NCBI GenBank assembly: GCA_030295235.1
Contig: AP026133.1
Span: 868,001 to 932,000, forward strand
Direction: 5' to 3'
Source of the DNA: Fistulifera solaris
Lineage: Eukaryota; Bacillariophyta; Bacillariophyceae; Naviculales; Stauroneidaceae
Length of the DNA: 64,000 bases
A program made the translations under genes and the position numbers. Under the pieces are notes generated by a model that saw nothing but the letters and a program-made list of their open reading frames with translations, did not search any database and was not told the DNA's origin. Below, in pieces: positions 1-64,000 of the stretch (positions within the stretch are counted from its first letter, which is position 1; each line of letters starts with the position of its first letter).

Positions 1-315
1 ACTCCAATTGGACGCTGCCCTGGCCGAGTGCTTGTTTATCGGTTCGAGAGAGGCATCGAAACACGATTCGAAAGAAAAGCGGAAGTGACAATCTCCATTC
101 AAACCATTAAGCCCAAAGAAACCGAATGAATAGAGCTTCTGAGTTGCTCACAATGGGCCTGATGGACTCACAATGGGCCTGATGGACACTTTACCAAGAC
201 GTTGGGTGATTTTCTATGTATTGACGCTTTGGTGATTCGATATCGGCGCTTTTTTCTCTGCTCTTTGTTGGTGATAGGACGGTAGCACTTCCTTCCGTGC
301 ATTGGGAAAGAAATC
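1..315 (+). repeat. Dispersed repeat, copy 1
   Basis: This stretch matches 44873-45183 in the same orientation, at an eye estimate of 80-90% identity with small indels. Shared landmarks are the phrase around 'gccgagtgcttgtttat', the phrase 'cacaatgggcctg', and the block 'ttggtgataggacggtagc'. Similarity stops abruptly near 315. The copy contains a perfect 20-bp tandem duplication at about 148-187 that the other copy lacks. No coding domain, terminal repeat or target-site duplication is visible, and the left edge may lie outside the window. The element class is unknown. Confidence 0.7.
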
Positions 316-1555
316 AATATGCAACGTTGAAACGCAATAAAAAGTCTAAGCGAAGTCGGGAAAACATGGTCTTGCCGAAGCGGTCGAATGGTCAGGACGT
401 TTCGAACGAAGATCCTAGTTTGATTTTGATGGGTGCACCAGCAATTAATGGGTCCCTTCCGAAGCGGGTACGATCTGCCGCACACACTTTGTGAGAAAGA
501 ACTATTGAGTCCATGTAGAATTGATTTATTCATATATCTAAGCTTTTCTACTGTATAACGTAGTGTGTCCTTTGTCGAGTTGCTACAGTTTGACTTGCCA
601 TTTTTGTGTCTCCTCACTCCAACAGGTAACCATCAATCGTTTGAAGTGCATGTAAGGATCCCTCGCGGACACCGCGTCTTCCTACAATGTTCGATGGTCA
701 CTTTAACAAAACTATGGCCAATAAAAGATGGATGAGTAGATTAGCACGAGTATCGTTCCAACCTTGTTGAGCAAGAACCTTCCATGTAGGAAAAGTGAAA
801 GAATGGGTATGCAAGCTTCGGACCTGCATCAGTTCGCGCTTCTCCTTATAATCACACGTCTAATCAGCTTTGTTTGTTCTGACTTTCAGCGCCCACATTC
901 AATACGCATAACTGGAAAGTTAATTTGGTTGTCAATTTGAAATCTACACGGCTTTCTATACAAACCCGATAACTAGGAAGTGCCTTCCTTACCCCAGTGT
1001 GGTTTTTATCATGCTCCAGGAGTACAGCACGATGGAGCGGCGTCTTGCTACAGTACATCGAGTCGAAGCCAAGGGTGTACTGATTTAAAAGATTACGATG
1101 ACAAGCTTTCATATAAACCATAGTTTGGAACTTGAGCGTACCGTACGTTCGAAACCTATGCGACGTCCAAACAAAGGATATCTTTTACAACGTACCAGGT
1201 ACCCCGTATTATTTTGCGTTCGCACAAACTTGATTTTTTTTTGAAACTTGTCCTTTTATAGTATTACTTTCTCTACTTGTTAATGACGGAGAAACAGTTG
1301 AGTTGTATCTGGTACACTCAGACGGAAAACGGAAGATTGCGAAGGAGCCGCATTAAGAACACGGTCAGTAGATAGAAAGACCCGCACCATCGAACCAAAG
1401 CGGATGAGAGCTAAGGGGCAACGCGCTAGGGCATGCAAAATAAATGATCACGTACAAGAAACGCATCGTCGAGCATTAAGGAACACATCAAGCCAGGTAG
1501 AACAGTCAACATCCTTCGTAAAAGAAGTCATTCGCTCGTAAAAACAATAGCAAGA
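316..1555. other. Intergenic, no gene recognised
   Basis: Only short, unconvincing open frames occur here. A GTACC/GGTACC-rich palindromic stretch lies near 1190-1205. The 3' part presumably holds the promoter of the MYND-finger gene that starts at 1556. Confidence 0.5.
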
Positions 1556-2749
1556 ATGGCCGGTGATTCCACCTCGTCATTCATCGAGGACCTCGTTCAC
1601 TCACTCGCACATCACTTTATTGTGGAAAAGATCCGCCCTACGAAGGGATAGATACATGCTTGCAAGAAGATCCTTGGTGTGCAACCTGTCACAAGAGACC
1701 AGAAAGCGGTCTCTTGTGCTGCTCGCGTTGTCATACGGCTTGGTATTGTAATAGTAGTTGTCAGAAAGCTCACTACAAATCCGGACATCGCGAGATATGC
1801 TTGTCCGTTGCCAGAGATATAAAGAGCTTAGAAGAGGAGATTATTCCATTACTCAACACTCCCTTTGGCGACGACCCAGCACCACACAATATATTTGAAA
1901 CAGAAATCGGAATGTTTAGCGAGGGACCTGAAGCACATCGCTACATGGTGGCGCGCCGTGAGTTGGTCGAATCCTATTTTCAGGCAGCATTTGACGTCGA
2001 AATAAAAGAAGTCTGGGAAAAGGCACTCTATCACGCGTTAGTGCAATTGAGAGAGGCTGTTTCGGACCACGTGGAATGATATATGTGACCCCTTTCATTT
2101 TTTTTGGTATTTAAACCGGGACGACGACGCGTTTGACTTTGTTCAGTATTGGGTGAATCTGAAGTACGTCCGCGGTAGCGAAAGCATGATGGAGATAATG
2201 AACCGTCACGTCCAAAGCAAGGAGGGCGAATTTTTCTATCCGCGTAAGACCAACAGCCGTTTCCTCGACCTTTTCGATCAATGCCCCGATGCAGATGACC
2301 AAGATGTGTTCTTGGTCTTTCTTGTTACTATCCTCATCATCAAACTTCGTCTTGTGGCAGCCTATGATGCTACACTCCAGTCTTTAAATGTGGTGTTCGT
2401 TGAAACAACAGGTGGTCGATACATCCAAGAGGTTAGACTCGCCGTAACTGAAATGCTCCTTGATGAAAGCTTGGTTAACATTGATAGTCAGCGGCAACAA
2501 GTCGAGCGACTTGTCAACGTTATCGACCGAAACAACCCTTCCATGCTCCCAGCAATTCTCAACCCACTCCCGCTTCTGACTCAAAGTCGACCGCCACCCG
2601 ATATTCGAGGCGATCCATCCGAGGCGTTTGATATTGTCAATTACTGCAATCGATGTTTTAGTCGCATACCAGGAGCTTTAAAATTGCTCGAGGAGCGCTA
2701 TGGACCCAATCCAACCTATAACACAACAATGCGCTGCGAATACGATTAA
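1556..2749 (+). CDS. MYND-type zinc-finger protein
   Basis: The protein is about 397 residues. The ATG at 1556 opens MAGDSTSSFIEDLVHSLAHH. A MYND finger follows with ordered Cys/His pairs (CATCHKRPESGLLCC, CSRCHTAWYCNSSCQKAHYK, HREIC), a fold that binds two zinc ions and mediates protein-protein contacts. The C-terminal 270 residues are helical and acidic, of a type common in diatom MYND proteins and of unknown role; no SET domain is seen. The frame changes twice: one base is missing in a G run near 1645 and one is extra near 2065-2075. With both allowed for, the length is a multiple of three. Partner and process are unknown. Confidence 0.75.
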
Positions 2750-4017
2750 TGACATGGAGTTTTTGCAAATGGTTAGCAGTTATCGAAGATCTTCGTCACC
2801 CTAGATGTACAGAATTTGAAAGCAGCGAAGCCATTGCTGGACGGTGAAGGTCAAGCAGTAAGAAAGTGCCAGAAAAGGTCGTTTTGAGAGCGTTGCTCTC
2901 CCACGGCACAATGATCAGTGGCGAAATGGCAAATGTTGTATTCGATGTAGTACCAGGTCGTTGTAGCAATGAAAAGGCTTCTCCTCGAGTGATATGTTCC
3001 GCCTATAATGCTTGCATTCAAAATTCGAAATAGTTTCGACACTTATTTAAAAAGTGAGACCCAAACCCGCCCGACTCGTGTACCTGTTGCGGAAATCAGA
3101 GCCAAAGCGTAATTATTTTGACTACGGATTAGACACAACAACATTGGAACGTAGTTTTGACGCCTATGTTACATAAGCAAAACAAATGACGAGACAATTT
3201 CATTACCGTATTGTACCAGGTATCTTGCCGGTACTGCGCTGCACTCTTTTTTTCTTCTCCGACAAAGATCGACAACTGTGAAACAATGAAACGCGACCAA
3301 AGCAAACGACGCAATGCAAGCCATTGTGAAATGTTCATTACTTGATATTGCCGCTAAACGTGAACTAGATGGCAACAATGAACACTGATTCTAATGATGT
3401 AAAAAAAGATTTGGTCGATTGTATCAAAAAGCAAATGGCGGAAAGAGAGCCTTTTTCTACGAAGGGAAACAAGACCCACACTTGCAAGGTTCATGACTGA
3501 TATGATTCAGTCGTGGCGAAAGGTATTCTCTACAGACTGGGACCTACAGCCTACAATGCATTTGACAAACCGATTTGCGACAATTTTCGACATCAAACAT
3601 CAAGATGTTCCTTGCAATGACTGCCAAAGATAACTTCATCATGGTTAAACTAATTTGACAAACTAGCAGATCGAATGGACTAAAATAGAAATTGAATGCT
3701 CCGTAGCATGTTGGCTCGGAAAAGTAATGGCTATTGTCTCATGACTGAAATGCAGTCGCTGATCGTGTGGTAACCCTGACACTTTGGGCTACAGTGGAGG
3801 GACACCGAAAGATAACGATGATTTGCACCATAGCATCTACTTGTAGCTCACCACAAAAAAAAGCCATTGGCACATTTCAGACCCGTGCGTTCAAGACTAT
3901 TCATCTTATAACAAGTTTCTTGAGGGCCTTGAATAACCGTTGCCTGCTTGTGTTGCATCCTCATTTCTGAGAAGAATTTTCCGTCAAACGACAAAATATT
4001 TGGATAACAAAATCATC
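2750..4017. other. Intergenic, no gene recognised
   Basis: No open frame here resembles a protein. Short AT-rich runs and two 'gtaccaggt' motifs (about 2948 and 3211) are the only notable features. The 3' end holds the promoter of the first THI5-like gene. Confidence 0.5.
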
Positions 4018-4923
4018 ATGCGCGTCCGTCTTGCTCTGGATTGGGCACCCAACGCCAATCACAGTGGTATTTATGCCGCGGTGAAGCACGGATGGTACAA
4101 TGAAGCAGGTGTAGACCTCGATATTCAACACCACGATTTTACAGAAAGTCCGGCGACCAAGTTGGAATTGGGCAAGGCGGACGTCGCGCTTTGCTCCTTG
4201 GATTGTTTGCTGAATTATCGTTCACGAGCGGAACCGCTTCCGGTCAAAGCCATTGCAGCAGTCTTGCAAGACGACTTGGCCAGTATCGCTGTACTCGAAA
4301 GCAGCGGAATCGAACGTCCGGCCCAGTTGGACGGCAAGACTCACGCATCGTATCGAGCATGCAACAAGGACGCCACCATTGAGTGCCTCGTCCGTAATGA
4401 CGGTGGAAAGGGCGATTTGAACTTTGCTTATCCCGATCAGGTCACCATCTGGAATACTCTTGTCAAGAACAAGGCTGATTCGATCTGGATTTTCATGAAT
4501 TGGCAGGGTGTACAAGCGGAATTGGCTGGCGTTGCTTTGCGCCATTTCAAAATGGCCGATTACGGTATCCCTTTTGGTTACTCTCCCATCATGATTGCCA
4601 ACGAAGACCTCAATACGGATCAATCTGCTGCTTTAAAGGCTTTTCTCGCCGCGACGGCCAAGGGCTATGCCTGGGCGGCCGCTCATCCGGTGGAAATGAC
4701 GGACATTCTTTTGGAGTGGGTCTCGGAAGACGATAAGAATAAGCCCTTTCTTCAGGCAGCACAAGCTGCGACGAGTCCTCATTATATTTCCACCATGACT
4801 GGCTCCTGGGGTCACATGGAATCGGAGAAAGTTAACGCTTATTTGAAATGGCGTGTGGAACTGGGTCTCGATTCGGAACCGTTCGCCGTCGACAAGCTCG
4901 TCACCAACGATCTCCTAAGATAA
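4018..4923 (+). CDS. THI5/NMT1-like (SsuA/ThiY fold) protein, copy 1
   Basis: The protein is 301 residues with a periplasmic-binding-protein type II fold of the NMT1/THI5 family, whose members bind or make thiamine pyrimidines. The family opening LALDWAPNANHSGIYAA is present, as are IERPAQLDGK and a conserved tail around SPHYISTMTGSWGHME. The ATG at 4018 is chosen because copies 2 and 3 start at the same aligned residue; the open frame runs further upstream. No signal peptide or transit peptide is seen, so a cytosolic place is likely. The residues that make yeast Thi5 a single-turnover pyrimidine synthase seem absent: the PLP lysine aligns with Cys, the substrate histidine with Cys, and the CCCFC iron motif with GIPFGY. 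A TPP riboswitch follows 44 bases after the stop. Binding a thiamine precursor is more likely than making one. Confidence 0.88.
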   Translation: MRVRLALDWAPNANHSGIYAAVKHGWYNEAGVDLDIQHHDFTESPATKLELGKADVALCSLDCLLNYRSRAEPLPVKAIAAVLQDDLASIAVLESSGIERPAQLDGKTHASYRACNKDATIECLVRNDGGKGDLNFAYPDQVTIWNTLVKNKADSIWIFMNWQGVQAELAGVALRHFKMADYGIPFGYSPIMIANEDLNTDQSAALKAFLAATAKGYAWAAAHPVEMTDILLEWVSEDDKNKPFLQAAQAATSPHYISTMTGSWGHMESEKVNAYLKWRVELGLDSEPFAVDKLVTNDLLR

Positions 4924-4967
4924 TCGAGATGATTGTAAAGTGCTTCTCGTGACATGATAATATGAAA

Positions 4968-5111
4968 TTGTACTCTCGCTGCGGGAGCTTGATGTTTGGA
5001 AATAATATGCTGAGAGTTAAGCAAAAGTCCGCTCTTTTTGTATGGACTTTTGCATCGACCGTTCGAACCTGCTCATGGTAATGCATGCGAAAGGGAATGT
5101 GAGTTGTGCAA
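4968..5111 (+). promoter_or_regulatory. TPP riboswitch (THI element), copy A
   Basis: The TPP aptamer hallmarks occur in order in the 3' region of the preceding gene: GCTGAGAG (5009-5016), a perfect 10-bp P3 stem (5021-5030 with 5044-5053), ACCTG then GGTAATGC (5067-5084), and GCGAAAGGGAA (5087-5097). The P1 stem forms between ttgtac (4968) and gtgcaa (5106-5111), extended by CTC/GAG. A 3' location is known for TPP riboswitches of plants and algae, where they steer splicing or 3' processing. A GTGAGT donor-like hexamer (5099-5104) lies in the 3' strand of P1. Confidence 0.9.
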
Positions 5112-5518
5112 TGGAAGATTATCACTCAAGTGTTGCTGTGGAGAAGTAGATAAAAGAAACATAGTAGTGAATGATTGATCTAGCATTGAGCAAACAATAG
5201 TGACTAACTCCTTTGGAGACCCGGGTCTTTTGTTCGGCGTGCGACGCACACTCGTCATCGGCGGCGCGCGCGATCGTTTCATAAGATCTTTATGGATTTT
5301 CGTCCTCTTATTTTCGTTTAGAACCTATTTTACATTATTTGCTATTTGCTACTTGTACTGTTGTCATTTGGCCGGATCTTGTTGTATGACGCGGGTCTGC
5401 AACGTTCATAAATCATAAGGTTTGTTTTAAGTTTAAAAAAAGCCCCGACCGAACGATAGAAACAATCAACCCACATCGACGCGACAGACAAGAATTTCAT
5501 TTTGATTCGACAACCATC
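5112..5518. other. Intergenic: conserved 3' tail, then promoter of copy 2
   Basis: The first 55 bases continue the near-identity seen after all three riboswitches, suggesting an expression platform or poly(A) region. The remainder is unique sequence that presumably holds the promoter of the second THI5-like gene. Confidence 0.5.
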
Positions 5519-6424
5519 ATGGAACGTCTCCGCTTCACCCTCGACTACACCCCCAACGCGAATCACAGCGGTGTGTTTGCTGCTATCCATCACGGATGGT
5601 ATAAGGAAGCAGGTATTGATCTTGAGCTTCAACATCGTGACTTTCAGCACGGTGGTATCGCCAAGCTGGAGCTCGGGATCGCCGATGTGGCTTTCACGGC
5701 AATGCTCGTTCTAGGAAGCTATCGTAAACACGATTCGTTTCCGATCAAAGCCATTGCTACGGCGATGCAAAACGACTTGAGTACGATTGCTGTGCTCGCC
5801 AAGAGCGGCATCGAGCGTCCGGCTCAGCTCGATGGCCGATCCTACGCATCCTGCCAAGCGGGCTTCAAGAACCCCACGGTTGCCGCTCTTATCCGTAGTG
5901 ACGGTGGACAGGGTGATTTGACTTTCACCTATCCCGAAAAGATTAGTAGTTGGGAGGCGCTGGCGGAGAAAGAAGCCGATTCGGTCTGGATTTATCGTAA
6001 CTGGCAAGGCGTGCAAGCAGAGTTGGCTGGTGTTGATCTGCGTCACTTCACGTTGGGCGACTACGGTGCACCCTATTGCTACTCTCTCGTCATGGTTGCC
6101 AACACGGATTACATTGCCAAGAAAGCGTCGACGTTGCGTGCTTTTCTGGCGGCAACGGCCAAGGGTTATGCTTGGGCTGCGGAAAATCCGGTCAAGATGG
6201 CGGAAATTCTCTACGAGTGGGTCGCGGAAGCCGATAAGCATTTGACGTTTCTCAAGGCAGCGCAAGCTGCCACCAGTCCCCACTACATCTCTTCCAAGAC
6301 TGGGTCCTGGGGACACATGGAAGTAGAGAAAGTTAACGCTTATTTGAAATGGCGTGAGGCACAAGGTCTCGAAACGACTACCGTGGAGGCCGACGCGCTA
6401 GTTACCAATGAACTCCTTGGATAA
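5519..6424 (+). CDS. THI5/NMT1-like (SsuA/ThiY fold) protein, copy 2
   Basis: The protein is 301 residues, the same length as copy 1 and intact. It opens MERLRFTLDYTPNANHSG and keeps IERPAQLDGR, SVWIYRNWQGVQAELAGV and the tail SPHYISSKTGSWGHMEVEKV. The yeast Thi5 catalytic positions are again replaced: Lys by Thr, His by Val, and the iron motif by GAPYCY, which keeps one Cys. No targeting peptide is visible. It is a tandem duplicate with its own upstream region and its own 3' TPP riboswitch, so it is probably regulated together with its neighbours by cellular thiamine pyrophosphate. The ligand is unknown; a pyrimidine such as HMP or an amino-pyrimidine salvage compound is the family-based guess. 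Confidence 0.88.
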   Translation: MERLRFTLDYTPNANHSGVFAAIHHGWYKEAGIDLELQHRDFQHGGIAKLELGIADVAFTAMLVLGSYRKHDSFPIKAIATAMQNDLSTIAVLAKSGIERPAQLDGRSYASCQAGFKNPTVAALIRSDGGQGDLTFTYPEKISSWEALAEKEADSVWIYRNWQGVQAELAGVDLRHFTLGDYGAPYCYSLVMVANTDYIAKKASTLRAFLAATAKGYAWAAENPVKMAEILYEWVAEADKHLTFLKAAQAATSPHYISSKTGSWGHMEVEKVNAYLKWREAQGLETTTVEADALVTNELLG

Positions 6425-6467
6425 AGAAGCGATAAGAAAATACTTCTCGTGACATGGTAATTTGATA

Positions 6468-6612
6468 TTGCACTCTCGCTGCGGGAGCTTGATGTTTGGA
6501 AATAATATGCTGAGAGTTTCAAAGTCTATGGTACCGTACCTGAAAAGACTTTGTATCGACCGTTCGAACCTGCTCATGGTAATGCATGCGAAAGGGAATG
6601 TGAGTTGTGCAA
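6468..6612 (+). promoter_or_regulatory. TPP riboswitch (THI element), copy B
   Basis: This element is nearly identical to copies A and C. P1 pairs ttgcac (6468-6473) with gtgcaa (6607-6612). GCTGAGAG, ACCTGCTCATGGTAATGC and GCGAAAGGGAA are all present. The P3 stem is CAAAGTCT with AGACTTTG and differs from copy A by changes on both strands that keep pairing. The GTGAGT hexamer lies at 6600-6605. It sits 44 bases after the stop of THI5-like copy 2. Confidence 0.9.
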
Positions 6613-7147
6613 TGGAAGATTATCACTCAAGTGTTGCTGTGGAGAAGTAGATAAAAGAAACATAGTAGAGAAAGACACATGGTTTGAAAAAGAGATAGAG
6701 TCAATAGACGTTAAAATGGCTCCCTAGCTTGTCCCATTCGAAGGCGTGAAGCGTGAATGACACGACTCGTACGTCGTGCGTCAGTTATCTGTTGTCCCGG
6801 ATCGGATCTTTTTTTGGATCTTTCGCACTCGCGCGTGCATTCTGCAAAATACCTTCCAATAAATCTCTCGACCTTTCCTCATTTTTGTCGAACTCCTTTT
6901 CACGGCATTCAGTTTAAATCTTAATACACTATTCAGTCGCAAACAGATGAAAGCGTTGAACTGGCATCACCTTATCCGCCATCCACCCATTACGTCGAAA
7001 TGGTATCCGATCATCAAAGTTACGTATGAGTATGAGAAAGATCTTGGCGCGGGTCTGACGGAAATTGATGGTGGAGATAGGCGCGTCGGCTTCACTTAAT
7101 CCGAAATGTGGTGACGGTGTTGAATACCCACATTACCAACAACCAAC
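6613..7147. other. Intergenic: conserved 3' tail, then promoter of copy 3
   Basis: The first 55 bases match the tail after the other two riboswitches. The remaining sequence is unique, shows no supported gene, and should include the promoter of THI5-like copy 3. Confidence 0.5.
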
Positions 7148-8055
7148 ATGGAACGCATTCGTCTCGCTCTAGACTGGAAACCCAACGTCAATCACAGTGG
7201 AATTCTCGCTGCGATTCACCATGGGTGGTACAAAGAAGCCGGCATTGAGCTCGAGCTCATCGATCGCGAGTTGACGCAGAGTGCCCCGCAAAGGTCGAGT
7301 CGGGCGTAGCAGATGTAGGGCTTACCTGCATTGTTACGTTAGCGAGCTACCGTGAGGAAAAGGATTCGCATCCTTTGAAAGCCATCGCGTCGCTCATGCA
7401 AGAAGATTTGAGTTCGATGGCGGTGCTCGAAAGTAGCGGCATCGAGCGTCCCGCGCAGCTCGATGGGAAGCGCTTCGCGGCTTGCTCTGTGGGAGGACGG
7501 AACCCCACGATCACTTGTCTCATTCAAAACGACGGAGGAAAGGGTGATATCACCTACATCCAGTCCGATCGTGTGAATTTGTATGAGACGGTGGCGGAGA
7601 ACAAAGCCGATGCTATTTGGCTCTTTAAGAACTGGCAGGGTGCTCAAGCAGAAGCGGCCGGTGTCAAGTTGCGTCACTTTACGCTGGGTGACTACGGCGT
7701 ACCTTATTGCTACCCGATTACCATGTTTACCAGCCCCGCGTTCATCGCCGAGCATTCCAAGACGTTGCGCACGTTTCTAGCGACAACGGCCAAGGGTTAT
7801 GCCTGGGCTGTTGTCAATCCAGAGAAGATGGTGGACATCCTCATGGAGCAGGTGCGTGACGAACACAAAGATAAGGCATTCTTGGAAATTGCCTTTGCTG
7901 CGACTCGTCCGTACTTTATTTCGTCAAAGACTGGTTCTTGGGGGCACATGGAGCCCGAGAAAGTCAACGCTTATTTGAAGTGGCGTGCGGAGCAAGGGCT
8001 ATCCAACGGGCCCCTCGAAGTCGACGAGTTCGTCACTAATGAACTCCTCGGATAA
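7148..8055 (+). CDS. THI5/NMT1-like protein, copy 3 (one frameshift)
   Basis: The protein would be about 302 residues. It opens MERIRLALDWKPNVNHSGIL. The frame breaks once near 7284-7290, where comparison with copies 1 and 2 suggests one base is missing in a CCCCG run; the rest is open to 8055 and well conserved (IERPAQLDGKRFA, GDYGVPYCYPITMF, SSKTGSWGHMEPEKV). Thi5 catalytic Lys and His positions are both Thr. The break may be an assembly error, since the downstream two-thirds and the riboswitch show no decay, but a recent pseudogene cannot be excluded. It is the most diverged of the three copies. Confidence 0.82.
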
Positions 8056-8098
8056 AGAAGCTATAAGAAAATGCTTCTCGTGACATGGTAATTTGATA

Positions 8099-8238
8099 TT
8101 GCACTCTCGCTGCGGGAGCTTGATGTTTGAAAATAATATGCTGAGAGTTTCAAAGTCTATGGTACCTGAAAAGACTTTGTATCGACCGTTCGAACCTGCT
8201 CATGGTAATGCATGCGAAAGGGAATGTGAGTTGTGCAA
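8099..8238 (+). promoter_or_regulatory. TPP riboswitch (THI element), copy C
   Basis: It has the same aptamer core as copies A and B. P1 pairs ttgcac (8099-8104) with gtgcaa (8233-8238). P3 is CAAAGTCT with AGACTTTG and a shorter loop than copy B. The GTGAGT hexamer lies at 8226-8231. It begins 44 bases after the stop of THI5-like copy 3. The following roughly 55 bases are again conserved. The stretch 8239-8537 up to the GFAT stop shows no other feature. Confidence 0.9.
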
Positions 8239-8537
8239 TGGAAGATTATCACTCAAGTGTTGCTGTGAGAAGTAAATAAAAGACATAGTAGTGAATGAGT
8301 TAAATGAATCTTGAGATTGCGCAGAGCAAACTGGATCTCATCAGCTTGGTTTTACAATCGGCCTCGTTCGTCTAGTTATGAAAAGCATGCGGTCAGTTAC
8401 GTCGTGTGGACGAAGTATCTAAAAGTGGTTATTATTTGTTAAAAAAACTCACTGCAGTAACATGATAGCCATATGTTGGCGAGAGACAGGGAAATATGTT
8501 TCAAAAAACAATCCGTCATAATAAAAGATAGATGAAC

Positions 8538-11013
8538 TTAATCGACAGTAACTGCCTTGGCAAGATTTCGTGGAGTATCCGGGTTGATTCCTCTGAAAGT
8601 GAAAAGTGTGAGTCGAACTACTTCTTTTCATGCTGGCAGCACAGCCACAAGAAACGTACCGTAACATGGCCAACTCGTACGAAATCAACTGTAGTGGAAG
8701 AACAGCACCCAACGCGGTCAACGGACCATTGTTGGGGATGATGATGGGATCGTCGTCTAAATCACGGGCCAATTCAGCTTTGTCAGTAATAATTATGACT
8801 TGAGCTCCGCGTGCTTTCACTTCTTCTGCCGCAGTACGCATGTGATGCGCGTGCTGATCGTCTAGAATCAACATGATAATAGGCGTAGCACCAAACTTTC
8901 CGTTGTTGTCATCTTCAATCAACGCAAATGGACCGTGCTTCAAAGCGCCGCCACTGTACCCTTCGGCATGCAAGTAGCACATTTCTTTAATCTTCAAAGC
9001 ACCTTCCATAGCCACCGGTTCTCCATACCCTTTGCCCAAAACAAAGCAATGCTCCTTCGTATTGAGTTTTTGAGCCACCTTTTCACATTGTTGACGCGTT
9101 TTCAATGCCATACCGAAGGTAATGGGCAATCGCATGAGTGCTTCCTTCAATTTGATGGCCTCAATACTAGGTGGATGACCTTCGATTTTGTCCCTCGTTT
9201 GACGGAACCACAGAGCAATCAATGCCAAGACGGTGACTTGTGTGGTGAAGGCCTTGGTACTGGCCACGGCATTCTCGCGTCCCGCATTGCAGTAGACACC
9301 TGCCTTAGTCGTTCGGGCAATCAAACTACCGACGGCATTGACGACACTGAGTACATTGATGCCACGGTCCATGGCCGTATTCACAACACGAGCAACATCT
9401 TTCGTTTCACCACTTTGGGACACCACAATGAGTCCGGTCGATTCTGGATTCGACGGACAAGGAAAATCCTTGGGTTCCGTTTCAGCCGCATCCAACGAAT
9501 ACACACTATCAAAACTACCCAATTGCTTCATGAGGCGTTCACCGTACTTGGATGCATTGAGACTGGTCCCACAAGCCGACAAGACCATGTGTTTGATTTG
9601 ACTGAATCGATCAAAGTTCCCGTCCAACCCACCGAGATTGATGTTGTCCGCCCCCAATCGTCCACCAAAGCCCATGGCCCGGGCAATGGCTTCGGGCTGT
9701 TCGTAACACTCCCGGAGTGTCCAGTGCGGATACGGCGCCGGACTGAGTTTGACATCTTGATCGGGTGCCTTTTGTTTGCGTTTCAAGTCCAGTGACCGTC
9801 CGTCGGCATGCAACACACCAATTTCTCCATCTTTCATGGAAATGAAATTCTTGGTGTACCGATTGAACGCCGACGTTTCACTGGCGATGAAACAACGATC
9901 ATCTCCGATTCCAATCACGAGAGGGGAACCATTGCAGGCGACGACCAGTTCATCGGGCGAATCGACACACATGATCCCCAATCCCCAGGTGCCGTCACAC
10001 TTTTGCAGGGCCTGTTCGGTGGCATCACGGAGTGTCATGCCCGGATTGTTCGCGTAGACGTGTCCAATCAACTTGGCAATGACTTCCGTGTCAGTTTGTC
10101 CTTCAAATTGGTGTCCGAGTGCTTGCAACTCTCGTCGTAATTCGTTGGAGTTGTTGAGCGTTCCGTTGTGGACTAAGGCAATCTTCCCTGACGAATCGGT
10201 ATGAGGATGGGCATTTTCATCGGTTTTTCCACCATGTGTCGCCCAACGCGTATGCGCAATGCCTACCGAGTGTCCTACCGATGCTTGCGAATGATCACGG
10301 ACCATTTCAATGGAGTCGGCTTTTTCTCCGACACTGGCAAATTTGGTGATGGCCTAGAGAAGAAAAGAGAGAGAGAGAGGAGGGGGAGGGAAATAAGAGC
10401 GATAGTATGAGAGATTAAGAGCTAACATTTGCAAATGTCAATGTCTTTGTAATCATAAAAGTAACGCACCAATTTTCCTCCATGATTGTCCATGGTCGCA
10501 ATTCCAGCACTGTCATAACCACGATTCTTCAAAATGGTCAATCCATCGACCAAAAAAGTCACTGTGGGAATGATGATCCGAAAGCAGATAGATAAATACT
10601 CGACGTGAGAAATCGACAGAAGAAACAGAATGAATCAATCAATCAATCAATGAAACAAAAGAACATGTTTTCGTATCCGACTCTTTCCCGTTGTGTTGTT
10701 TCTTACGGTTTTTCGTTCATTATTTCATTATTCGCTGATATTCATTCGTTCAGACGTACCGTGCTTCGACGCCTTTCAAGGCCACAATTCCAGCAATCCC
10801 ACAACACTCGGCTTTTTGTTGTTCTTGTTGTTGCCATACCGCCATGGCAGTGACCGCCGCGGCCGCCACTATCCAGGAACGATCGTTCTTTTGGTGGGTC
10901 GACGACGACGACGACGACGACGACAAGGTCGAGAAAGCCGCGAATGTCGTCGGACGTCTCGTTATCGACATCGACTGGACGATTAGTTTTCGAGATGTCA
11001 ACCACAATGTCAT
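8538..11013 (-). CDS. Glutamine:fructose-6-phosphate amidotransferase (GFAT)
   Basis: The enzyme makes glucosamine-6-phosphate from fructose-6-phosphate and glutamine, the entry step to UDP-GlcNAc. I read four exons (11013-10760, 10561-10470, 10353-8660, 8592-8538) and about 697 residues. The class II glutaminase domain has [21 protein letters not shown] and HTRWATHGG; two SIS sugar-isomerase domains follow ([28 protein letters not shown]), and the protein ends [17 protein letters not shown]. The splice at 8659/8593 is needed to reach this tail. Exon 2 holds one T too many in a T run at 10552-10557. The catalytic Cys lies near residue 75, behind an extension with a poly-Ser tract (TCG repeat) and a hydrophobic stretch [15 protein letters not shown]. 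The start at 11013 is uncertain; 11082 is an in-frame alternative. Confidence 0.93.
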
Positions 11014-11648
11014 TTTCAAAGAGAGAGAGAGTGCAAGGAAATCAATGAAGATACGACTAGCTCTCACACACTTGAAAGGCAATGAATGAGCGAATCAAAT
11101 AATCGACAACGACTACACAATACGCAATCCAAACATTATACCGGTAGTCGCACGAAAAGCCAACAAAGCCGGGTCATCGTCCCCTGTCCTCTCCCAAGAA
11201 TGCCAGCATACAAGATACGCGGAGTCCCGAGGAGCACTCTTCCGTGGAGGGTGTCCAAGGCTACTGTTTTCGATAGAGTACAAGACGTTTTTCGCTCGAC
11301 CGGATACAAGAATGTACCATCCGTGACCGGTGGGATTTTGATATCGGGATTCGTGATTGTGACTTTTCACTTTTCACGTTTGTTGAAGTGGTCTGTCGTC
11401 TGTCGTCTGTCGTCTGTCGCGTTTTTTTTCGCACGCATCGCAATCGCGTGACTCAAAAATTCATTCACGTTTTTGCGGGAAAAAGAGAGATCGCGAAGCC
11501 GCAACAACGATGAGGATGATGATCATTCAATAATGCCTATAGCACTGCTAGCTACCCATTTCTTCGTTCCTTTTCTTTTTTGATTCTGTTCTGCACTCGA
11601 TCCACTTTATACCATTACTCTCCTCCTATCCCGTGACTCATAATATAT
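11014..11648. promoter_or_regulatory. Divergent promoter region between GFAT and CoaX fusion
   Basis: About 635 bases separate two divergently transcribed genes. The short open frames here overlap and show no domain. A GA repeat near 11020 and a repeated CTGTCGT stretch near 11393-11420 are visible. No specific factor site can be named. Confidence 0.5.
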
Positions 11649-14161
11649 ATGAATCATCATCATAATATCACCAACTCTTTCTCGCCGTCACAAATTTGTG
11701 CTTCACTGACGATTCAAGAGGCACACTGGCCCGAATCATGTCCTCCAGAAGAAGGATTTCTTTCTGTTATTACTGGGAATACACATTGTAAATTTGCCTA
11801 TCATGATGGAAGTGATTATCGTCCTCGGTCCTTTTGGAGGTACGTGTTGGAGTGGTGTTCGAAGAAAAGAAAGAAAAGAAATGGAAAGGCACATTACTCA
11901 TCAACATCCTTCTCTTTATTCTTTCTTCTTTTTTTCTTTTTTTCTTATTTAGTATTCCCGTTGCACCGTTGTCACACAACAATCACACGACACAAAATAA
12001 CCGAGACAGTTTTCTGGAATCCATTCCCCATCAATGTACTGCGGCACAAGCCTTGTGGAAATCACCCAATGATACAATCATCAAGCCACTCACACGCGCG
12101 GCCATCTATTATTATCGCGTCACCACGAAACGAATTCCGACCGTCACAATCTATCTCATTTCGACCAATCCTGTTCATGAAAGCATATTAGGACAATGGT
12201 TGCAAGGATTGCCTGTACGATGCATTCGATTGCGTCCGAAGGATGTTGTGTCAATGTCCTTGCCGTATCCGACAATGGGGATGGATCGATTTGTCGCGGT
12301 ACAAGCCATTTCGAAATATCCCGCACTCATTGTAGATGGAGGAACGGCTTTGACGACGACTGTATTGAATGAAAATGGACACATGGTCGGTGGAACGATT
12401 GCACCGGGTTGTATGCGCAATGTCGGGCATTGCATATGGGAAATTTGCCGCTCTTGACACCGGACGAAATACAGCAATTCATGGAACGTAACGAACCTTT
12501 ACCATTGTGGGCGAACAATACTCACGACGCCATGTGGAATGGAGTAATGAGGAGTACGGCTTTGTTCATACGCGCGGTGGTGCGGGAATTTTTGCAGCAG
12601 TATCACGTGCCGGCTAAGAATGGTTCAACAATCGTACATGTGATTGTGACAGGATCGGATGGACCGTTCCTGATGAAATTCTTAAAATCCGAATCATGTC
12701 ACCGATTGTTGGCCCAGATGCCCCGCGATAGTGACTTTGAGTGTGATGACACCACCGTGATGGAATACAATCCACATTTGCTGCATTTTGGCATAACACA
12801 GATTCTGTTGCAGCATCGAGAGAGTAATGATGTCGATGAGTCGTTTCACTCGGAATGGATTGGATTGCGGGTCGCACGGAATGTTGGGCGTGGATATGTG
12901 GATCGGGTCGAACAAACGGAGAATTTGGCACAAGCTTTGTTTCATGTCGTCTATGATCATGGTTGTAGCGAAGTTTTGGGGGTACTGGCATTCTATGGTA
13001 TGTGTCTGTTGCATATTTTGTCGAACTGTATAACTGTTTCTGACAAAAAGGCACTTTCGGGAATCAGATGCTTTGATTCGATACAGTCTAAACGGAGAGA
13101 GTATTGCGACAGTCAACATGACGGAGAGTTCCGCTGTCGAACGAAAACAAAAGGAAGCAGAACGAGCCGCCGCTTTGCTGGTGGAACGGTGTGCCGTCGT
13201 CAAAGAACACAAGGAAAGTACTATTGGTGCCCCGCCTGTGTTTAGTCCAGAGAAAGCGCTGCAAGGGAATGCGTTGTTGCCACATTACATTATACCAAAC
13301 GGGCCAACGCCAGTATTTAGTCCAGGACGAGCCAGGGCGCCACCGAGTCGGAAACGTGGTCGACCTCGAAAGAATTCTCTGTCCCCGCAGCCGATTTTGA
13401 ACGGAGCGATTGCAACAGAAACGAGCAGAAACGTTTCATCACCGCAACTGAGTAGTATCTCATCCAAACGCGGCCGACCTCGCAAGAATCCATTGTCCGC
13501 GACGCTAGTTCCGAATGAGGCGATTGTTGCTAAAACAGGAATGAATGTTTCGGTATCGCAACAGAGTAGCACGCCACGTAAACGTGGTCGACCTCGAACG
13601 AATCCTCTGTCCCTGCAACCGGTTTTGAGTCCAGGTCAAGCGACTAAACGAGGTCGACCTCGAAAGAGTTCTTTGTCCCTGCAACCGGTATCTAATCAGA
13701 ATGAAGCAACTGTAACAGAAAAGGACCTCAATACACTAGCGCTGCCGCAGAGTTCGTCACGCAAACGAGGTCGACCGCGCAAAGATTCTATGCCTACGAG
13801 TCCAGATCGAGCTCCTAGAATGGATCCGAATGACGAGGCAACGGCGTCGCAGCAGAAGCAGAGTACGCCACACAAAGTTGGTCGTCCTCGAAAAAATCCT
13901 ATGAGTTCAAACAAACAAGATCGAAGGCGAAAAGAGTTTCGAAATACTCTGCCTGACGGTGTCCTACCAACGGATTATGTACACCGCCGCGTCGCTAAAT
14001 TCTTTGGGGATGGAAAGACCCCGTTTTACGGAAAAGTTGAGTCTTACGATCCCGAGAGTCAATATTGGAAAATATTGTACGACGATGGAGATGAAGAAGA
14101 AATGGAGTTCTATGAACTAGTTGTTCAATTGAAATGCTATGAAGAGAATAATAATGAGTAG
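11649..14161 (+). CDS. CoaX-like domain fused to Tudor-like domains and six AT-hooks
   Basis: I read three exons (11649-11839, 11953-12997, 13068-14161) giving about 776 residues. Residues 37-340 form a type III pantothenate kinase (CoaX) domain: GNTHCKFA, MGMDRFVAVQ, VDGGTALTTTVL, GGTIAPG, ALHMGNLPL and VTGSDGPFL. One base appears missing near 12412-12416. The Asp of the first phosphate motif (DxGNT in active CoaX) is Ile here, so activity is doubtful. Residues 363-420 look like a Tudor-type fold (IGLRVARNVGRGYVDRVE, FHVVYDHG). Residues 500-690 hold six GRPR AT-hooks that should bind the minor groove of AT-rich DNA. Residues 714-776 form a second Tudor-like domain (VAKFFGDGKTPFYGKV, WKILYDDGDEEEMEF). 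The second intron joins the CoaX/Tudor part to the AT-hook part in frame with consensus splice sites. Likely nuclear; role unknown. Confidence 0.8.
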
Positions 14162-14813
14162 AACCATGCTTGAGAGCTTGGTAGGCATCTAGTTTCATCT
14201 TCTAAAAGTCTTACGCTAATTCCCAAAACAACATTTAACGCAGACAGCTCCTCCTTTATTCTACCAACTGGGGCCTCGCAATCGAGTTTCGAATCAGCCA
14301 AAGGAGTATACTCCTTTGAATCAGCTATGAGTAGCCTTAGCTCTCTCGTTCTCGAGTGACCACGTTTTTTGTCGTCAGGCGCCGAGAGCTGACTACGGTT
14401 TCATTTCCAACGGAAAAGGATCGTGTTAAATAGTGTGCGTGGTACATAATGGTGATATAATTCGTTTCCTGACACTACGTAGTACTTCAAGTAGAGGGAC
14501 AGCACATTATTCCGCGATTCCGTTCGACCAATACTCCCCCTTCCGCGCAACGTGTTTTCCCACGATCGCTCCCTACGAACGATCTCCGCTGTCAACAAAG
14601 AGAAAAGAGATGCAAGAGGAACTGAGGTGAAAGAGCTTTTTTAGAAAAGGCTTTCATTGCTTTCCACTCGAATGTTGAACTCATCCAGCAAAAGTGAAAG
14701 GACCAAATTGTAGATTGGACTTTGCACAAATTAATAGGGTACTTTCCGTGAGCACTTGAATGACAAGCGGAGCGTGAAAGGTATTATCAAATTCCCCCCT
14801 CACCTCCGACACC
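14162..14813. other. Intergenic, no gene recognised
   Basis: No supported gene. A near-direct repeat 'gtatactcctttgaatcagc' type sequence lies around 14290-14325. The 3' part should hold the promoter of the RING gene. Confidence 0.4.
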
Positions 14814-16048
14814 ATGTCTGGAAAGAGTTATATGTGGCGTGTGGCAGCGCTTCTAGTTGTAATGGGTCATGTGATACTACTCGCAAGTCGATCGCTACCT
14901 TCATTCAATATACCGCGACAATCGCAGCAACGCCAGCTTTCGACGAAAGAATCTCGAACGTGCTCTCTTTCCGAGGAAACATTACGCTTCCAGTTTCATG
15001 AATGGACGAAGACTTATCGTCTCGTCTCGGATGGTACAACCGCCGATGAACGATGGAAATGGACCGTTGATAATTCCTTCAATCAATCCGTAGCGAATAA
15101 GGGGACAAATATTTCCAATCAGAACGAAACGAACCGACTGTTACAAGCCGGAAACAGCAACAATACGACAACGAATCCGGTGACGTTGCGAACCTTTCAC
15201 AAACCAACGGAGCCATTATTGAAGTACGCGCGTGTTGGTGTGCCGAAGCTTATCTGCATCGACCTATTGAATATTGCCCGGCCAGTTTTGATACATGCCT
15301 CGTACGAGGAGAGGAAGGTTTGGTATCATGCTACACGACTACCGGCTCTCATGGTTTTATGAGAAGCTTTTGGCCGTTGGCGTCGTTCTGGATTCTGGCG
15401 CTGGCTTATGCTTTGACATGTACGGACGGAGGTACTTGGGCGCGGCAATACATTCGACGGATACTTGCGCATCCCTCGGAGGGCCAAGTCATGTTGGAGG
15501 AAAATTTGGATCAGTTGCTGGAGGAACGACCCGAACACGCCGTGTTTTTATATCGACAAGCAGTCATGCGGATACGACAAGCCTATTTGGAACCGAGACG
15601 GCGGCGGGAATGGTTTTCCACCTCGAGCGATTCGGATGAATCGCACGCAACGCCAGATGGTGGGGATTTTTTGGAGGCCCCTCGCGATGCATTAATATTA
15701 AAAATCACGACGTATGACGAACCGTCCTCGATGGCACTTCGAACGTCATCCGTGGCAAGGAATAACACGACATCATGGCGTTATGATCAAATCACTTTTC
15801 AGCAAATGGATAGTCAAATGGAGCAAGGACTCCGATGCGCTATTTGTTTGGTGCGTCTGGAGCAGGGAGATGCTGTAGGAGATATTCCTTGCGGCCATGT
15901 ATATCACAAAGCTTGCTTAAAAAGTTGGTTACCGCAAGCCAATCGCTGTCCCTTGTGTCGACACCCTGAAATTGCTACTTTACGGACACGTCGCCCCATT
16001 TCGCAACCAGCATCTATCAGCGAGCTATCAATAGCTCAAATTTACTAA
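14814..16048 (+). CDS. Membrane-anchored RING-H2 E3 ubiquitin ligase
   Basis: The protein is about 411 residues. An N-terminal hydrophobic segment (VAALLVVMGHVILLA, residues 10-25) looks like a signal anchor. A lumenal-type Asn/Thr-rich region with many N-x-T/S sites follows, then a second membrane segment (FWPLASFWILALAYAL). The C-terminal RING-H2 finger reads CAICLVRLEQGD, PCGHVYHKACLKSWL, NRCPLCR, so all eight zinc ligands are present. Such proteins recruit an E2 enzyme and ubiquitylate substrates at endomembranes. The frame shifts once near 15215-15222, where one T seems missing; beyond it CAEAYLHRPIEYCPASFD runs on in frame. The substrate is unknown. Confidence 0.8.
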
Positions 16049-17004
16049 ACTAGAACTTTTCAAAAATTTGCAAGTGTAGCTAACAAAGCTATCCATGTTC
16101 CTTCAATGTGCTAATGGGTTGAGACTGGAGAGCCTTAGTCCAAAGTCTCAATGCGAAAAATAATAATATGGGGTAACATCGCGATCTCCTGTCCGTCAAC
16201 TGCGTGGAATGGGTTTGCTCAGTCGCCTGCCTGTCCACCAGCCTCCAACTTCAACGCGGAGTCGAACCTCCGCCTACGCGCAAGTCCTACCGCGACAGTC
16301 AACCACAAGGAGACGATGCTACCTTGCTGATAATCCGGATCTATATAAAATCGACATTGTTTGATACTCTACACACTGCATATCGACAATTTAACGACAA
16401 CAATTACCTAATATACATTTCTAATTTCCTAAAGTCAGAATCTAATTATGACATTCGACTGAATTTTCCATTTTTTGTTTCATTTTTTCACATATATTCC
16501 AATCTGGCACTTAGCTGAGTAGGCTTTGGTTCTAGCTCTAGCTCTAGTGCTAGTAGAGGGCCAGGCCAGTCCAGAGTCCAGAGCCAGAGCCCGTCTCCCA
16601 ATGACAATGAGGGCGAGACCGTAAATTTTTTGTTTTTTGACATTCTTTCACGACTAAATTTTTAGTTTTTAGGTCGCTGCACTTAGTACTTCTGATAGGA
16701 GTCTTGAGTCCCGGGTTTCCTATTTCATTGACAGTGTCACACTTCACAATAGTAAACAGTACAGTTTGTAAGTTCAAGAATCAAAGTCATACCTGGTAAT
16801 AATGATGGACAATGCAACAATGACATGACATCGAAAAAATGAGATCCTTGATCCTCTCGATCTTTGATTTTTTGAAGTTTGATCTTTCGCTCCTCGCCAC
16901 ACGCCTGTCCCACCTTGTGACACCTTGTGCGAAGCACAAGGTACGCTGCAAGCGCTATTTCCATTCAATTGTTGATTATTTACCAAGTTACGTGTTACAG
17001 CAAG
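16049..17004. other. Intergenic, low-complexity patches
   Basis: No supported gene. A short run of CTAGCT-type repeats lies at about 16530-16555, followed by GGCCAGGCCAGTCCAGAGTCCAGAGCC. Part near 16240-16270 resembles a tRNA T-arm on the minus strand, but no cloverleaf follows. Confidence 0.4.
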
Positions 17005-17619
17005 ATGACAATCCGTTCTCTGCTTTTCATCATTCTAGCGTGCGCCCTCTCGAAGCCCGCGGAGCCCGTGCTCTGCGCCATTTTTAAGGAAAATATCGAC
17101 GCAGACAATTTTGCTTGTCGGAACCGACCAGACTTAAATTTGTTGGGAGGACCTGGGTGTCGTATTTCCTGTTTGGCCAAGAACTCTACCTGCACTGAAC
17201 TAGGAGATGAAGGTGAAGTCTGCGGAAAACTCCGTATACGTGTAGGATTCTATGCCCTGGGAAAGGCCGTTTACCAATTCTGCCTCATTCCAGACGGCGG
17301 CTTCTTGACGGGCTACTTTGGCCGATACTGCTTGTCCGTGCGATACTGTGCCTTGCGGCGCCGCGCATGCGGTTGCCGTATCGTCGCCGATGGGAGACCC
17401 TGCCGCTGCCGAATCGAGATAAACAATGGAAATCCTGAGGTTGTTGGCAATTGCCCTTTTGTTGATCAGGATAACACGACGAACATTATGACAGCCTATC
17501 TGCCAAGTGACGAAGACATTGAAGACGATATCGAGATGTTTATTACGGATGCTTCAGCTGCGGAACAATTCAATGATGCGTACTCGTTGTTTCTTGATCA
17601 TTTGGCCTCGCTCGAGTGA
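17005..17619 (+). CDS. Secreted Cys-rich protein, copy 1
   Basis: The protein is 204 residues. The ATG at 17005 is chosen because it opens a clean signal peptide (MTIRSLLFIILACALSKPAEP), matching the paralogue at 18268; an upstream ATG would bury it. The mature part has about 20 cysteines, with shared blocks CRNRPDLNLLGGPGC, CLAKNSTC, GEVCGKLR, FCLIPDGG, FGRYC and CGCRIVADGRPCRCRIE, then an acidic tail (DEDIEDDIEMF). This suggests a disulphide-bonded extracellular or vacuolar domain. I know of no named domain that fits. An N-glycosylation site (NST) is shared by both copies. Confidence 0.8.
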   Translation: MTIRSLLFIILACALSKPAEPVLCAIFKENIDADNFACRNRPDLNLLGGPGCRISCLAKNSTCTELGDEGEVCGKLRIRVGFYALGKAVYQFCLIPDGGFLTGYFGRYCLSVRYCALRRRACGCRIVADGRPCRCRIEINNGNPEVVGNCPFVDQDNTTNIMTAYLPSDEDIEDDIEMFITDASAAEQFNDAYSLFLDHLASLE

Positions 17620-18267
17620 ATCATAGACTTCCATTGGTGGTTCTTTGTTGGAGAGCAGAATGAAATTCAATTATTACGTAGTTCTCGTTCTTTAATAGTG
17701 AGACGTTTTCGTATAATTTTCCTCTAGAAAGTAATGGTGACGCATTAGTTCGTGGCCCGTCAGTCTGGGGACTTGGGACCAGAATGAATGGGAGATCCGT
17801 TATCATTATCATTTATCATTCTACTATCTCATACGTTTCCTCATTCCTCTATGGTTTTTCGTTTTTTCTGCATCCTGCATTGCAAAGCGATTTAAAAAAT
17901 GTACAGACGATAGGGGGCTGCGATAGACTAGCTACAAAGTAGTCACTCTCCAGAGAGAGATAGAGACTGTACGTAGTACCTATACTACGTAGTAGGCTCT
18001 AGGCATTTTACCGTTTAGCCTTACCAGTACTATTATGATAAACAAAAACCGTTTCTGTCTTTGTACTTTTGTAGATGTAGTCCAAAATGGCTAAAGGTTC
18101 CAGTGAACTTCTGAGTACTTTTTACTGTCGAACCGAAAACGGATTCATTGTTCCATTCTCTTTCGAAAGATTAAGAATTAAGAAGAAATATTGGGGAACT
18201 GGATGAACTGTCCCAACTTTACTCACCGTTTCAATCACAAATAAAGCATCAAGGATAACAAACTAAC
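17620..18267. other. Intergenic between Cys-rich paralogues
   Basis: No gene is seen. A cluster of TACGTAGTA palindromes lies at 17970-17995. The region presumably carries the promoter of the second copy. Confidence 0.4.
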
Positions 18268-18904
18268 ATGAAAGTCAACTCCTTTTTCATCCTCCTTCTT
18301 ACCCTCAGTCGGCTCATCCCGACGGCGTCCGTGGTCTGTCGCATCCTTGCCGATGATTTCGAAAACGAATTGGTTTCGTTCAACTGTCGCAACCGTCCTG
18401 ACTTTAATCTGTTGGGTGGTCCGGGGTGTCAGTTCACTTGCCTAGCCAAAAACTCAACGTGTTCCGAACTGGATGGTGGTGAAGTTTGTGGCAAGTTTCG
18501 TTTTCGCGGAGGGTTCTATGCCTTTGGGAAGACCGTGGCAGAGTTCTGCCTCATACCAGACGGTGGGCTTCTGGCGGGGCGATTCGGTCGTTACTGCGTA
18601 ACGTTTCGAGTATGCCTCCTTCAGGGGGGGTCTCTGTGGTTGCCGCGTTGTCGCTGATGGACGGCGTTGCCGATGCCGTATTGAGACTGTGGATGGAGAA
18701 CCCACACCGGTGTCGAATTGTCCTTTCTACACCAATGATCCAAGTCAACCAGAACGTTCTGCGGCGGGATTCTTTCCGAGTGAACATGAATTTGAAGCAG
18801 AAATGTCATTGATTGTTGGTGATGATGATGGGTTGCAGTATAACGTCGAAGAAGCATACTCGTCTTTTCTCCATCTTTTTGGGTCGAGGAATAGTAGTAC
18901 ATGA
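18268..18904 (+). CDS. Secreted Cys-rich protein, copy 2 (one frameshift)
   Basis: The protein is about 211 residues and a tandem paralogue of the gene at 17005. It has a signal peptide (MKVNSFFILLLTLSRLIPTAS) and the same Cys framework: CRNRPDFNLLGGPGC, CLAKNSTCSEL, GEVCGKFRFRGGFYAFGKT, FCLIPDGG, FGRYC. The frame shifts once in a run of seven G at about 18626-18632, after which CGCRVVADGRRCRCRIE and an acidic tail continue. One G too many explains it and gives a length divisible by three. The acidic C-terminus is kept. Function unknown. Confidence 0.75.
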
Positions 18905-19313
18905 AGAATGGATGAACTGCCGTTAAAAAATCCTAATCCCTCGCTTGTGCGCAGTCTCGTGGCTCGTTGCCAGGATGTCGTCGTCCTTTTCATGTTTCAC
19001 GTTTTACGCCTACATTATTTTTTTTTTGGTCTAAGAGGTTTAGAATAATGATTATCAACGGACATAATGTAAATTGCACTACACTCGCATATAAAGTACT
19101 AAGCCACGTATCAGAAAGTCGACGTGGAAGGAAAAGATCCACGACCCGCACAACTTCATTCGGAACAGTGCAAACGCGAGGATAAATAATACAGTAAATA
19201 ATAGGATCGCTCAAAAAATCGTCACGTGTCGCTTGCGGCAAAACATTCGACGTGCTAGATAGCAATCGTTTGTCCTATTTCTTGATATTAATCTATCGCA
19301 ATCCTTTTGCATC
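18905..19313. other. Intergenic, promoter of acyl-CoA synthetase
   Basis: No supported gene lies in these roughly 400 bases. A run of 12 or more T lies near 19015-19027. Confidence 0.4.
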
Positions 19314-21189
19314 ATGTTAGACGATAAAACGCTTGTAGAATACTTCGCGGAAGTCACCGTCCCCAAGATGGGCGATCGCATATTCATGACGCAGCCCATG
19401 GGAGGTGACAAAGTTGTTACCTACACCTTCAAGCAAGTTCTAGAAGAAGCTAAAAAGGTAGCCGGGTACATTGAAAGTCTGCAGCTGCCTCCAAAGTCGC
19501 AAATTGCCATTATGAGCAAGAACTGTGCTTGGTGGATCATTGCCGATTTGGGTATATGGATGAGTGGGCACGTCTCGGTGCCGGTGTACCCCACATTGAC
19601 AACGGAAACGACCAAATTCATTTTGGAGCACTCGGAGTCGAAGCTTTTGTTCGTAGGAAAGCTCGATGAACACCCGTGGAAGGAAATGAAGAACGGTATT
19701 CCCGACGGAATCCCCACGATCTCGTTTCCTCTCTGCCCCGAGGGTCAATGTGCGGAGAAGACGTGGAAAGAAGCTTTTTCGAAGGCGAAACCGATCGCTA
19801 CTCCGGTCAAGCGCTCTTTGGAGGAAATGGCAACCATTATCTATACTTCGGGTAGGCATTTCGTTAGATAGGTTGTGCTTGAAAGTTTGCATAGAAACTC
19901 AACTCTCATTTTTTCGCAGGATCAACGGGAAATCCTAAGGGTGTCATGACGAGCTTCAAAGCCATGCGCGATACGACAGAGGGGCTTGTCAAAGTCCTCA
20001 AAGTAACCAGCAATGATCGTTACTTGTCGTACTTGCCTGTGGCTCACGGTATGGAACGCTGGATCGGAGAAGTAAGTGTTTTTCTCGTTGCTGTCCTTCA
20101 AAATTAGGATGAAAATCTCAATCACTGCGTGAATTGCAGTGCATTCCTTTGTACTCGGGAGAACATCTCTACTTTGCCGAGTCGCTCAACACGTTTGTTG
20201 CGGATCTGAACCGGTGTCGTCCTACTTTGTTCCTTTCGGTCCCCCGTCTCTGGACTAAATTCCAAGCCGGTGTGTTCACTAAAATGCCGGAGAAGAAACT
20301 TAGTACGCTATTGAGCATTCCCTTGATCAGCTTTCTCGTCAAGAAGAAAATTCTCAAAGGGCTGGGTCTTGATTGCGTTCGCTACGCTGGTTCTGGTTCG
20401 GCCCCAATCCCTGCCGAGCTCATTGCTTGGTATCGTCGCCTCGGTCTTGAATTGTTGGAGGGGTACGGTATGACAGAAAACTTCAACTACTCGCATGTCA
20501 GTCGACCCGGAAAGTCACGCGTTGGCTATGTGGGTAACACGTACGATGATGTCGAACATCGTATTGCTGAGGACGGAGAGATTCAGGTCAAGACCCCTGG
20601 CAAGATGATGGGCTACTTCAAAACGATGAAGCCACCAAGGAGGCTATTACGGATGATGGATGGGTCCGTACGGGTGACAAGGAGAAATTGACGCACAAGG
20701 GCGTCTGAAAATCACGGGTCGTACCAAAGACATTTTCAAAACAAGCAAAGGAAAGTACGTTGTTCCTGCTCCTATTGAGAATCAGTTTGTAGCGAATCAT
20801 TTGGTCGATTTGGCGTGTGTCTGTGGACGATCGGCCCCACAACCGCACGCTATTCTCCAATTGTCGGAAGGACCCAAGGCCAAAGCCGCCAATGCAGCAG
20901 ACCGTGAAGCTATGGGCAAGGAGCTGGAAGAGTATTTCACAAAGACGATCAATCCGTCGTTGGATGCCCACGAGCACTTGGACTTCATTGTGATTGTCAA
21001 GGATGACTGGCTTCCTGAAAACGGCTTTTGACTCCTACTCAAAAGATCAAGCGAAGCTTTATTGAGGATGCCTACGGCTCGAAAGTTGATGCGTGGTATG
21101 CAGAAAAGAAGAAAAGTCATCTGGTATGGATGGTAGATTACTCGCTCTTAAACCGATGGCTTTCCGAGAACGTTTTAGATATCCGATAA
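19314..21189 (+). CDS. Long-chain acyl-CoA synthetase
   Basis: The enzyme activates fatty acids to acyl-CoA through an acyl-AMP intermediate. I read three exons (19314-19851, 19920-20071, 20140-21189; both introns 68 bp) and about 580 residues. The ATP/AMP-binding motif IIYTSGSTGNPKGVM is rebuilt exactly across intron 1, which supports the splice. Other signatures are YLPVAHGMERW, LLEGYGMTE, GWVRTGD and GRTKDIFKTSKGKYV with the catalytic C-terminal Lys region. Three single-base losses fall in exon 3: an A run near 20622, a G run near 20682 and a T run near 21025. No clear signal or transit peptide is seen. The short C-terminus after YAEKKK may be changed by another small error. Su(z)12 begins only 40 bases downstream on the same strand. 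Confidence 0.92.
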
Positions 21190-21228
21190 TATATGTTAGG
21201 TACTTTGCAGTTATAATAAATATACTTG

Positions 21229-22706
21229 ATGCGATTGAAAAGGATATTTGAACGATGTTATGTTCACGAAAGGCGAGTCGTATCACCATCCTTAACTCCA
21301 ATGCACAAGCAAGACGCTCCAAGATACGCAGAAAAAACAGCTGTCATCTCCGAACATTTATCACTTTCTTCGTTGCTCGCCATTATATTGTCATCATTGG
21401 CTGTCTTATGTCTTTCTCAACCGAGATCAAAAGCGTCTTTGAAGAGGACGCTGTTCCGCGTAACAATACTTCCAGGCGATGTCCACGTTTCCTGCCTCGT
21501 ACACTCCATCGACGCTTTCCTGCCCAAAAAACCGTTCCGCGTTCTTTAACAGTTCATCTGGCTGCGATGAAGGATCATAAAAATGTGGTTGAGACACGCT
21601 TTTACCAGCGAAAGGGTGATATTCGGTGCACGCTTTGCTCTACTCGACCACGTGTGAGTACCAATCGAATTCACTTCATAATTGTTGCTGGCCATAGAAG
21701 TCACTCATTTTTTCTTCAAGATGAAAGACAGACACACCCTTTGGATTCATTGTGCTCGAAAGCATTTAGATTTGAACCCGGAGTTAATTAGGTTAAGCGA
21801 CGGAAATGTAAGTCCACTTTCCCAAGGCACGTTCTTTCTACTGATTTTCTTACATTTAGTGGTTTGTGTTTCGCTTTTGTCAACCTCAGGTTCGGTTACT
21901 TCTTAGCCAAAAAAGAAGAGTGTCTGATGACAAGTTACACCCAAGCAAAAGTATCCTCGAGATGAGCTGTCTCCTTTATTGTCACGATGTGCGTTTGAAT
22001 CAATTAGCTGCAATAAAGCCACCTAATAGCGTCAACCTGCCAAAGCGTGTTTATTACGACTCAGTGTTTAAAGTCGCTCAATCTGACGCTGTGTGGCTGG
22101 TCGATGTCGACAGTGACGATGAAGCAAGGGATCATATAAGCTCTCTCAAGGACACGGACGCTGTAAGTGAAAAGATCTCTGGTGTTGAGTCGACTATGTG
22201 CGGCTTAAACTCATTCTCTTTATTATAAAATACAGGAAATCAATGATTTCACCGATGTTACTCCTGGTCAAAAGCGTTTCATGAAATTGTGGAATCATTT
22301 TCTTGCCCATCGAAGTGATGGTGTTACACTCGCCCCGAAGCAGCTGCCATCCCTTTGTGTGGATTTTGCCCGGTACTTTGCGCAGTTTAGCACCTGCGAT
22401 GATGATGAAAAGCAATTCATTTGTTGCTTATTCAATTTTATGGATGAAAACTATTTGGGAGCGTTGCAAGCGGAGGAAATCATTGCTGTGTATCGTTGTG
22501 CGCGGAAAATTTCATTGCAAGAGAATGCTCCCGAGGCAGAATTCTCTTCCTTATCGCTACCTACTCGGTCGGCATCAAAACAATCTTCCAACGTGGAATA
22601 CAACGACTCATACGCAGCTGACGAGTCGGAGTCACAAATATCGTTAGAATCTGATCATGAGAATTTTCTTTCTAAGAATCGCGAGAGCAAAGAGACTAAT
22701 GCATGA
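21229..22706 (+). CDS. Polycomb PRC2 subunit Su(z)12 (VEFS-box)
   Basis: Su(z)12 is a core subunit of Polycomb repressive complex 2, which methylates H3K27. I read four exons (21229-21653, 21721-21807, 21890-22162, 22236-22706), about 418 residues. A C2H2 finger is assembled across intron 1 (YQRKGDIRCTLCSTRPR, then LWIHCARKH). The VEFS box follows the Drosophila protein closely: RVYYDS, VDVDSDDEARDH, then across intron 3 EINDFTDVTPGQKRFMKLWN, LPSLCVDFARYF and FICCLFNFMDENYLGALQ. One T appears missing near 21545-21549 in exon 1; allowing it gives FRVLLTVHLAAMKDH. The tail after residue 350 is Ser-rich and acidic. More exons may lie downstream, so the 3' end is uncertain. Confidence 0.85.
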
Positions 22707-23230
22707 GTTTGCAGAGAATACAACCAGCTATGCGAGTTTGTGTCTGAGTTATGAGCTTTCAGCTTTCTTTGGATCAATTGTGGGATTCTTTCATGCTTCA
22801 ATCCATTTCAAGCCATCGCCGACGAAATTAACATGGTATGTAATCATCACACACAGAAAGCTTAAACAGTCGTGCATTTGTAATATATTTAGAGATAATG
22901 TAAGTTTATTGTTTCGAACTTAATCTATGCTACGTTTCCGCTACGATTGCAATTGCGCCTGTTGTGTCAGTCTAAATGGAACAAAGACTGGCAGCAACTA
23001 CGCTGGGAGAGGTTCTCATCTTTGAAGAAATTAAATCTGGAAAACCAGTATTGCCTTCCGATCAAACAACGTCTTGATCCTACGGGTGTCCTTCGGTTAT
23101 CCAATCGCCGCGGACACACTATGTGTTCACTTGCGAATGTTGGTAATAAACCTCTGTGCCTTAGAAACCAATTCTTACCACTAACCGCGGAAGTTGACGA
23201 CCGCGATGGGGCAACGCCGATCCCTTGAGC
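22707..23230 (+). other. Possible further exons downstream of Su(z)12
   Basis: A consensus intron seems present here: donor GTAAGT near 22898 and acceptor TTGTGTCAG ending near 22971. The following frame (SKWNKDWQQLRWERF...) runs to a stop at 23228. Pieces such as CREYNQLCEFVSEL and FNPFQAIADEINM look protein-like but are interrupted. This could be the true 3' end of the Su(z)12 gene with indels, or a separate small gene. I cannot settle it. Confidence 0.35.
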
Positions 23231-23581
23231 ATCAATGCTATTGGATAGATCTCTGTAAATCATGTTGCACCTCGCCATTGTGGTTTCAAGACTCTCTCAA
23301 TCCTTTCACTCTTATGATTTCGTGAGCTGGTTTTCGTCTTTTCTGCCTCCTAATTGCTTTCTGTTATCGTGGCTTTAGCCGATTACCGTACCCAGTGATT
23401 CTTTAGGGACTTTTTTGGATGGAGCAACACCTCCAAGCAAAGGCAGTGATCAACCCAGTCAGTTCGTGGAGTTTTAGTAGCAGGTATCAATGAAGCAAAG
23501 CCTTAGTAGGTGCGATACAGAGAGGTGAATTCACCGGAATCACAATAATAATCATTATCGAAAGCCGATCCAAGAAATCAG
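23231..23581. other. Intergenic, no gene recognised
   Basis: No supported gene lies between the possible Su(z)12 tail and the palindrome minisatellite. Confidence 0.4.
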
Positions 23582-24516
23582 TGGTATTCACACTGGTCCA
23601 GAAAATCTGGACCAGTTGTAATGTCACGGTCCCAGGAAATCTGGGAGAGTGGTATTTACATTGGTCCAGAAAATCTGGACCAGTTGTATTGTCACGTCCC
23701 CCGAAAGTCTGGGAGAGAATATTTTAACTGGTCCAGAAAATCTGGACCTTTTGTATAGTCCGTTCCCAGAAATTCTGGGTGAAGGTATTTTCACTGGTCC
23801 AGAAAATCTGGACCAGTTGTATTTTACCTCTCCAGAAAATCAGGGGGAGTGGTATTTACACGAGTCCAGAAAATCTGGACCAGTTGTATTTTCAGTTTCC
23901 CAGAAAATCTGGGGAAAGATATTATCACAGGTCCAGAAAATCTGGACCAGTTGTATTGTCACGGTCCCAGAAAATCTGGGATTTTGGTATTTTCACTGGT
24001 CCAGAAAATCTGGACTAGTTGTATTTTCAACGTCACCAGAAAATCTGGGGTTGTGTTATTTACACTGGTCAAGAAAATCTGGACCTTTTGTATTGTCCGT
24101 TCCCAAAAAATCTGGGGGTGTGGTATTTTTACTGGTCCAGAAAATCTGGACCAGTTGTATTTTTAACTTCCCCAGTAAATCTTGGGCTCTATTACTTACT
24201 TTTCCAGGAAATCTCGAGGAATGGTATTTACCCTGGTCCAGAAAATCTGGACCAGTTATATTTTCAACGTAACCAGAAAATCTGGACCATTTTATTTTCA
24301 ACTTCCCCAATAAATCTTGGGCTGTATTATTTACGTATCCAGGAAATCTGGGAGAGTGGTTTTACATTGGTCCAGAAAATCTGGACCAGTTGTATTTTCA
24401 GCTTCCCAGAAAATCTGGGGGAAGGTATTTTCACTGGTCCAGAAAATCTGGACTATTTGTATTGTCCGTTCCCAGAAAATCTGGGTGATTGGTATTTACT
24501 GTCCGGAAAATCTGGT
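23582..24516. repeat. Palindromic minisatellite, 67-bp units
   Basis: About 13 units of 66-69 bp each hold two short inverted repeats: GGTCCAGAAAATCTGGACC (8-bp arms, 3-base loop) and CCCAGAAAATCTGGG (6-bp arms). The palindromes are spaced about 33-34 bases apart, some 27 in total, with a partly irregular stretch at 24175-24360. The core CAGAAAATCTG is the best conserved part and linkers vary more. All three plus-strand frames stay open over long stretches because the unit lacks stops, but 67 is not divisible by three, so it is not protein-coding. It ends about 100 bases before the HAD-like gene. Confidence 0.95.
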
Positions 24517-24624
24517 TCTAAAGGGAAAAACTGGCGCCTCGAAAAAATTCACGACCGCATTTCGGCAAATCATCGTATTATACCAGTACGGAGTAACAAT
24601 TAACAATTGATTAGAAACTATAAT

Positions 24625-25713
24625 ATGTTCCTAAGACCCTCAAGATTTCGTCACACGCAAAATACTAATGGAGTAATCATCCGTGTGTGTTGGATGGCAT
24701 CCTATAGCCGAATGTTGGACATGGGCGGAGTTCCCAGTAGCATGCACAAAAAAACGGGCAGCATCAACGCCAGCAAAAACTGCAAAGTACAAGCCATCTG
24801 CTTCGACTTTGGTACTTTGACGGGTTCAATCTCCTCAAAAGAAAAGGAAAAACTTCTCTTAACAAAAGTGACTCGTGTCTCGAACGAAGAACAACGTCAA
24901 GAGCTGGGGGAAATCATGCCAAAAATAACGCAAATAGCCGATATATTGAATGTAAAAATGGGAAACGAAGAAAGGATATCTTCGGATCGCACTTTATCTT
25001 CCAAAGAAGTCGCAGATTTATCCCGGCTGATGGAAGCCGATTCTTCAAGCGAGACGAAAGTGGTTGAAAAGGAAACAAATCCTCTATTACGGTCCGATGT
25101 CCGTTCGAAATACGCGGCTCGATTGGCGAGAAAAGGTGTTGACTTAGCTGGAGTTGATCGAATGAAGCAGCGCTTAGAAGACGAAAGATCAAATTCAAGA
25201 GGAGACGCTGCTAGTCATTTTGCTGCCCGAAAAATCGCACTGAGTGAGCCATCGGCGGCCAGTGGTGACAAGTGGATGGCTCTGACTGGTACGGGGGCGT
25301 TGTTACAATATCTCACGCAAAGGTCGATGAAGATCTGCTTGTTTCCAAGTCCTACATCATTCGAAATATCAAATAAGGAAGAACGAGATAGAATGGAACA
25401 GATGAAGGCTCAGCTGAATGATGTAAATTTTCACTCATTAATCAAGACGGGTAGCGATGCTGAACATGTTTTGCAAACTGCCCTGCGTGACCTAGCCTTG
25501 GACAGTCCTTTACGGATTCTCGTGGTTTCAGATCGGGATGAATATATTCGAGTCGCAAAAGAAAGTGGGCTAGTTACTTGTCGTATCATTCCGCCAAATG
25601 CTCGTCGGGGTAACGTCTCGGCTCATTATTCTGTTCCTTCTGTCCCAGATGTGAAAGACGTAGTCGATGAGATCAATGGCATCTCATTCAATGCTGTACT
25701 GCAAGGAAGATGA
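24625..25713 (+). CDS. HAD-like superfamily protein, probably non-catalytic
   Basis: The protein is 362 residues from the ATG at 24625; a second ATG at 24694 (MASYSRMLDMGG) is also plausible. The strand VQAICFDFGTLTG resembles HAD motif I, but the second Asp of DxD is missing. The C-terminal part (LRILVVSDRDEYIRVAKESG, then VPDVKDVVDEINGISF) resembles the later Rossmann half of HAD proteins. The middle is a long charged, probably helical insert. The frame is intact with no intron. No organelle leader is clear. The palindrome array ends just upstream and may lie in its promoter. The function is unknown; a pseudo-phosphatase is a weak guess. Confidence 0.55.
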   Translation: MFLRPSRFRHTQNTNGVIIRVCWMASYSRMLDMGGVPSSMHKKTGSINASKNCKVQAICFDFGTLTGSISSKEKEKLLLTKVTRVSNEEQRQELGEIMPKITQIADILNVKMGNEERISSDRTLSSKEVADLSRLMEADSSSETKVVEKETNPLLRSDVRSKYAARLARKGVDLAGVDRMKQRLEDERSNSRGDAASHFAARKIALSEPSAASGDKWMALTGTGALLQYLTQRSMKICLFPSPTSFEISNKEERDRMEQMKAQLNDVNFHSLIKTGSDAEHVLQTALRDLALDSPLRILVVSDRDEYIRVAKESGLVTCRIIPPNARRGNVSAHYSVPSVPDVKDVVDEINGISFNAVLQGR

Positions 25714-25732
25714 AAGCCCATTCACTAGCCCC

Positions 25733-27274
25733 TCATTTTTCACTAGCCGAACTGAATTTTTGTAAAACCCTATCCCACCATTTCCTCGAAGTCATTTCTG
25801 TCAGGCGACTGATAGCTCTCCTGTAAGCATGTGGCTTGTCTCTACGGACACGTTCTACGTCTCCGATCAAAGCATCTGAGTTCATCGTCCAATCCTCATT
25901 CGAATCCAGTGAATCGTTTTGTGTAGAGGGCACTGAAGCAAAGACAGCGTTGGGCGGGACGACACTGGAGCAAAGCAGAGCTCCGCGCGCTTCGTAGAGC
26001 TCGTCCATGAGTATGACAAAGCGTCTGGCCGGATCGATGTCACGCATATCTGATAGATCGAGAATCGGTATATTTTTGAGAATTAGGATGGGAAAGTGGC
26101 GAGCAATCGCGCGAAATTCCAAGGTACCATAATCTTTTTCGCGACATAATTCATCAAATGTAAATTGTCCTACCCCGGTTCCCGGGACAGAAATGTGCCG
26201 CTGAAAACCAACATCAAGATTAACAAATGTGGATGGATCGGAGCTAAATTCAAAGAGTAGGTCTTCCGTGATTGATTCCATTCGCTCTGCTTGGGATTGG
26301 AGATCGTCATTATCAGGAAGCAGATACATGCTCTCTTGGTTCAAAAGGCTTGGCAAGGTCCGATAGTCCACAGTCGAGTCCAGGTGATGAATGATACAAT
26401 GATGCTGTAATAGAGCTACAAATCTGGAAAAGAACATGTCGGTGCTACCTTGGTATGACGACGACAAATTATCAGGAGGCTGATTGGATGTAGACACTAC
26501 AACCGTCCCCAATGTGAGCAAAAGTTCCAACAGTTGCGTTAATATGTAGGCATTGCCAACATCGGTCACTTGTAGTTCATCCAGGCATAATACGGTCGTT
26601 TCAGTTGCTATTTGTATCGCTACATGCTGTACAGGATTGGTAATATATTCCTCGGGATCGAAAGTGACCTCTGCATTCGGTGCGTCGCGTTCGCTGATTG
26701 CTGTATGAGCCTGTTGTTGCTTTCGTACGTCGTGAATCCTTTGATGTAGCTCGTTCATAAAGGAATGAAAATGGACTCGACGGCCTTTGTTTTCCCGCTT
26801 GTTATATAGATCGAAAAATGTATCCATTAACATGCTTTTTCCGGTCCCCACCGATCCATGAAGATACAACCCGCGTGGTATACGAGGGAGTACGGGGCGT
26901 GCTGTGTCGTTATAAGATTGTTTCTGTTCAGAGATTTCGGAAGTATCGGTCCTTGAATGAACGTTCGGGAGCATTTCTTCCTGTTTCTGCTGCTCGTTCC
27001 GTCGCTGCTCTCGAATACGTTCACTTTGTGTCCGATGCCATGTTTCTACAATCGGCAGATTAGAGTAACCGGTCACTGCTTCCAGAAGTCTATCAAACCG
27101 TTTTGCAGCTCTCATTTGAATTCGATCTGCTGTTAATTCCCCCCGTCCAACTCTTTCCTGTAGCTGATCAGCTACGGAACCAAGAAGGCGACCGAACACC
27201 CACGCACTTGACAGCGGAAGAGTTCGTTTCCTCCTCGCTAACTGCCGGCTGCCGCTCAAAGACCTGCACTGCAT
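25733..27274 (-). CDS. AFG1/LACE1-type AAA ATPase (ZapE family)
   Basis: The protein is 513 residues and intact. The first ATG is at 27274. AFG1 proteins are P-loop ATPases of the mitochondrial inner membrane that help degrade or handle respiratory-chain subunits; bacterial ZapE is related. Walker A is GSVGTGKS within RGLYLHGSVGTGKSMLMD, the family HFHSFMNELHQRIH follows, Walker B is VLCLDELQVTD, and a sensor-like STSNQPP and late RRFVILMDELYEARGAL are in place. The basic, Arg/Ser-rich N-terminus is compatible with a mitochondrial presequence. It is convergent with the HAD-like gene, with 19 bases between the two stops. Confidence 0.9.
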   Translation of the reverse strand: MQCRSLSGSRQLARRKRTLPLSSAWVFGRLLGSVADQLQERVGRGELTADRIQMRAAKRFDRLLEAVTGYSNLPIVETWHRTQSERIREQRRNEQQKQEEMLPNVHSRTDTSEISEQKQSYNDTARPVLPRIPRGLYLHGSVGTGKSMLMDTFFDLYNKRENKGRRVHFHSFMNELHQRIHDVRKQQQAHTAISERDAPNAEVTFDPEEYITNPVQHVAIQIATETTVLCLDELQVTDVGNAYILTQLLELLLTLGTVVVSTSNQPPDNLSSSYQGSTDMFFSRFVALLQHHCIIHHLDSTVDYRTLPSLLNQESMYLLPDNDDLQSQAERMESITEDLLFEFSSDPSTFVNLDVGFQRHISVPGTGVGQFTFDELCREKDYGTLEFRAIARHFPILILKNIPILDLSDMRDIDPARRFVILMDELYEARGALLCSSVVPPNAVFASVPSTQNDSLDSNEDWTMNSDALIGDVERVRRDKPHAYRRAISRLTEMTSRKWWDRVLQKFSSASEK

Positions 27275-27671
27275 GTGACCCAGCAATCTTGTGTTCAAAA
27301 TTGTCTTCGTAGAATGGACAAGATACCGTTATGTTTGTGATCAATAATCAATAACGACATGTGGTCGGTGTGAAAAGAGTTTCGCGTTTCGCAGTCACAT
27401 CAGCTGCAGCTGCAGCTAGCGCTACCGGGACTTACGGTACTCAAAACGTACATAATCCGCTAGTGTTGCCACCTGCGGTACTCAAGAGCTACAAAAGTGC
27501 AACAGTCAAATTCATCCTGGAGTCTTTTTTTTCCTCGCGATTGCGTTTCCCATTTTTTCACACTTCCCTCCATGCTTCATGCATTCTGCTTAGCATTTCT
27601 TTTCCCGTAACTCTTGACCGCTCGCAATACATTCGTTTTAACTACAGTCTATCATAAACATCATATAAAGC
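27275..27671. other. Intergenic, divergent promoter region
   Basis: The stretch separates the AFG1-type gene (minus) from the first leucine-rich-like paralogue (plus). A short open frame at 27361 shows no domain. A CAGCTG-rich palindrome cluster is at about 27401-27425. Confidence 0.4.
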
Positions 27672-29073
27672 ATGTCTTTTGCTATGAATTCCGATTATAC
27701 AATCAAGCGCATCGGCAACAAAGGCGACTATCGTCTCATCGGTTTGGAAAAGGTCGAGAGTCTGGATGTATTCCTCAACGAAGTGGACGAGGCTACGCGA
27801 CTGTGGATTGAAGATCTCAAAGTGCTTGCGATGACAAGTCAACCGAAGCAGTCTCCCGGGGACTACATTCGCTTCAAGTGCGAAATTGATACAGACCATC
27901 CGATTCGCCCAACGCAAGTCCTTTTGTTTTACGGCAAGAAAGTCAAGTCGCTGGCTTTAGCCGTCGAACGCGTCTTGTCTCTCCCGGATGTTGGTCAAGA
28001 TCGCAGTGTCGAATTCTTGGGTTTGGCCGGTGGTACGAGCAAGAGCCTGATTTTCTTGCCTGCGCAGCTCGAAAAGTTGCTCACGGTACATGCTACCCGC
28101 TTGTACATGTTCACTTGCTTCGATCTTTCTCCTCAGCAAGCCATTGTACTCGCCAAACACAATCTAGAGGGTGTACGATTTTGCTCGGTCAGTGACAAAG
28201 GGAAAGCGTTGGTAAAGTATTTGGAACAAAACAATGACGAACGTACGTTGGGTGCATACTTGCATCCATTCGACAACGCGTGGAACAACATTGTCATGTT
28301 TTTGAGTCGCTCTCCTATCCGGTATTCGAGGAACTATTCTTCGATCCGTGTCACGATACAAACGCGGGCTGTAACGCTCAAATCGTCCAAGCAAATGTCA
28401 AGTCGATTGCGATAACTCTTAGTCGAGCCACTTCTTCATGCTCTGAACGATGGCACGCTCATGGCTCCCAAACTTGGCGCATGCTTTGACTCACACGATC
28501 GCAACCAAGATATATTCCTGGACTTCTACGAGATTGCTATTCATAAATTGTTCATTGCTATTTCTTCCACCAAGTGTCAACTGAAAGAGCTCTATTTGCA
28601 GTTGTCCCATGTTGCTGACAAAGATACTTTGCATTTCATCGTCGAAGAATTTCTAGCGCCAATGCTTGGACTAAACCAAAGTCTCGAAACGCTGGGTATC
28701 GAGTTCCTGGATAAGTCCATTCTGAAAATTATTGCAGCATCCCCGTCTGCGAAACATTGTTTTTGTTCCCTTTGAGGAACCATCTTTACGCGAGTATAGT
28801 TACCTTCGAGAATGGTATCCCCAGCATCCGTCCCATCACATTCGGTTCGACCACATGACAACAATTTTACCACATGAAGGACGCCGCGTCGTCACAAAAT
28901 GCCCGGTGAAAGAATGGCAGAAATTCGTGTTCTTTTGTCAATATAAGCGTCTTCGGCATGCGACCAACGAACGGGTCCGCTCTCATTTGCTGGTCAGGGC
29001 GTTGGCGAATCATTCGGATTCTCCGCAACAAGTCTATTTTCTGTTGCGTGGAAACCGAGACCTCTTAACGTGA
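27672..29073 (+). pseudogene. Leucine-rich-like family, paralogue 1 (three frameshifts)
   Basis: This is the first of four tandem copies of one family. It opens MSFAMNSDYTIKRIGNKGDY and keeps RLWIEDLKV, GKKVKSLALAVERVLSLPD, LSPQQAIVLAKHNLEGV and SDKGKALVKYLEQNNDERT, then the ladder CQLKELYLQL, SLETLGIEF, LRNIVFVPFE and the family tail VKEWQKFVF with SPQQVYFLL. The frame changes near 28312, 28435 and 28745. Each is a small indel and the sequence on both sides is well conserved, so this may be a young pseudogene or a gene hit by assembly errors. The repeated L-x-x-L strands suggest a leucine-rich-repeat-like scaffold; function unknown. Confidence 0.65.
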
Positions 29074-30285
29074 ACCTGTATATTTTTGCGTGTGTAGAGG
29101 AGTAAATGGTAAACTTTATTTCAACGGTGCGCGAGTGATCGCCTGTAAGCTCGATTGTGAGTAATCATACAAAGTGCACTCTCAATAATCAAAGATCACC
29201 GAAGTAACTTTTTAGATGTTGCTGCTGCTGAATTTTGAACAATTGCACGAGTTGCCGACATGTCACCTTGCCTCTCCTCAAAACGTTTTGCGATCGAAGA
29301 GCATGGCCTTGGTCCTGTGTCCTGTCTAGTGCTATGTCCAAGCAGTACCGTGAAAAGCACACAGATAATGCTAGACATCCGCCACGTAAATGCAGTCAAT
29401 ACACATTCATTCCCGACACCAAACTTGTACCACCTGGCTAAGATTGTCTCGAAGTCACCCATAATAATCCAGTCGGCATTATGTCATTCAAATTGATACT
29501 GGGTTTGACTGATGACAAGTGTATAGATCAGGCCGCATGAATCAAATCAACGACACTGCGACACCAGCACATCAGTAAATGGTTGCACCTCGGCTAATCG
29601 CACGATTACCGATGATACCATCGTTTCGAAACGAAGCACTTCCTTTTGTCGCTATCACCCATAAATAAAATATCATAGCAGATTCCATGTTGAAGGGAAA
29701 AGTGCGCCATTCGCTCGTTTTCGCTCGCACGGACTACAGAATCCCAGCACATCTGATTTGACCGATCTGGAAGGATTTTTGAGCCATGGTGCTCCGTAAT
29801 TACATGATATCAGGCAGCTCGATCAAGATAATCAATTGTCAGACGAAATGCATGGCTGCTCATGCCGAACTTGACTGAAAATCTAGTGCGGTAGCCTCTA
29901 TCTGCAATGGCCAGCTTGCCTGGAATCATTTGCTGTAGCAAACCGCCAGCATTGTTACCTACTCTTATCGTTCTAAACAACGTGAAGGGAACGTTCATCC
30001 GATTTGAAGACAACGAAAACGATGGAGGTTTTTTTTATAAAAACCTATACCGGTACTCCTTTGTAAAAACAGTCTTTGTTGTTGCTCGTCCCAGCCTCCC
30101 GCGCGTCGCGGTCCGAACGAGCGGCGAAGTGGTGCAAGTTTGGCGAAAACACGCGATCGAATAAGTTGATTGAAATCTTTGATACGATGACCGAAATCTT
30201 TTAACCATTCTGTACCCGTGAAGCTCCACGCAAGCTGCTTCCTCGATGAATTCAGAATCGCGTTTCACGGAACACAATACGAAGA
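29074..30285. other. Intergenic, no gene recognised
   Basis: No supported gene lies in these 1.2 kb. Open frames here are short and overlap each other on both strands. A TGCTGCTGCTG stretch is at about 29218. The end holds the promoter of paralogue 2. Confidence 0.45.
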
Positions 30286-31752
30286 ATGACTTATTCAATC
30301 AAGCGCCTTGGCATGAAAGGCGATTTCTGTCTGTTTCATCTGCAGAATGTCGATAATTTCGATGTCTTTGTGAGCGAAGTAAACAAGGCTACGCGACTGT
30401 GGATCGATGATCTGGAGGTTTTTGTGAGGAATGAGGATAGACCAGCTCCTGATGGCTACAGTCGAGTGAGATGCGAAATAGATACATAATTTCGAGTTGA
30501 GGAAGAATCATCGCAGATTGTGACATTCTACGGGAAAGATTTGTCTTCTTTGACAACCACGATCATGTCCGTTTTTAGTCTACCGGATTCTCGAGAAGAT
30601 CGAGTCCTTCGTCTGCTGGGAATAATAGGAGAAGGCATTTGTACGGACCTGATTTTCTCCCCGGAACAATTGCAGACCCTTCTTTGCTCGCACGCGTCCC
30701 GCTTGTTTGAATTCCGGCAATTCAACCTCTCAGCAGAGCAATCTGTTATGCTAGCGAGAAAAACTGATCTGAATGGCCTCTGGTATTGTCCAGTGCAGGA
30801 TAAAGGACTGCTGCTATTGGATTATCTTCAGCATCACAACGGAAGAAGAACCTTGGGTGCGTTTTGTAATCAATTTGGCTTTGACGATGCTTGGGAGAAC
30901 ATTGTCACATTCTTGTGCCAATGTACATACCCCTTGTTTGAGGAAGCTGTAATAGATCAGCACAATATTCATCACCGTGATTCGCATGTGAACGCTCTTC
31001 TTGCTCGGGCAAACGTCAATTCGTTGACGATAATTATTGATCCTTATCTATTTCATCATAGTGACGAATGTGAGCCGATTGTCGAAGCCTTACGCAATGG
31101 AAGTTTTGTACCGCACAAACTTTGTTTGTACTTTGATACATATGATCTTTTTCGGGATGAAGACATCGAAGCGTTTGAGACTGTACTAGATGAACTGTTT
31201 GGTGCCATGTCGTCGAGTGAATGTCAATTGAAAGAGCTGGACATGCAGTTAGAATTGGCTCAGCTAACTAGTACTGCTGGCGTCTTTGAACAGCACTTAA
31301 TCGACATGCTAGAAGAAAATACGAGCCTCGAGACGTTGACCATCGAAAGCACCGCCGGTCCTTTACAATTTCCAGCAATGAGGGTCTTGGAAAGTGCAGC
31401 GAAGCATCCGCGTCTTCGAAAAATTGTCTTCTTGCCTCCTTATGGTCGTAATCCGCCGCCGATCGATCAGTCCGACCTATTTCAGATGTGGCATCGCACG
31501 AATCTTTCCCATTCTATTCAGTTTGGTGATTCGCGTAAGGTTAGACTTCAAGAAGGTTGCCGTGTCGCAACTAAGTTTGAGGTTGAAAAATGGCAGGATT
31601 TCGTCTTTTATGATCGATTCGAGCTTTTACGCCAAATGGAGGACGAAAATGTTCGCTGCCATATGCTTGTAGTAGCTTTGGCAAGTCATTCTAGTAATCC
31701 CCAGCGAGTCTATTCTCTGTTGTCGAGAAATCAGGACGTTTTTGCAAAGTGA
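30286..31752 (+). CDS. Leucine-rich-like family, paralogue 2 (one in-frame stop)
   Basis: The reading frame is continuous over 488 codons except for one in-frame TAA at 30487, in the short loop after VRCEIDT where paralogues 1 and 4 have DH or SN. It opens MTYSIKRLGMKGDFCLFHLQ. Family blocks are RLWIDDLEVF, GKDLSSLTTTIMSVFSLPD, LSAEQSVMLARKTDLNGLW, CQLKELDMQLELAQL, TSLETLTIES, HPRLRKIVFLP and the tail EKWQDFVFYDRFELLRQM with SSNPQRVYSLLSRNQDVFAK. The stop could be a real null allele or a sequence error; the rest shows no decay. No signal peptide or membrane segment is seen. Function unknown. Confidence 0.65.
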
Positions 31753-32124
31753 GTAAATCAAGCACGACCTGCTGTTTGTTTCTAGTCTAGCTTGTTGTTT
31801 TGACTGTAGGACAAGAGAGCTAGTGATCTTTTGAAATGGTTGCCATGCCTCAATTTATAGCCCAGAGCAGAGACTGGGAGTATCGTCTCTATAATGATTT
31901 GATTTCATGCAACTAATTCAACCTGGCAAAACGGGACGATTGAAATTGGGACCTCTCGACGGCGTTTACTCGTAAGGGTGATCATGTTAACAATTTAAGT
32001 CGGAACAATCACGGCACGTTTTCTTCTGTAGTCCGGAAATCTTTCGAGAACTCCAATTCTGTACGTTTTAGGCCTATACGGTTAATAACTCAGATATTCT
32101 CAAACATCGGTTCTTCACAATACC
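31753..32124. other. Intergenic between paralogues 2 and 3
   Basis: About 370 bases without a gene. Paralogue 3 starts at 32125. Confidence 0.4.
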
Positions 32125-33480
32125 ATGTCTCATTCAAACAAGCGTCTCAAAACGAAAGACAGCTCTTTCTTCATCGATCTAGAACGTGCCGAGAGTCTCG
32201 ATGTGCTTCTGGGCGAGACAAATGCAAGACAAACAGATCTGGATTAGAAATTTTGATGTTTTCGCAACGACCGACGACACAGCATCACATGAGGATTGCA
32301 TCCACTTGAAATGCAACATTAATTCTGACACAGACTTATCAGTACTGCTATCGTTCTACAGCAAAACGTTATTGTCGTTGACGTCAACGGTAGAGCAGGT
32401 CCGATCTCTCCCTGAATTACGCAAAGAGCTAAACATCGGATTTTGGGGACCAATGGACGAAACGTACGAGGACTTGATTTTCACGCCAGAACAACTAGAA
32501 AAAACTTTTTGTCTCGAGGGACACGCACGCACTCGTTCTGGTATCTCAACCAGTCTCCTGAGCAATCCGTCGTGCTCGCCATCTGGTTTTGTTCTATAAG
32601 TGACAAGGGTCTAGCACTGATAGATTGGTTAGGTCATCATAATCAAAGAAGAACGCTGGGGTCGTTCTCGTGTCAATTGTACAATGCATGGCAGAGCATC
32701 ATCAATTTTTGTGCCGTTCGATGTACCCTGTCTTTGATCAGATTGTCTTGGACCAGTTTCACGGATATAGCAATATCTCTTTGGCGTATGAACTCCTTGT
32801 CAGCGCAAATGTCGGGTCAATTTTTGAGCTCATAAATCCTTTTAGATTTGTGATCAATGAGAGCAAAATATTGATTCAAAGCCTCGATCATGGTACGCTT
32901 CGATGCCCCAAGCTCGAATTGTGTTTCGATGCAGGAAGCTCCGAAGTAGATCATAAGCTCGACATTTTTTGAAGTTGGGTTCAAGCGGTACGCTCATGCC
33001 ATGTCTTCACTCAAATGCACGTTGAAGGAACTTCATTTACGGTACGGCTCAGTAACTCGGCGGTTGTCTTGAAAGTTACTTGGTAGCGATGCTAAACGAA
33101 AACCAGAGTCTTAGCACTTTGGGAATCGACAGCCTCGTAGAACCATTAGGTTTCCCTGCAATGGGGATACTGCATGCAGCAACAGAGCATCCCAAACTCT
33201 GAACACTGACCTTCATCCACCCTGCCACCCTTGACCCACCTAATTCTGACAGTTCAGAACCGTACCAAGTGTGGGTTCGGGCAAATCTTTGCCATTCTCT
33301 TCGCTTCCACAGCTCCCACTCCGATACGAAATACAACAAAGAGCAATGGCAGGGCAGCATCTTTTTCAGTCGACGCAGCCTCCTTCAATACGTACCGGAC
33401 GAACGAATACGTTCATACCTGCTTGTCGCTTTACTCGCAAATTAGCAACACTCTCTGCAACGAGTTTGCAAAACAAATGT
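32125..33480 (+). pseudogene. Leucine-rich-like family, paralogue 3 (degraded)
   Basis: This copy is clearly decayed. It opens MSHSNKRLKTKDSSFFIDLE and family blocks can be followed in order but in changing frames: IWIRNFDVFATTDD, LLSLTSTVEQVRSLPELRK, SDKGLALIDWLGHHNQRRTL, LLVSANVGSIFELINPF and LECSLYC-like tail remnants near 33340. Several frame changes and stops interrupt it, more than in its neighbours, and an internal segment after 32970 is shortened. It is closest to paralogue 4 (shared TLGSFSCQ and YPVF blocks). It is probably an old duplicate no longer making a protein. Confidence 0.75.
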
Positions 33481-33876
33481 AAAGGACTGAACGTTGAGGA
33501 AATATAGCCTCTCGTCCCCGTACTCCAGGTTCATCGTAGAGAAAGCCCGTGCAGTGAAATCTTGCTGCGCCGTATGGTGAAAACCATGAGGTTACATCCA
33601 AGTCGCCTAGAATGGAAAAATGCATACCGTGCCGAGCGTGTGTTTTACATTTCAAGATTCTTCCATTCGGAAGAATGATTTTCAAATGTTCGCAAAAGGC
33701 CCTGAATCTTTCTGAAGGAATCATTCCGGAAAAAGAGAACTCTCTCGTGGTGACGGTTCTCATCTCTGTTTACAAGTACTTTTCAAAAGCCCCGGTTGAG
33801 GCTTTGAATATGTTCAAAACTTTTGAATCATCCTTCAAAGATAATTATTTTAATAGAAAAGAACACAACTGCCATT

Positions 33877-35298
33877 ATGCTGCAATCCGGCACGAGTTTT
33901 ATGTCGCCGTGTGATGATTGTTTAGTTGACTTGGAATCAGTTCAAACTTTTGACGCGTTCATTGGTGCGGTCAGCAAAACAAACCGCTTGTGGATCAGAA
34001 ACGTCAACGTGTTTACCACAATTCACAGTTGCCCATCTTTTTATGGATACATCCAATTCAAATGCAATATAGATTCTAACAAACAGTCGACATCATCGCA
34101 TACCATAACGTTCTGTGGCAAAGACGTGACATCGCTAACTTCGATCATCGAAAGTATCTTGTGTCTTCCTGACACGAAGTTAGAACGTTCCATCGCATTT
34201 TCCGGTGCCAGTGAGGATTACGAGGATTTGATTCTTACACCGGAGCAGTTGCACCGGATTTTTGATGCCCATGAATCCCGCTCGTACTCATTCTGGTATC
34301 TCAATCTTTCTCCTGAGCAATCAGTCATCCTAGCGGCCAAAACAAATATGGAGGGTATTTGGTTTTGTTCATTGAGTGATAAGGGCCAGGCTTTGGTCAA
34401 TTGGCTCGAGAATCGTAATGAACAAAGGACGTTAGGGTCGTTCTCGTGTCAGTACTATGGTGCCTGGGAGAATATTCTCAAATTTGCGGGCCGCTCGCCG
34501 TACCCAGTCTTCAACCAGATCGTGTACGACCAGTTCTATGTCGTCAACAGCGATCCGTACCGATACTCACTTCTTGTCAATGCAAATGTCAATTCAATTT
34601 CGGTCTTGGTTAACCCATATAGTTTTGCGAACGGCGAATGCGACGTACTTCTTCAGGCTCTTGGAAACGGAACTATGGTATCTCCAAAAATAGAGTTTGA
34701 CTTTGATGCAGACAGCTCCGTACTCGACGAGAGACTGGCGCTGTTCGAGACTGGCCTTCGCGCTCTGTTTGCAGCAATTTCTTTGCCTGAATGCACGCTG
34801 AAAGAACTCGATTTAAAAATGGAAACGGTTCGGCTCAGCAGGTCTGGGCTTGTCTTTGAAGAGCACATTATCGACATGTTGCAACAGAACAAACGCCTGG
34901 AGACATTGGGTCTCAACTGCACCGTAGCACCATTGCAATTCCCCGCCATGGGGATCTTGAACGCCGCTGCCCAACATCCGTGTCTTCGGAAACTAGTATT
35001 CATTCCTCCACCTCATTTGGAGCCACCCGCAGTAAAACCCTTTTCACCGTTTCCACTGTGGATTCAAAGCCATCTGGACCACTGTATCTCTTTTCATGAT
35101 TGGGGACGTAATAGTGCGAAACAACAGAGGGAAAAGTGGCAGAATTATATCTTTCTCAGTCGCTTCGCACTTTTGCAACAGGTCAACGACGAACGGATGC
35201 GGTCTCATTTACTAGTCATGGCCTTGTCAAATTACTCATCTGCACCGCAAAACGTCTACTTTCTCTTGTCTCGAAACGTAGATGCTTTTGCGAAGTAA
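33877..35298 (+). CDS. Leucine-rich-like family, paralogue 4 (intact)
   Basis: The protein is 473 residues from the ATG at 33877 and is the only uninterrupted family member here. The open frame continues upstream to 33823, so a slightly longer start is possible. Family blocks are RLWIRNVNVF, GKDVTSLTSIIESILCLPD, LSPEQSVILAAKTNMEGIW, LSDKGQALVNWLENRNEQRT, LLVNANVNSISVLVNPYSF, CTLKELDLKMETVRL, RLETLGLNC, HPCLRKLVFIPPP and EKWQNYIFLSRFALLQQV with the tail SSAPQNVYFLLSRNVDAFAK. The regularly spaced Leu/Ile strands suggest a repeat scaffold. No catalytic motif, signal peptide or membrane helix is visible. Function unknown. Confidence 0.8.
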   Translation: MLQSGTSFMSPCDDCLVDLESVQTFDAFIGAVSKTNRLWIRNVNVFTTIHSCPSFYGYIQFKCNIDSNKQSTSSHTITFCGKDVTSLTSIIESILCLPDTKLERSIAFSGASEDYEDLILTPEQLHRIFDAHESRSYSFWYLNLSPEQSVILAAKTNMEGIWFCSLSDKGQALVNWLENRNEQRTLGSFSCQYYGAWENILKFAGRSPYPVFNQIVYDQFYVVNSDPYRYSLLVNANVNSISVLVNPYSFANGECDVLLQALGNGTMVSPKIEFDFDADSSVLDERLALFETGLRALFAAISLPECTLKELDLKMETVRLSRSGLVFEEHIIDMLQQNKRLETLGLNCTVAPLQFPAMGILNAAAQHPCLRKLVFIPPPHLEPPAVKPFSPFPLWIQSHLDHCISFHDWGRNSAKQQREKWQNYIFLSRFALLQQVNDERMRSHLLVMALSNYSSAPQNVYFLLSRNVDAFAK

Positions 35299-35329
35299 AC
35301 TAAAACTCTGCCATGTCTCATCACACCTT

Positions 35330-35917
35330 TCATGATTTCGTGTTTGTTGATGTAGAAGAGCTCCAATAGTATACATGTTGTCGGGCGCCCGAGAATAACA
35401 GCCGCTTCGAATACCACAAGTGAAACGGATAAAGGAATCGAATGACGGCATTGGGCTCTTTCGTCAAGGTTCCGAACTGATAGGTAATTTCTTGATCGTT
35501 CGGAGAGATTGCCAACCACGTCAAAAAGGGACCGCTGTCTAATATAAGTTCGTTTCTAGTGACAAGCGATTCATCGCTTTGCTTTTCTTCCACGACGCGA
35601 AAGAATCCCGATCCGAATGACGCTGGCTTTGTATCGGGACGAGGAGCAGCGGACCGCTGATGGTTCAAGTCCATGCACCAACGAATCGATCGTAATAGCA
35701 ATGACTCCAACCGGAATGCTTTGCTTCGAAAGAAGCACATAGCCCAGCGTTGTGCCGAGAAACTGTCGTTTGCACTCATTTGCTGCGTAAAAGAAGGGGC
35801 TGTGACACGCAATGCCAAGCAATCCTGAATCGAACAAGGGTGACGCTGCGCATGAAGCGCCAAAAGTGAATCCTTCGGCGCTGCGCATGCTACTATTTTG
35901 GAGAATTTCATTTTCAT
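35330..35917 (-). CDS. DUF2867-like (SRPBCC-fold) protein
   Basis: The protein is 195 residues from the ATG at 35917 (MKMKFSKIVACAAPKDSLL); the frame is open further upstream. The pattern of an early helix (MCFFRSKAFRLESLLLRSIR), then FGSGFFRVVEEKQSDE, a strand-rich core (FLTWLAISPNDQEITYQFGT), and a closing helix (VIRFLYPFHLWYSKRLLFSG) fits DUF2867, a small-ligand-binding SRPBCC relative of unknown substrate. It is convergent with paralogue 4, with 31 bases between the stops. Three small palindromes lie in its upstream region. Family assignment is from pattern memory. Confidence 0.6.
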   Translation of the reverse strand: MKMKFSKIVACAAPKDSLLALHAQRHPCSIQDCLALRVTAPSFTQQMSANDSFSAQRWAMCFFRSKAFRLESLLLRSIRWCMDLNHQRSAAPRPDTKPASFGSGFFRVVEEKQSDESLVTRNELILDSGPFLTWLAISPNDQEITYQFGTLTKEPNAVIRFLYPFHLWYSKRLLFSGARQHVYYWSSSTSTNTKS

Positions 35918-36080
35918 AGATGAATGATGTGTTGTATGAATGAGGAAGCGAAAGGAAGAGGGAAAAAGATGTACTCGGCAATAAATGAGTCGACGCAACA
36001 GTTAGCATGAAAATGTGCGGCAAGTGTCTCAATCTTTCGGTCGAGGAGGAACTCGTCGTGACGTGCGTGCTCACACGCTC

Positions 36081-36171
36081 ACACCCCAGAAAATCTGGGG
36101 GTGTGGCGACTTCACATGCCCAGAAAATCTGGGTGTGTGATATTTTCGCGTTTCCAGAAAATCTGAGGTGT
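36081..36171. repeat. Short palindrome array, same family as 23.6 kb
   Basis: Three copies of the core CCAGAAAATCTGG or its near match lie at about 36085, 36118 and 36152, spaced 33-34 bases as in the large array at 23582-24516. The first two have 6-bp arms (CCCAGA/TCTGGG). The array lies between the divergent DUF2867-like and TRIC-type genes. Confidence 0.85.
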
Positions 36172-36458
36172 AATAAGCTTCTCAACAGTTACTATAGCTC
36201 CGATGTGTTGTCTGGTTTTCGCCACGACTGCATTTCGGTCATGAATAATGAAGGATTTTTTTTACAATTGATGATCGTGATCTCGCGTCATTTTTCGCAT
36301 TTTTTTTGTTCGATAAATCATAAATAAATAATAATGTTGCCCTTAATGTCTTGTATTCAGTGAAAATACTGTCACGAGACAAACTTAAATTAGGGAGCAT
36401 CCGTATTTGCTGCTACTTCTAGAGGTTGTACCCCACCAGGCAACACAAACAAATCAAA

Positions 36459-37403
36459 ATGCAGATGAAACATCTTTCGTGGATGATCATACATTTGTGT
36501 GTACCGATTGAAGCACAATCCTTGCACACAATCCACTCCCTATCATCGCAACCCGTTCGACTCAAATCAATCGTGAAACAAAATAGTCTATTAGAGAAAA
36601 CTACTACTGCACAAAGCGATCAATCGGCACTGTCACGACTTCGTGGCGGTGGTAGTACAACAGTCTACCGTCAAAACACACAACTCGTTCTCGATGCACT
36701 GGAAGTATTCGGGACAAGTGTGTTTGCTTTCTCGGGTGCCGTGACAGCGGGAAAAGCAGGAATGGACTTGTTGGGGATGATGATTGTGTCGATGCTGACC
36801 GCGACGGGAGGTGGTACCGTCCGTGACTTGTTATTGGGGGCGACACCTGTATTTTGGATACAACAACCGATCTTTCTTTCCCTTTGTTTGTTCACTACAC
36901 TGGTTACGTATGTGTTATGGCCGAAACTGGAACAAAACTGGGGATGGAAGGATTCTGACAAGGCGATATGCGTGGCAGATGCGATTGGTTTAGCCGCTTT
37001 TGTCGTCATTACAACAGACAAGGGGAACGTCTACAATTTACCACCCTTGTACTGGATCCTGATTGGTTTGATTTCTTGTACGTTCGGAGGTATCCTTCGG
37101 GATGTAGTGTGCGCTCGACCCGCACGTGTCTTGTATCCGAATCGAACATTATATGCGACTCCGGTCTTGTTGGGGAGTGCTGTTTATACCCTTTGCAAAA
37201 CTAGCAGGCTCGCTGATCATTTGAGTAATGATCAAACGGCAGCACTGACATTTTGTATAACGTTAGTCTTACGCCTGTGGGCATTTGACAATCCGATCCG
37301 GTTACCTCATTGGAAATCGTACAAAAGGACATGGAAACGCCACATGCCCATGAACATTATTCTTAGATTAGAGAAGATGTCATACCTTCCTTTTATAAAC
37401 TGA
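36459..37403 (+). CDS. TRIC/YadS-type (UPF0126) channel protein
   Basis: The protein is 314 residues. The ATG at 36459 opens a hydrophobic leader (MQMKHLSWMIIHLCVPIEAQS), so entry to the secretory system or plastid is likely. The core is two repeats of three membrane helices, each with the family glycine motif: TATGGGTVRDLLLG after AFSGAVTAGKAG, then SCTFGGILRDVVCARPARVL. Bacterial YadS/UPF0126 members and animal TRIC cation channels share this fold. A basic stretch SRLRGGG precedes the core. The frame is intact, without introns. The ion or substrate is unknown. Confidence 0.82.
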   Translation: MQMKHLSWMIIHLCVPIEAQSLHTIHSLSSQPVRLKSIVKQNSLLEKTTTAQSDQSALSRLRGGGSTTVYRQNTQLVLDALEVFGTSVFAFSGAVTAGKAGMDLLGMMIVSMLTATGGGTVRDLLLGATPVFWIQQPIFLSLCLFTTLVTYVLWPKLEQNWGWKDSDKAICVADAIGLAAFVVITTDKGNVYNLPPLYWILIGLISCTFGGILRDVVCARPARVLYPNRTLYATPVLLGSAVYTLCKTSRLADHLSNDQTAALTFCITLVLRLWAFDNPIRLPHWKSYKRTWKRHMPMNIILRLEKMSYLPFIN

Positions 37404-37416
37404 ATAATTTAGCATT

Positions 37417-39436
37417 CTACGCGAACTTCTCCTTGACATCTTTCGCAACATCCCACATGTTCACCACCGAATCAGCACCGACCGACACGAATTTGTAGCC
37501 GTCATTGACGAACGACAATCCGGTCAGGCCACCACGGTGGGCAAATGGATAATGGACGCGCTTCATCTTCTTGTCCATACTCCACAAATAAATAGAATCA
37601 TCGGCGCCGCCACTCGCAATGACTTGATCGTCTGGCGACCAAGATAGGCAAGTTACTCGTTGCACGTGGAAGCACCAGCGCCCTTTCGCGACCAACGCAC
37701 TGTAGTTGGATAAATCCCAAACGCAAACATCCCGCTGATCACCGGCGGCCAACTTGGTACCGTCATTGGACAGAGCCAGGGCCGTGAGAGGTTTCAAATG
37801 ACCGTTTTCAATGACGTGATTTTCCACCGGTTGGTCTCCTGAAATGTCGTAGATGTGGATTTTGCAGTCATTGCCGCCTACATACAGAGTCTTGTCGTCT
37901 TTCGAAACACAAATCGCGGTGGCTTCGTAGTTGGTCGCCATGATGGTTTGCAAGGCACCACCGGGCCCACAGAGTGCCAAGCCAGCAACGGTCGCGACTG
38001 CACCTTTGTTGGTACCAACCGCAATGGCCGAGGGTTGTGCGCCGATAACTTCCGGTTCCATATTGACCTGAAGACTACCACTGGGTGTGACAAAGAGTTT
38101 GTCATCCCAGCCAACACTCTAACAAGGCCCCGTTCATCACGGCCAAACCAGAAACAGCCCCCGTGTGCACAACGTACATGAGATCCGCATTTCCTTCGGA
38201 TGGCAACAATCGTCCCTTGGCAGTACAAGTCTTCAAATCCCATTGACACAACACCCCATCCGAATCACCCGTGTAAAAGACTCCATTTGCTACATCCAGT
38301 GCCATCGCACCGACTGCCGCCGAATGTCCTGTTATAACTTGAATCGGATCACTGCTACCGAGCGGGGGTAGCAACGAAATTTGCCCATTCAATCCCACCG
38401 AGACGGGTCGCTTTCCACCCGAAAAAGCACACGCAACTTGATTGCCACCGACGGGTACTTTGTCGTACGTTCCACCATTCTGGTGTTCGGCTGGCTTCCA
38501 GGTATGTTGTTCCGACAAGGTTCCGTTGTCATCAACCGCAAACAATTTACAGGTACCATCCCCTGACGCTGTCATGACGTATTTATCGTCACCTGACCAG
38601 TCAACACAGTAAATCGTAGCCGAGTGGACTTGTTCCAGTTTGTGTTTCAATTCCAGTGTTTTACCATCATAGGTACAAATCGCTCGATCCGACGATACGG
38701 AGACCACCAGCGTTCCGGTTTGATTGTATCGAACACACGTGACCGCTCCTTTCGAATGTCCCGAATCCTGTGGAATACCATCCACGGGAGGAATTTTGGC
38801 AAAGGGTGGACCTTGATGAAAGTACGTTTTCGTATCATCTTTCCCGGCCGTAACGATCCGGAAGGGTCGATTGGGTTTGTACGCGACTGACGCCACCCGA
38901 CCTTTGAAATGCATCGCCAAGGCTCCAACGGTGACCCCCGTATCGTACTGCAAGACGCGGGCACAATCACTCCGGGCATCCAATCGTTCTCCTCCCATGG
39001 CGACTTTTTTGGATTCCCCATCCCAGGCCAAATCACGAATGACACTGGTCAAACCCGGATTCTCGTATTTGCACAAATGATCTTCGTGATCAAAGGCCCA
39101 AATGCGGAGCATCCCGCGTTCATCTCCCGATGCCATGTACGCCCCAGAGGGACTCAATTTGAGTGCCGTGGCCGTGTAATGATGTCCCCGATAACACAAG
39201 ACGGGGAGCGGACTGATGCTCGGTAAGAGTGCACTACCGTCGAGTGTGCGAGTGACAATGAGTTTTCCAGAACAATAACTTAACATGGGTTTGTCATTGC
39301 CGTGCAAACGACCGGACGTTCCATCCAACGAGCAGCGTTCGCCGCGTTCCGTGTGAGGGATCGGCGGTGTGCTGATAATGACGGGCGATGTGGGGGGCAA
39401 GCAACTGTTGGAAGCGTCGGGTCCTTTCGGTGCCAT
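37417..39436 (-). CDS. Actin-interacting protein 1 (AIP1/WDR1), WD40
   Basis: The protein is about 672 residues and forms two seven-bladed WD40 propellers. AIP1 works with cofilin to disassemble actin filaments. Diagnostic stretches are YTATALKLSPSGAYMASGDE, DLAWDGESKKVAMGGE, FKGRVASVAYKPNRPFRIVT, HQGPPFAKIPPVDG, WSGDDKYVMTASGDGTCKLF, and late AVGTNKGAV, CLSWSPDDQVIASGGADDSI. The frame changes once near 38085-38115, where one extra base separates MNGALL from SVGWDDKLFVTP; the second part then runs to the stop at 37417. No intron is seen. It is convergent with the TRIC gene, with 13 bases between the stops. Confidence 0.93.
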
Positions 39437-39942
39437 GTTGATTGTTACGAGTAGTAAAATATGGCTCTGGAAAAGATGTTGATGCTGATGTTATTTCGTT
39501 TTGAAAGCTACCAGGTATAGCAAAGAGGTCAGCTTCTTGATGAGGAGCAAGATGTGCCACAACTACTACGTACTACGTACTAGAAATAATGACCGTTTGG
39601 AGGTGCGAAGTGCGAAGAATGACCGTTGCGATGTTTCTCACCGCACGTGACTTGTTTATTCGTGATTGATTCAAACGATGACACCCCCACTGACACTATG
39701 ACGGACGCGTTCGCTTTTTTGAGTGAGTCCGATCCATCAAGGAAAATCAGAAACCTCATTTCCACAACATTCGTGTAGTTGGCGACGATCTTTTGGTCAT
39801 CGTCCTTTATTACTGTGAAAGAATTCTCAGTTCTAAAACGAAAACTCTTGTCAAGCGGCTTTTCAATAAATACGATTCATCAGTTTAGTTTTACTTCTCG
39901 ATCGATTCATTTCAACTCGTGCTCGCTTCTTTTACCTCAAGA
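39437..39942. other. Intergenic, divergent promoter region
   Basis: About 500 bases between AIP1 (minus) and PsbU (plus). A TACGTACTACGTACTA repeat lies at about 39560-39582. No gene is seen. Confidence 0.45.
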
Positions 39943-40496
39943 ATGAAGATTGTTTTGCCAATTTTCGCTCTCTTCTTCGTCATGAATGCCGCCCAAGCTT
40001 TCACGGCACATTTGACGCGTCGTCCAACAGACACATCCCTCGACATGGAACGACGTGAATTTCACGAGGCGATTCTCTCCATCGTGGCAGGTGTTTTGGC
40101 GGTTCCGACGGTAGCGTCCGCCAAACCGGCATCGACCTTTTTCTTTGACGACGAATTGGTGCAAGAACCGGCTCAGCAAAATACCGGAGGAAAAGTTGAT
40201 GTGAACGCGGCCTTTGTGGTAAAGCCCAAACAAGGTTCTTTCTACTTTTTCTTTTCGTTCTTCATACTCACTTTTTTTGCCTACAGGGCGACTATATGCA
40301 ATTCCCAGGCATGTTCCCTCATGCTGCGGGAAAGATTGCTAGCAACGGACCCTACAAAACCGTAAAAGACATTTACAAGATTGAAGGACTCACCGATCAT
40401 GATATTGCCATGTTCAAAAAGTATCAATCCGAGTTGACGGCCAATCCACCCGGCCGTGTGTTTACGGAGCGCATCAATGCGCGTGTTTCGACTTAG
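39943..40496 (+). CDS. psbU: Photosystem II 12-kDa extrinsic protein PsbU
   Basis: PsbU is a lumenal extrinsic subunit that stabilises the oxygen-evolving complex; it is nuclear-encoded in red-lineage algae. Two exons (39943-40234, 40287-40496) are joined over a 52-bp intron whose donor (GTTCTT) is weak. The protein is about 166 residues. The leader is tripartite: signal peptide MKIVLPIFALFFVMNAAQA cut before Phe, a short transit part, then a thylakoid-transfer segment ending ASA before KPAS. The mature core KVDVNAAFV, FPGMFPHAAGKIASNGPYKT and IEGLTDHDIAMFKKYQ matches PsbU. The frame is intact. Confidence 0.93.
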
Positions 40497-40643
40497 AAGC
40501 ATTACGAGGAAAAACGAAGCCAGCGTTCATGCAACAACATACATCTATGTTTTTTTACTATCAATGATTGAGATCACTTATACTAGAGTTCCATTTACAT
40601 TCATCCGAGTCATAATGTTTCGCTTGTCAGCTTCATATCTCCA

Positions 40644-41416
40644 TTACATTGTTTGCGTCGCAATCGAATACATTTTCAACGAAAACTGTGCCAAAATACT
40701 AATCATGAGCATGACGCACAAGACGGTGGGACCCACCGTGTCTTCGTAAGGACCAGGGTGTCGATTGCGAATCATGTTGGCGCGTCGCTGATATTGATAC
40801 ATGCTGTAGACGATAAAAGCAATTGCGACGGGTAGCAGCACAATACCGTACAGTTGACCGATTTGACCTTCCGAATCGTCCGCGACGGCCAAAATGGCAA
40901 TCGAGGCGCCTGCCAAAATGACGGAAAGGTGCATCCACGCCAAAAAGGTGCGCTCGTTGGCAAAAAAAGACTTTGGGTTCAATTTTGATCGGTGCTTTGC
41001 GCAACTTCATCAAAGTTCCAATTTGGCCGTAAGCGGGTTCTTTCGCCTTTCCGCCACTAAAAAGGCCTCCAAAGAAGCCTCCGATAGAATTACTGCTGCT
41101 ACCGTTTGCTGGGGCAGCGGCAGTAAGTTTAGGGGCGGTTTTGCGTCCCTTGATATACGGCGATGGATTAGCCTTTATGACGCGAATTACTTAGAAGAGA
41201 GCATACAAGCAGCAACTGCAGATACTCACAAAATGAACTTACTTGTGGTGGAAGCACACGTGGTGCAAATTCATCCTCGGAAGTGCCCGCAGGAACGGAC
41301 TCGATTTCTGAAAACTGGCGCTCGTTGCCGCCTTCTGTGGCTGATTTTTGAACAAAGTAAAAATTGCTAGATTTGTCGCCGCTGGCGTTCGATGGCGATT
41401 TTCCGATACCGAACAT
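40644..41416 (-). CDS. VTC1-like (DUF202) vacuolar transporter chaperone subunit
   Basis: The protein is about 233 residues from two exons (41416-41243, 41172-40644; 70-bp intron). The C-terminal DUF202 domain has three membrane helices: FFANERTFLAWMHLSVILAG, LYGIVLLPVAIAFIVYSMYQ and DTVGPTVLCVMLMISILAQF. VTC1 is the small membrane subunit of the complex that makes polyphosphate and moves it into acidocalcisomes or vacuoles. The N-terminal 120 residues are Gly/Ser-rich and lack an SPX domain. An extra A in an A run near 40976 breaks the frame just before SFFANER. It is convergent with PsbU. Confidence 0.85.
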
Positions 41417-42506
41417 GGTAGATAAAAGGTATGGATAAGAAGAAGAAAGATTGAAAATGTAAGGAGAGAGTGTAATATAGTCAATGAGAAAGGATTTCTC
41501 TATTATTTGTTGTGCCGCGCGTGATATTCCTTGTGCTGCTTGCGACGCCAGCTAAAAAAAATAGGAGTAAATTGCAATTGCGGGGGACTTTGGTTTCGAA
41601 TTCCGAATTCCTTGTGTCAGGTGCGGAAGTTACTCTACCATAGAGAGTAGTCTTGCCTTGAAGTCTTCCTAAAAACTTAAAAGCGTTGCGACACCGAATC
41701 TTGCAAGAATCTTTATTGACTCGTGACCGGACTCGTCGACATCTTGAGTGACCTAATAACTACCGGTAAGTACCAGTACCGACCTTCGCAACGGCGTTAA
41801 AATTCTGTTTCGTCGTAAAAGCTACGTAGAATCTTATACTGGGAGGCAGAATTTTAACGTCCTTCCGTCTGGTACATGTACCAGGTATCGTTCGAAATCT
41901 GGGGGACCTTTTCTCAAGACTAATTTGCAGTCATGAGTCATTACCCACCTTTTTATGGTTCACTCTCTGCGACGTTTCTAAAGCATCTGCGTCCACCTTC
42001 TTTTTCACAAAAACAAGATCTCGTAACTACGTTTATCACATTTTGTTTGCTCTTGTAGAATATTGAAAATCGACGATATACCGTTTTCCAAATGCATAGG
42101 TTTCTACCTACAACATCCTGCAGATGATTCGCATACATGTAACTTGGTCACTTGCTGCTTTGAATTTCGTAATCCACAAGCATTCCGATGAAGGGCTTAT
42201 CTCAACAAAGCGCAAAGCATGTCGAAAATATCTTGATTCCGTGTACTAGCTTCTTTTCATAAAGCCCCCCTTCTTTTTCGACCTTCTTACAGGATGTGCG
42301 ACAACATGTCCATGAATTCAAGAAACAATGATTAGCTTCGAATATAAGCTTTGCTATGAAGTTTGGCTTTACTTTATAATTGTGGGGCACATGCGTTCAA
42401 GTAGCAAAGTAACATTATCCCCTTATTTCTTCAGCGCAAACATACTCCGTATCCATTCGATGCCTCGATATTGTATCCCTTCCGATAATACTCTGATGTG
42501 TGTGAG
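41417..42506. other. Intergenic, no gene recognised
   Basis: About 1.1 kb without a supported gene. A 'gtaccaggtatcg' stretch is at 41876. Short open frames on both strands show no domain. Confidence 0.45.
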
Positions 42507-42838
42507 TTATTCTTTGGGTGTGCCTAACATCAATTGCGCTTTTGTCTTGGCACACTTTTGTTTGCATTCGGGTAGACATTCTTGTCGCGATTTTTGCTCT
42601 GATCCTTTGGGTTTCGTGCAATCGTACATACAGACACTGAGGCATTTTTCGTAATTTGGATCCTTTTTCGTGCCCTTGATGGCAGGATCGACTTCTTTGG
42701 CGTAAGCGGGGAGTGCGATCGTAGCGGTAGCCGCTGCCCCGAGCACATGTTGTAAAATTGAGCGCGTGTGCCTGATAACGACCAGGCTTGCACGGACCAA
42801 ACTAGGGCAGTGATGATAATTGATCGGAGAACGAGCAT
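42507..42838 (-). CDS. Thylakoid-lumen-type small Cys-rich protein
   Basis: The protein is about 110 residues. The leader has a signal peptide (MLVLRSIIITALVWSVQAW), then a transit region and a lumenal transfer segment ATATIALPAYA, so the mature protein starts at KEVDPAIKGTKKDP. The mature 60 residues hold paired Cys-x3-Cys-x3-Cys motifs (CLSVCMYDC and CLPECKQKC), a helical-hairpin pattern like CHCH proteins. One T appears missing near 42763, between RAQF and LQHVLGAA. I do not recognise a named family. Likely role: structural or redox protein of the thylakoid lumen. Confidence 0.75.
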
Positions 42839-44872
42839 GGTGGTTGGAGGGAAGATTAATTAGATAAGAATAAAGGAAGACAGGAAACGCTTCTTAATGC
42901 GCCGATGAAGGATGTTACAATCGTTTACTTAATGGCCGAAATCATCCAGAAACGTCAGTTTGCCACCGTCATCGCATCGCAGAGCGACAAAGCGTTTGGC
43001 GGACAGACCGATCGTGAAACAAATAAACGCAAGAAATCGTTTTGGTCGAAAAAGACAACGATGGCCTTGGAGTCACTTCGCAAAACAGAGTCTCCAAAAA
43101 GAATTTCTACATTGGGAACCTTCCCTCACATGGAGACGAAATTTATTTGGTGAAGCGACTCTAACAAGCCCTCGAGACTCGTCGAGACTCGAGTGTAAAT
43201 TCCCTCTCCAGACGGACAAGGCCGATTTAGAGATTCATTCGTCGGAGTAAGCCTTTCGTGCTTTGCTGCAGTGCGACAATCACTTGATGCCTAGGAAAGA
43301 GTTTTGTAGTGCAAAGAGGACGAAAGAAGAAAGCCTAAGACACCGGTCGAGTTTTTAAAGAAGAGAATTGAACAGTCAGATGACCCGACTTTATCAATGC
43401 AGCTAATATATTGCTGCAACTGCTGCCATGGGTGTGATATTCTCTTTGTCATCAAATCGTTTTTTGCTATCGCAACCTATGAATGACTTATTCAAGCAGA
43501 CTAGGGAGAGCTGGATTTGAATTGAAAGCATTGTTAAAGCGGCCCAACAACATAGCGAAAGTCGGATGATGCAACTCCGAAAAGCAACACCAATTCACAT
43601 TCAGTTCTATTCCTTCGCATATCATCATAGTGCACCCAATAAGGTTCGAAATGATATGTCATTTGTTTTACTATCACAAAAAGCGCACGGTTTGAAAGAA
43701 GAGGTCAGACAAATGTTGTACGACTGGTTGTTATGTGATCTCTTTGATTGGGGGCAAAGTCTGGTGAGTTGTTGTGAAATCAATAGCTGTACAAAAGCAT
43801 CATAAGGACCAAATGAGCGCTCATTTGGGATTCTTCAAAAGGCATTCTTCGCTTTAAATGATTCAACCTCGAAAGTCTGCAGACACCACTCCCCGCAGAA
43901 GTTGCTTTCTATTCAAATCAGATGGTTGGCTTCGTTGGAGTGGACGATTCTTCGGGGAAATATTTGATTACATCCTCAGTTTATTGGAGAAATGACAATC
44001 AACCTATAACTTCACAGCAGGGCATTTGTGAAAAGAATTTCATTATTAGGCAAAGAGAGCCTACAGATGATCTCGAATTGGATTGAGGCTCTGGGGTGTT
44101 CGGCTTGTTCACCTATCAACCTACCATCCTCAGCACCGATACGCTTCTACCATGGACGCACAACGCATAATGGAGCGTCAAGCCGGTGTCGGACCCTTTG
44201 GAATATGTTTACGCGAAGTAACATGAGGTATACGGCTGTCCCAGCCTTGATGGCGAGTCTCGCCATTTAGTCGGTGGCGCTATTCGTTTATCATTCTCCA
44301 GTAAGTCCGCTATTTTTGCAGCAACTGTGGTCTCAAGTAAATCGTGAGCGTCGCCACGCTCATTGCTTCTTTTGCCGTCGACTCCGTGTGTTTTGACGTA
44401 TCCTAAAGTAAAGCAGGTGTTTATAATACAAAAGAAAGAAAGATGTCTCTTAATCAGACGGGGACTGTTCCAGAAGATCGACGGGTAGCTCGAGTGCTTC
44501 TCTTGCAGCTCCCGTTACGATCGCAGCGCATTCCTCATGAAGGGTTTGAATTTTTATGACGCCTGTTGTTCTCTTGACTCGACAACATGCCATTCTTGGT
44601 CGTTATTAAATATATCTGACTCAGTGTTGGACAAAATTCAAATGCCACCAGTGTTGGAACTAGCTGGCGATGACGATTATTTGGCGTTATGGGAGCTTCA
44701 GAACTAATTCAGCAAAGCTGACCACTTTTGCTTTCAAAGATGTAATCGGCATGTATTTTTGTGCGAAGAAACGTGCGGCCTCCTATCCATTTGCTTTTCA
44801 CTTGCTGAATGAGGAGTCACGGCACCTCTCAGGGTAGCCCGTATTTTTCCCAAAGACGTTTAAGCTTTCGGT
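42839..44872. other. Gene-poor region
   Basis: About 2 kb with several short open frames (for example 42905-43153, 43566-43805 and 44028-44270) but no recognisable domain or splice pattern. Part may be decayed gene sequence. The end abuts the second dispersed repeat. Confidence 0.4.
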
Positions 44873-45183
44873 TGTATTCCGATTGGATGCTGTTCTGGCC
44901 GAGTGCTTGTTTATTGGTTCGAGAGCGGCATCGAAATACGGTACGAAAAAAAGCGGAAGTGACAAGTTCCATTCAAAGCGTATAGCCCAAAGAACCGAAT
45001 AGAGCTTCTGAGTCGCTCACAATGGGCCTGTTGGACACTTTACCAACACGTTGGGTGATTTACTATGTATTGACGCTTTGGTTTGACATTTGATTCGATG
45101 TCGGCGCTTTTCCTCTGCTCTTTGTTGGTGATAGGACGGTAGCACTTCCGTTCGCCGTTTCGTGCATTCGGAAAGAAATCAAC
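44873..45183 (+). repeat. Dispersed repeat, copy 2
   Basis: This matches 1-315 in the same orientation over its whole length, with small indels. It lacks the 20-bp tandem duplication seen in copy 1. On the 3' side the two copies diverge right after 'ggaaagaaatcaa'. No terminal repeats, coding domain or target-site duplication can be seen, so its class is open. Confidence 0.7.
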
Positions 45184-47338
45184 GGGTTTTTTGCAAGAAA
45201 TTGAAGTGAATCTTAGAACATACAGCGCAACACAACAAGAGGCAGAGAAACTAGAGCAAACAACAATCCTCACGACCGCAAAACCGCTTGAGCGCACAAA
45301 ATTGGACAGTGTTAGATGGAGGAGCTCCTCTGTCACCATTACCCATCGCGCGAATCCATCAGTTGTATTAGTTTATGAATTTTTAGTTTATTTGCTTTTG
45401 AAATGAACAAAGTGTTCGCATGAAGGTGTTATGGTCAATTTTTCATTGTGCTGGGACATTTGGGGGACCCTTGCTAGTGCCCGTAACCGCTACCCTATTT
45501 CTAGGATAACTCATAAGCACCGCAAGAGCTCCGAAGACGTTAAGCAGATGTCAACAAGCGATCACAAACGCCCATGTATCCGGTTGGGAGCGGAAAGGCG
45601 AATGTGGCTTTCATAAGCTGCTCAGCGGGTGAACCCCAAACCCCGCTCAACCGTTACCATTGCTTCACCAATCATCGGCGCACACAGTTCTTCGGCACGC
45701 CTAATGGATCCCACAATTCAGGTGAAGAACTTTTCCCAGCACAATGCTCCAACTGCGTGTTTTCCGGTAAGGCAGGAAGCCTCGCAAGCAGGCAAGCGAA
45801 TCGTCGAGGCGATACGAGGTTGCCGTTTCGCGAGACGACTCCTCCTTCCTCGGGACATACGCACCACAACCCTTCATGCGCTCCCACTATGTATTCAACC
45901 ATAGGGTCCCAAGCTGTGATCGCAGGTCACAGCTTTGGCAACAACTGAATACGGGGAGGACATCAAACCTCTCTCAGTCGCCTTCGAGAGATGTGAGAAG
46001 AAGAAGAACGCAGCGAAAAAAGAGAGGAACAAATTCAGCGATGCTTCTCCTACCGTAAAATCAAAATTACGTTTGTTTTCACAAAATCATTTTAAAATCA
46101 TTTAGAGGGAGCTATCTAAGTATTCCTGTCTCGAGCAACGGTTTTTCCATGTATCGGTTGGGATCCCACCACTCACGAAAGAATATCACGGTATACGCAT
46201 CTTTATATCTTTCAACAATGATGAACGCAGCTGCGAGCCCGGCCTGCTCGTCTCTCCCTAATGCGATAAGCGTTTGAAATTCGATTTGCACAAGGGGAAA
46301 GAATGGATCTCGAATCTCGAATGGGTAAGAGATGATTTCTGGATGTCTCGTTTGTTGCGTTTTGTTTGCGATCCGTTCACGCACTGTTTTAGTCTTGTTA
46401 TTTCAATCGCACTCTTTCAATGTGTTGCCGCAGTCGGCGTGTCTGTGTCTGCTTGTTGTTGCCAACGAGACACAGTACGAGATGATGATGAGGATACGAG
46501 CGGCTGGCGGACGAAGGGCACAATGAATGGAGATGTTGCGCGATCATTGAACGAAGAAACAAGCAATTACTGAGTATGGAACAACAAGCTTCTCGACTGA
46601 TGATAATTCGGAAGTGAAACGTTCAAATGATTGACTTGAAAACGAAGCTATGATATGACGACAACAGACATCACCGCTAGATGAAACTGACGAGGATATC
46701 ATCGAACGTTGTAGACGATGTGCTATATCCATGTGTTCCTCCTTGAGAATTCGCAAGGGTGAATGCCCTGTCATTGTACTTGAGGAACCGCCATACGCTT
46801 TGGAAATCGATGCCTTTAGTTGACGATGCCATAATTGCCAATTGCTAGTTGCGTGTTGGAGGAGTAAAAGAACACGATTTTATGAAACTGCCTTCGTTTT
46901 GAACTCATGATACTGCGATCTATTTTCGGATTTGTAGTTTTCGGGCACCGGGCACCGACAGCGTCAACGTCGCTGAATCCGTATTCCTTTTGCATTTCAA
47001 CGCGACGCAGTTGATCCATGCAGACACAAACGAATGATGACGGAAGGCAAGTCAAACTTGGCGTTCTTGAGTCGTGACGCACGGGATGCGAACACTGCTG
47101 GAAATCTCACGAACAGTCATGAAAAGGATGAAACGTTGGTTCTACGACCTTTCGTAGGGGTCGTATAGAACGCTTTAAATCGATACGACAAGAAAATCAT
47201 CCACAGAACTGGAAAGTGTAGAAAGCGAACGGTCTTTCGTCTCATAATGGGAACTGGATGATCGACTCCAAACGAAACCACGACACCTTCCACATTTTCT
47301 TGGTTGCTCGGCGATTCGAAACAAAATCTTCATCAAAC
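45184..47338. other. Gene-poor region
   Basis: About 2.1 kb in which overlapping open frames at 45574-45948 show no domain in any frame. A weakly hydrophobic open frame at 46274-46573 is also unsupported. No RNA gene is evident. Confidence 0.4.
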
Positions 47339-47530
47339 ATGTGTACCTTATGCAAATGTCCTTCCTGCGGGAAGGCAACATGGTGTGGCTGCGGAATGCA
47401 CATTGAGAGTGTGCTCCGTAATGTCAAAGAACAAGACCGATGCCCCAATTGGAAAGGTGGATACCGCAAACCCTGTGGAGAGGTTCATTTCGTGGAAGTA
47501 CATGAGCATGCTGGTCATTATCATTACTAG
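47339..47530 (+). CDS. Zinc-ribbon microprotein, copy 1
   Basis: The protein is 63 residues. Its core CKCPSCGKATWCGCGMHIES, then DRCPNW, matches a small family found in plants, fungi and protists with the pattern C-x2-C-GK-x-TW-x-GCG-x-HI, likely one bound zinc. The ATG at 47339 places the core at the N-terminus, as in family members; the open frame extends upstream without conservation. The tail is His-rich (VEVHEHAGHYHY), unlike copy 2, and could bind metal. Function unknown. Confidence 0.75.
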   Translation: MCTLCKCPSCGKATWCGCGMHIESVLRNVKEQDRCPNWKGGYRKPCGEVHFVEVHEHAGHYHY

Positions 47531-48327
47531 TAAGTCGAGAGAGAAAGAGGCCTCTCAAACCATGGCATGTCGCGAACGAAGTATGCTATCGCCGTGACAG
47601 CAATATCGTGAGGTTTGGGATGATGCCTCACAACATCGTTTTTAAGTTGTAACGCTGTAAAACCACAAGAGTCGTCAATTACTTTATTTCACATACCAGG
47701 TATGTCATTGTAATTTTACTTATTGACACGACTTGTAATCTCGGACTAAGCATCGCTTTCCGTGTTAGCTCTGGCAAGTAGATACCAGTGGCAAAATAGC
47801 GAAGCACGAAGAAACCAAAACGTCTCGATTGTGACGCCGTGCTGTCTAACTTTTGTGAAGGCTATAGACAATCCGAAAGCGCATAGATCAGGTGCAACCA
47901 ATGGTTTAGATTCAAAATCCAGGATTATGATTGAGCGACAGAAATATGAAAATTTTACAATTGGGCGCAAAGCTAACATTCGATCTAGCTCCCATCTTCG
48001 GCTTTCATCGTCGTTTGCAGTCTGATGAGTCTAAATGTTGAATCATCTTATATCGATTGGAGATAAACACAACTAAACGGAGTGTCTTGGCATCCCAGCT
48101 AGATCTTGAAGCGCTAAAATGTGACTCAAGTTCGTGATTGCGCGAACGGCCTTATTCATTCACAGAGGTATGGATTGTATTTCGCCGACTGTGTAATGTT
48201 CAGTAGAACTGCAACAAAACAAGGCCTATCGACCGCTGCATTTTTTCTTTTGCCATCCCTCGATGCTCATAATTCACAACATCTGCCATTAAAAAGATAT
48301 TCTCGCTCACCATCCTACTACAATCAG
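47531..48327. other. Intergenic between zinc-ribbon copies
   Basis: No supported gene in about 800 bases. A 'cataccaggtatg' palindrome is at 47691. Confidence 0.4.
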
Positions 48328-48513
48328 ATGTGTTCAAAGTGCAAGTGCCGTTCCTGTGGGAAAGCAACGTGGTCGGGATGCGGAATGCACATTGAAAGTG
48401 CTCTCAGAGGAGTGAAAGAAGAAGATCGTTGCCCGAACTGGAAAGAAGGATATTACAAGCCTTGTGGAGAGTTTAAATCCGGAGGGGGATTCATGAGCTT
48501 CTTTGGAATGTAA
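48328..48513 (+). CDS. Zinc-ribbon microprotein, copy 2
   Basis: The protein is 61 residues and a tandem paralogue of the gene at 47339. It reads CKCRSCGKATWSGCGMHIES, then ALRGVKEEDRCPNWKEGYYK, with all Cys and the His kept. The C-terminus is Gly-rich (EFKSGGGFMSFFGM) instead of His-rich. The ATG at 48328 is chosen by alignment with copy 1. The upstream open frame (from 48121) is not conserved. Zinc binding is likely; the role is unknown. Confidence 0.75.
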   Translation: MCSKCKCRSCGKATWSGCGMHIESALRGVKEEDRCPNWKEGYYKPCGEFKSGGGFMSFFGM

Positions 48514-48699
48514 TCAACGAATTAAAATTGGAATTGCGTCTCATTGTGACCTTACATTCTCAAACGCTCGGGTTCAATGTACATGTCCAGCTCTATTAAC
48601 ATTATTCAAAACTAACTGGAAATATGTGAGTACTTACAATCTTCAATGGCATCGAGGCTTTCTCGGGTTGACAGCGTCAATCGCCAATGAGGTTGCCTT

Positions 48700-49925
48700 T
48701 CAATTTCGTGGCTTTCGGAAAAGATTCGCATCGTCGGGCACTCTGGCCCACCATGGAATTCCTTCCTCGACATGTTCTTCTGAAGAATAGTTTTCCTCTT
48801 CTGTTGACCTCAGTTTCTCTTCGTTTTTCTTTACCTTGGTTCGATTACGTTTATCTTCGATAAGAACAGAACCTCGTCCGAAACGATGAACCATTGCCGT
48901 CCCTCTCAATTTTTCGGGACGAATGGCGTATCCATTAACCTTACTCATAGCTGCTTCCACTCGAAACTCCATGGCTTTCTTTATTGCTTTCAGTTCCGTC
49001 ACAAAGCGTTCCGATCTCATTACGTATGCACCCGCGCTCTGGGCTGCCACACGAATCATGGCATCATCACTGGCAACAATCAAGCTGCTGGTCAACTGCC
49101 CTTTTGTTATGTTCTTAGCGTCCGCACACCGCTTTTCAATGTAAGAATCCGCTTCAACGCCTACTCCGGTGTATACCACACGAACCCCGTACTTTGTCAC
49201 ATCTTTGCGTGTCGCTTGATCCATGGGTGTCGCTTTCGAGCCACCAGCGCTACTCCCCAACGGCCCCGTGAGACTGCGACCCGTTCCGTCAAAGACCACT
49301 TCCAGTCTCCATCCTTTCAAACTACGCAAATTTTCTAAATCATCGACCAGCAAATCACGTGCACGTTTTGTGTCCCCCTTGACCATGTGCTTTTTCAATC
49401 TCGACCATTGATGAATAATATTGTATCCATCGACTAGCACTAACGGAGCACTCGCTGTGCGATTCAAAATGACATCCCAGTCTGGATCCTGTCCTTTACG
49501 GCGGCGCTCTTCCGCTTTCTCTTCGATTTCTTCTTCATCCCACTGACGCCGATAGCTCGTCCGTCGCACTTGCCGAAAAGACGTTTGACCACTGCTCCGC
49601 TGTGCTTGTTTGTTGAGTTGAGCGTACATGATTTGTCGTCGGACTGGAACATTGATTTGGTTGGTGACACGGAGTGGTGCCGACGGAGAGGGGTATCGCC
49701 ACTGCTACAGGAAGAACTCGCGTTGGAACTGCTCTTTTGCGTTTCTTTTTGCCGTCGCCCTTGCCCATAAAAAAGTAGAGTTACTGGAGCGCGAGAAGTG
49801 CTAATGTATGAAGAGCCGTTCGAAAGCGCTGCTCCATGTTGTCTCATTTGATTCATAACAAAAGCGTGCGCAGAAAAGAAGAAAATGAGGAGAATTCCAA
49901 TACCAGTCCATTGCTTCCTTTTCAT
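48700..49925 (-). CDS. Plastid NYN-domain nuclease (YacP/Rae1-like)
   Basis: The protein is about 408 residues. The leader MKRKQWTGIGILLIFFFSAHA is cut before Phe, a plastid signal in diatoms. The NYN/PIN-like core follows: LVLVDGYNIIHQWSRLKKH, LEVVFDGTG, VVYTGVGVEADSYIEKR and LIVASDDAMIRVAAQS, which supply the expected acidic residues. Bacterial YacP (Rae1) cuts mRNA at the ribosome, and plants keep plastid homologues. One base seems missing near 49695-49700, between the leader frame and RYPSPSAPLRVTNQ. The C-terminus is basic and Glu-rich. A role in plastid RNA turnover or translation quality control is inferred. Confidence 0.85.
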
Positions 49926-51057
49926 GATCAAAGCAGATAGCTCTCTGTATATTGAATTTGAAGCATAAACATAATATTCTGTTCCTTTTCACGATTCTCT
50001 TTCGTTTATTCTTTTAAGAATAATCATCGACTGAGGACGTAATGCGACCGTTGGCCAATTGACCGAGTTGCGGCTTGCAAAATTGCAAGGTCAGTGCGGA
50101 ATTATGGGAGAAGCGGGCGACGGTGACGAGTGACGAGAGACGGATGACGTGTTCGCATCTCACTCAGAACTCGTAAGAAACTCCTACCGGTATCCAGCAG
50201 ACGAGCAGTAGTGGATCATGAGTCATGAGTAAATAATGGTAAACCCTGATACACCGCTTTTATGCGCATGTCAGCCTTGGTGTTCCCCTTGTCATTGTCA
50301 GGTGCTACATTGGTCGAAAATCGAGCTGTGAAAAGTATTCACCGTGCAATTATGACGACAAAATGAACGACCTTTGCATGTCAAAACCATCATCGAAGTA
50401 GGGTCCGAGTCTTGGCCTTTGGACGAATTCTTTTCATTATACAAAGAAAGAAAGATTTGCGACGACAGCATAGACTCAGACCATACTTTCATATCAAGGT
50501 AGACAAGCTAAAATCAGCATCGAGACGCGATTTTACGCGGTGATTTTTTCGTAGCATTTTTTTATCAGCACGAAGGTGAAGGGTTTGCCATTCGTGGGGG
50601 TGTGTGGTGTGTGGTGCGTGGTGGAAGGTGGACGCTAGAATGAATCTTCGTTTTAATGGCACTACTGTTAGAAAGAGAGAATTTTTATGTTTCTCTCAAT
50701 CAAGAGGATGTATTACTACTATGTATTCACCGAAAATACGCCCGATAAAAACAATGCCCAAGTGTCATGACAATTAGTGTGTGTTGGAGAATGAATAGAA
50801 CTTTATTTTAGGTTACCTTACAATTCGCATCTTGGATATTTCATAATATATGATAATGAGTACAGAAATCATCTTTGGGCCTCCCAATCGGGAGCATCTC
50901 TTTTGTAATCTCTTTTGTAACAGGAAACAGGAAACATTTTTTCATGTCATGGGAGGAGAAAGCCTCAATTGCAGTTCTCGACATTAATTTGATTGGCGAT
51001 CGAAAACATTTCTTATCATAATCTTGATCAAAACAGTCTCCATTTCAATTTTGAACA
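49926..51057. other. Intergenic, GT-rich patch
   Basis: About 1.1 kb without a supported gene. A GT-rich stretch (GTGGGGGTGTGTGGTGTGTGG type) lies at about 50597-50635. Confidence 0.4.
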
Positions 51058-51575
51058 ATGCGACTTCGAAATTTCGTTCTTCACGCGCGTAGTTCTTCGT
51101 TCAGCAAAGAAGGTGCCGACTCGGAATGTCCGAAAGCATCGTCACCCTCGTTCTTTAAGAGCCGACCTTTTCCCTTTCAAAGAAAGTGTAGCCGAAAGGC
51201 ACTTGCGAGCACGATTGCAACCAAAAAGACTGTTTCCTTTGCTCCTCTCGTTAGCGTTATCCATGTACGAAGCTATGCAGAGACCATAAAGGATGAGTTG
51301 TGGTACAGCAAAGAAGACATTCAAACAATCAAAAGAAGAACTTATTCCTTGTCAATCAATACAAGAGCGGCTATTTCTTTGAAAGTAATCTAAACACATT
51401 CCTTGGGCTGGAGCAATATTTGATATTCGAGGAAGCACGATTCAGACGAGACTGTGTGTATGATGCTGTACTCGGTCTGCAGGATCGGTGGAAGGAGAAA
51501 AGTTTTCCATCAGATGCAGAGCGACTCGCGAAAGCTTACCGTAGAGTGCTTCAACGCACTATTGTCTCAGAATAG
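51058..51575 (+). CDS. Diatom-type small conserved protein
   Basis: The protein is about 172 residues. It has a recurrent diatom architecture: a basic low-complexity N-terminus, a core TVSFAPLVSVIHVRSY then ELWYSKEDIQTIKRRTYSLS, and a C-terminal helix GLEQYLIFEEARFRRDCVYD followed by AVLGLQDRW and AYRRVLQ. Many copies of this layout occur in diatom genomes, mostly unnamed. One G appears missing near 51390, where SLKVI in one frame changes to ESNLNTFLGLEQ in the next. Function unknown. Confidence 0.65.
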
Positions 51576-52879
51576 GCACTGATGAGATATATGCCATGAA
51601 GAATGATCTGTCGCAGTCAATTTCGCGTTACGCCACCAACGGCTAGTTTCCGATCTCAAGCTTGCAAGAACAAGACGCGGATACTTGTTCACGCCGCCGC
51701 TCCCTGGCTTTTGCGGGCCATGTCACTCTTTGTCATCCTTTATGCAGCGGTGACGGTTAAACTAATTTCGACGTCGATTGGTCACAAGAGCGTACAATTT
51801 CTTGCTATCCCCATATGGTTTGAACCACCTTCTCTTCATGTATCGACTATCCAGTGCTTTTATTTTCTGACACGCAAAAGTGCGAATGTATAACCATCAG
51901 TTAGAATATGATCTGCTGAAAAGTTCTGCTCTGGATTTTTGGGGTAAGAGCGTGAAAATCAATTCTATTGTTAACACGCGAGACTGGGATCGAGTGAAGT
52001 CGGGTCTAACTGCCAATAGCGATTCGAGTTTCTGATTCAGTGATTCAGATGGGGGTCAGAAGTATCGTACCGTAGTGTATGTAAAGGCAGATTGCCGCTA
52101 AGCTTGATAAAGCTACAAGCTGTCGCAAAAGGTTTCTCTATTTCGACTTTCGGAATTTGATGTTTGAACGCTTGACGCAAGCTTGGCTTAACTCAATTAT
52201 CAGGTTGAAAGGCAACAGTGAATAGGGTTTGCCCAGTTGCTACGTAGTAGGCTTTAAACTAATCGCGGCATCGAAGACACGCTCTTTACTAGAGACTGCT
52301 TGGGAGCTCGAGTGATAGAGTGCAACGAGCAGTGGTTGGTTCACGGATCCAGCAAGGATAGTTCAAGTTCAAGTAGGTTACCTGGTACTGGTATTCAGGC
52401 TTCCAGGGGGAGGATTCGTGTTTCGTGTGCCATCCGTGATCTCTCATCCCTCATTCAATTCTACTTAGGATTTATCACTTAAGCCCACAAATTATCACCA
52501 CCTTTTGATCATTCTTTATGTTCTATGTTTATTTTATCGATCGATCTGTGATCCATGCAGTTTCGAACTGTGAACAGAGTACATTTCTCATGACTCTCGT
52601 CTCAATCTTTCTCAGGAACCTCTTTAGTTCGTGTACGGTGTACGGGGAAATTAAAGGCCTAACCCGAACCCCCGTACACAACTGCCCAAAGTCTTGTACC
52701 TAAAGAACATCCAATGGCCCCGGTATCTTTTGTCGCTTCAAAAGAATGAGGTCGATCATGAAGATAACGCCTTTTTATCATGATTTCATTGCCTTTGACT
52801 GGGATACCTTTCACATTCTTTGATCATTTCATCATTTAAAAACCTCTTTGTTTAAACAGAACAGAAAAGACTTTTTATC
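51576..52879. other. Intergenic, no gene recognised
   Basis: About 1.3 kb. Open frames at 51603 and 52300 show no domain. A CTACGTAGTAGG palindrome is at about 52241. The end holds the promoter of the four-domain fusion gene. Confidence 0.45.
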
Positions 52880-55732
52880 ATGACAGCCGGAGACCTTGAG
52901 AGCGGCGCAAAAGGCAAGATATTCGATCCAACGGACGCTGACACCGTCCTTGGCAGCCATTGCATTGTGTACGTCGAAACGGAAGATACGGAGAATGTTG
53001 AGAGTGAGATCGATGCCTGGATTGAAAACAATACAGTTGTCGTCTTTGGCAAATCGTGGTGTCCGTTCTGCAAGGACGTCATCGAGTTTTTGTCTCAGCG
53101 CCTCAATGTTGTTACGCACGTCGTCAACATGGATTCGATTAACGGCGGTTCGAAGATTGCTACGTACGTTCAAGAGAAGACACAGCACAAGACTGTTCCA
53201 GTCGTCTTTATTAATGGAAAATTCAGAGGTGGATGTGAAGATGTCAAGTCGAAACAAGAACAACTTGAAAAGAATTGCTGATGCATCGTAATACGACGCA
53301 TGAAGAAATCAAGAGCTTGGATGCCGCCAGATTGTCCCTCGAGTACCGATCGACTGCTCGTAATCCATTGTTCTGGTTTCCAAATACGGTCAACAATCGC
53401 GTTGTTCGACTCACAGGTTTTCAAGTCTTTGTTTGTAGCGTCCTTTCGGCAGCCTTTCATACGGAGCTTTGGGGTCGCTATCTCGCCGTCTTTCTGTTGG
53501 TGGATTTCGGTCTCCGTATGTCCGTTGGAAGCTTTCTTTCCCCGCTCGGAATGATCGCTACGGTCGTAGCGAGCCCGTTCGCTCCCACCTTCCGACCGGG
53601 TGCACCCAAGCAGTTTGCTTCCTTCTGTGGTCTCACCTTTTCGCTCCTGGCCACCATCTTTTATTTTGCGAAATTCGAATACCACGAGGTCGTGGGTGCT
53701 ATTTGGATTGCCATGATCGCGGGTGCGTCCGGATTGGAAGCCTTCTGTGACTTTTGCTTGGGTTGTGTGTTTTTGGTCTCGGTATTCAGTTCGGACTCCT
53801 TCCCGACGACTGTTACCGCATTCATACACAAACGATTCGTGAAACGCAAGAGTCGTATGACTACAAGATGACCAATCAAAATGTTCCAGCTCCGGTCGCA
53901 ATCGACACCAATCCCTCTGATCCGACTGCACTCAAGTACAAGGTCAAGACCGACGAGTGGACGAAGAATGACTTTGATCCTATCAAGCACATGCAGGTCG
54001 GCTACTTTGCCATGCCTTTGTCGCTTGCGGGTCTCGCCGTGGCATTTAAGATGGCGACGGTAAAGGGAATGCAAGATTTGGTCGTACAAGAAGAATACTA
54101 CTACGTGATCAGCTCACTCGCCGCCGGTATCATGGCAGTTTTCGTTGGCTTGTACGGTCTACGCTTGGCCATGTATCCACACAAGTGTTGGACGGAATGG
54201 GTGAGCCCTCTTCATTCCAACAGCTTTGGAGCTATTACTATCACATTGCTGCTCTTTGCGTTCTTGGTGCACGATGATTTGGATGCAGAAAACAATACAA
54301 CCGGTCGCGTCTTGTTCTGGTGTGGTGCTATCGGACAGACTTTCATCACGGTCGCCAAGACGGGAGAGTGGGTTGGTCGACGCTTAGAGACCGAACACAT
54401 TCATGCGCATTGGATGATTGTTCCAGTTGGCTTGGCTGTGGCTTCCTTAGTGGCTTCCACTATCGAACCGTTTGCGACGGAGGAAAATTCCAACTCGAAA
54501 GGAAACCTGATGCTGGCTCGGTTTTTTCAGTCGTTTGGCTCGCTTATGTGGATTGCTCTGTTTGCCGTCACCTTTTTAAGACGGTAATTGATCACAACAG
54601 CGACAACCGTGTTCGCCATGGCGTTTGGATCTGGTTGGCTGCCCCGTGTATGATTGGCCTCTCGCAGTACAACATTTGCATTCAAGAGAATATCGTGAAC
54701 TCGACATGCGAAGGTGACTTTGCGACCTATTACTTTATCGGCTTATTTTTTCTCATGGGACTATGCTATGCTGGTCTCTCCGAGTACGCTTTCTTTGGCC
54801 AGGACACGTTCAACTTTGGCTACTGGATCGAGTGCTTCGCCTTGGATGCATTGGCTGCTTGTGCTTGTTTGTTCTACGCACTAAATGGCTGGCGTATCAG
54901 TCAAAACTTGCAGTGGCTTGCTCTTTGTGCGGCTGCAGTTTGTAACTTTTGTGCCCTCTGCCACACCCTTGTTGGAATCGTCAACCAGCGCGGTGTATTT
55001 ACTCCAGAGATGAAATGGGGACCTCTTTCGTTCATGAAATTGACACATGAAGCTTTCCGGGGCAACATCGAAACGCTTAAGCACTATCTCCAGTCTTCTA
55101 ACCTTGTGACAGAAGAAGGACGTCACTGCGTCGATATGTTTGCTGTTCATTTCCAGCGATTCCGAATCTTGCATGAAGAACACGCCAAGCACGAAGACGA
55201 GATCATTTTCAAGACTTTTAACGATTTCTTTCCCCAGCACGCCAAAAAGTGGAACGACGATCACAGCGAAGACCACGCCCATTTGGATCGCTGGGTGAGC
55301 CTAGCCAATAAGCTTCTCGACACCTCGCTCACCCTTGCCGAACGGGAAAGTGCGCTTACGCAGTTGCAGCAGCAGATCACTCCATGGTTTGGTCACTTTG
55401 AAGGGCATTTACGCGGCGAGGAAGATCATTTGAACCCAGTTGGACGCAAGTATCTTCCCTTGGCTGTTATGAAAGAAATGTCGCGCAAGACATGGGAAAT
55501 TACTCCGGCCGATCGCTGGGAAGTCATCATTCCTTTCATCGTGAACAATTTGCCCCGCCACGAGCAGCGCGTTCGCTATTTGAAGGTTCTGACCTGGAGC
55601 TTGCAAGAGCGCGCGCAGCAGATTGGTGCCATTTTGTACCGTCACACGGATGCTGTGATGTGGGAACGTTTGACCCGTGAAGTTCCCGAGATTATCCCCC
55701 GTGGCGTTCCAGGATGGCGCCGTTATTACTAA
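52880..55732 (+). CDS. Glutaredoxin-DUF4395-TDT transporter-hemerythrin fusion
   Basis: The protein is about 951 residues with four parts. Residues 45-130: glutaredoxin with dithiol site KSWCPFCKD and TVPVVFINGKFRGGCED. Residues 140-290: membrane DUF4395 (NPLFWFPNTVNNRVVRLTG, then APKQFASFCGL, EAFCDFCLGC). Residues 335-700: TDT/TehA/SLAC1-type anion or dicarboxylate channel with about ten helices (HSNSFGAITITLLLFAFLV, HIHAHWMIVPVGLAVAS). Residues 710-951: hemerythrin-like HHE domain whose His/Glu ligands fall in HEAF, HEEHAKHEDE, HAHLDRW and HFEGHLRGEEDH. Three one-base losses occur at 53271-53275 (G run), about 53770 and about 54572 (T runs); each is bridged by unbroken family similarity. 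A redox- or oxygen-responsive channel is inferred. Confidence 0.88.
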
Positions 55733-56366
55733 GGCGACGATCTTACATAATTACACGTTCAGTCTTCGATAGTGCAACAGCATTATTTGAATACTTGTTC
55801 GTTTGCTGATCGATAACCTTGATGATTTCAAAACGGAAGAAGAAGTGATGTTCTTTGTAATAGCGGATAGCGGCGGTTTAAACCGCATTTATCACAAAGG
55901 CCGCATCCTCCACTCTCTACAACTCGTCCATTATCTCAGTGCCCATCATCCAGCATCCATCCGCCCATGCCATGGCATGGTGCCTTTCCTTCGTCCTTCG
56001 TCCTTCGTCGTCCGTCTCCACCCTTGTCTGATAGCTGATGGTGTAAAGTCACTGGTTTGAATCTGGCACTGAGTTTGTTATGACTAGCTCTCGCGACAAT
56101 TTATATTGCCTACTAAATGTATCGGAGAAACACTTTGCGTATTTTGTACGGAGCATTTAAATCCACCACGTTTGCGGAGTAATAATATCGATTGCTTTTG
56201 ACAAGAAATACTCCGTTAACCGAGGAAGCCACAAGCCAAACGCCGCCTCGGTGAGGCTGCGTTAGCGCTTATCATCTATCCTCTCATTATTTTTCCTTGA
56301 AACTTCGTCCTGAAAACAGCGTCGCATGTTCACATCACATTCGCTGAAATAACTTCGTTGAAAGCC
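55733..56366. other. Intergenic, no gene recognised
   Basis: About 630 bases with no supported gene. A CCTTCGTCCTTCGTCCTTCGTCG repeat is near 55987-56010. Confidence 0.4.
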
Positions 56367-57047
56367 ATGAAACCTCGAACATCAAGTGACTTAAATAATC
56401 TTGCTATTTTGCTTTTGCAAAGCAACTGCTTTCGCCCTGCCTTAACAGCGTTCCAAGATGGAGAAGTGTTGCAGCAGAAGAAATGTTTGCCTTCACAACG
56501 ACGTTATTCTGCAGAAGCCGTCCCGCCACCGATGGCGCGAGCAGTATCCACTGAAGCCGTTGATGTGAATGATATTTCTAGAATGCCTTGTGCAAGGTCG
56601 CTACTTGAATTTCTGAAAGTCACGACGTCCCGGAAAATTTTACTTCTTGTTCGACTGCCAAGGAAGTCGCCATTTGCTAAAGCAGTCCTACATTACAATC
56701 AGGCAATGGCACACCTTGCCGCATCGTCGGCGAATAACAAAGAGAATGTCGAACAGTGCAAAGCCGAAGTAAAACATTTCCTTGAACTTGCATCCGTCAC
56801 CTTACAAAAATGGTACGCATACCTCACTAAGGTGAATGCTGGGCATTCGAATCTCATGAGGGAAACTTTGATGCTACTAATGTTGGTAACATACACACTT
56901 TACCAATGGACGGGCGTTCCATCACTCACTCGCCGAATTCATGCAATACAAGCTCTTATATCCTCCAACGATTCGCAGAACAGCGTTCTAGGTGTTGGAG
57001 AGGCGCCGCTCAGTGCCAGTCCGTTAAACGCAGTCGTAACAGTTTGA
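56367..57047 (+). CDS. TPR-like diatom protein, paralogue 1
   Basis: The protein is 226 residues from the ATG at 56367 (MKPRTSSDLNNLAILLLQSN). It is related to the next gene: SDLNN-x2-I-x-LLQSNC, a later LVRLPRKSPFAKAV, HYNQAMAHLA and LQKWYAYLTK. The first helix pair, NN-x2-I-LLQS...ALTAF, resembles one tetratricopeptide repeat. The rest is helical with a hydrophobic stretch LMLLMLVTYTLYQW. No signal peptide is seen. Diatom genomes hold many such genes, probably lineage-specific. Function unknown. Confidence 0.65.
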   Translation: MKPRTSSDLNNLAILLLQSNCFRPALTAFQDGEVLQQKKCLPSQRRYSAEAVPPPMARAVSTEAVDVNDISRMPCARSLLEFLKVTTSRKILLLVRLPRKSPFAKAVLHYNQAMAHLAASSANNKENVEQCKAEVKHFLELASVTLQKWYAYLTKVNAGHSNLMRETLMLLMLVTYTLYQWTGVPSLTRRIHAIQALISSNDSQNSVLGVGEAPLSASPLNAVVTV

Positions 57048-57407
57048 GTTGCCCGCTGCTTTTGCTCGAGCAATGTTGGACGAACAAAGCCCTCTACAAT
57101 TGAATACATACATTGTCATACAAATTTACTGCGAAAAGACTTAATTTGATTCACATGAGATCTATGTCATGTTTAGCGACTCTTCATTTTTTCCATGGAA
57201 AGTTAACTAGTCCGTCACTCTTTTTCTTCCGCTTTTTCTTGCGGAAAAAGTGAAGCGGGGTGGGTCACATCGTCACATCTGCCGTCAGCGACAAGTCAGA
57301 TGCTCTCGCGAGAGCGAATTATCACTGGATTAGGAGATAATACACTTTACTTTATAGTGGAACATTCACGGTACTGAAGAGTTTTTCTTTTCTCTACCTC
57401 CTGTTCC
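57048..57407. other. Intergenic between TPR-like paralogues
   Basis: No gene is seen in about 360 bases. Confidence 0.4.
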
Positions 57408-58397
57408 ATGTTCTCTATTCCTCCGCCCCTCCCCCCGACACCGACTAAAAGACCGCGCTTGACGCTCGTTGCTCGTTACCATCAACCGCAACGCAAGCCA
57501 TTCAAAAGGAAAGAAACAAAACCAAAATACTCCGACGTAACAACGATAGACATACTACGCCTTGCTTCTCAGAGCAATAGGAACGACAAATTTATTTCAG
57601 AGTCGTGTGTTGATCCTCGTCAACAACTTACACGGCAAACGACCCCCTTGTATTTTCTTCGTTTGCAATCTGCTTTAACCAGAACGATGAAATCGCGAAG
57701 CGATTTGAACAACCGAGGAATTGTATTGTTACAAAGCAACTGCATTGCCGGCGCTTGTCAAGTTTTTGAAGAAGCTGTGAGGAAAACAACAAACGTACCT
57801 CGCTCTCGAAGAACTACGACCGAGGCATTACCGCACCGTTCTGTGAATTCTTCGTCTCACGTTATAGACTTCCATACCTTGGAAAATAGTGCCGATGCGA
57901 AAGCTCTGTTACTTCTGATGCACCAGGCTTCAATTGTTTTGATTCGACTGCCTCGCGAGTGTCCGTTTACTGCTGCTGTCGTTCCTTATAACGCAGCCAT
58001 GTCGCAATTATCTTTGGCTGCAGTCTGTGTTCTAAATACGATCAAGGCGGAAGAATGCCGGGAAGAAGCGAAACGATGGCTTGATCAGTCGCAACAAAAA
58101 CTACAAAAGTGGTGTACTATTTTGGCCCGTAAATGCTCCATTCTGCAATCTACTTGTGAGAAGAATTTGGAATTAGCTGCATTGCTGCGCACGGCCGTTC
58201 TCTTGCAATTGTGGGTCACTGTCACATTGTGCCGTCTATGCCCGAGTAAGGAACGACACAACGAAATTCAGCAAATACAATTATTTTTACTGAATCATGA
58301 TCAGAGGCAGCGACTTCAACAAGGCGTGCGGATAGAACCTCCTCCCATTTCGCCGTCTTCCACAAAGGCACAAGCGCCCAGCAAAACTGCGGCGTGA
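57408..58397 (+). CDS. TPR-like diatom protein, paralogue 2
   Basis: The open frame gives 329 residues from the ATG at 57408. Alignment with paralogue 1 points to the ATG at 57687 (MKSRSDLNNRGIVLLQSN, 236 residues) as the conserved start; the first 93 residues are Pro- and Lys-rich and may be untranslated. Shared blocks are LLQSNC, IRLPRECPFTAAVVPYNAAM and LQKWCTILARK. The structure looks all-helical. The C-terminus is Pro/Ser-rich. Function unknown. Confidence 0.65.
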   Translation: MFSIPPPLPPTPTKRPRLTLVARYHQPQRKPFKRKETKPKYSDVTTIDILRLASQSNRNDKFISESCVDPRQQLTRQTTPLYFLRLQSALTRTMKSRSDLNNRGIVLLQSNCIAGACQVFEEAVRKTTNVPRSRRTTTEALPHRSVNSSSHVIDFHTLENSADAKALLLLMHQASIVLIRLPRECPFTAAVVPYNAAMSQLSLAAVCVLNTIKAEECREEAKRWLDQSQQKLQKWCTILARKCSILQSTCEKNLELAALLRTAVLLQLWVTVTLCRLCPSKERHNEIQQIQLFLLNHDQRQRLQQGVRIEPPPISPSSTKAQAPSKTAA

Positions 58398-58535
58398 CAC
58401 AATTAACAAGGCTACAAGAACTCAGAATATGTAAAACTAGTTGTTTCAAAAGTCAATTAAACTACTTTCAAAGAGTCATTTCAGCGTTTGCAAATCGCTG
58501 AATCGCTCAGACTATGTTACTCCACAATGAACGAC

Positions 58536-60440
58536 TCAGGCCGAGGGCGTCAAAGAAGACGTACTCGTGGCATTTCGATTTTCTACAGATGTCTGTACGT
58601 AGATTTGCTCAAACAGCTTCTCATCTTCCGCATCATTCAATACAATCGAAGGTTTCGACTCCACTATTTGTTCGTTTAACAATGCTTGATCGCGATCCAA
58701 CTGCTCCAAGACACTGTCGACAGTTTCCACTTTGATCTCTGTTTGTGTTTGCATTTCATGGAACGAGCCTTGCTTGGCGGTTTCGGGGATATCGCCCAAA
58801 ACGCGCTTGCCAAGTAGTTTCGCCACACGGCCTACGGTGTTTTTCAATGCAAAAGTCACCACAAGATCCACACCCAATACAAGCTTACGTCGCAAACTCT
58901 TTTTCTTCTTCTCTTCTTTGGCTTGCGATTGCTTGACGCGTTTCAATTCTTCACGTCGGACCATGCCCTTCGTCACAGCCCCCACGACGTTGAGTGTCGG
59001 ACACGGGCTAGTGACTGCCTTCAACTCGGGCCATTCCGCACCTGTGATCTTGGTAGCATAGTGAAAAAGTAATGTGGCTCGGTCGACGTCCAAAACTTTG
59101 GCACTTTGATCGTTTTCAAAAATAGAGTCCCACCCGCCACCGGCGCCTCCTCCACCACTAATTTGTCCATTTTGCTCCAACGCACGTTTACCACGACCTT
59201 CACGGGGGCCACCATTCCAGCCCCAGTACACACCCGACTTTGCGCAGCGCGGATCGTGCGCTGTTTGAAAGAGCCGTTGACCGGCTTCGTGTTCTCCCAC
59301 AAAGCCCCCTATATGAGTTGAAAAAAATCAAAGCGTGAGCTCGGCAGGCACGTCCGGCGAAAGAGCCATGATTCACACGTACCAGTAATAAACTTCATAA
59401 AGACCGGAAAGTATTGTCGAAACCAGGCTCGCTTTTCGCGAAACAAGGGCGATTCCGCAATGCATCCAGGATACATGCTACTGAACGAGATACCCGTCAG
59501 TTTGTGATACTTGGTGTGCAAGTAGTTGGCCATCATCATCAAGCACAATTTAGAGTCTTTGTACGCCTTGGCTCCGATAAAATCGTACCCGTCAATCATG
59601 CTAATCGGATTGGTGAAGCCCTGTGCAAAGCCTTCCAACTCGTGCAGATCTGCAATGGGATAAACGCCACCACCACCGACGGTATTGTCATTTCCGGTGA
59701 CACTCCCCACCATGATGACTCTCGCATCGGGTGCATCACGCAAAGCGGGTAAGAGTCTGGAAATCATGAGAAAATGACTCAAAAGTTGATTTGCATGGTC
59801 TGCTCGTGATTGTCGACCGACCACTTGGGATAAGGAAGACTTGGTTGGTAGACACCAGCGTTGCACAAGAGTCGATCAATGGGCTTTCCTAAACGAAATT
59901 CGTCCAGTTGATCACAAAACTTGCGAACACTATCAAAAGAGTTCATTTCGCAATACATGGGAGTAAAGTTGTCCGTGTCAAAGCCATCAACTTCCATGAC
60001 GGCTTCCATCTTGTCCATGCTATTTGTGTTTGAAGAAAACGCAGTGAGTCAAAAGTATCTCCACCGGGATCAAAGGCGCAAGAAAGATGGGACACACGCA
60101 AACATATCATCCCTAAAACTTACTCTCGCACGGCTCCGACGACGTGATATTCTCCCGATAGCAATAAGGCTTGTGCGGCTTTGCGACCCAAACCCGACGA
60201 GGCACCGGTCAAGACGACCAATTCTACATTGATTCACAAAGAGAAAACGATGAGCGAATGTGCTTGACTGGTAAAGAACTGCGCTATTTTTTGTAACTTA
60301 CTCTTGTCACCGAAACGCTCTTCGGCAGCTTTTGCGTTCGGATCGTACGTTGGCAATTTCCATCCTTGCATGAATTGAAAGGCATTCGTCGTGCCAAGGA
60401 TAGCGATCCATAACGAAAGATTGAAAAGACCACGCATCAT
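58536..60440 (-). CDS. Light-dependent protochlorophyllide oxidoreductase (POR)
   Basis: The plastid enzyme reduces protochlorophyllide to chlorophyllide with NADPH and light. I read four exons (60440-60302, 60223-60124, 60019-59383, 59308-58536), about 549 residues. The leader MMRGLFNLSLWIAILGTTNA is cut before Phe. The SDR core has TGASSGLG, CNAGVYQP, the catalytic AKAYKDSKLCLMM (Tyr-x3-Lys) and MYPGCIAESPLFREKR. One T is missing near 59784, between MQIN and LSHFLMIS. After the usual end of the family (FHYATKITGAEWP) about 150 extra residues follow, with a Lys-rich helix and a hydrophobic LVLGVDLVVTFALKN. Confidence 0.92.
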
Positions 60441-60997
60441 TTAACAACTTTACTGCACAATATAAACGTCGACAGGTGAGAAAAAAAAGATTGTCAAAAT
60501 ATTATGATATCTTGTTGTTCTCTTTGCGATGCTGTCCTGTTTGTGATGGCCGCTTATGGTGAAACGTATGTTTTCCTTTTTTTCCCACCCTGTTTTGAAT
60601 GGTTGAAGTTTTAGACGAAGATACCAAGACGAACCCGGTTATACTACAGTAAGAACTATAGTCGATGTCGTGTGTCTGTTCTATGCACATTCGACGGAAT
60701 GCTTCTGTCACACCGAACCCAAGATACTTAGGGGTGTTTCTGAGAAATCGAAAGGAAAGAACGAAACAACCGGCTGGTGGCTGGACGGTGATGGGAGAAA
60801 GATCGCGCAGAAAAGATGATGCGATTGATGGACTGCGTTGAAGAAAGCAATCAACTGCGCCATTAATTTTTGTTCATAAATTCCATTCTTTTACCTTTCG
60901 TGGTCACTTGCTTGGTGTTTATACTCCAACTCTTCTCCAGAATCGTCGAAAATAGTCACTCGCTCGTCGATATCCGCCTTGACTATTCATCAGCAAG
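60441..60997. promoter_or_regulatory. Divergent promoter region of POR and ferredoxin-like gene
   Basis: About 560 bases lie between two divergent plastid-protein genes. No gene is seen here. Shared light regulation is possible but no specific site can be named. Confidence 0.45.
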
Positions 60998-61734
60998 ATG
61001 CGTTCGCTTTCGGCATCCGTAATGTTGTGGCTTTATTATTGCTGCCTCTATCCAGTCGCAAGTTTCTCTTTGCACCAATTATCCGCACCTTTGACTTCGT
61101 CTTCGTCGACGACGACTCGTCTCTATTCAACCAAAGAAGCTCGACCGGGATATCAGCCGAAATGGAAAAGAAGGCCACTCTCGCCGAACAAATGGGCGGC
61201 ACGCCTTCGGATCTCTCACAGATTGGACTCAAAGGGGATATTCCGGTCGTCTTTCAACAAGGAAATGTCACCAAATCAACCGTCGCTTTTGCCGGACAGC
61301 CACTGCGGGATGTTGCTACGCAAGCGGGTCAATACATTCGATACGGATGTGGAAAAGGAGAATGCGGTACGTGTGAGTGCATGGTTGATGGTCAGTGGAT
61401 TCGTCCGTGTGTCGCCACCATCCCTCCACGGGCCAGCCAAGATGCTCCGCCCTACATGGTACGTCTTAAAGAACAAACTACGAAAACCGTCAGTTCCGGA
61501 AAGTTTTATACCGCCCGCAGTTTCGTATTGGGATTTTGGAACAATCTCCTCGGGATGGTGGGTTTCGTCAAGGCGCGCCGAGACGCGAAACGGAGCTGGG
61601 AGGAGCGACTGGAATATGAAGAGTTGATCCGTGTGAAAACATTGGAAAAACGACAGGCTCGGTTGGAGCGAGAACTTGCGGCGCAACTGAAGGAGGAAAA
61701 GGCAAACGGAAGCTGTTCGAATTTATCGCCTTAA
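60998..61734 (+). CDS. Plastid 2Fe-2S ferredoxin-like protein
   Basis: The protein is about 245 residues. The ATG at 60998 opens a signal peptide (MRSLSASVMLWLYYCCLYPVASF) and a Ser/Thr-rich transit region. The 2Fe-2S domain has YGCGKGECGTCECMV, then a fourth Cys in IRPCVAT, the Cys-x4-Cys-x2-Cys...Cys ligand order of plant-type ferredoxins. A hydrophobic patch (FVLGFWNNLLGMVGFV) and a charged coiled-coil tail (ELIRVKTLEKRQARLEREL) follow, unlike soluble PetF. One A appears missing near 61160, between ARPGYQP and MEKKATL. It could be a membrane-associated electron carrier. Confidence 0.82.
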
Positions 61735-61794
61735 AACCAGCGTCAGAGAATCAAACTTAAATGTAATTCACTAAAAACGATTTCATTTCTAAGT

Positions 61795-63311
61795 TTACAC
61801 ATTATGGTGATAAATCATGTTCTCCGTGCTGAATGGAGGTACAACCTTGGTCACATGCGCTCCTTCACTAGCGGCTTTCGTAACCAATATAGTCCCCTTG
61901 ATACCGAACTCTTCCGCCGTTTTCATCATGGCACGAGCGACAGACGAATCACTGCGTTCTTTTTCTCGCTGTGCGAATATATCTCCCGAAGCACCCGACG
62001 TAATGGCCATCACGGTGGGCCCAGCGCCGCTCAAATAGGCACAATGAGCTCCAGCGGCTTCGGCGGCTTCAATCATGGGATATAAGTATTTGTATAGCTT
62101 GCCACCTCGTTGCGGCTGATGTAATTTATCCTGGACGCCCCATTTCAGGTTGTCCAAGTTGTTGGTACTCAACGCCAAGACCAAAAACGCCGTACGACTA
62201 ATGTTGAAGGCCGCATCGCTACGCGTAATGCCTCCCTGCAAGACCGCACGCGCGTCACTGGTTTTGCCGATAAAGTCAGGGATGAACATGACCAACTGCA
62301 AGCCGGGGGTGCCGGAACGCGTTCTGTGGCCCATCGCGTGCCGTTGTGAATGCCTACCTGGATTCCACCGTAAATGGCGGGTGCGACATTGTCGGGGTGG
62401 CCCTGTGCGAAGGACAAGAAAATAAGTCGAGAGACATTTGTAAGTGAGAATCGTTCAAAAGCGCCTTCCTTCTCAATAGAACTACTCTAAACTTACTTCA
62501 ATACCTGCAGCAATTTGCAACAACGCTTCGGATCCCCAACAAGGCAGCCGATGTCCCGCCAAAATCAATCCGGCAATAATCCCCGCCACAATAGCCGCAC
62601 TACTTGAACCCAATCCTCGTGCAAAGGGAATACGACTGACAACATGGTACGATAAGACAGGCATTGGTTTCCGGGCTGCTTCGAATGCTGCTTTGCAGCC
62701 CAATACCAAGTAATTTGATTCGTCTTTGGGCATTTCATTCGCTCCATCACCCTCTCCAGTAATCTGGAATTTGTCCGAACGACTCACGGTAACCTCTGAC
62801 CACAAATCTACCGCCATGCCGATGGTATCATCTATAGGCAAATAGAGAAATTAATGAGAATGATGCAAAAGGGTCTTCAGAAGTAGAACAAGGATTTGCG
62901 AATCTCGATGCGAACCAGTCATCAACACAAGCAAACTAATCAATGAAGTAACTCACATCCCGGTCCCATGTTAGCAGAAGTCGCGGGAACTCGTACTGTA
63001 ACGCTATCACGCGCCACAGCGTTTTCTTCTTCGACAACTTGTCGTGCGGCAATTTGACGACGCATTCGTTCTTCATGATTGTGCGGGAAAATGAATGAAT
63101 TTCGGGACGCGACGGGAGCTTCTTCGTTGTAAATCACCGTCGGGTGTTCCGCCCGATCCATGGAGACCCTTGTCTGGTATTCCTGTTGAGAGGCCTTCGA
63201 TCGGGCGGCATACAACTGCGACGCGACGACACCGGCAACCGCACCGGCGACGGCAGCACTTGCCGCAATGAGAGCGGATTGGTTACTACTCTTACTGTTC
63301 GAAGACGACAT
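61795..63311 (-). CDS. Homoserine kinase (ThrB, GHMP family)
   Basis: The enzyme phosphorylates homoserine in threonine synthesis. I read three exons (63311-62957, 62831-62497, 62402-61795), about 432 residues. GHMP motifs are VRVPATSANMGPG, the ATP loop FARGLGSSSAAIVAG, EGHPDNVAPAIYGG (joined across intron 2) and LSGAGPTVMAI. One G is missing near 62305-62312, between VPAPP and GLQLVMF. The N-terminal 110 residues hold an Ala/Val-rich hydrophobic segment (AASAAVAGAVAGVVASQL), which may be a membrane or transit part; plastid targeting would be expected for this pathway but is not clear here. Confidence 0.92.
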
Positions 63312-64000
63312 TTCAGACTCTCCACTTTATGAAGAACGTTCAAAGTGAATAGTGTAGGTCACGTTCAAGCTGGTCCTTTGAGAAAGAACTCCTTTTCGCA
63401 GCTAATACTTGTAAAATAATGATGATTGCAGAGAGGTCGGTCGCTATCTTCATTCTCACTTTTCATTGCATGTGTGTTTTTGGTGGACGAACTACGAAAA
63501 ACGTAGTGACGGATAGACACTGACGCACATCCGAACGCACATCACGACAACTAACCTTAACGCTTATCTATCTCTACTTTCGTCCAATGTACACTAGCCC
63601 AAAGTGCAGGCGGCGTGTCACCACGACTCCATTTCAGTCATGCACTTTTTTCTCGACCACGATTGCTATTCAATATCCATTCGATCTTCTTGCTTCGTAA
63701 AAGAAAATTACCTTTCTTATAACAAGTAAAGTTTCCTTGAAACTTCAGGTTCAATTTTCTTGCCAAACGTTGTTTTTCAATTCACTGTAATTCTTGAGTG
63801 TTCGTTCTCGCAATCTTGTTGCATTCAGTCATGAATCAAATTTTTCGGCATTAAACATTAAACAGCTATTCAAGACCAACTCGATCTGCTAGTTGGGTAG
63901 AACGAATTGTCTTAATTAGAAAGTAACATTCAGTAGCATTTTGAATTCACACCTTGATCCTTCATGTCGAATAATCAGAACTCTTTCAGCTTTCAATTGT
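63312..64000. other. Intergenic, no gene recognised
   Basis: The last 690 bases show no supported gene. The start should hold the homoserine kinase promoter. The remainder is AT-rich. Confidence 0.45.

Follow-up and report, generated by a model that had tools for sequence, protein, structure and literature searches.

In bacteria, the type III pantothenate kinase family CoaX/Baf (TIGR00671, PF03309; cyanobacterial branch NF009871) has been tied to transcription control by Baf 'transcriptional activator' proteins and by BirA-CoaX fusions, which join the CoaX domain to a biotin ligase/repressor. These proteins are bacterial and contain neither Tudor domains nor AT hooks. Fusion of a pantothenate-kinase fold to another domain is also known from human PANK4, which is a pseudoenzyme, and from plant PANK2; in both, the fold is of type II and the partner is a phosphatase, not a set of chromatin modules. 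The coupling between CoA metabolism and chromatin state is a known theme. The structure PDB 2nrh carries the name 'Transcriptional activator, putative, Baf family'.

Here, we analyze a gene of the diatom Fistulifera solaris in which a CoaX domain is followed by Tudor and AT-hook modules. The gene lies in a 64-kb window (the whole stretch of DNA that was analyzed, C8:868001-932000) of a 51.7 Mb genome assembled in 61 contigs. Similarly to the CoaX/Baf family, the enzyme part of its product scores above the TIGR00671 and PF03309 cut-offs and carries the motifs GxDR, DxGT and GGxIxPG; similarly to 16 of 17 cyanobacterial CoaX in particular, it lacks an acidic residue where the N-terminal DxGN[ST] motif has its Asp. 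Unlike these enzymes, the fusion falls below the NF009871 cut-off, is encoded by a eukaryotic gene with introns, is joined to Tudor and AT-hook modules, and has two pairs of paralogues devoid of the CoaX motifs. The last Tudor domain (Tudor2) resembles those of PTM/DIR17-like Tudor proteins (PF21743) and exceeds the Pfam cut-off, but is joined to a metabolic-enzyme fold.

Gene structure and domains of the fusion protein

The gene model consists of three exons (Table 1). The NCBI protein "type III pantothenate kinase [Fistulifera solaris]" (P0001; 776 aa; PF02178, PF03309, PF21743) originates from a 187-kb contig and, therefore, from an assembly other than that of the window. It is identical to the model across the three exons, except for an X at the frame break; its name conveys the kinase only. 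The site and phase of intron 1 are shared with a homoeologous copy on C7 and with the predicted introns of both paralogue pairs described below, and the site of intron 2 is shared with the C7 copy, where the intron is 69 bp long, and with the predicted introns of the paralogues. The two introns are probably spliced in the cell as modelled, the gene structure being derived from sequence comparison.

The earlier note on this DNA had described one spliced protein in which a CoaX/Tudor1 part, read as a single open frame, is joined to the AT hooks by a 70-bp intron. The domain order and the intron were borne out, the latter by the splice present in P0001; the single open CoaX/Tudor1 frame was not, as intron 1 had been missed and the frame is broken by one base. 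Joining of CoaX and Tudor/AT-hook parts in one protein is supported by P0001, by the homoeologue and by two paralogue pairs. Both halves are present in the paralogues, so that the alternative in which they are always separate genes does not hold. The fusion gene is real, and it is old relative to the duplications.

Table 1. Features of the CoaX-Tudor-AT-hook gene (window coordinates)
Feature	Position	Strand	Remarks
Exon 1	11649-11839	+	N-terminus; first CoaX strand and loop; ITGNT, versus DxGNT in most non-cyanobacterial CoaX
Intron 1	11840-11952	+	113 bp, GT-AG, phase 2
Exon 2	11953-12997	+	Remaining CoaX, linker, Tudor1
PF03309 stretch (aa 170-275)	12269-12585	+	GMDR, DGGTA, GGTIAPG motifs
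Frame break, one base	12407-12408 (about)	+	Inside CoaX; specific to this assembly, P0001 and the C7 copy being unbroken there
Tudor1 (aa 365-412)	12853-12996	+	Profile comparison, not Pfam
Intron 2	12998-13067	+	70 bp, GT-AG, phase 1
Exon 3	13068-14161	+	A/E/L-rich stretch, AT-hook region, Tudor2, stop
AT hook 1	13349-13375	+	RKRGRPRKN
AT hook 2	13463-13489	+	SKRGRPRKN
AT hook 3	13577-13603	+	RKRGRPRTN
AT hook 4	13643-13669	+	TKRGRPRKS
AT hook 5	13760-13786	+	RKRGRPRKD
AT hook 6, variant	13871-13897	+	HKVGRPRKN
Tudor2, PF21743 PTM/DIR17-like (aa 719-763)	13985-14119	+	Pfam

The domain assignments of the earlier note were confirmed for the most part. In P0001, the CoaX domain exceeds the curated cut-offs of both PF03309 (68.1 bits versus 24.7) and TIGR00671 (81.3 bits versus 58.2, aa 39-318), and Tudor2 exceeds that of PF21743 (44.5 bits versus 27.2). 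All six AT hooks are found by pattern (aa 507-689; five KRGRPR cores and one KVGRPR, with GRP in a basic setting), and Pfam counts four stretches (AT_hook PF02178, 27.9 bits, cut-off 17.4). For Tudor1, the assignment stands by profile: its comparison with the Tudor2 profile scored 42.7 in hhalign with paralogue rows included (100 column shuffles, at most 16.5) and 24.4 with P0001, P0003 and P0004 alone (100 column shuffles, at most 17.5); Pfam, up to E 10, reported no Tudor1 in these three proteins. A genome-wide PF03309 search matched only two loci, the gene in the window and its homoeologue on C7.

On the opposite strand upstream (window 8449-11082, -) and divergent from the fusion gene lies a gene that by eye is glucosamine-6-phosphate-synthase-like, with its CGIAG N-terminus seemingly in an exon of its own near 10750-10810.

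Affinity of the CoaX part and relatives elsewhere

The best NCBIfam model for P0001 is NF009871 (90.4 bits, below the equivalog cut-off of 251), followed by TIGR00671, with the next equivalog at 53.9 bits. NF009871 is also the best model for P0003, P0004 and all three cyanobacterial proteins compared, but not for those of Bacillus or Rokubacteria. The bacterial CoaX set for comparison was taken from 28 of the 80 listed loci (28 matches) and from 4 of the 14 plasmid matches; L175 was excluded as a second piece of the frame to which L167 belongs. P0001 scored 41.7-73.5 bits against 14 of the 17 cyanobacterial CoaX, 20.8-28.9 bits against the other three (one from Synechococcus WH5701 and two from Prochlorococcus), and no more than 34.8 bits against 14 non-cyanobacterial ones. 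P0004 followed a similar trend (36.6-64.0, 21.7-36.3 and at most 34.4 bits, respectively). Judged by scores, best model and motifs, the CoaX of the window gene is nearest to most cyanobacterial CoaX. In a tree of 35 CoaX sequences, the four diatom-type sequences form one clade (100/100); the tree is unrooted with long branches and does not separate a placement inside the cyanobacteria from one outside, so both a plastid origin and a later transfer would be compatible with it.

Alignment to 31 bacterial CoaX showed that GxDR, DxGT and GGxIxPG are kept in P0001-P0004 (GGTISPG in P0004); a few of the bacterial sequences deviate at one motif. The acidic residue of the N-terminal DxGN[ST] is replaced by Ile in P0001; P0002-P0004 do not extend to this region. 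We considered whether the missing Asp proves the enzyme to be dead and rejected this, because the same is seen in cyanobacterial CoaX: the position is non-acidic in 16 of 17 (L157-L173) and Glu in one, versus acidic in all 14 non-cyanobacterial CoaX (12 Asp, 2 Glu). Thus, Ile at this site is not by itself a sign of decay. It should be noted that, among 18 cyanobacterial genomes searched for CoaA and CoaX as the only pantothenate kinases, CoaX was found in 17 and CoaA above the cut-off in none. The F. solaris genome also encodes a type II pantothenate kinase (Fumble, PF03630), at C7:808392-810070 (305.5 bits, main piece) and at C8:699046-700720, where the best piece contains one stop; therefore, bulk CoA supply need not rest on the CoaX protein.

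A set of 5.8 billion proteins contained at least four relatives (P0001-P0004); some of these searches scored only about 8000 candidates, and further distant relatives may exist. P0003, a JGI metagenome protein, represents the C7 copy. P0002 (JGI metagenome; 84% identical, 296 aa) is a Fistulifera-like CoaX that ends just ahead of Tudor1, which may be a real stop, a frame break or the end set by the gene caller. P0004 (59% identical, 376 aa) comprises CoaX and Tudor1 and ends at the intron-2 donor, as would be expected of a gene caller that ignores introns. The complete fusion was found in F. solaris alone, and CoaX with Tudor1 also in the source of P0004. No relative was found in GTDB genomes or IMG/VR contigs (query A2 in both) or in phage records (query P0003).

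The literature searches yielded no paper on type III pantothenate kinase in diatoms. Among the matches listed, none of those for pantothenate kinase/AT-hook/Tudor and Tudor/AT-hook/diatom describes this family, those for pantothenate kinase or CoA biosynthesis in diatoms were unrelated papers only, and those for the type III active site, BirA fusion and Baf included nothing fitting. No mention of pantothenate or of Tudor was found in the main text of the F. solaris paper PMC5935921.

Homoeologue, paralogues and selection

F. solaris has been described as allopolyploid, its chromosomes forming homoeologous pairs (PMC5935921). The homoeologue of the window gene (C7:978994-981530, in L003) has the same domain order, with a degenerate last AT hook. 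Between the two copies, the halves of CoaX have dN/dS values of 0.107 (95% bootstrap interval, about 0.05-0.21) and 0.144 (0.08-0.24), and Tudor2 has a value of 0.117 (0.03-0.34); these low values indicate purifying selection, by which the enzyme part is kept and so is the last Tudor. Constraint on Tudor1 is loose (0.55; 0.18-1.9). The AT-hook region has a dN/dS of 0.60 (0.39-0.85), which divides into 0.31 for the hook cores (54 codons) versus 0.70 for the linkers (143 codons). The value for aa 415-500, just past intron 2, is 0.24, and that for the whole protein is 0.26, calculated over 758 of the 776 codons after removal of breaks and gaps.

Two other frame breaks occur in the C7 copy, one near L003:4886 and one near L003:5444. 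When L003:4217-5352 (exon 2 of the C7 copy) is translated in two frames, it matches P0003 with 100% identity, and P0003 itself has no break at the first of the two sites. One-base differences between homoeologues also occur in the neighboring genes: three gaps within about 1.25 kb in a downstream region that is RING-like by eye (window 14814-16060, L003 7145-8400; counted across the region without regard to introns), and two differences near the end of the glucosamine-6-phosphate-synthase-like gene. We read the frame breaks as probable assembly noise, because P0001, the C7 copy and P0003 are unbroken at the respective sites and because the neighboring genes show such gaps; those covered by P0001 and P0003 are the only ones directly contradicted.

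When the exon-3 product was compared to the genome, it matched, beyond the two copies, C7:327526-328275, C8:249486-250335 and, less strongly, further loci on C8 and C9. The first two belong to a second homoeologous pair, paralogue 2 (L020, C7:326077-328434; L022, C8:248062 onward), which has a CoaX-related N-terminal part upstream of Tudor1 (BLASTP E 4e-16 in a single comparison). Aligned to the CoaX half in hhalign, this part scored 109.0, compared to at most 22.5 for 60 shuffles and at most 21.3 for 24 decoy ORFs (24 of the 26 window ORFs of at least 230 aa, the two of the fusion gene being excluded). The motifs are lost: GMDR is replaced by TTHDV and DGGTA by ECSDC, and GGTIAPG is gone. Pfam reported no PF03309 in paralogue 2 up to E 10, and a cyanobacterial CoaX profile matched it weakly (29.6 versus a maximum of 20.6 among 40 shuffles). 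The introns, predicted from GT-AG and homology, are in the same places and phases (2 and 1) as in the window gene. Tudor1 contains YDDGD, and downstream of intron 2 there are an A/E-rich stretch like that of the window gene, then a basic linker and, in the C7 copy, two more Tudor domains; in the C8 copy, the second C-terminal Tudor lies beyond a frame break. Pfam found no AT hooks in paralogue 2, and the only genes in which hooks were seen are that of the window and its homoeologue on C7. Between the homoeologues, dN/dS is 0.20 for the N-terminal part and 0.23 for Tudor1.

In the third pair, paralogue 3 (L184, C9:934725 onward; L185, C10:931020 onward), the N-terminal part is more diverged than that of paralogue 2. 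Its hhalign score is 55.9 with paralogue 2 (maximum of 60 shuffles, 20.1) and 44.1 with the joint profile (maximum of shuffles, 19.2). The scores against window-type CoaX sequences alone (17.3) and against the cyanobacterial CoaX profile (15.3) are inside the shuffle ranges (at most 22.0 and 19.8, respectively), and the tie to CoaX therefore runs only through paralogue 2 and the intron phases. The latter are 2 and 1 in predicted introns, the acceptor of intron 2 having been picked from two candidates. The CoaX motifs are absent in the alignment, the genome-wide PF03309 search gave no match there, and a genome search with the N-terminal part found just its own two copies. Pfam reports two C-terminal Tudor domains on C9 and one on C10. 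The N-terminal part has a dN/dS of 0.135 (292 codons), and Tudor1 of 0.32.

These second and third homoeologue pairs, motif-less and under purifying selection, are a new finding of this analysis. The loss of motifs under continued selection in two of the three paralogues suggests a non-enzymatic role, at least in those two, and makes a purely catalytic role in the family unlikely. Their N-terminal parts would retain the CoaX fold as pseudoenzymes.

Possible roles of the fusion family

The explanation that we consider best, and to which we give an even chance, is that the CoaX fold was domesticated into a small chromatin-binding family with one enzyme-like member, the others being pseudoenzymes. 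The window gene encodes a single 776-aa protein, in which a cyanobacterial-type CoaX and Tudor1 precede an A/E/L-rich stretch, the six AT hooks and the PTM/DIR17-type Tudor2, and one old fusion with later duplication would have given rise to three paralogues in two homoeologous copies each. Chromatin binding is suggested by the domains: the proteins may be anchored by the Tudors together with the AT hooks in the window gene or with the basic linker in paralogue 2. The CoaX fold would then act as a dimerising, ligand-binding and possibly sensing module, and not as the bulk supplier of phosphopantothenate. The window member has kept its pocket motifs, so that binding of ATP and pantothenate (or CoA) is still probable and catalysis is possible; the other two paralogues would have retained the fold as a pseudoenzyme. 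The kept motifs and the low dN/dS of the window member would suit an active enzyme equally well, and neither enzyme nor sensor is favored for it. In a more far-reaching form, which we propose tentatively, a cyanobacterial-type CoaX was captured once and fused to Tudor/DNA-binding modules to become a metabolite-gated chromatin regulator. One paralogue, its pocket intact, would still read ATP, pantothenate or CoA; the others would be pseudoenzyme partners, possibly in mixed dimers, and CoA status would be linked to chromatin in an oil-storing diatom.

Rather unlikely, in our estimate, is that the protein is an active pantothenate kinase on chromatin that provides local CoA for histone acetylation, with the motif-less paralogues as later offshoots. 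The three intact motifs and the CoaX dN/dS of 0.11-0.14 are as expected under this explanation, and the Ile at the Asp site need not imply inactivity, given the non-acidic residue in 16 of 17 cyanobacterial CoaX and the 0 of 18 cyanobacterial genomes with CoaA above the cut-off; however, the genome has a type II pantothenate kinase, and the motifs are lost in two of the three paralogues. We regard as improbable that CoaX is an enzyme of the cytosol or plastid whose AT-hook/Tudor tail is without significance for chromatin. The kinase-only NCBI name and the loose AT-hook linkers (0.70) would fit such an enzyme, but Tudor2 is constrained like the enzyme part (0.12), the hook cores are tighter than the linkers, and the paralogues keep C-terminal Tudors.

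Two further explanations question the gene itself. An annotator could have merged two adjacent genes, CoaX-Tudor1 and AT-hook-Tudor2; exon 3 has in-frame start codons, P0002 does not reach Tudor1, and P0004 stops at the donor site of intron 2, although such an end is also expected if the caller ignores introns. This is very improbable, as the site and phase of intron 2 are shared by the homoeologue and, in the same flanking order, by two paralogue pairs, and aa 415-500, past the junction, have a dN/dS of 0.24. Hardly more credible is a decaying pseudogene with frame breaks in both homoeologues: the window copy has one break and the C7 copy two, and the second C7 break and those of the paralogues are uncontradicted by any other sequence seen, but the break in the window is absent from P0001 and the first one on C7 from P0003, the gene is under purifying selection, and one-base gaps are also present in the neighboring region (three within about 1.25 kb).

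The fusion documents a pantothenate kinase fold of type III in a eukaryotic genome that also has the type II enzyme. If the physical link holds, the coupling between CoA metabolism and chromatin becomes testable within a single protein. The paralogues form a natural series from an intact to an eroded active site, so that catalysis, ligand binding and fold can be tested against each other directly; genome editing in F. solaris has been published (PMC13276009), and RNA-seq data of this diatom for 48, 96 and 144 h are named in PMC5935921.

PF21743, the domain of Tudor2, has at least 18 matches in this genome, at least 14 of them above the cut-off. On C15 (L182 1486-2619, -), a PF21743-type Tudor is followed by a part that by eye is C5 DNA methyltransferase-like, with a PF21743 counterpart on C16, and on C11 (L186 1771-3096), a Tudor-like end is seen on a protein that by eye is related to ubiquitin hydrolases.
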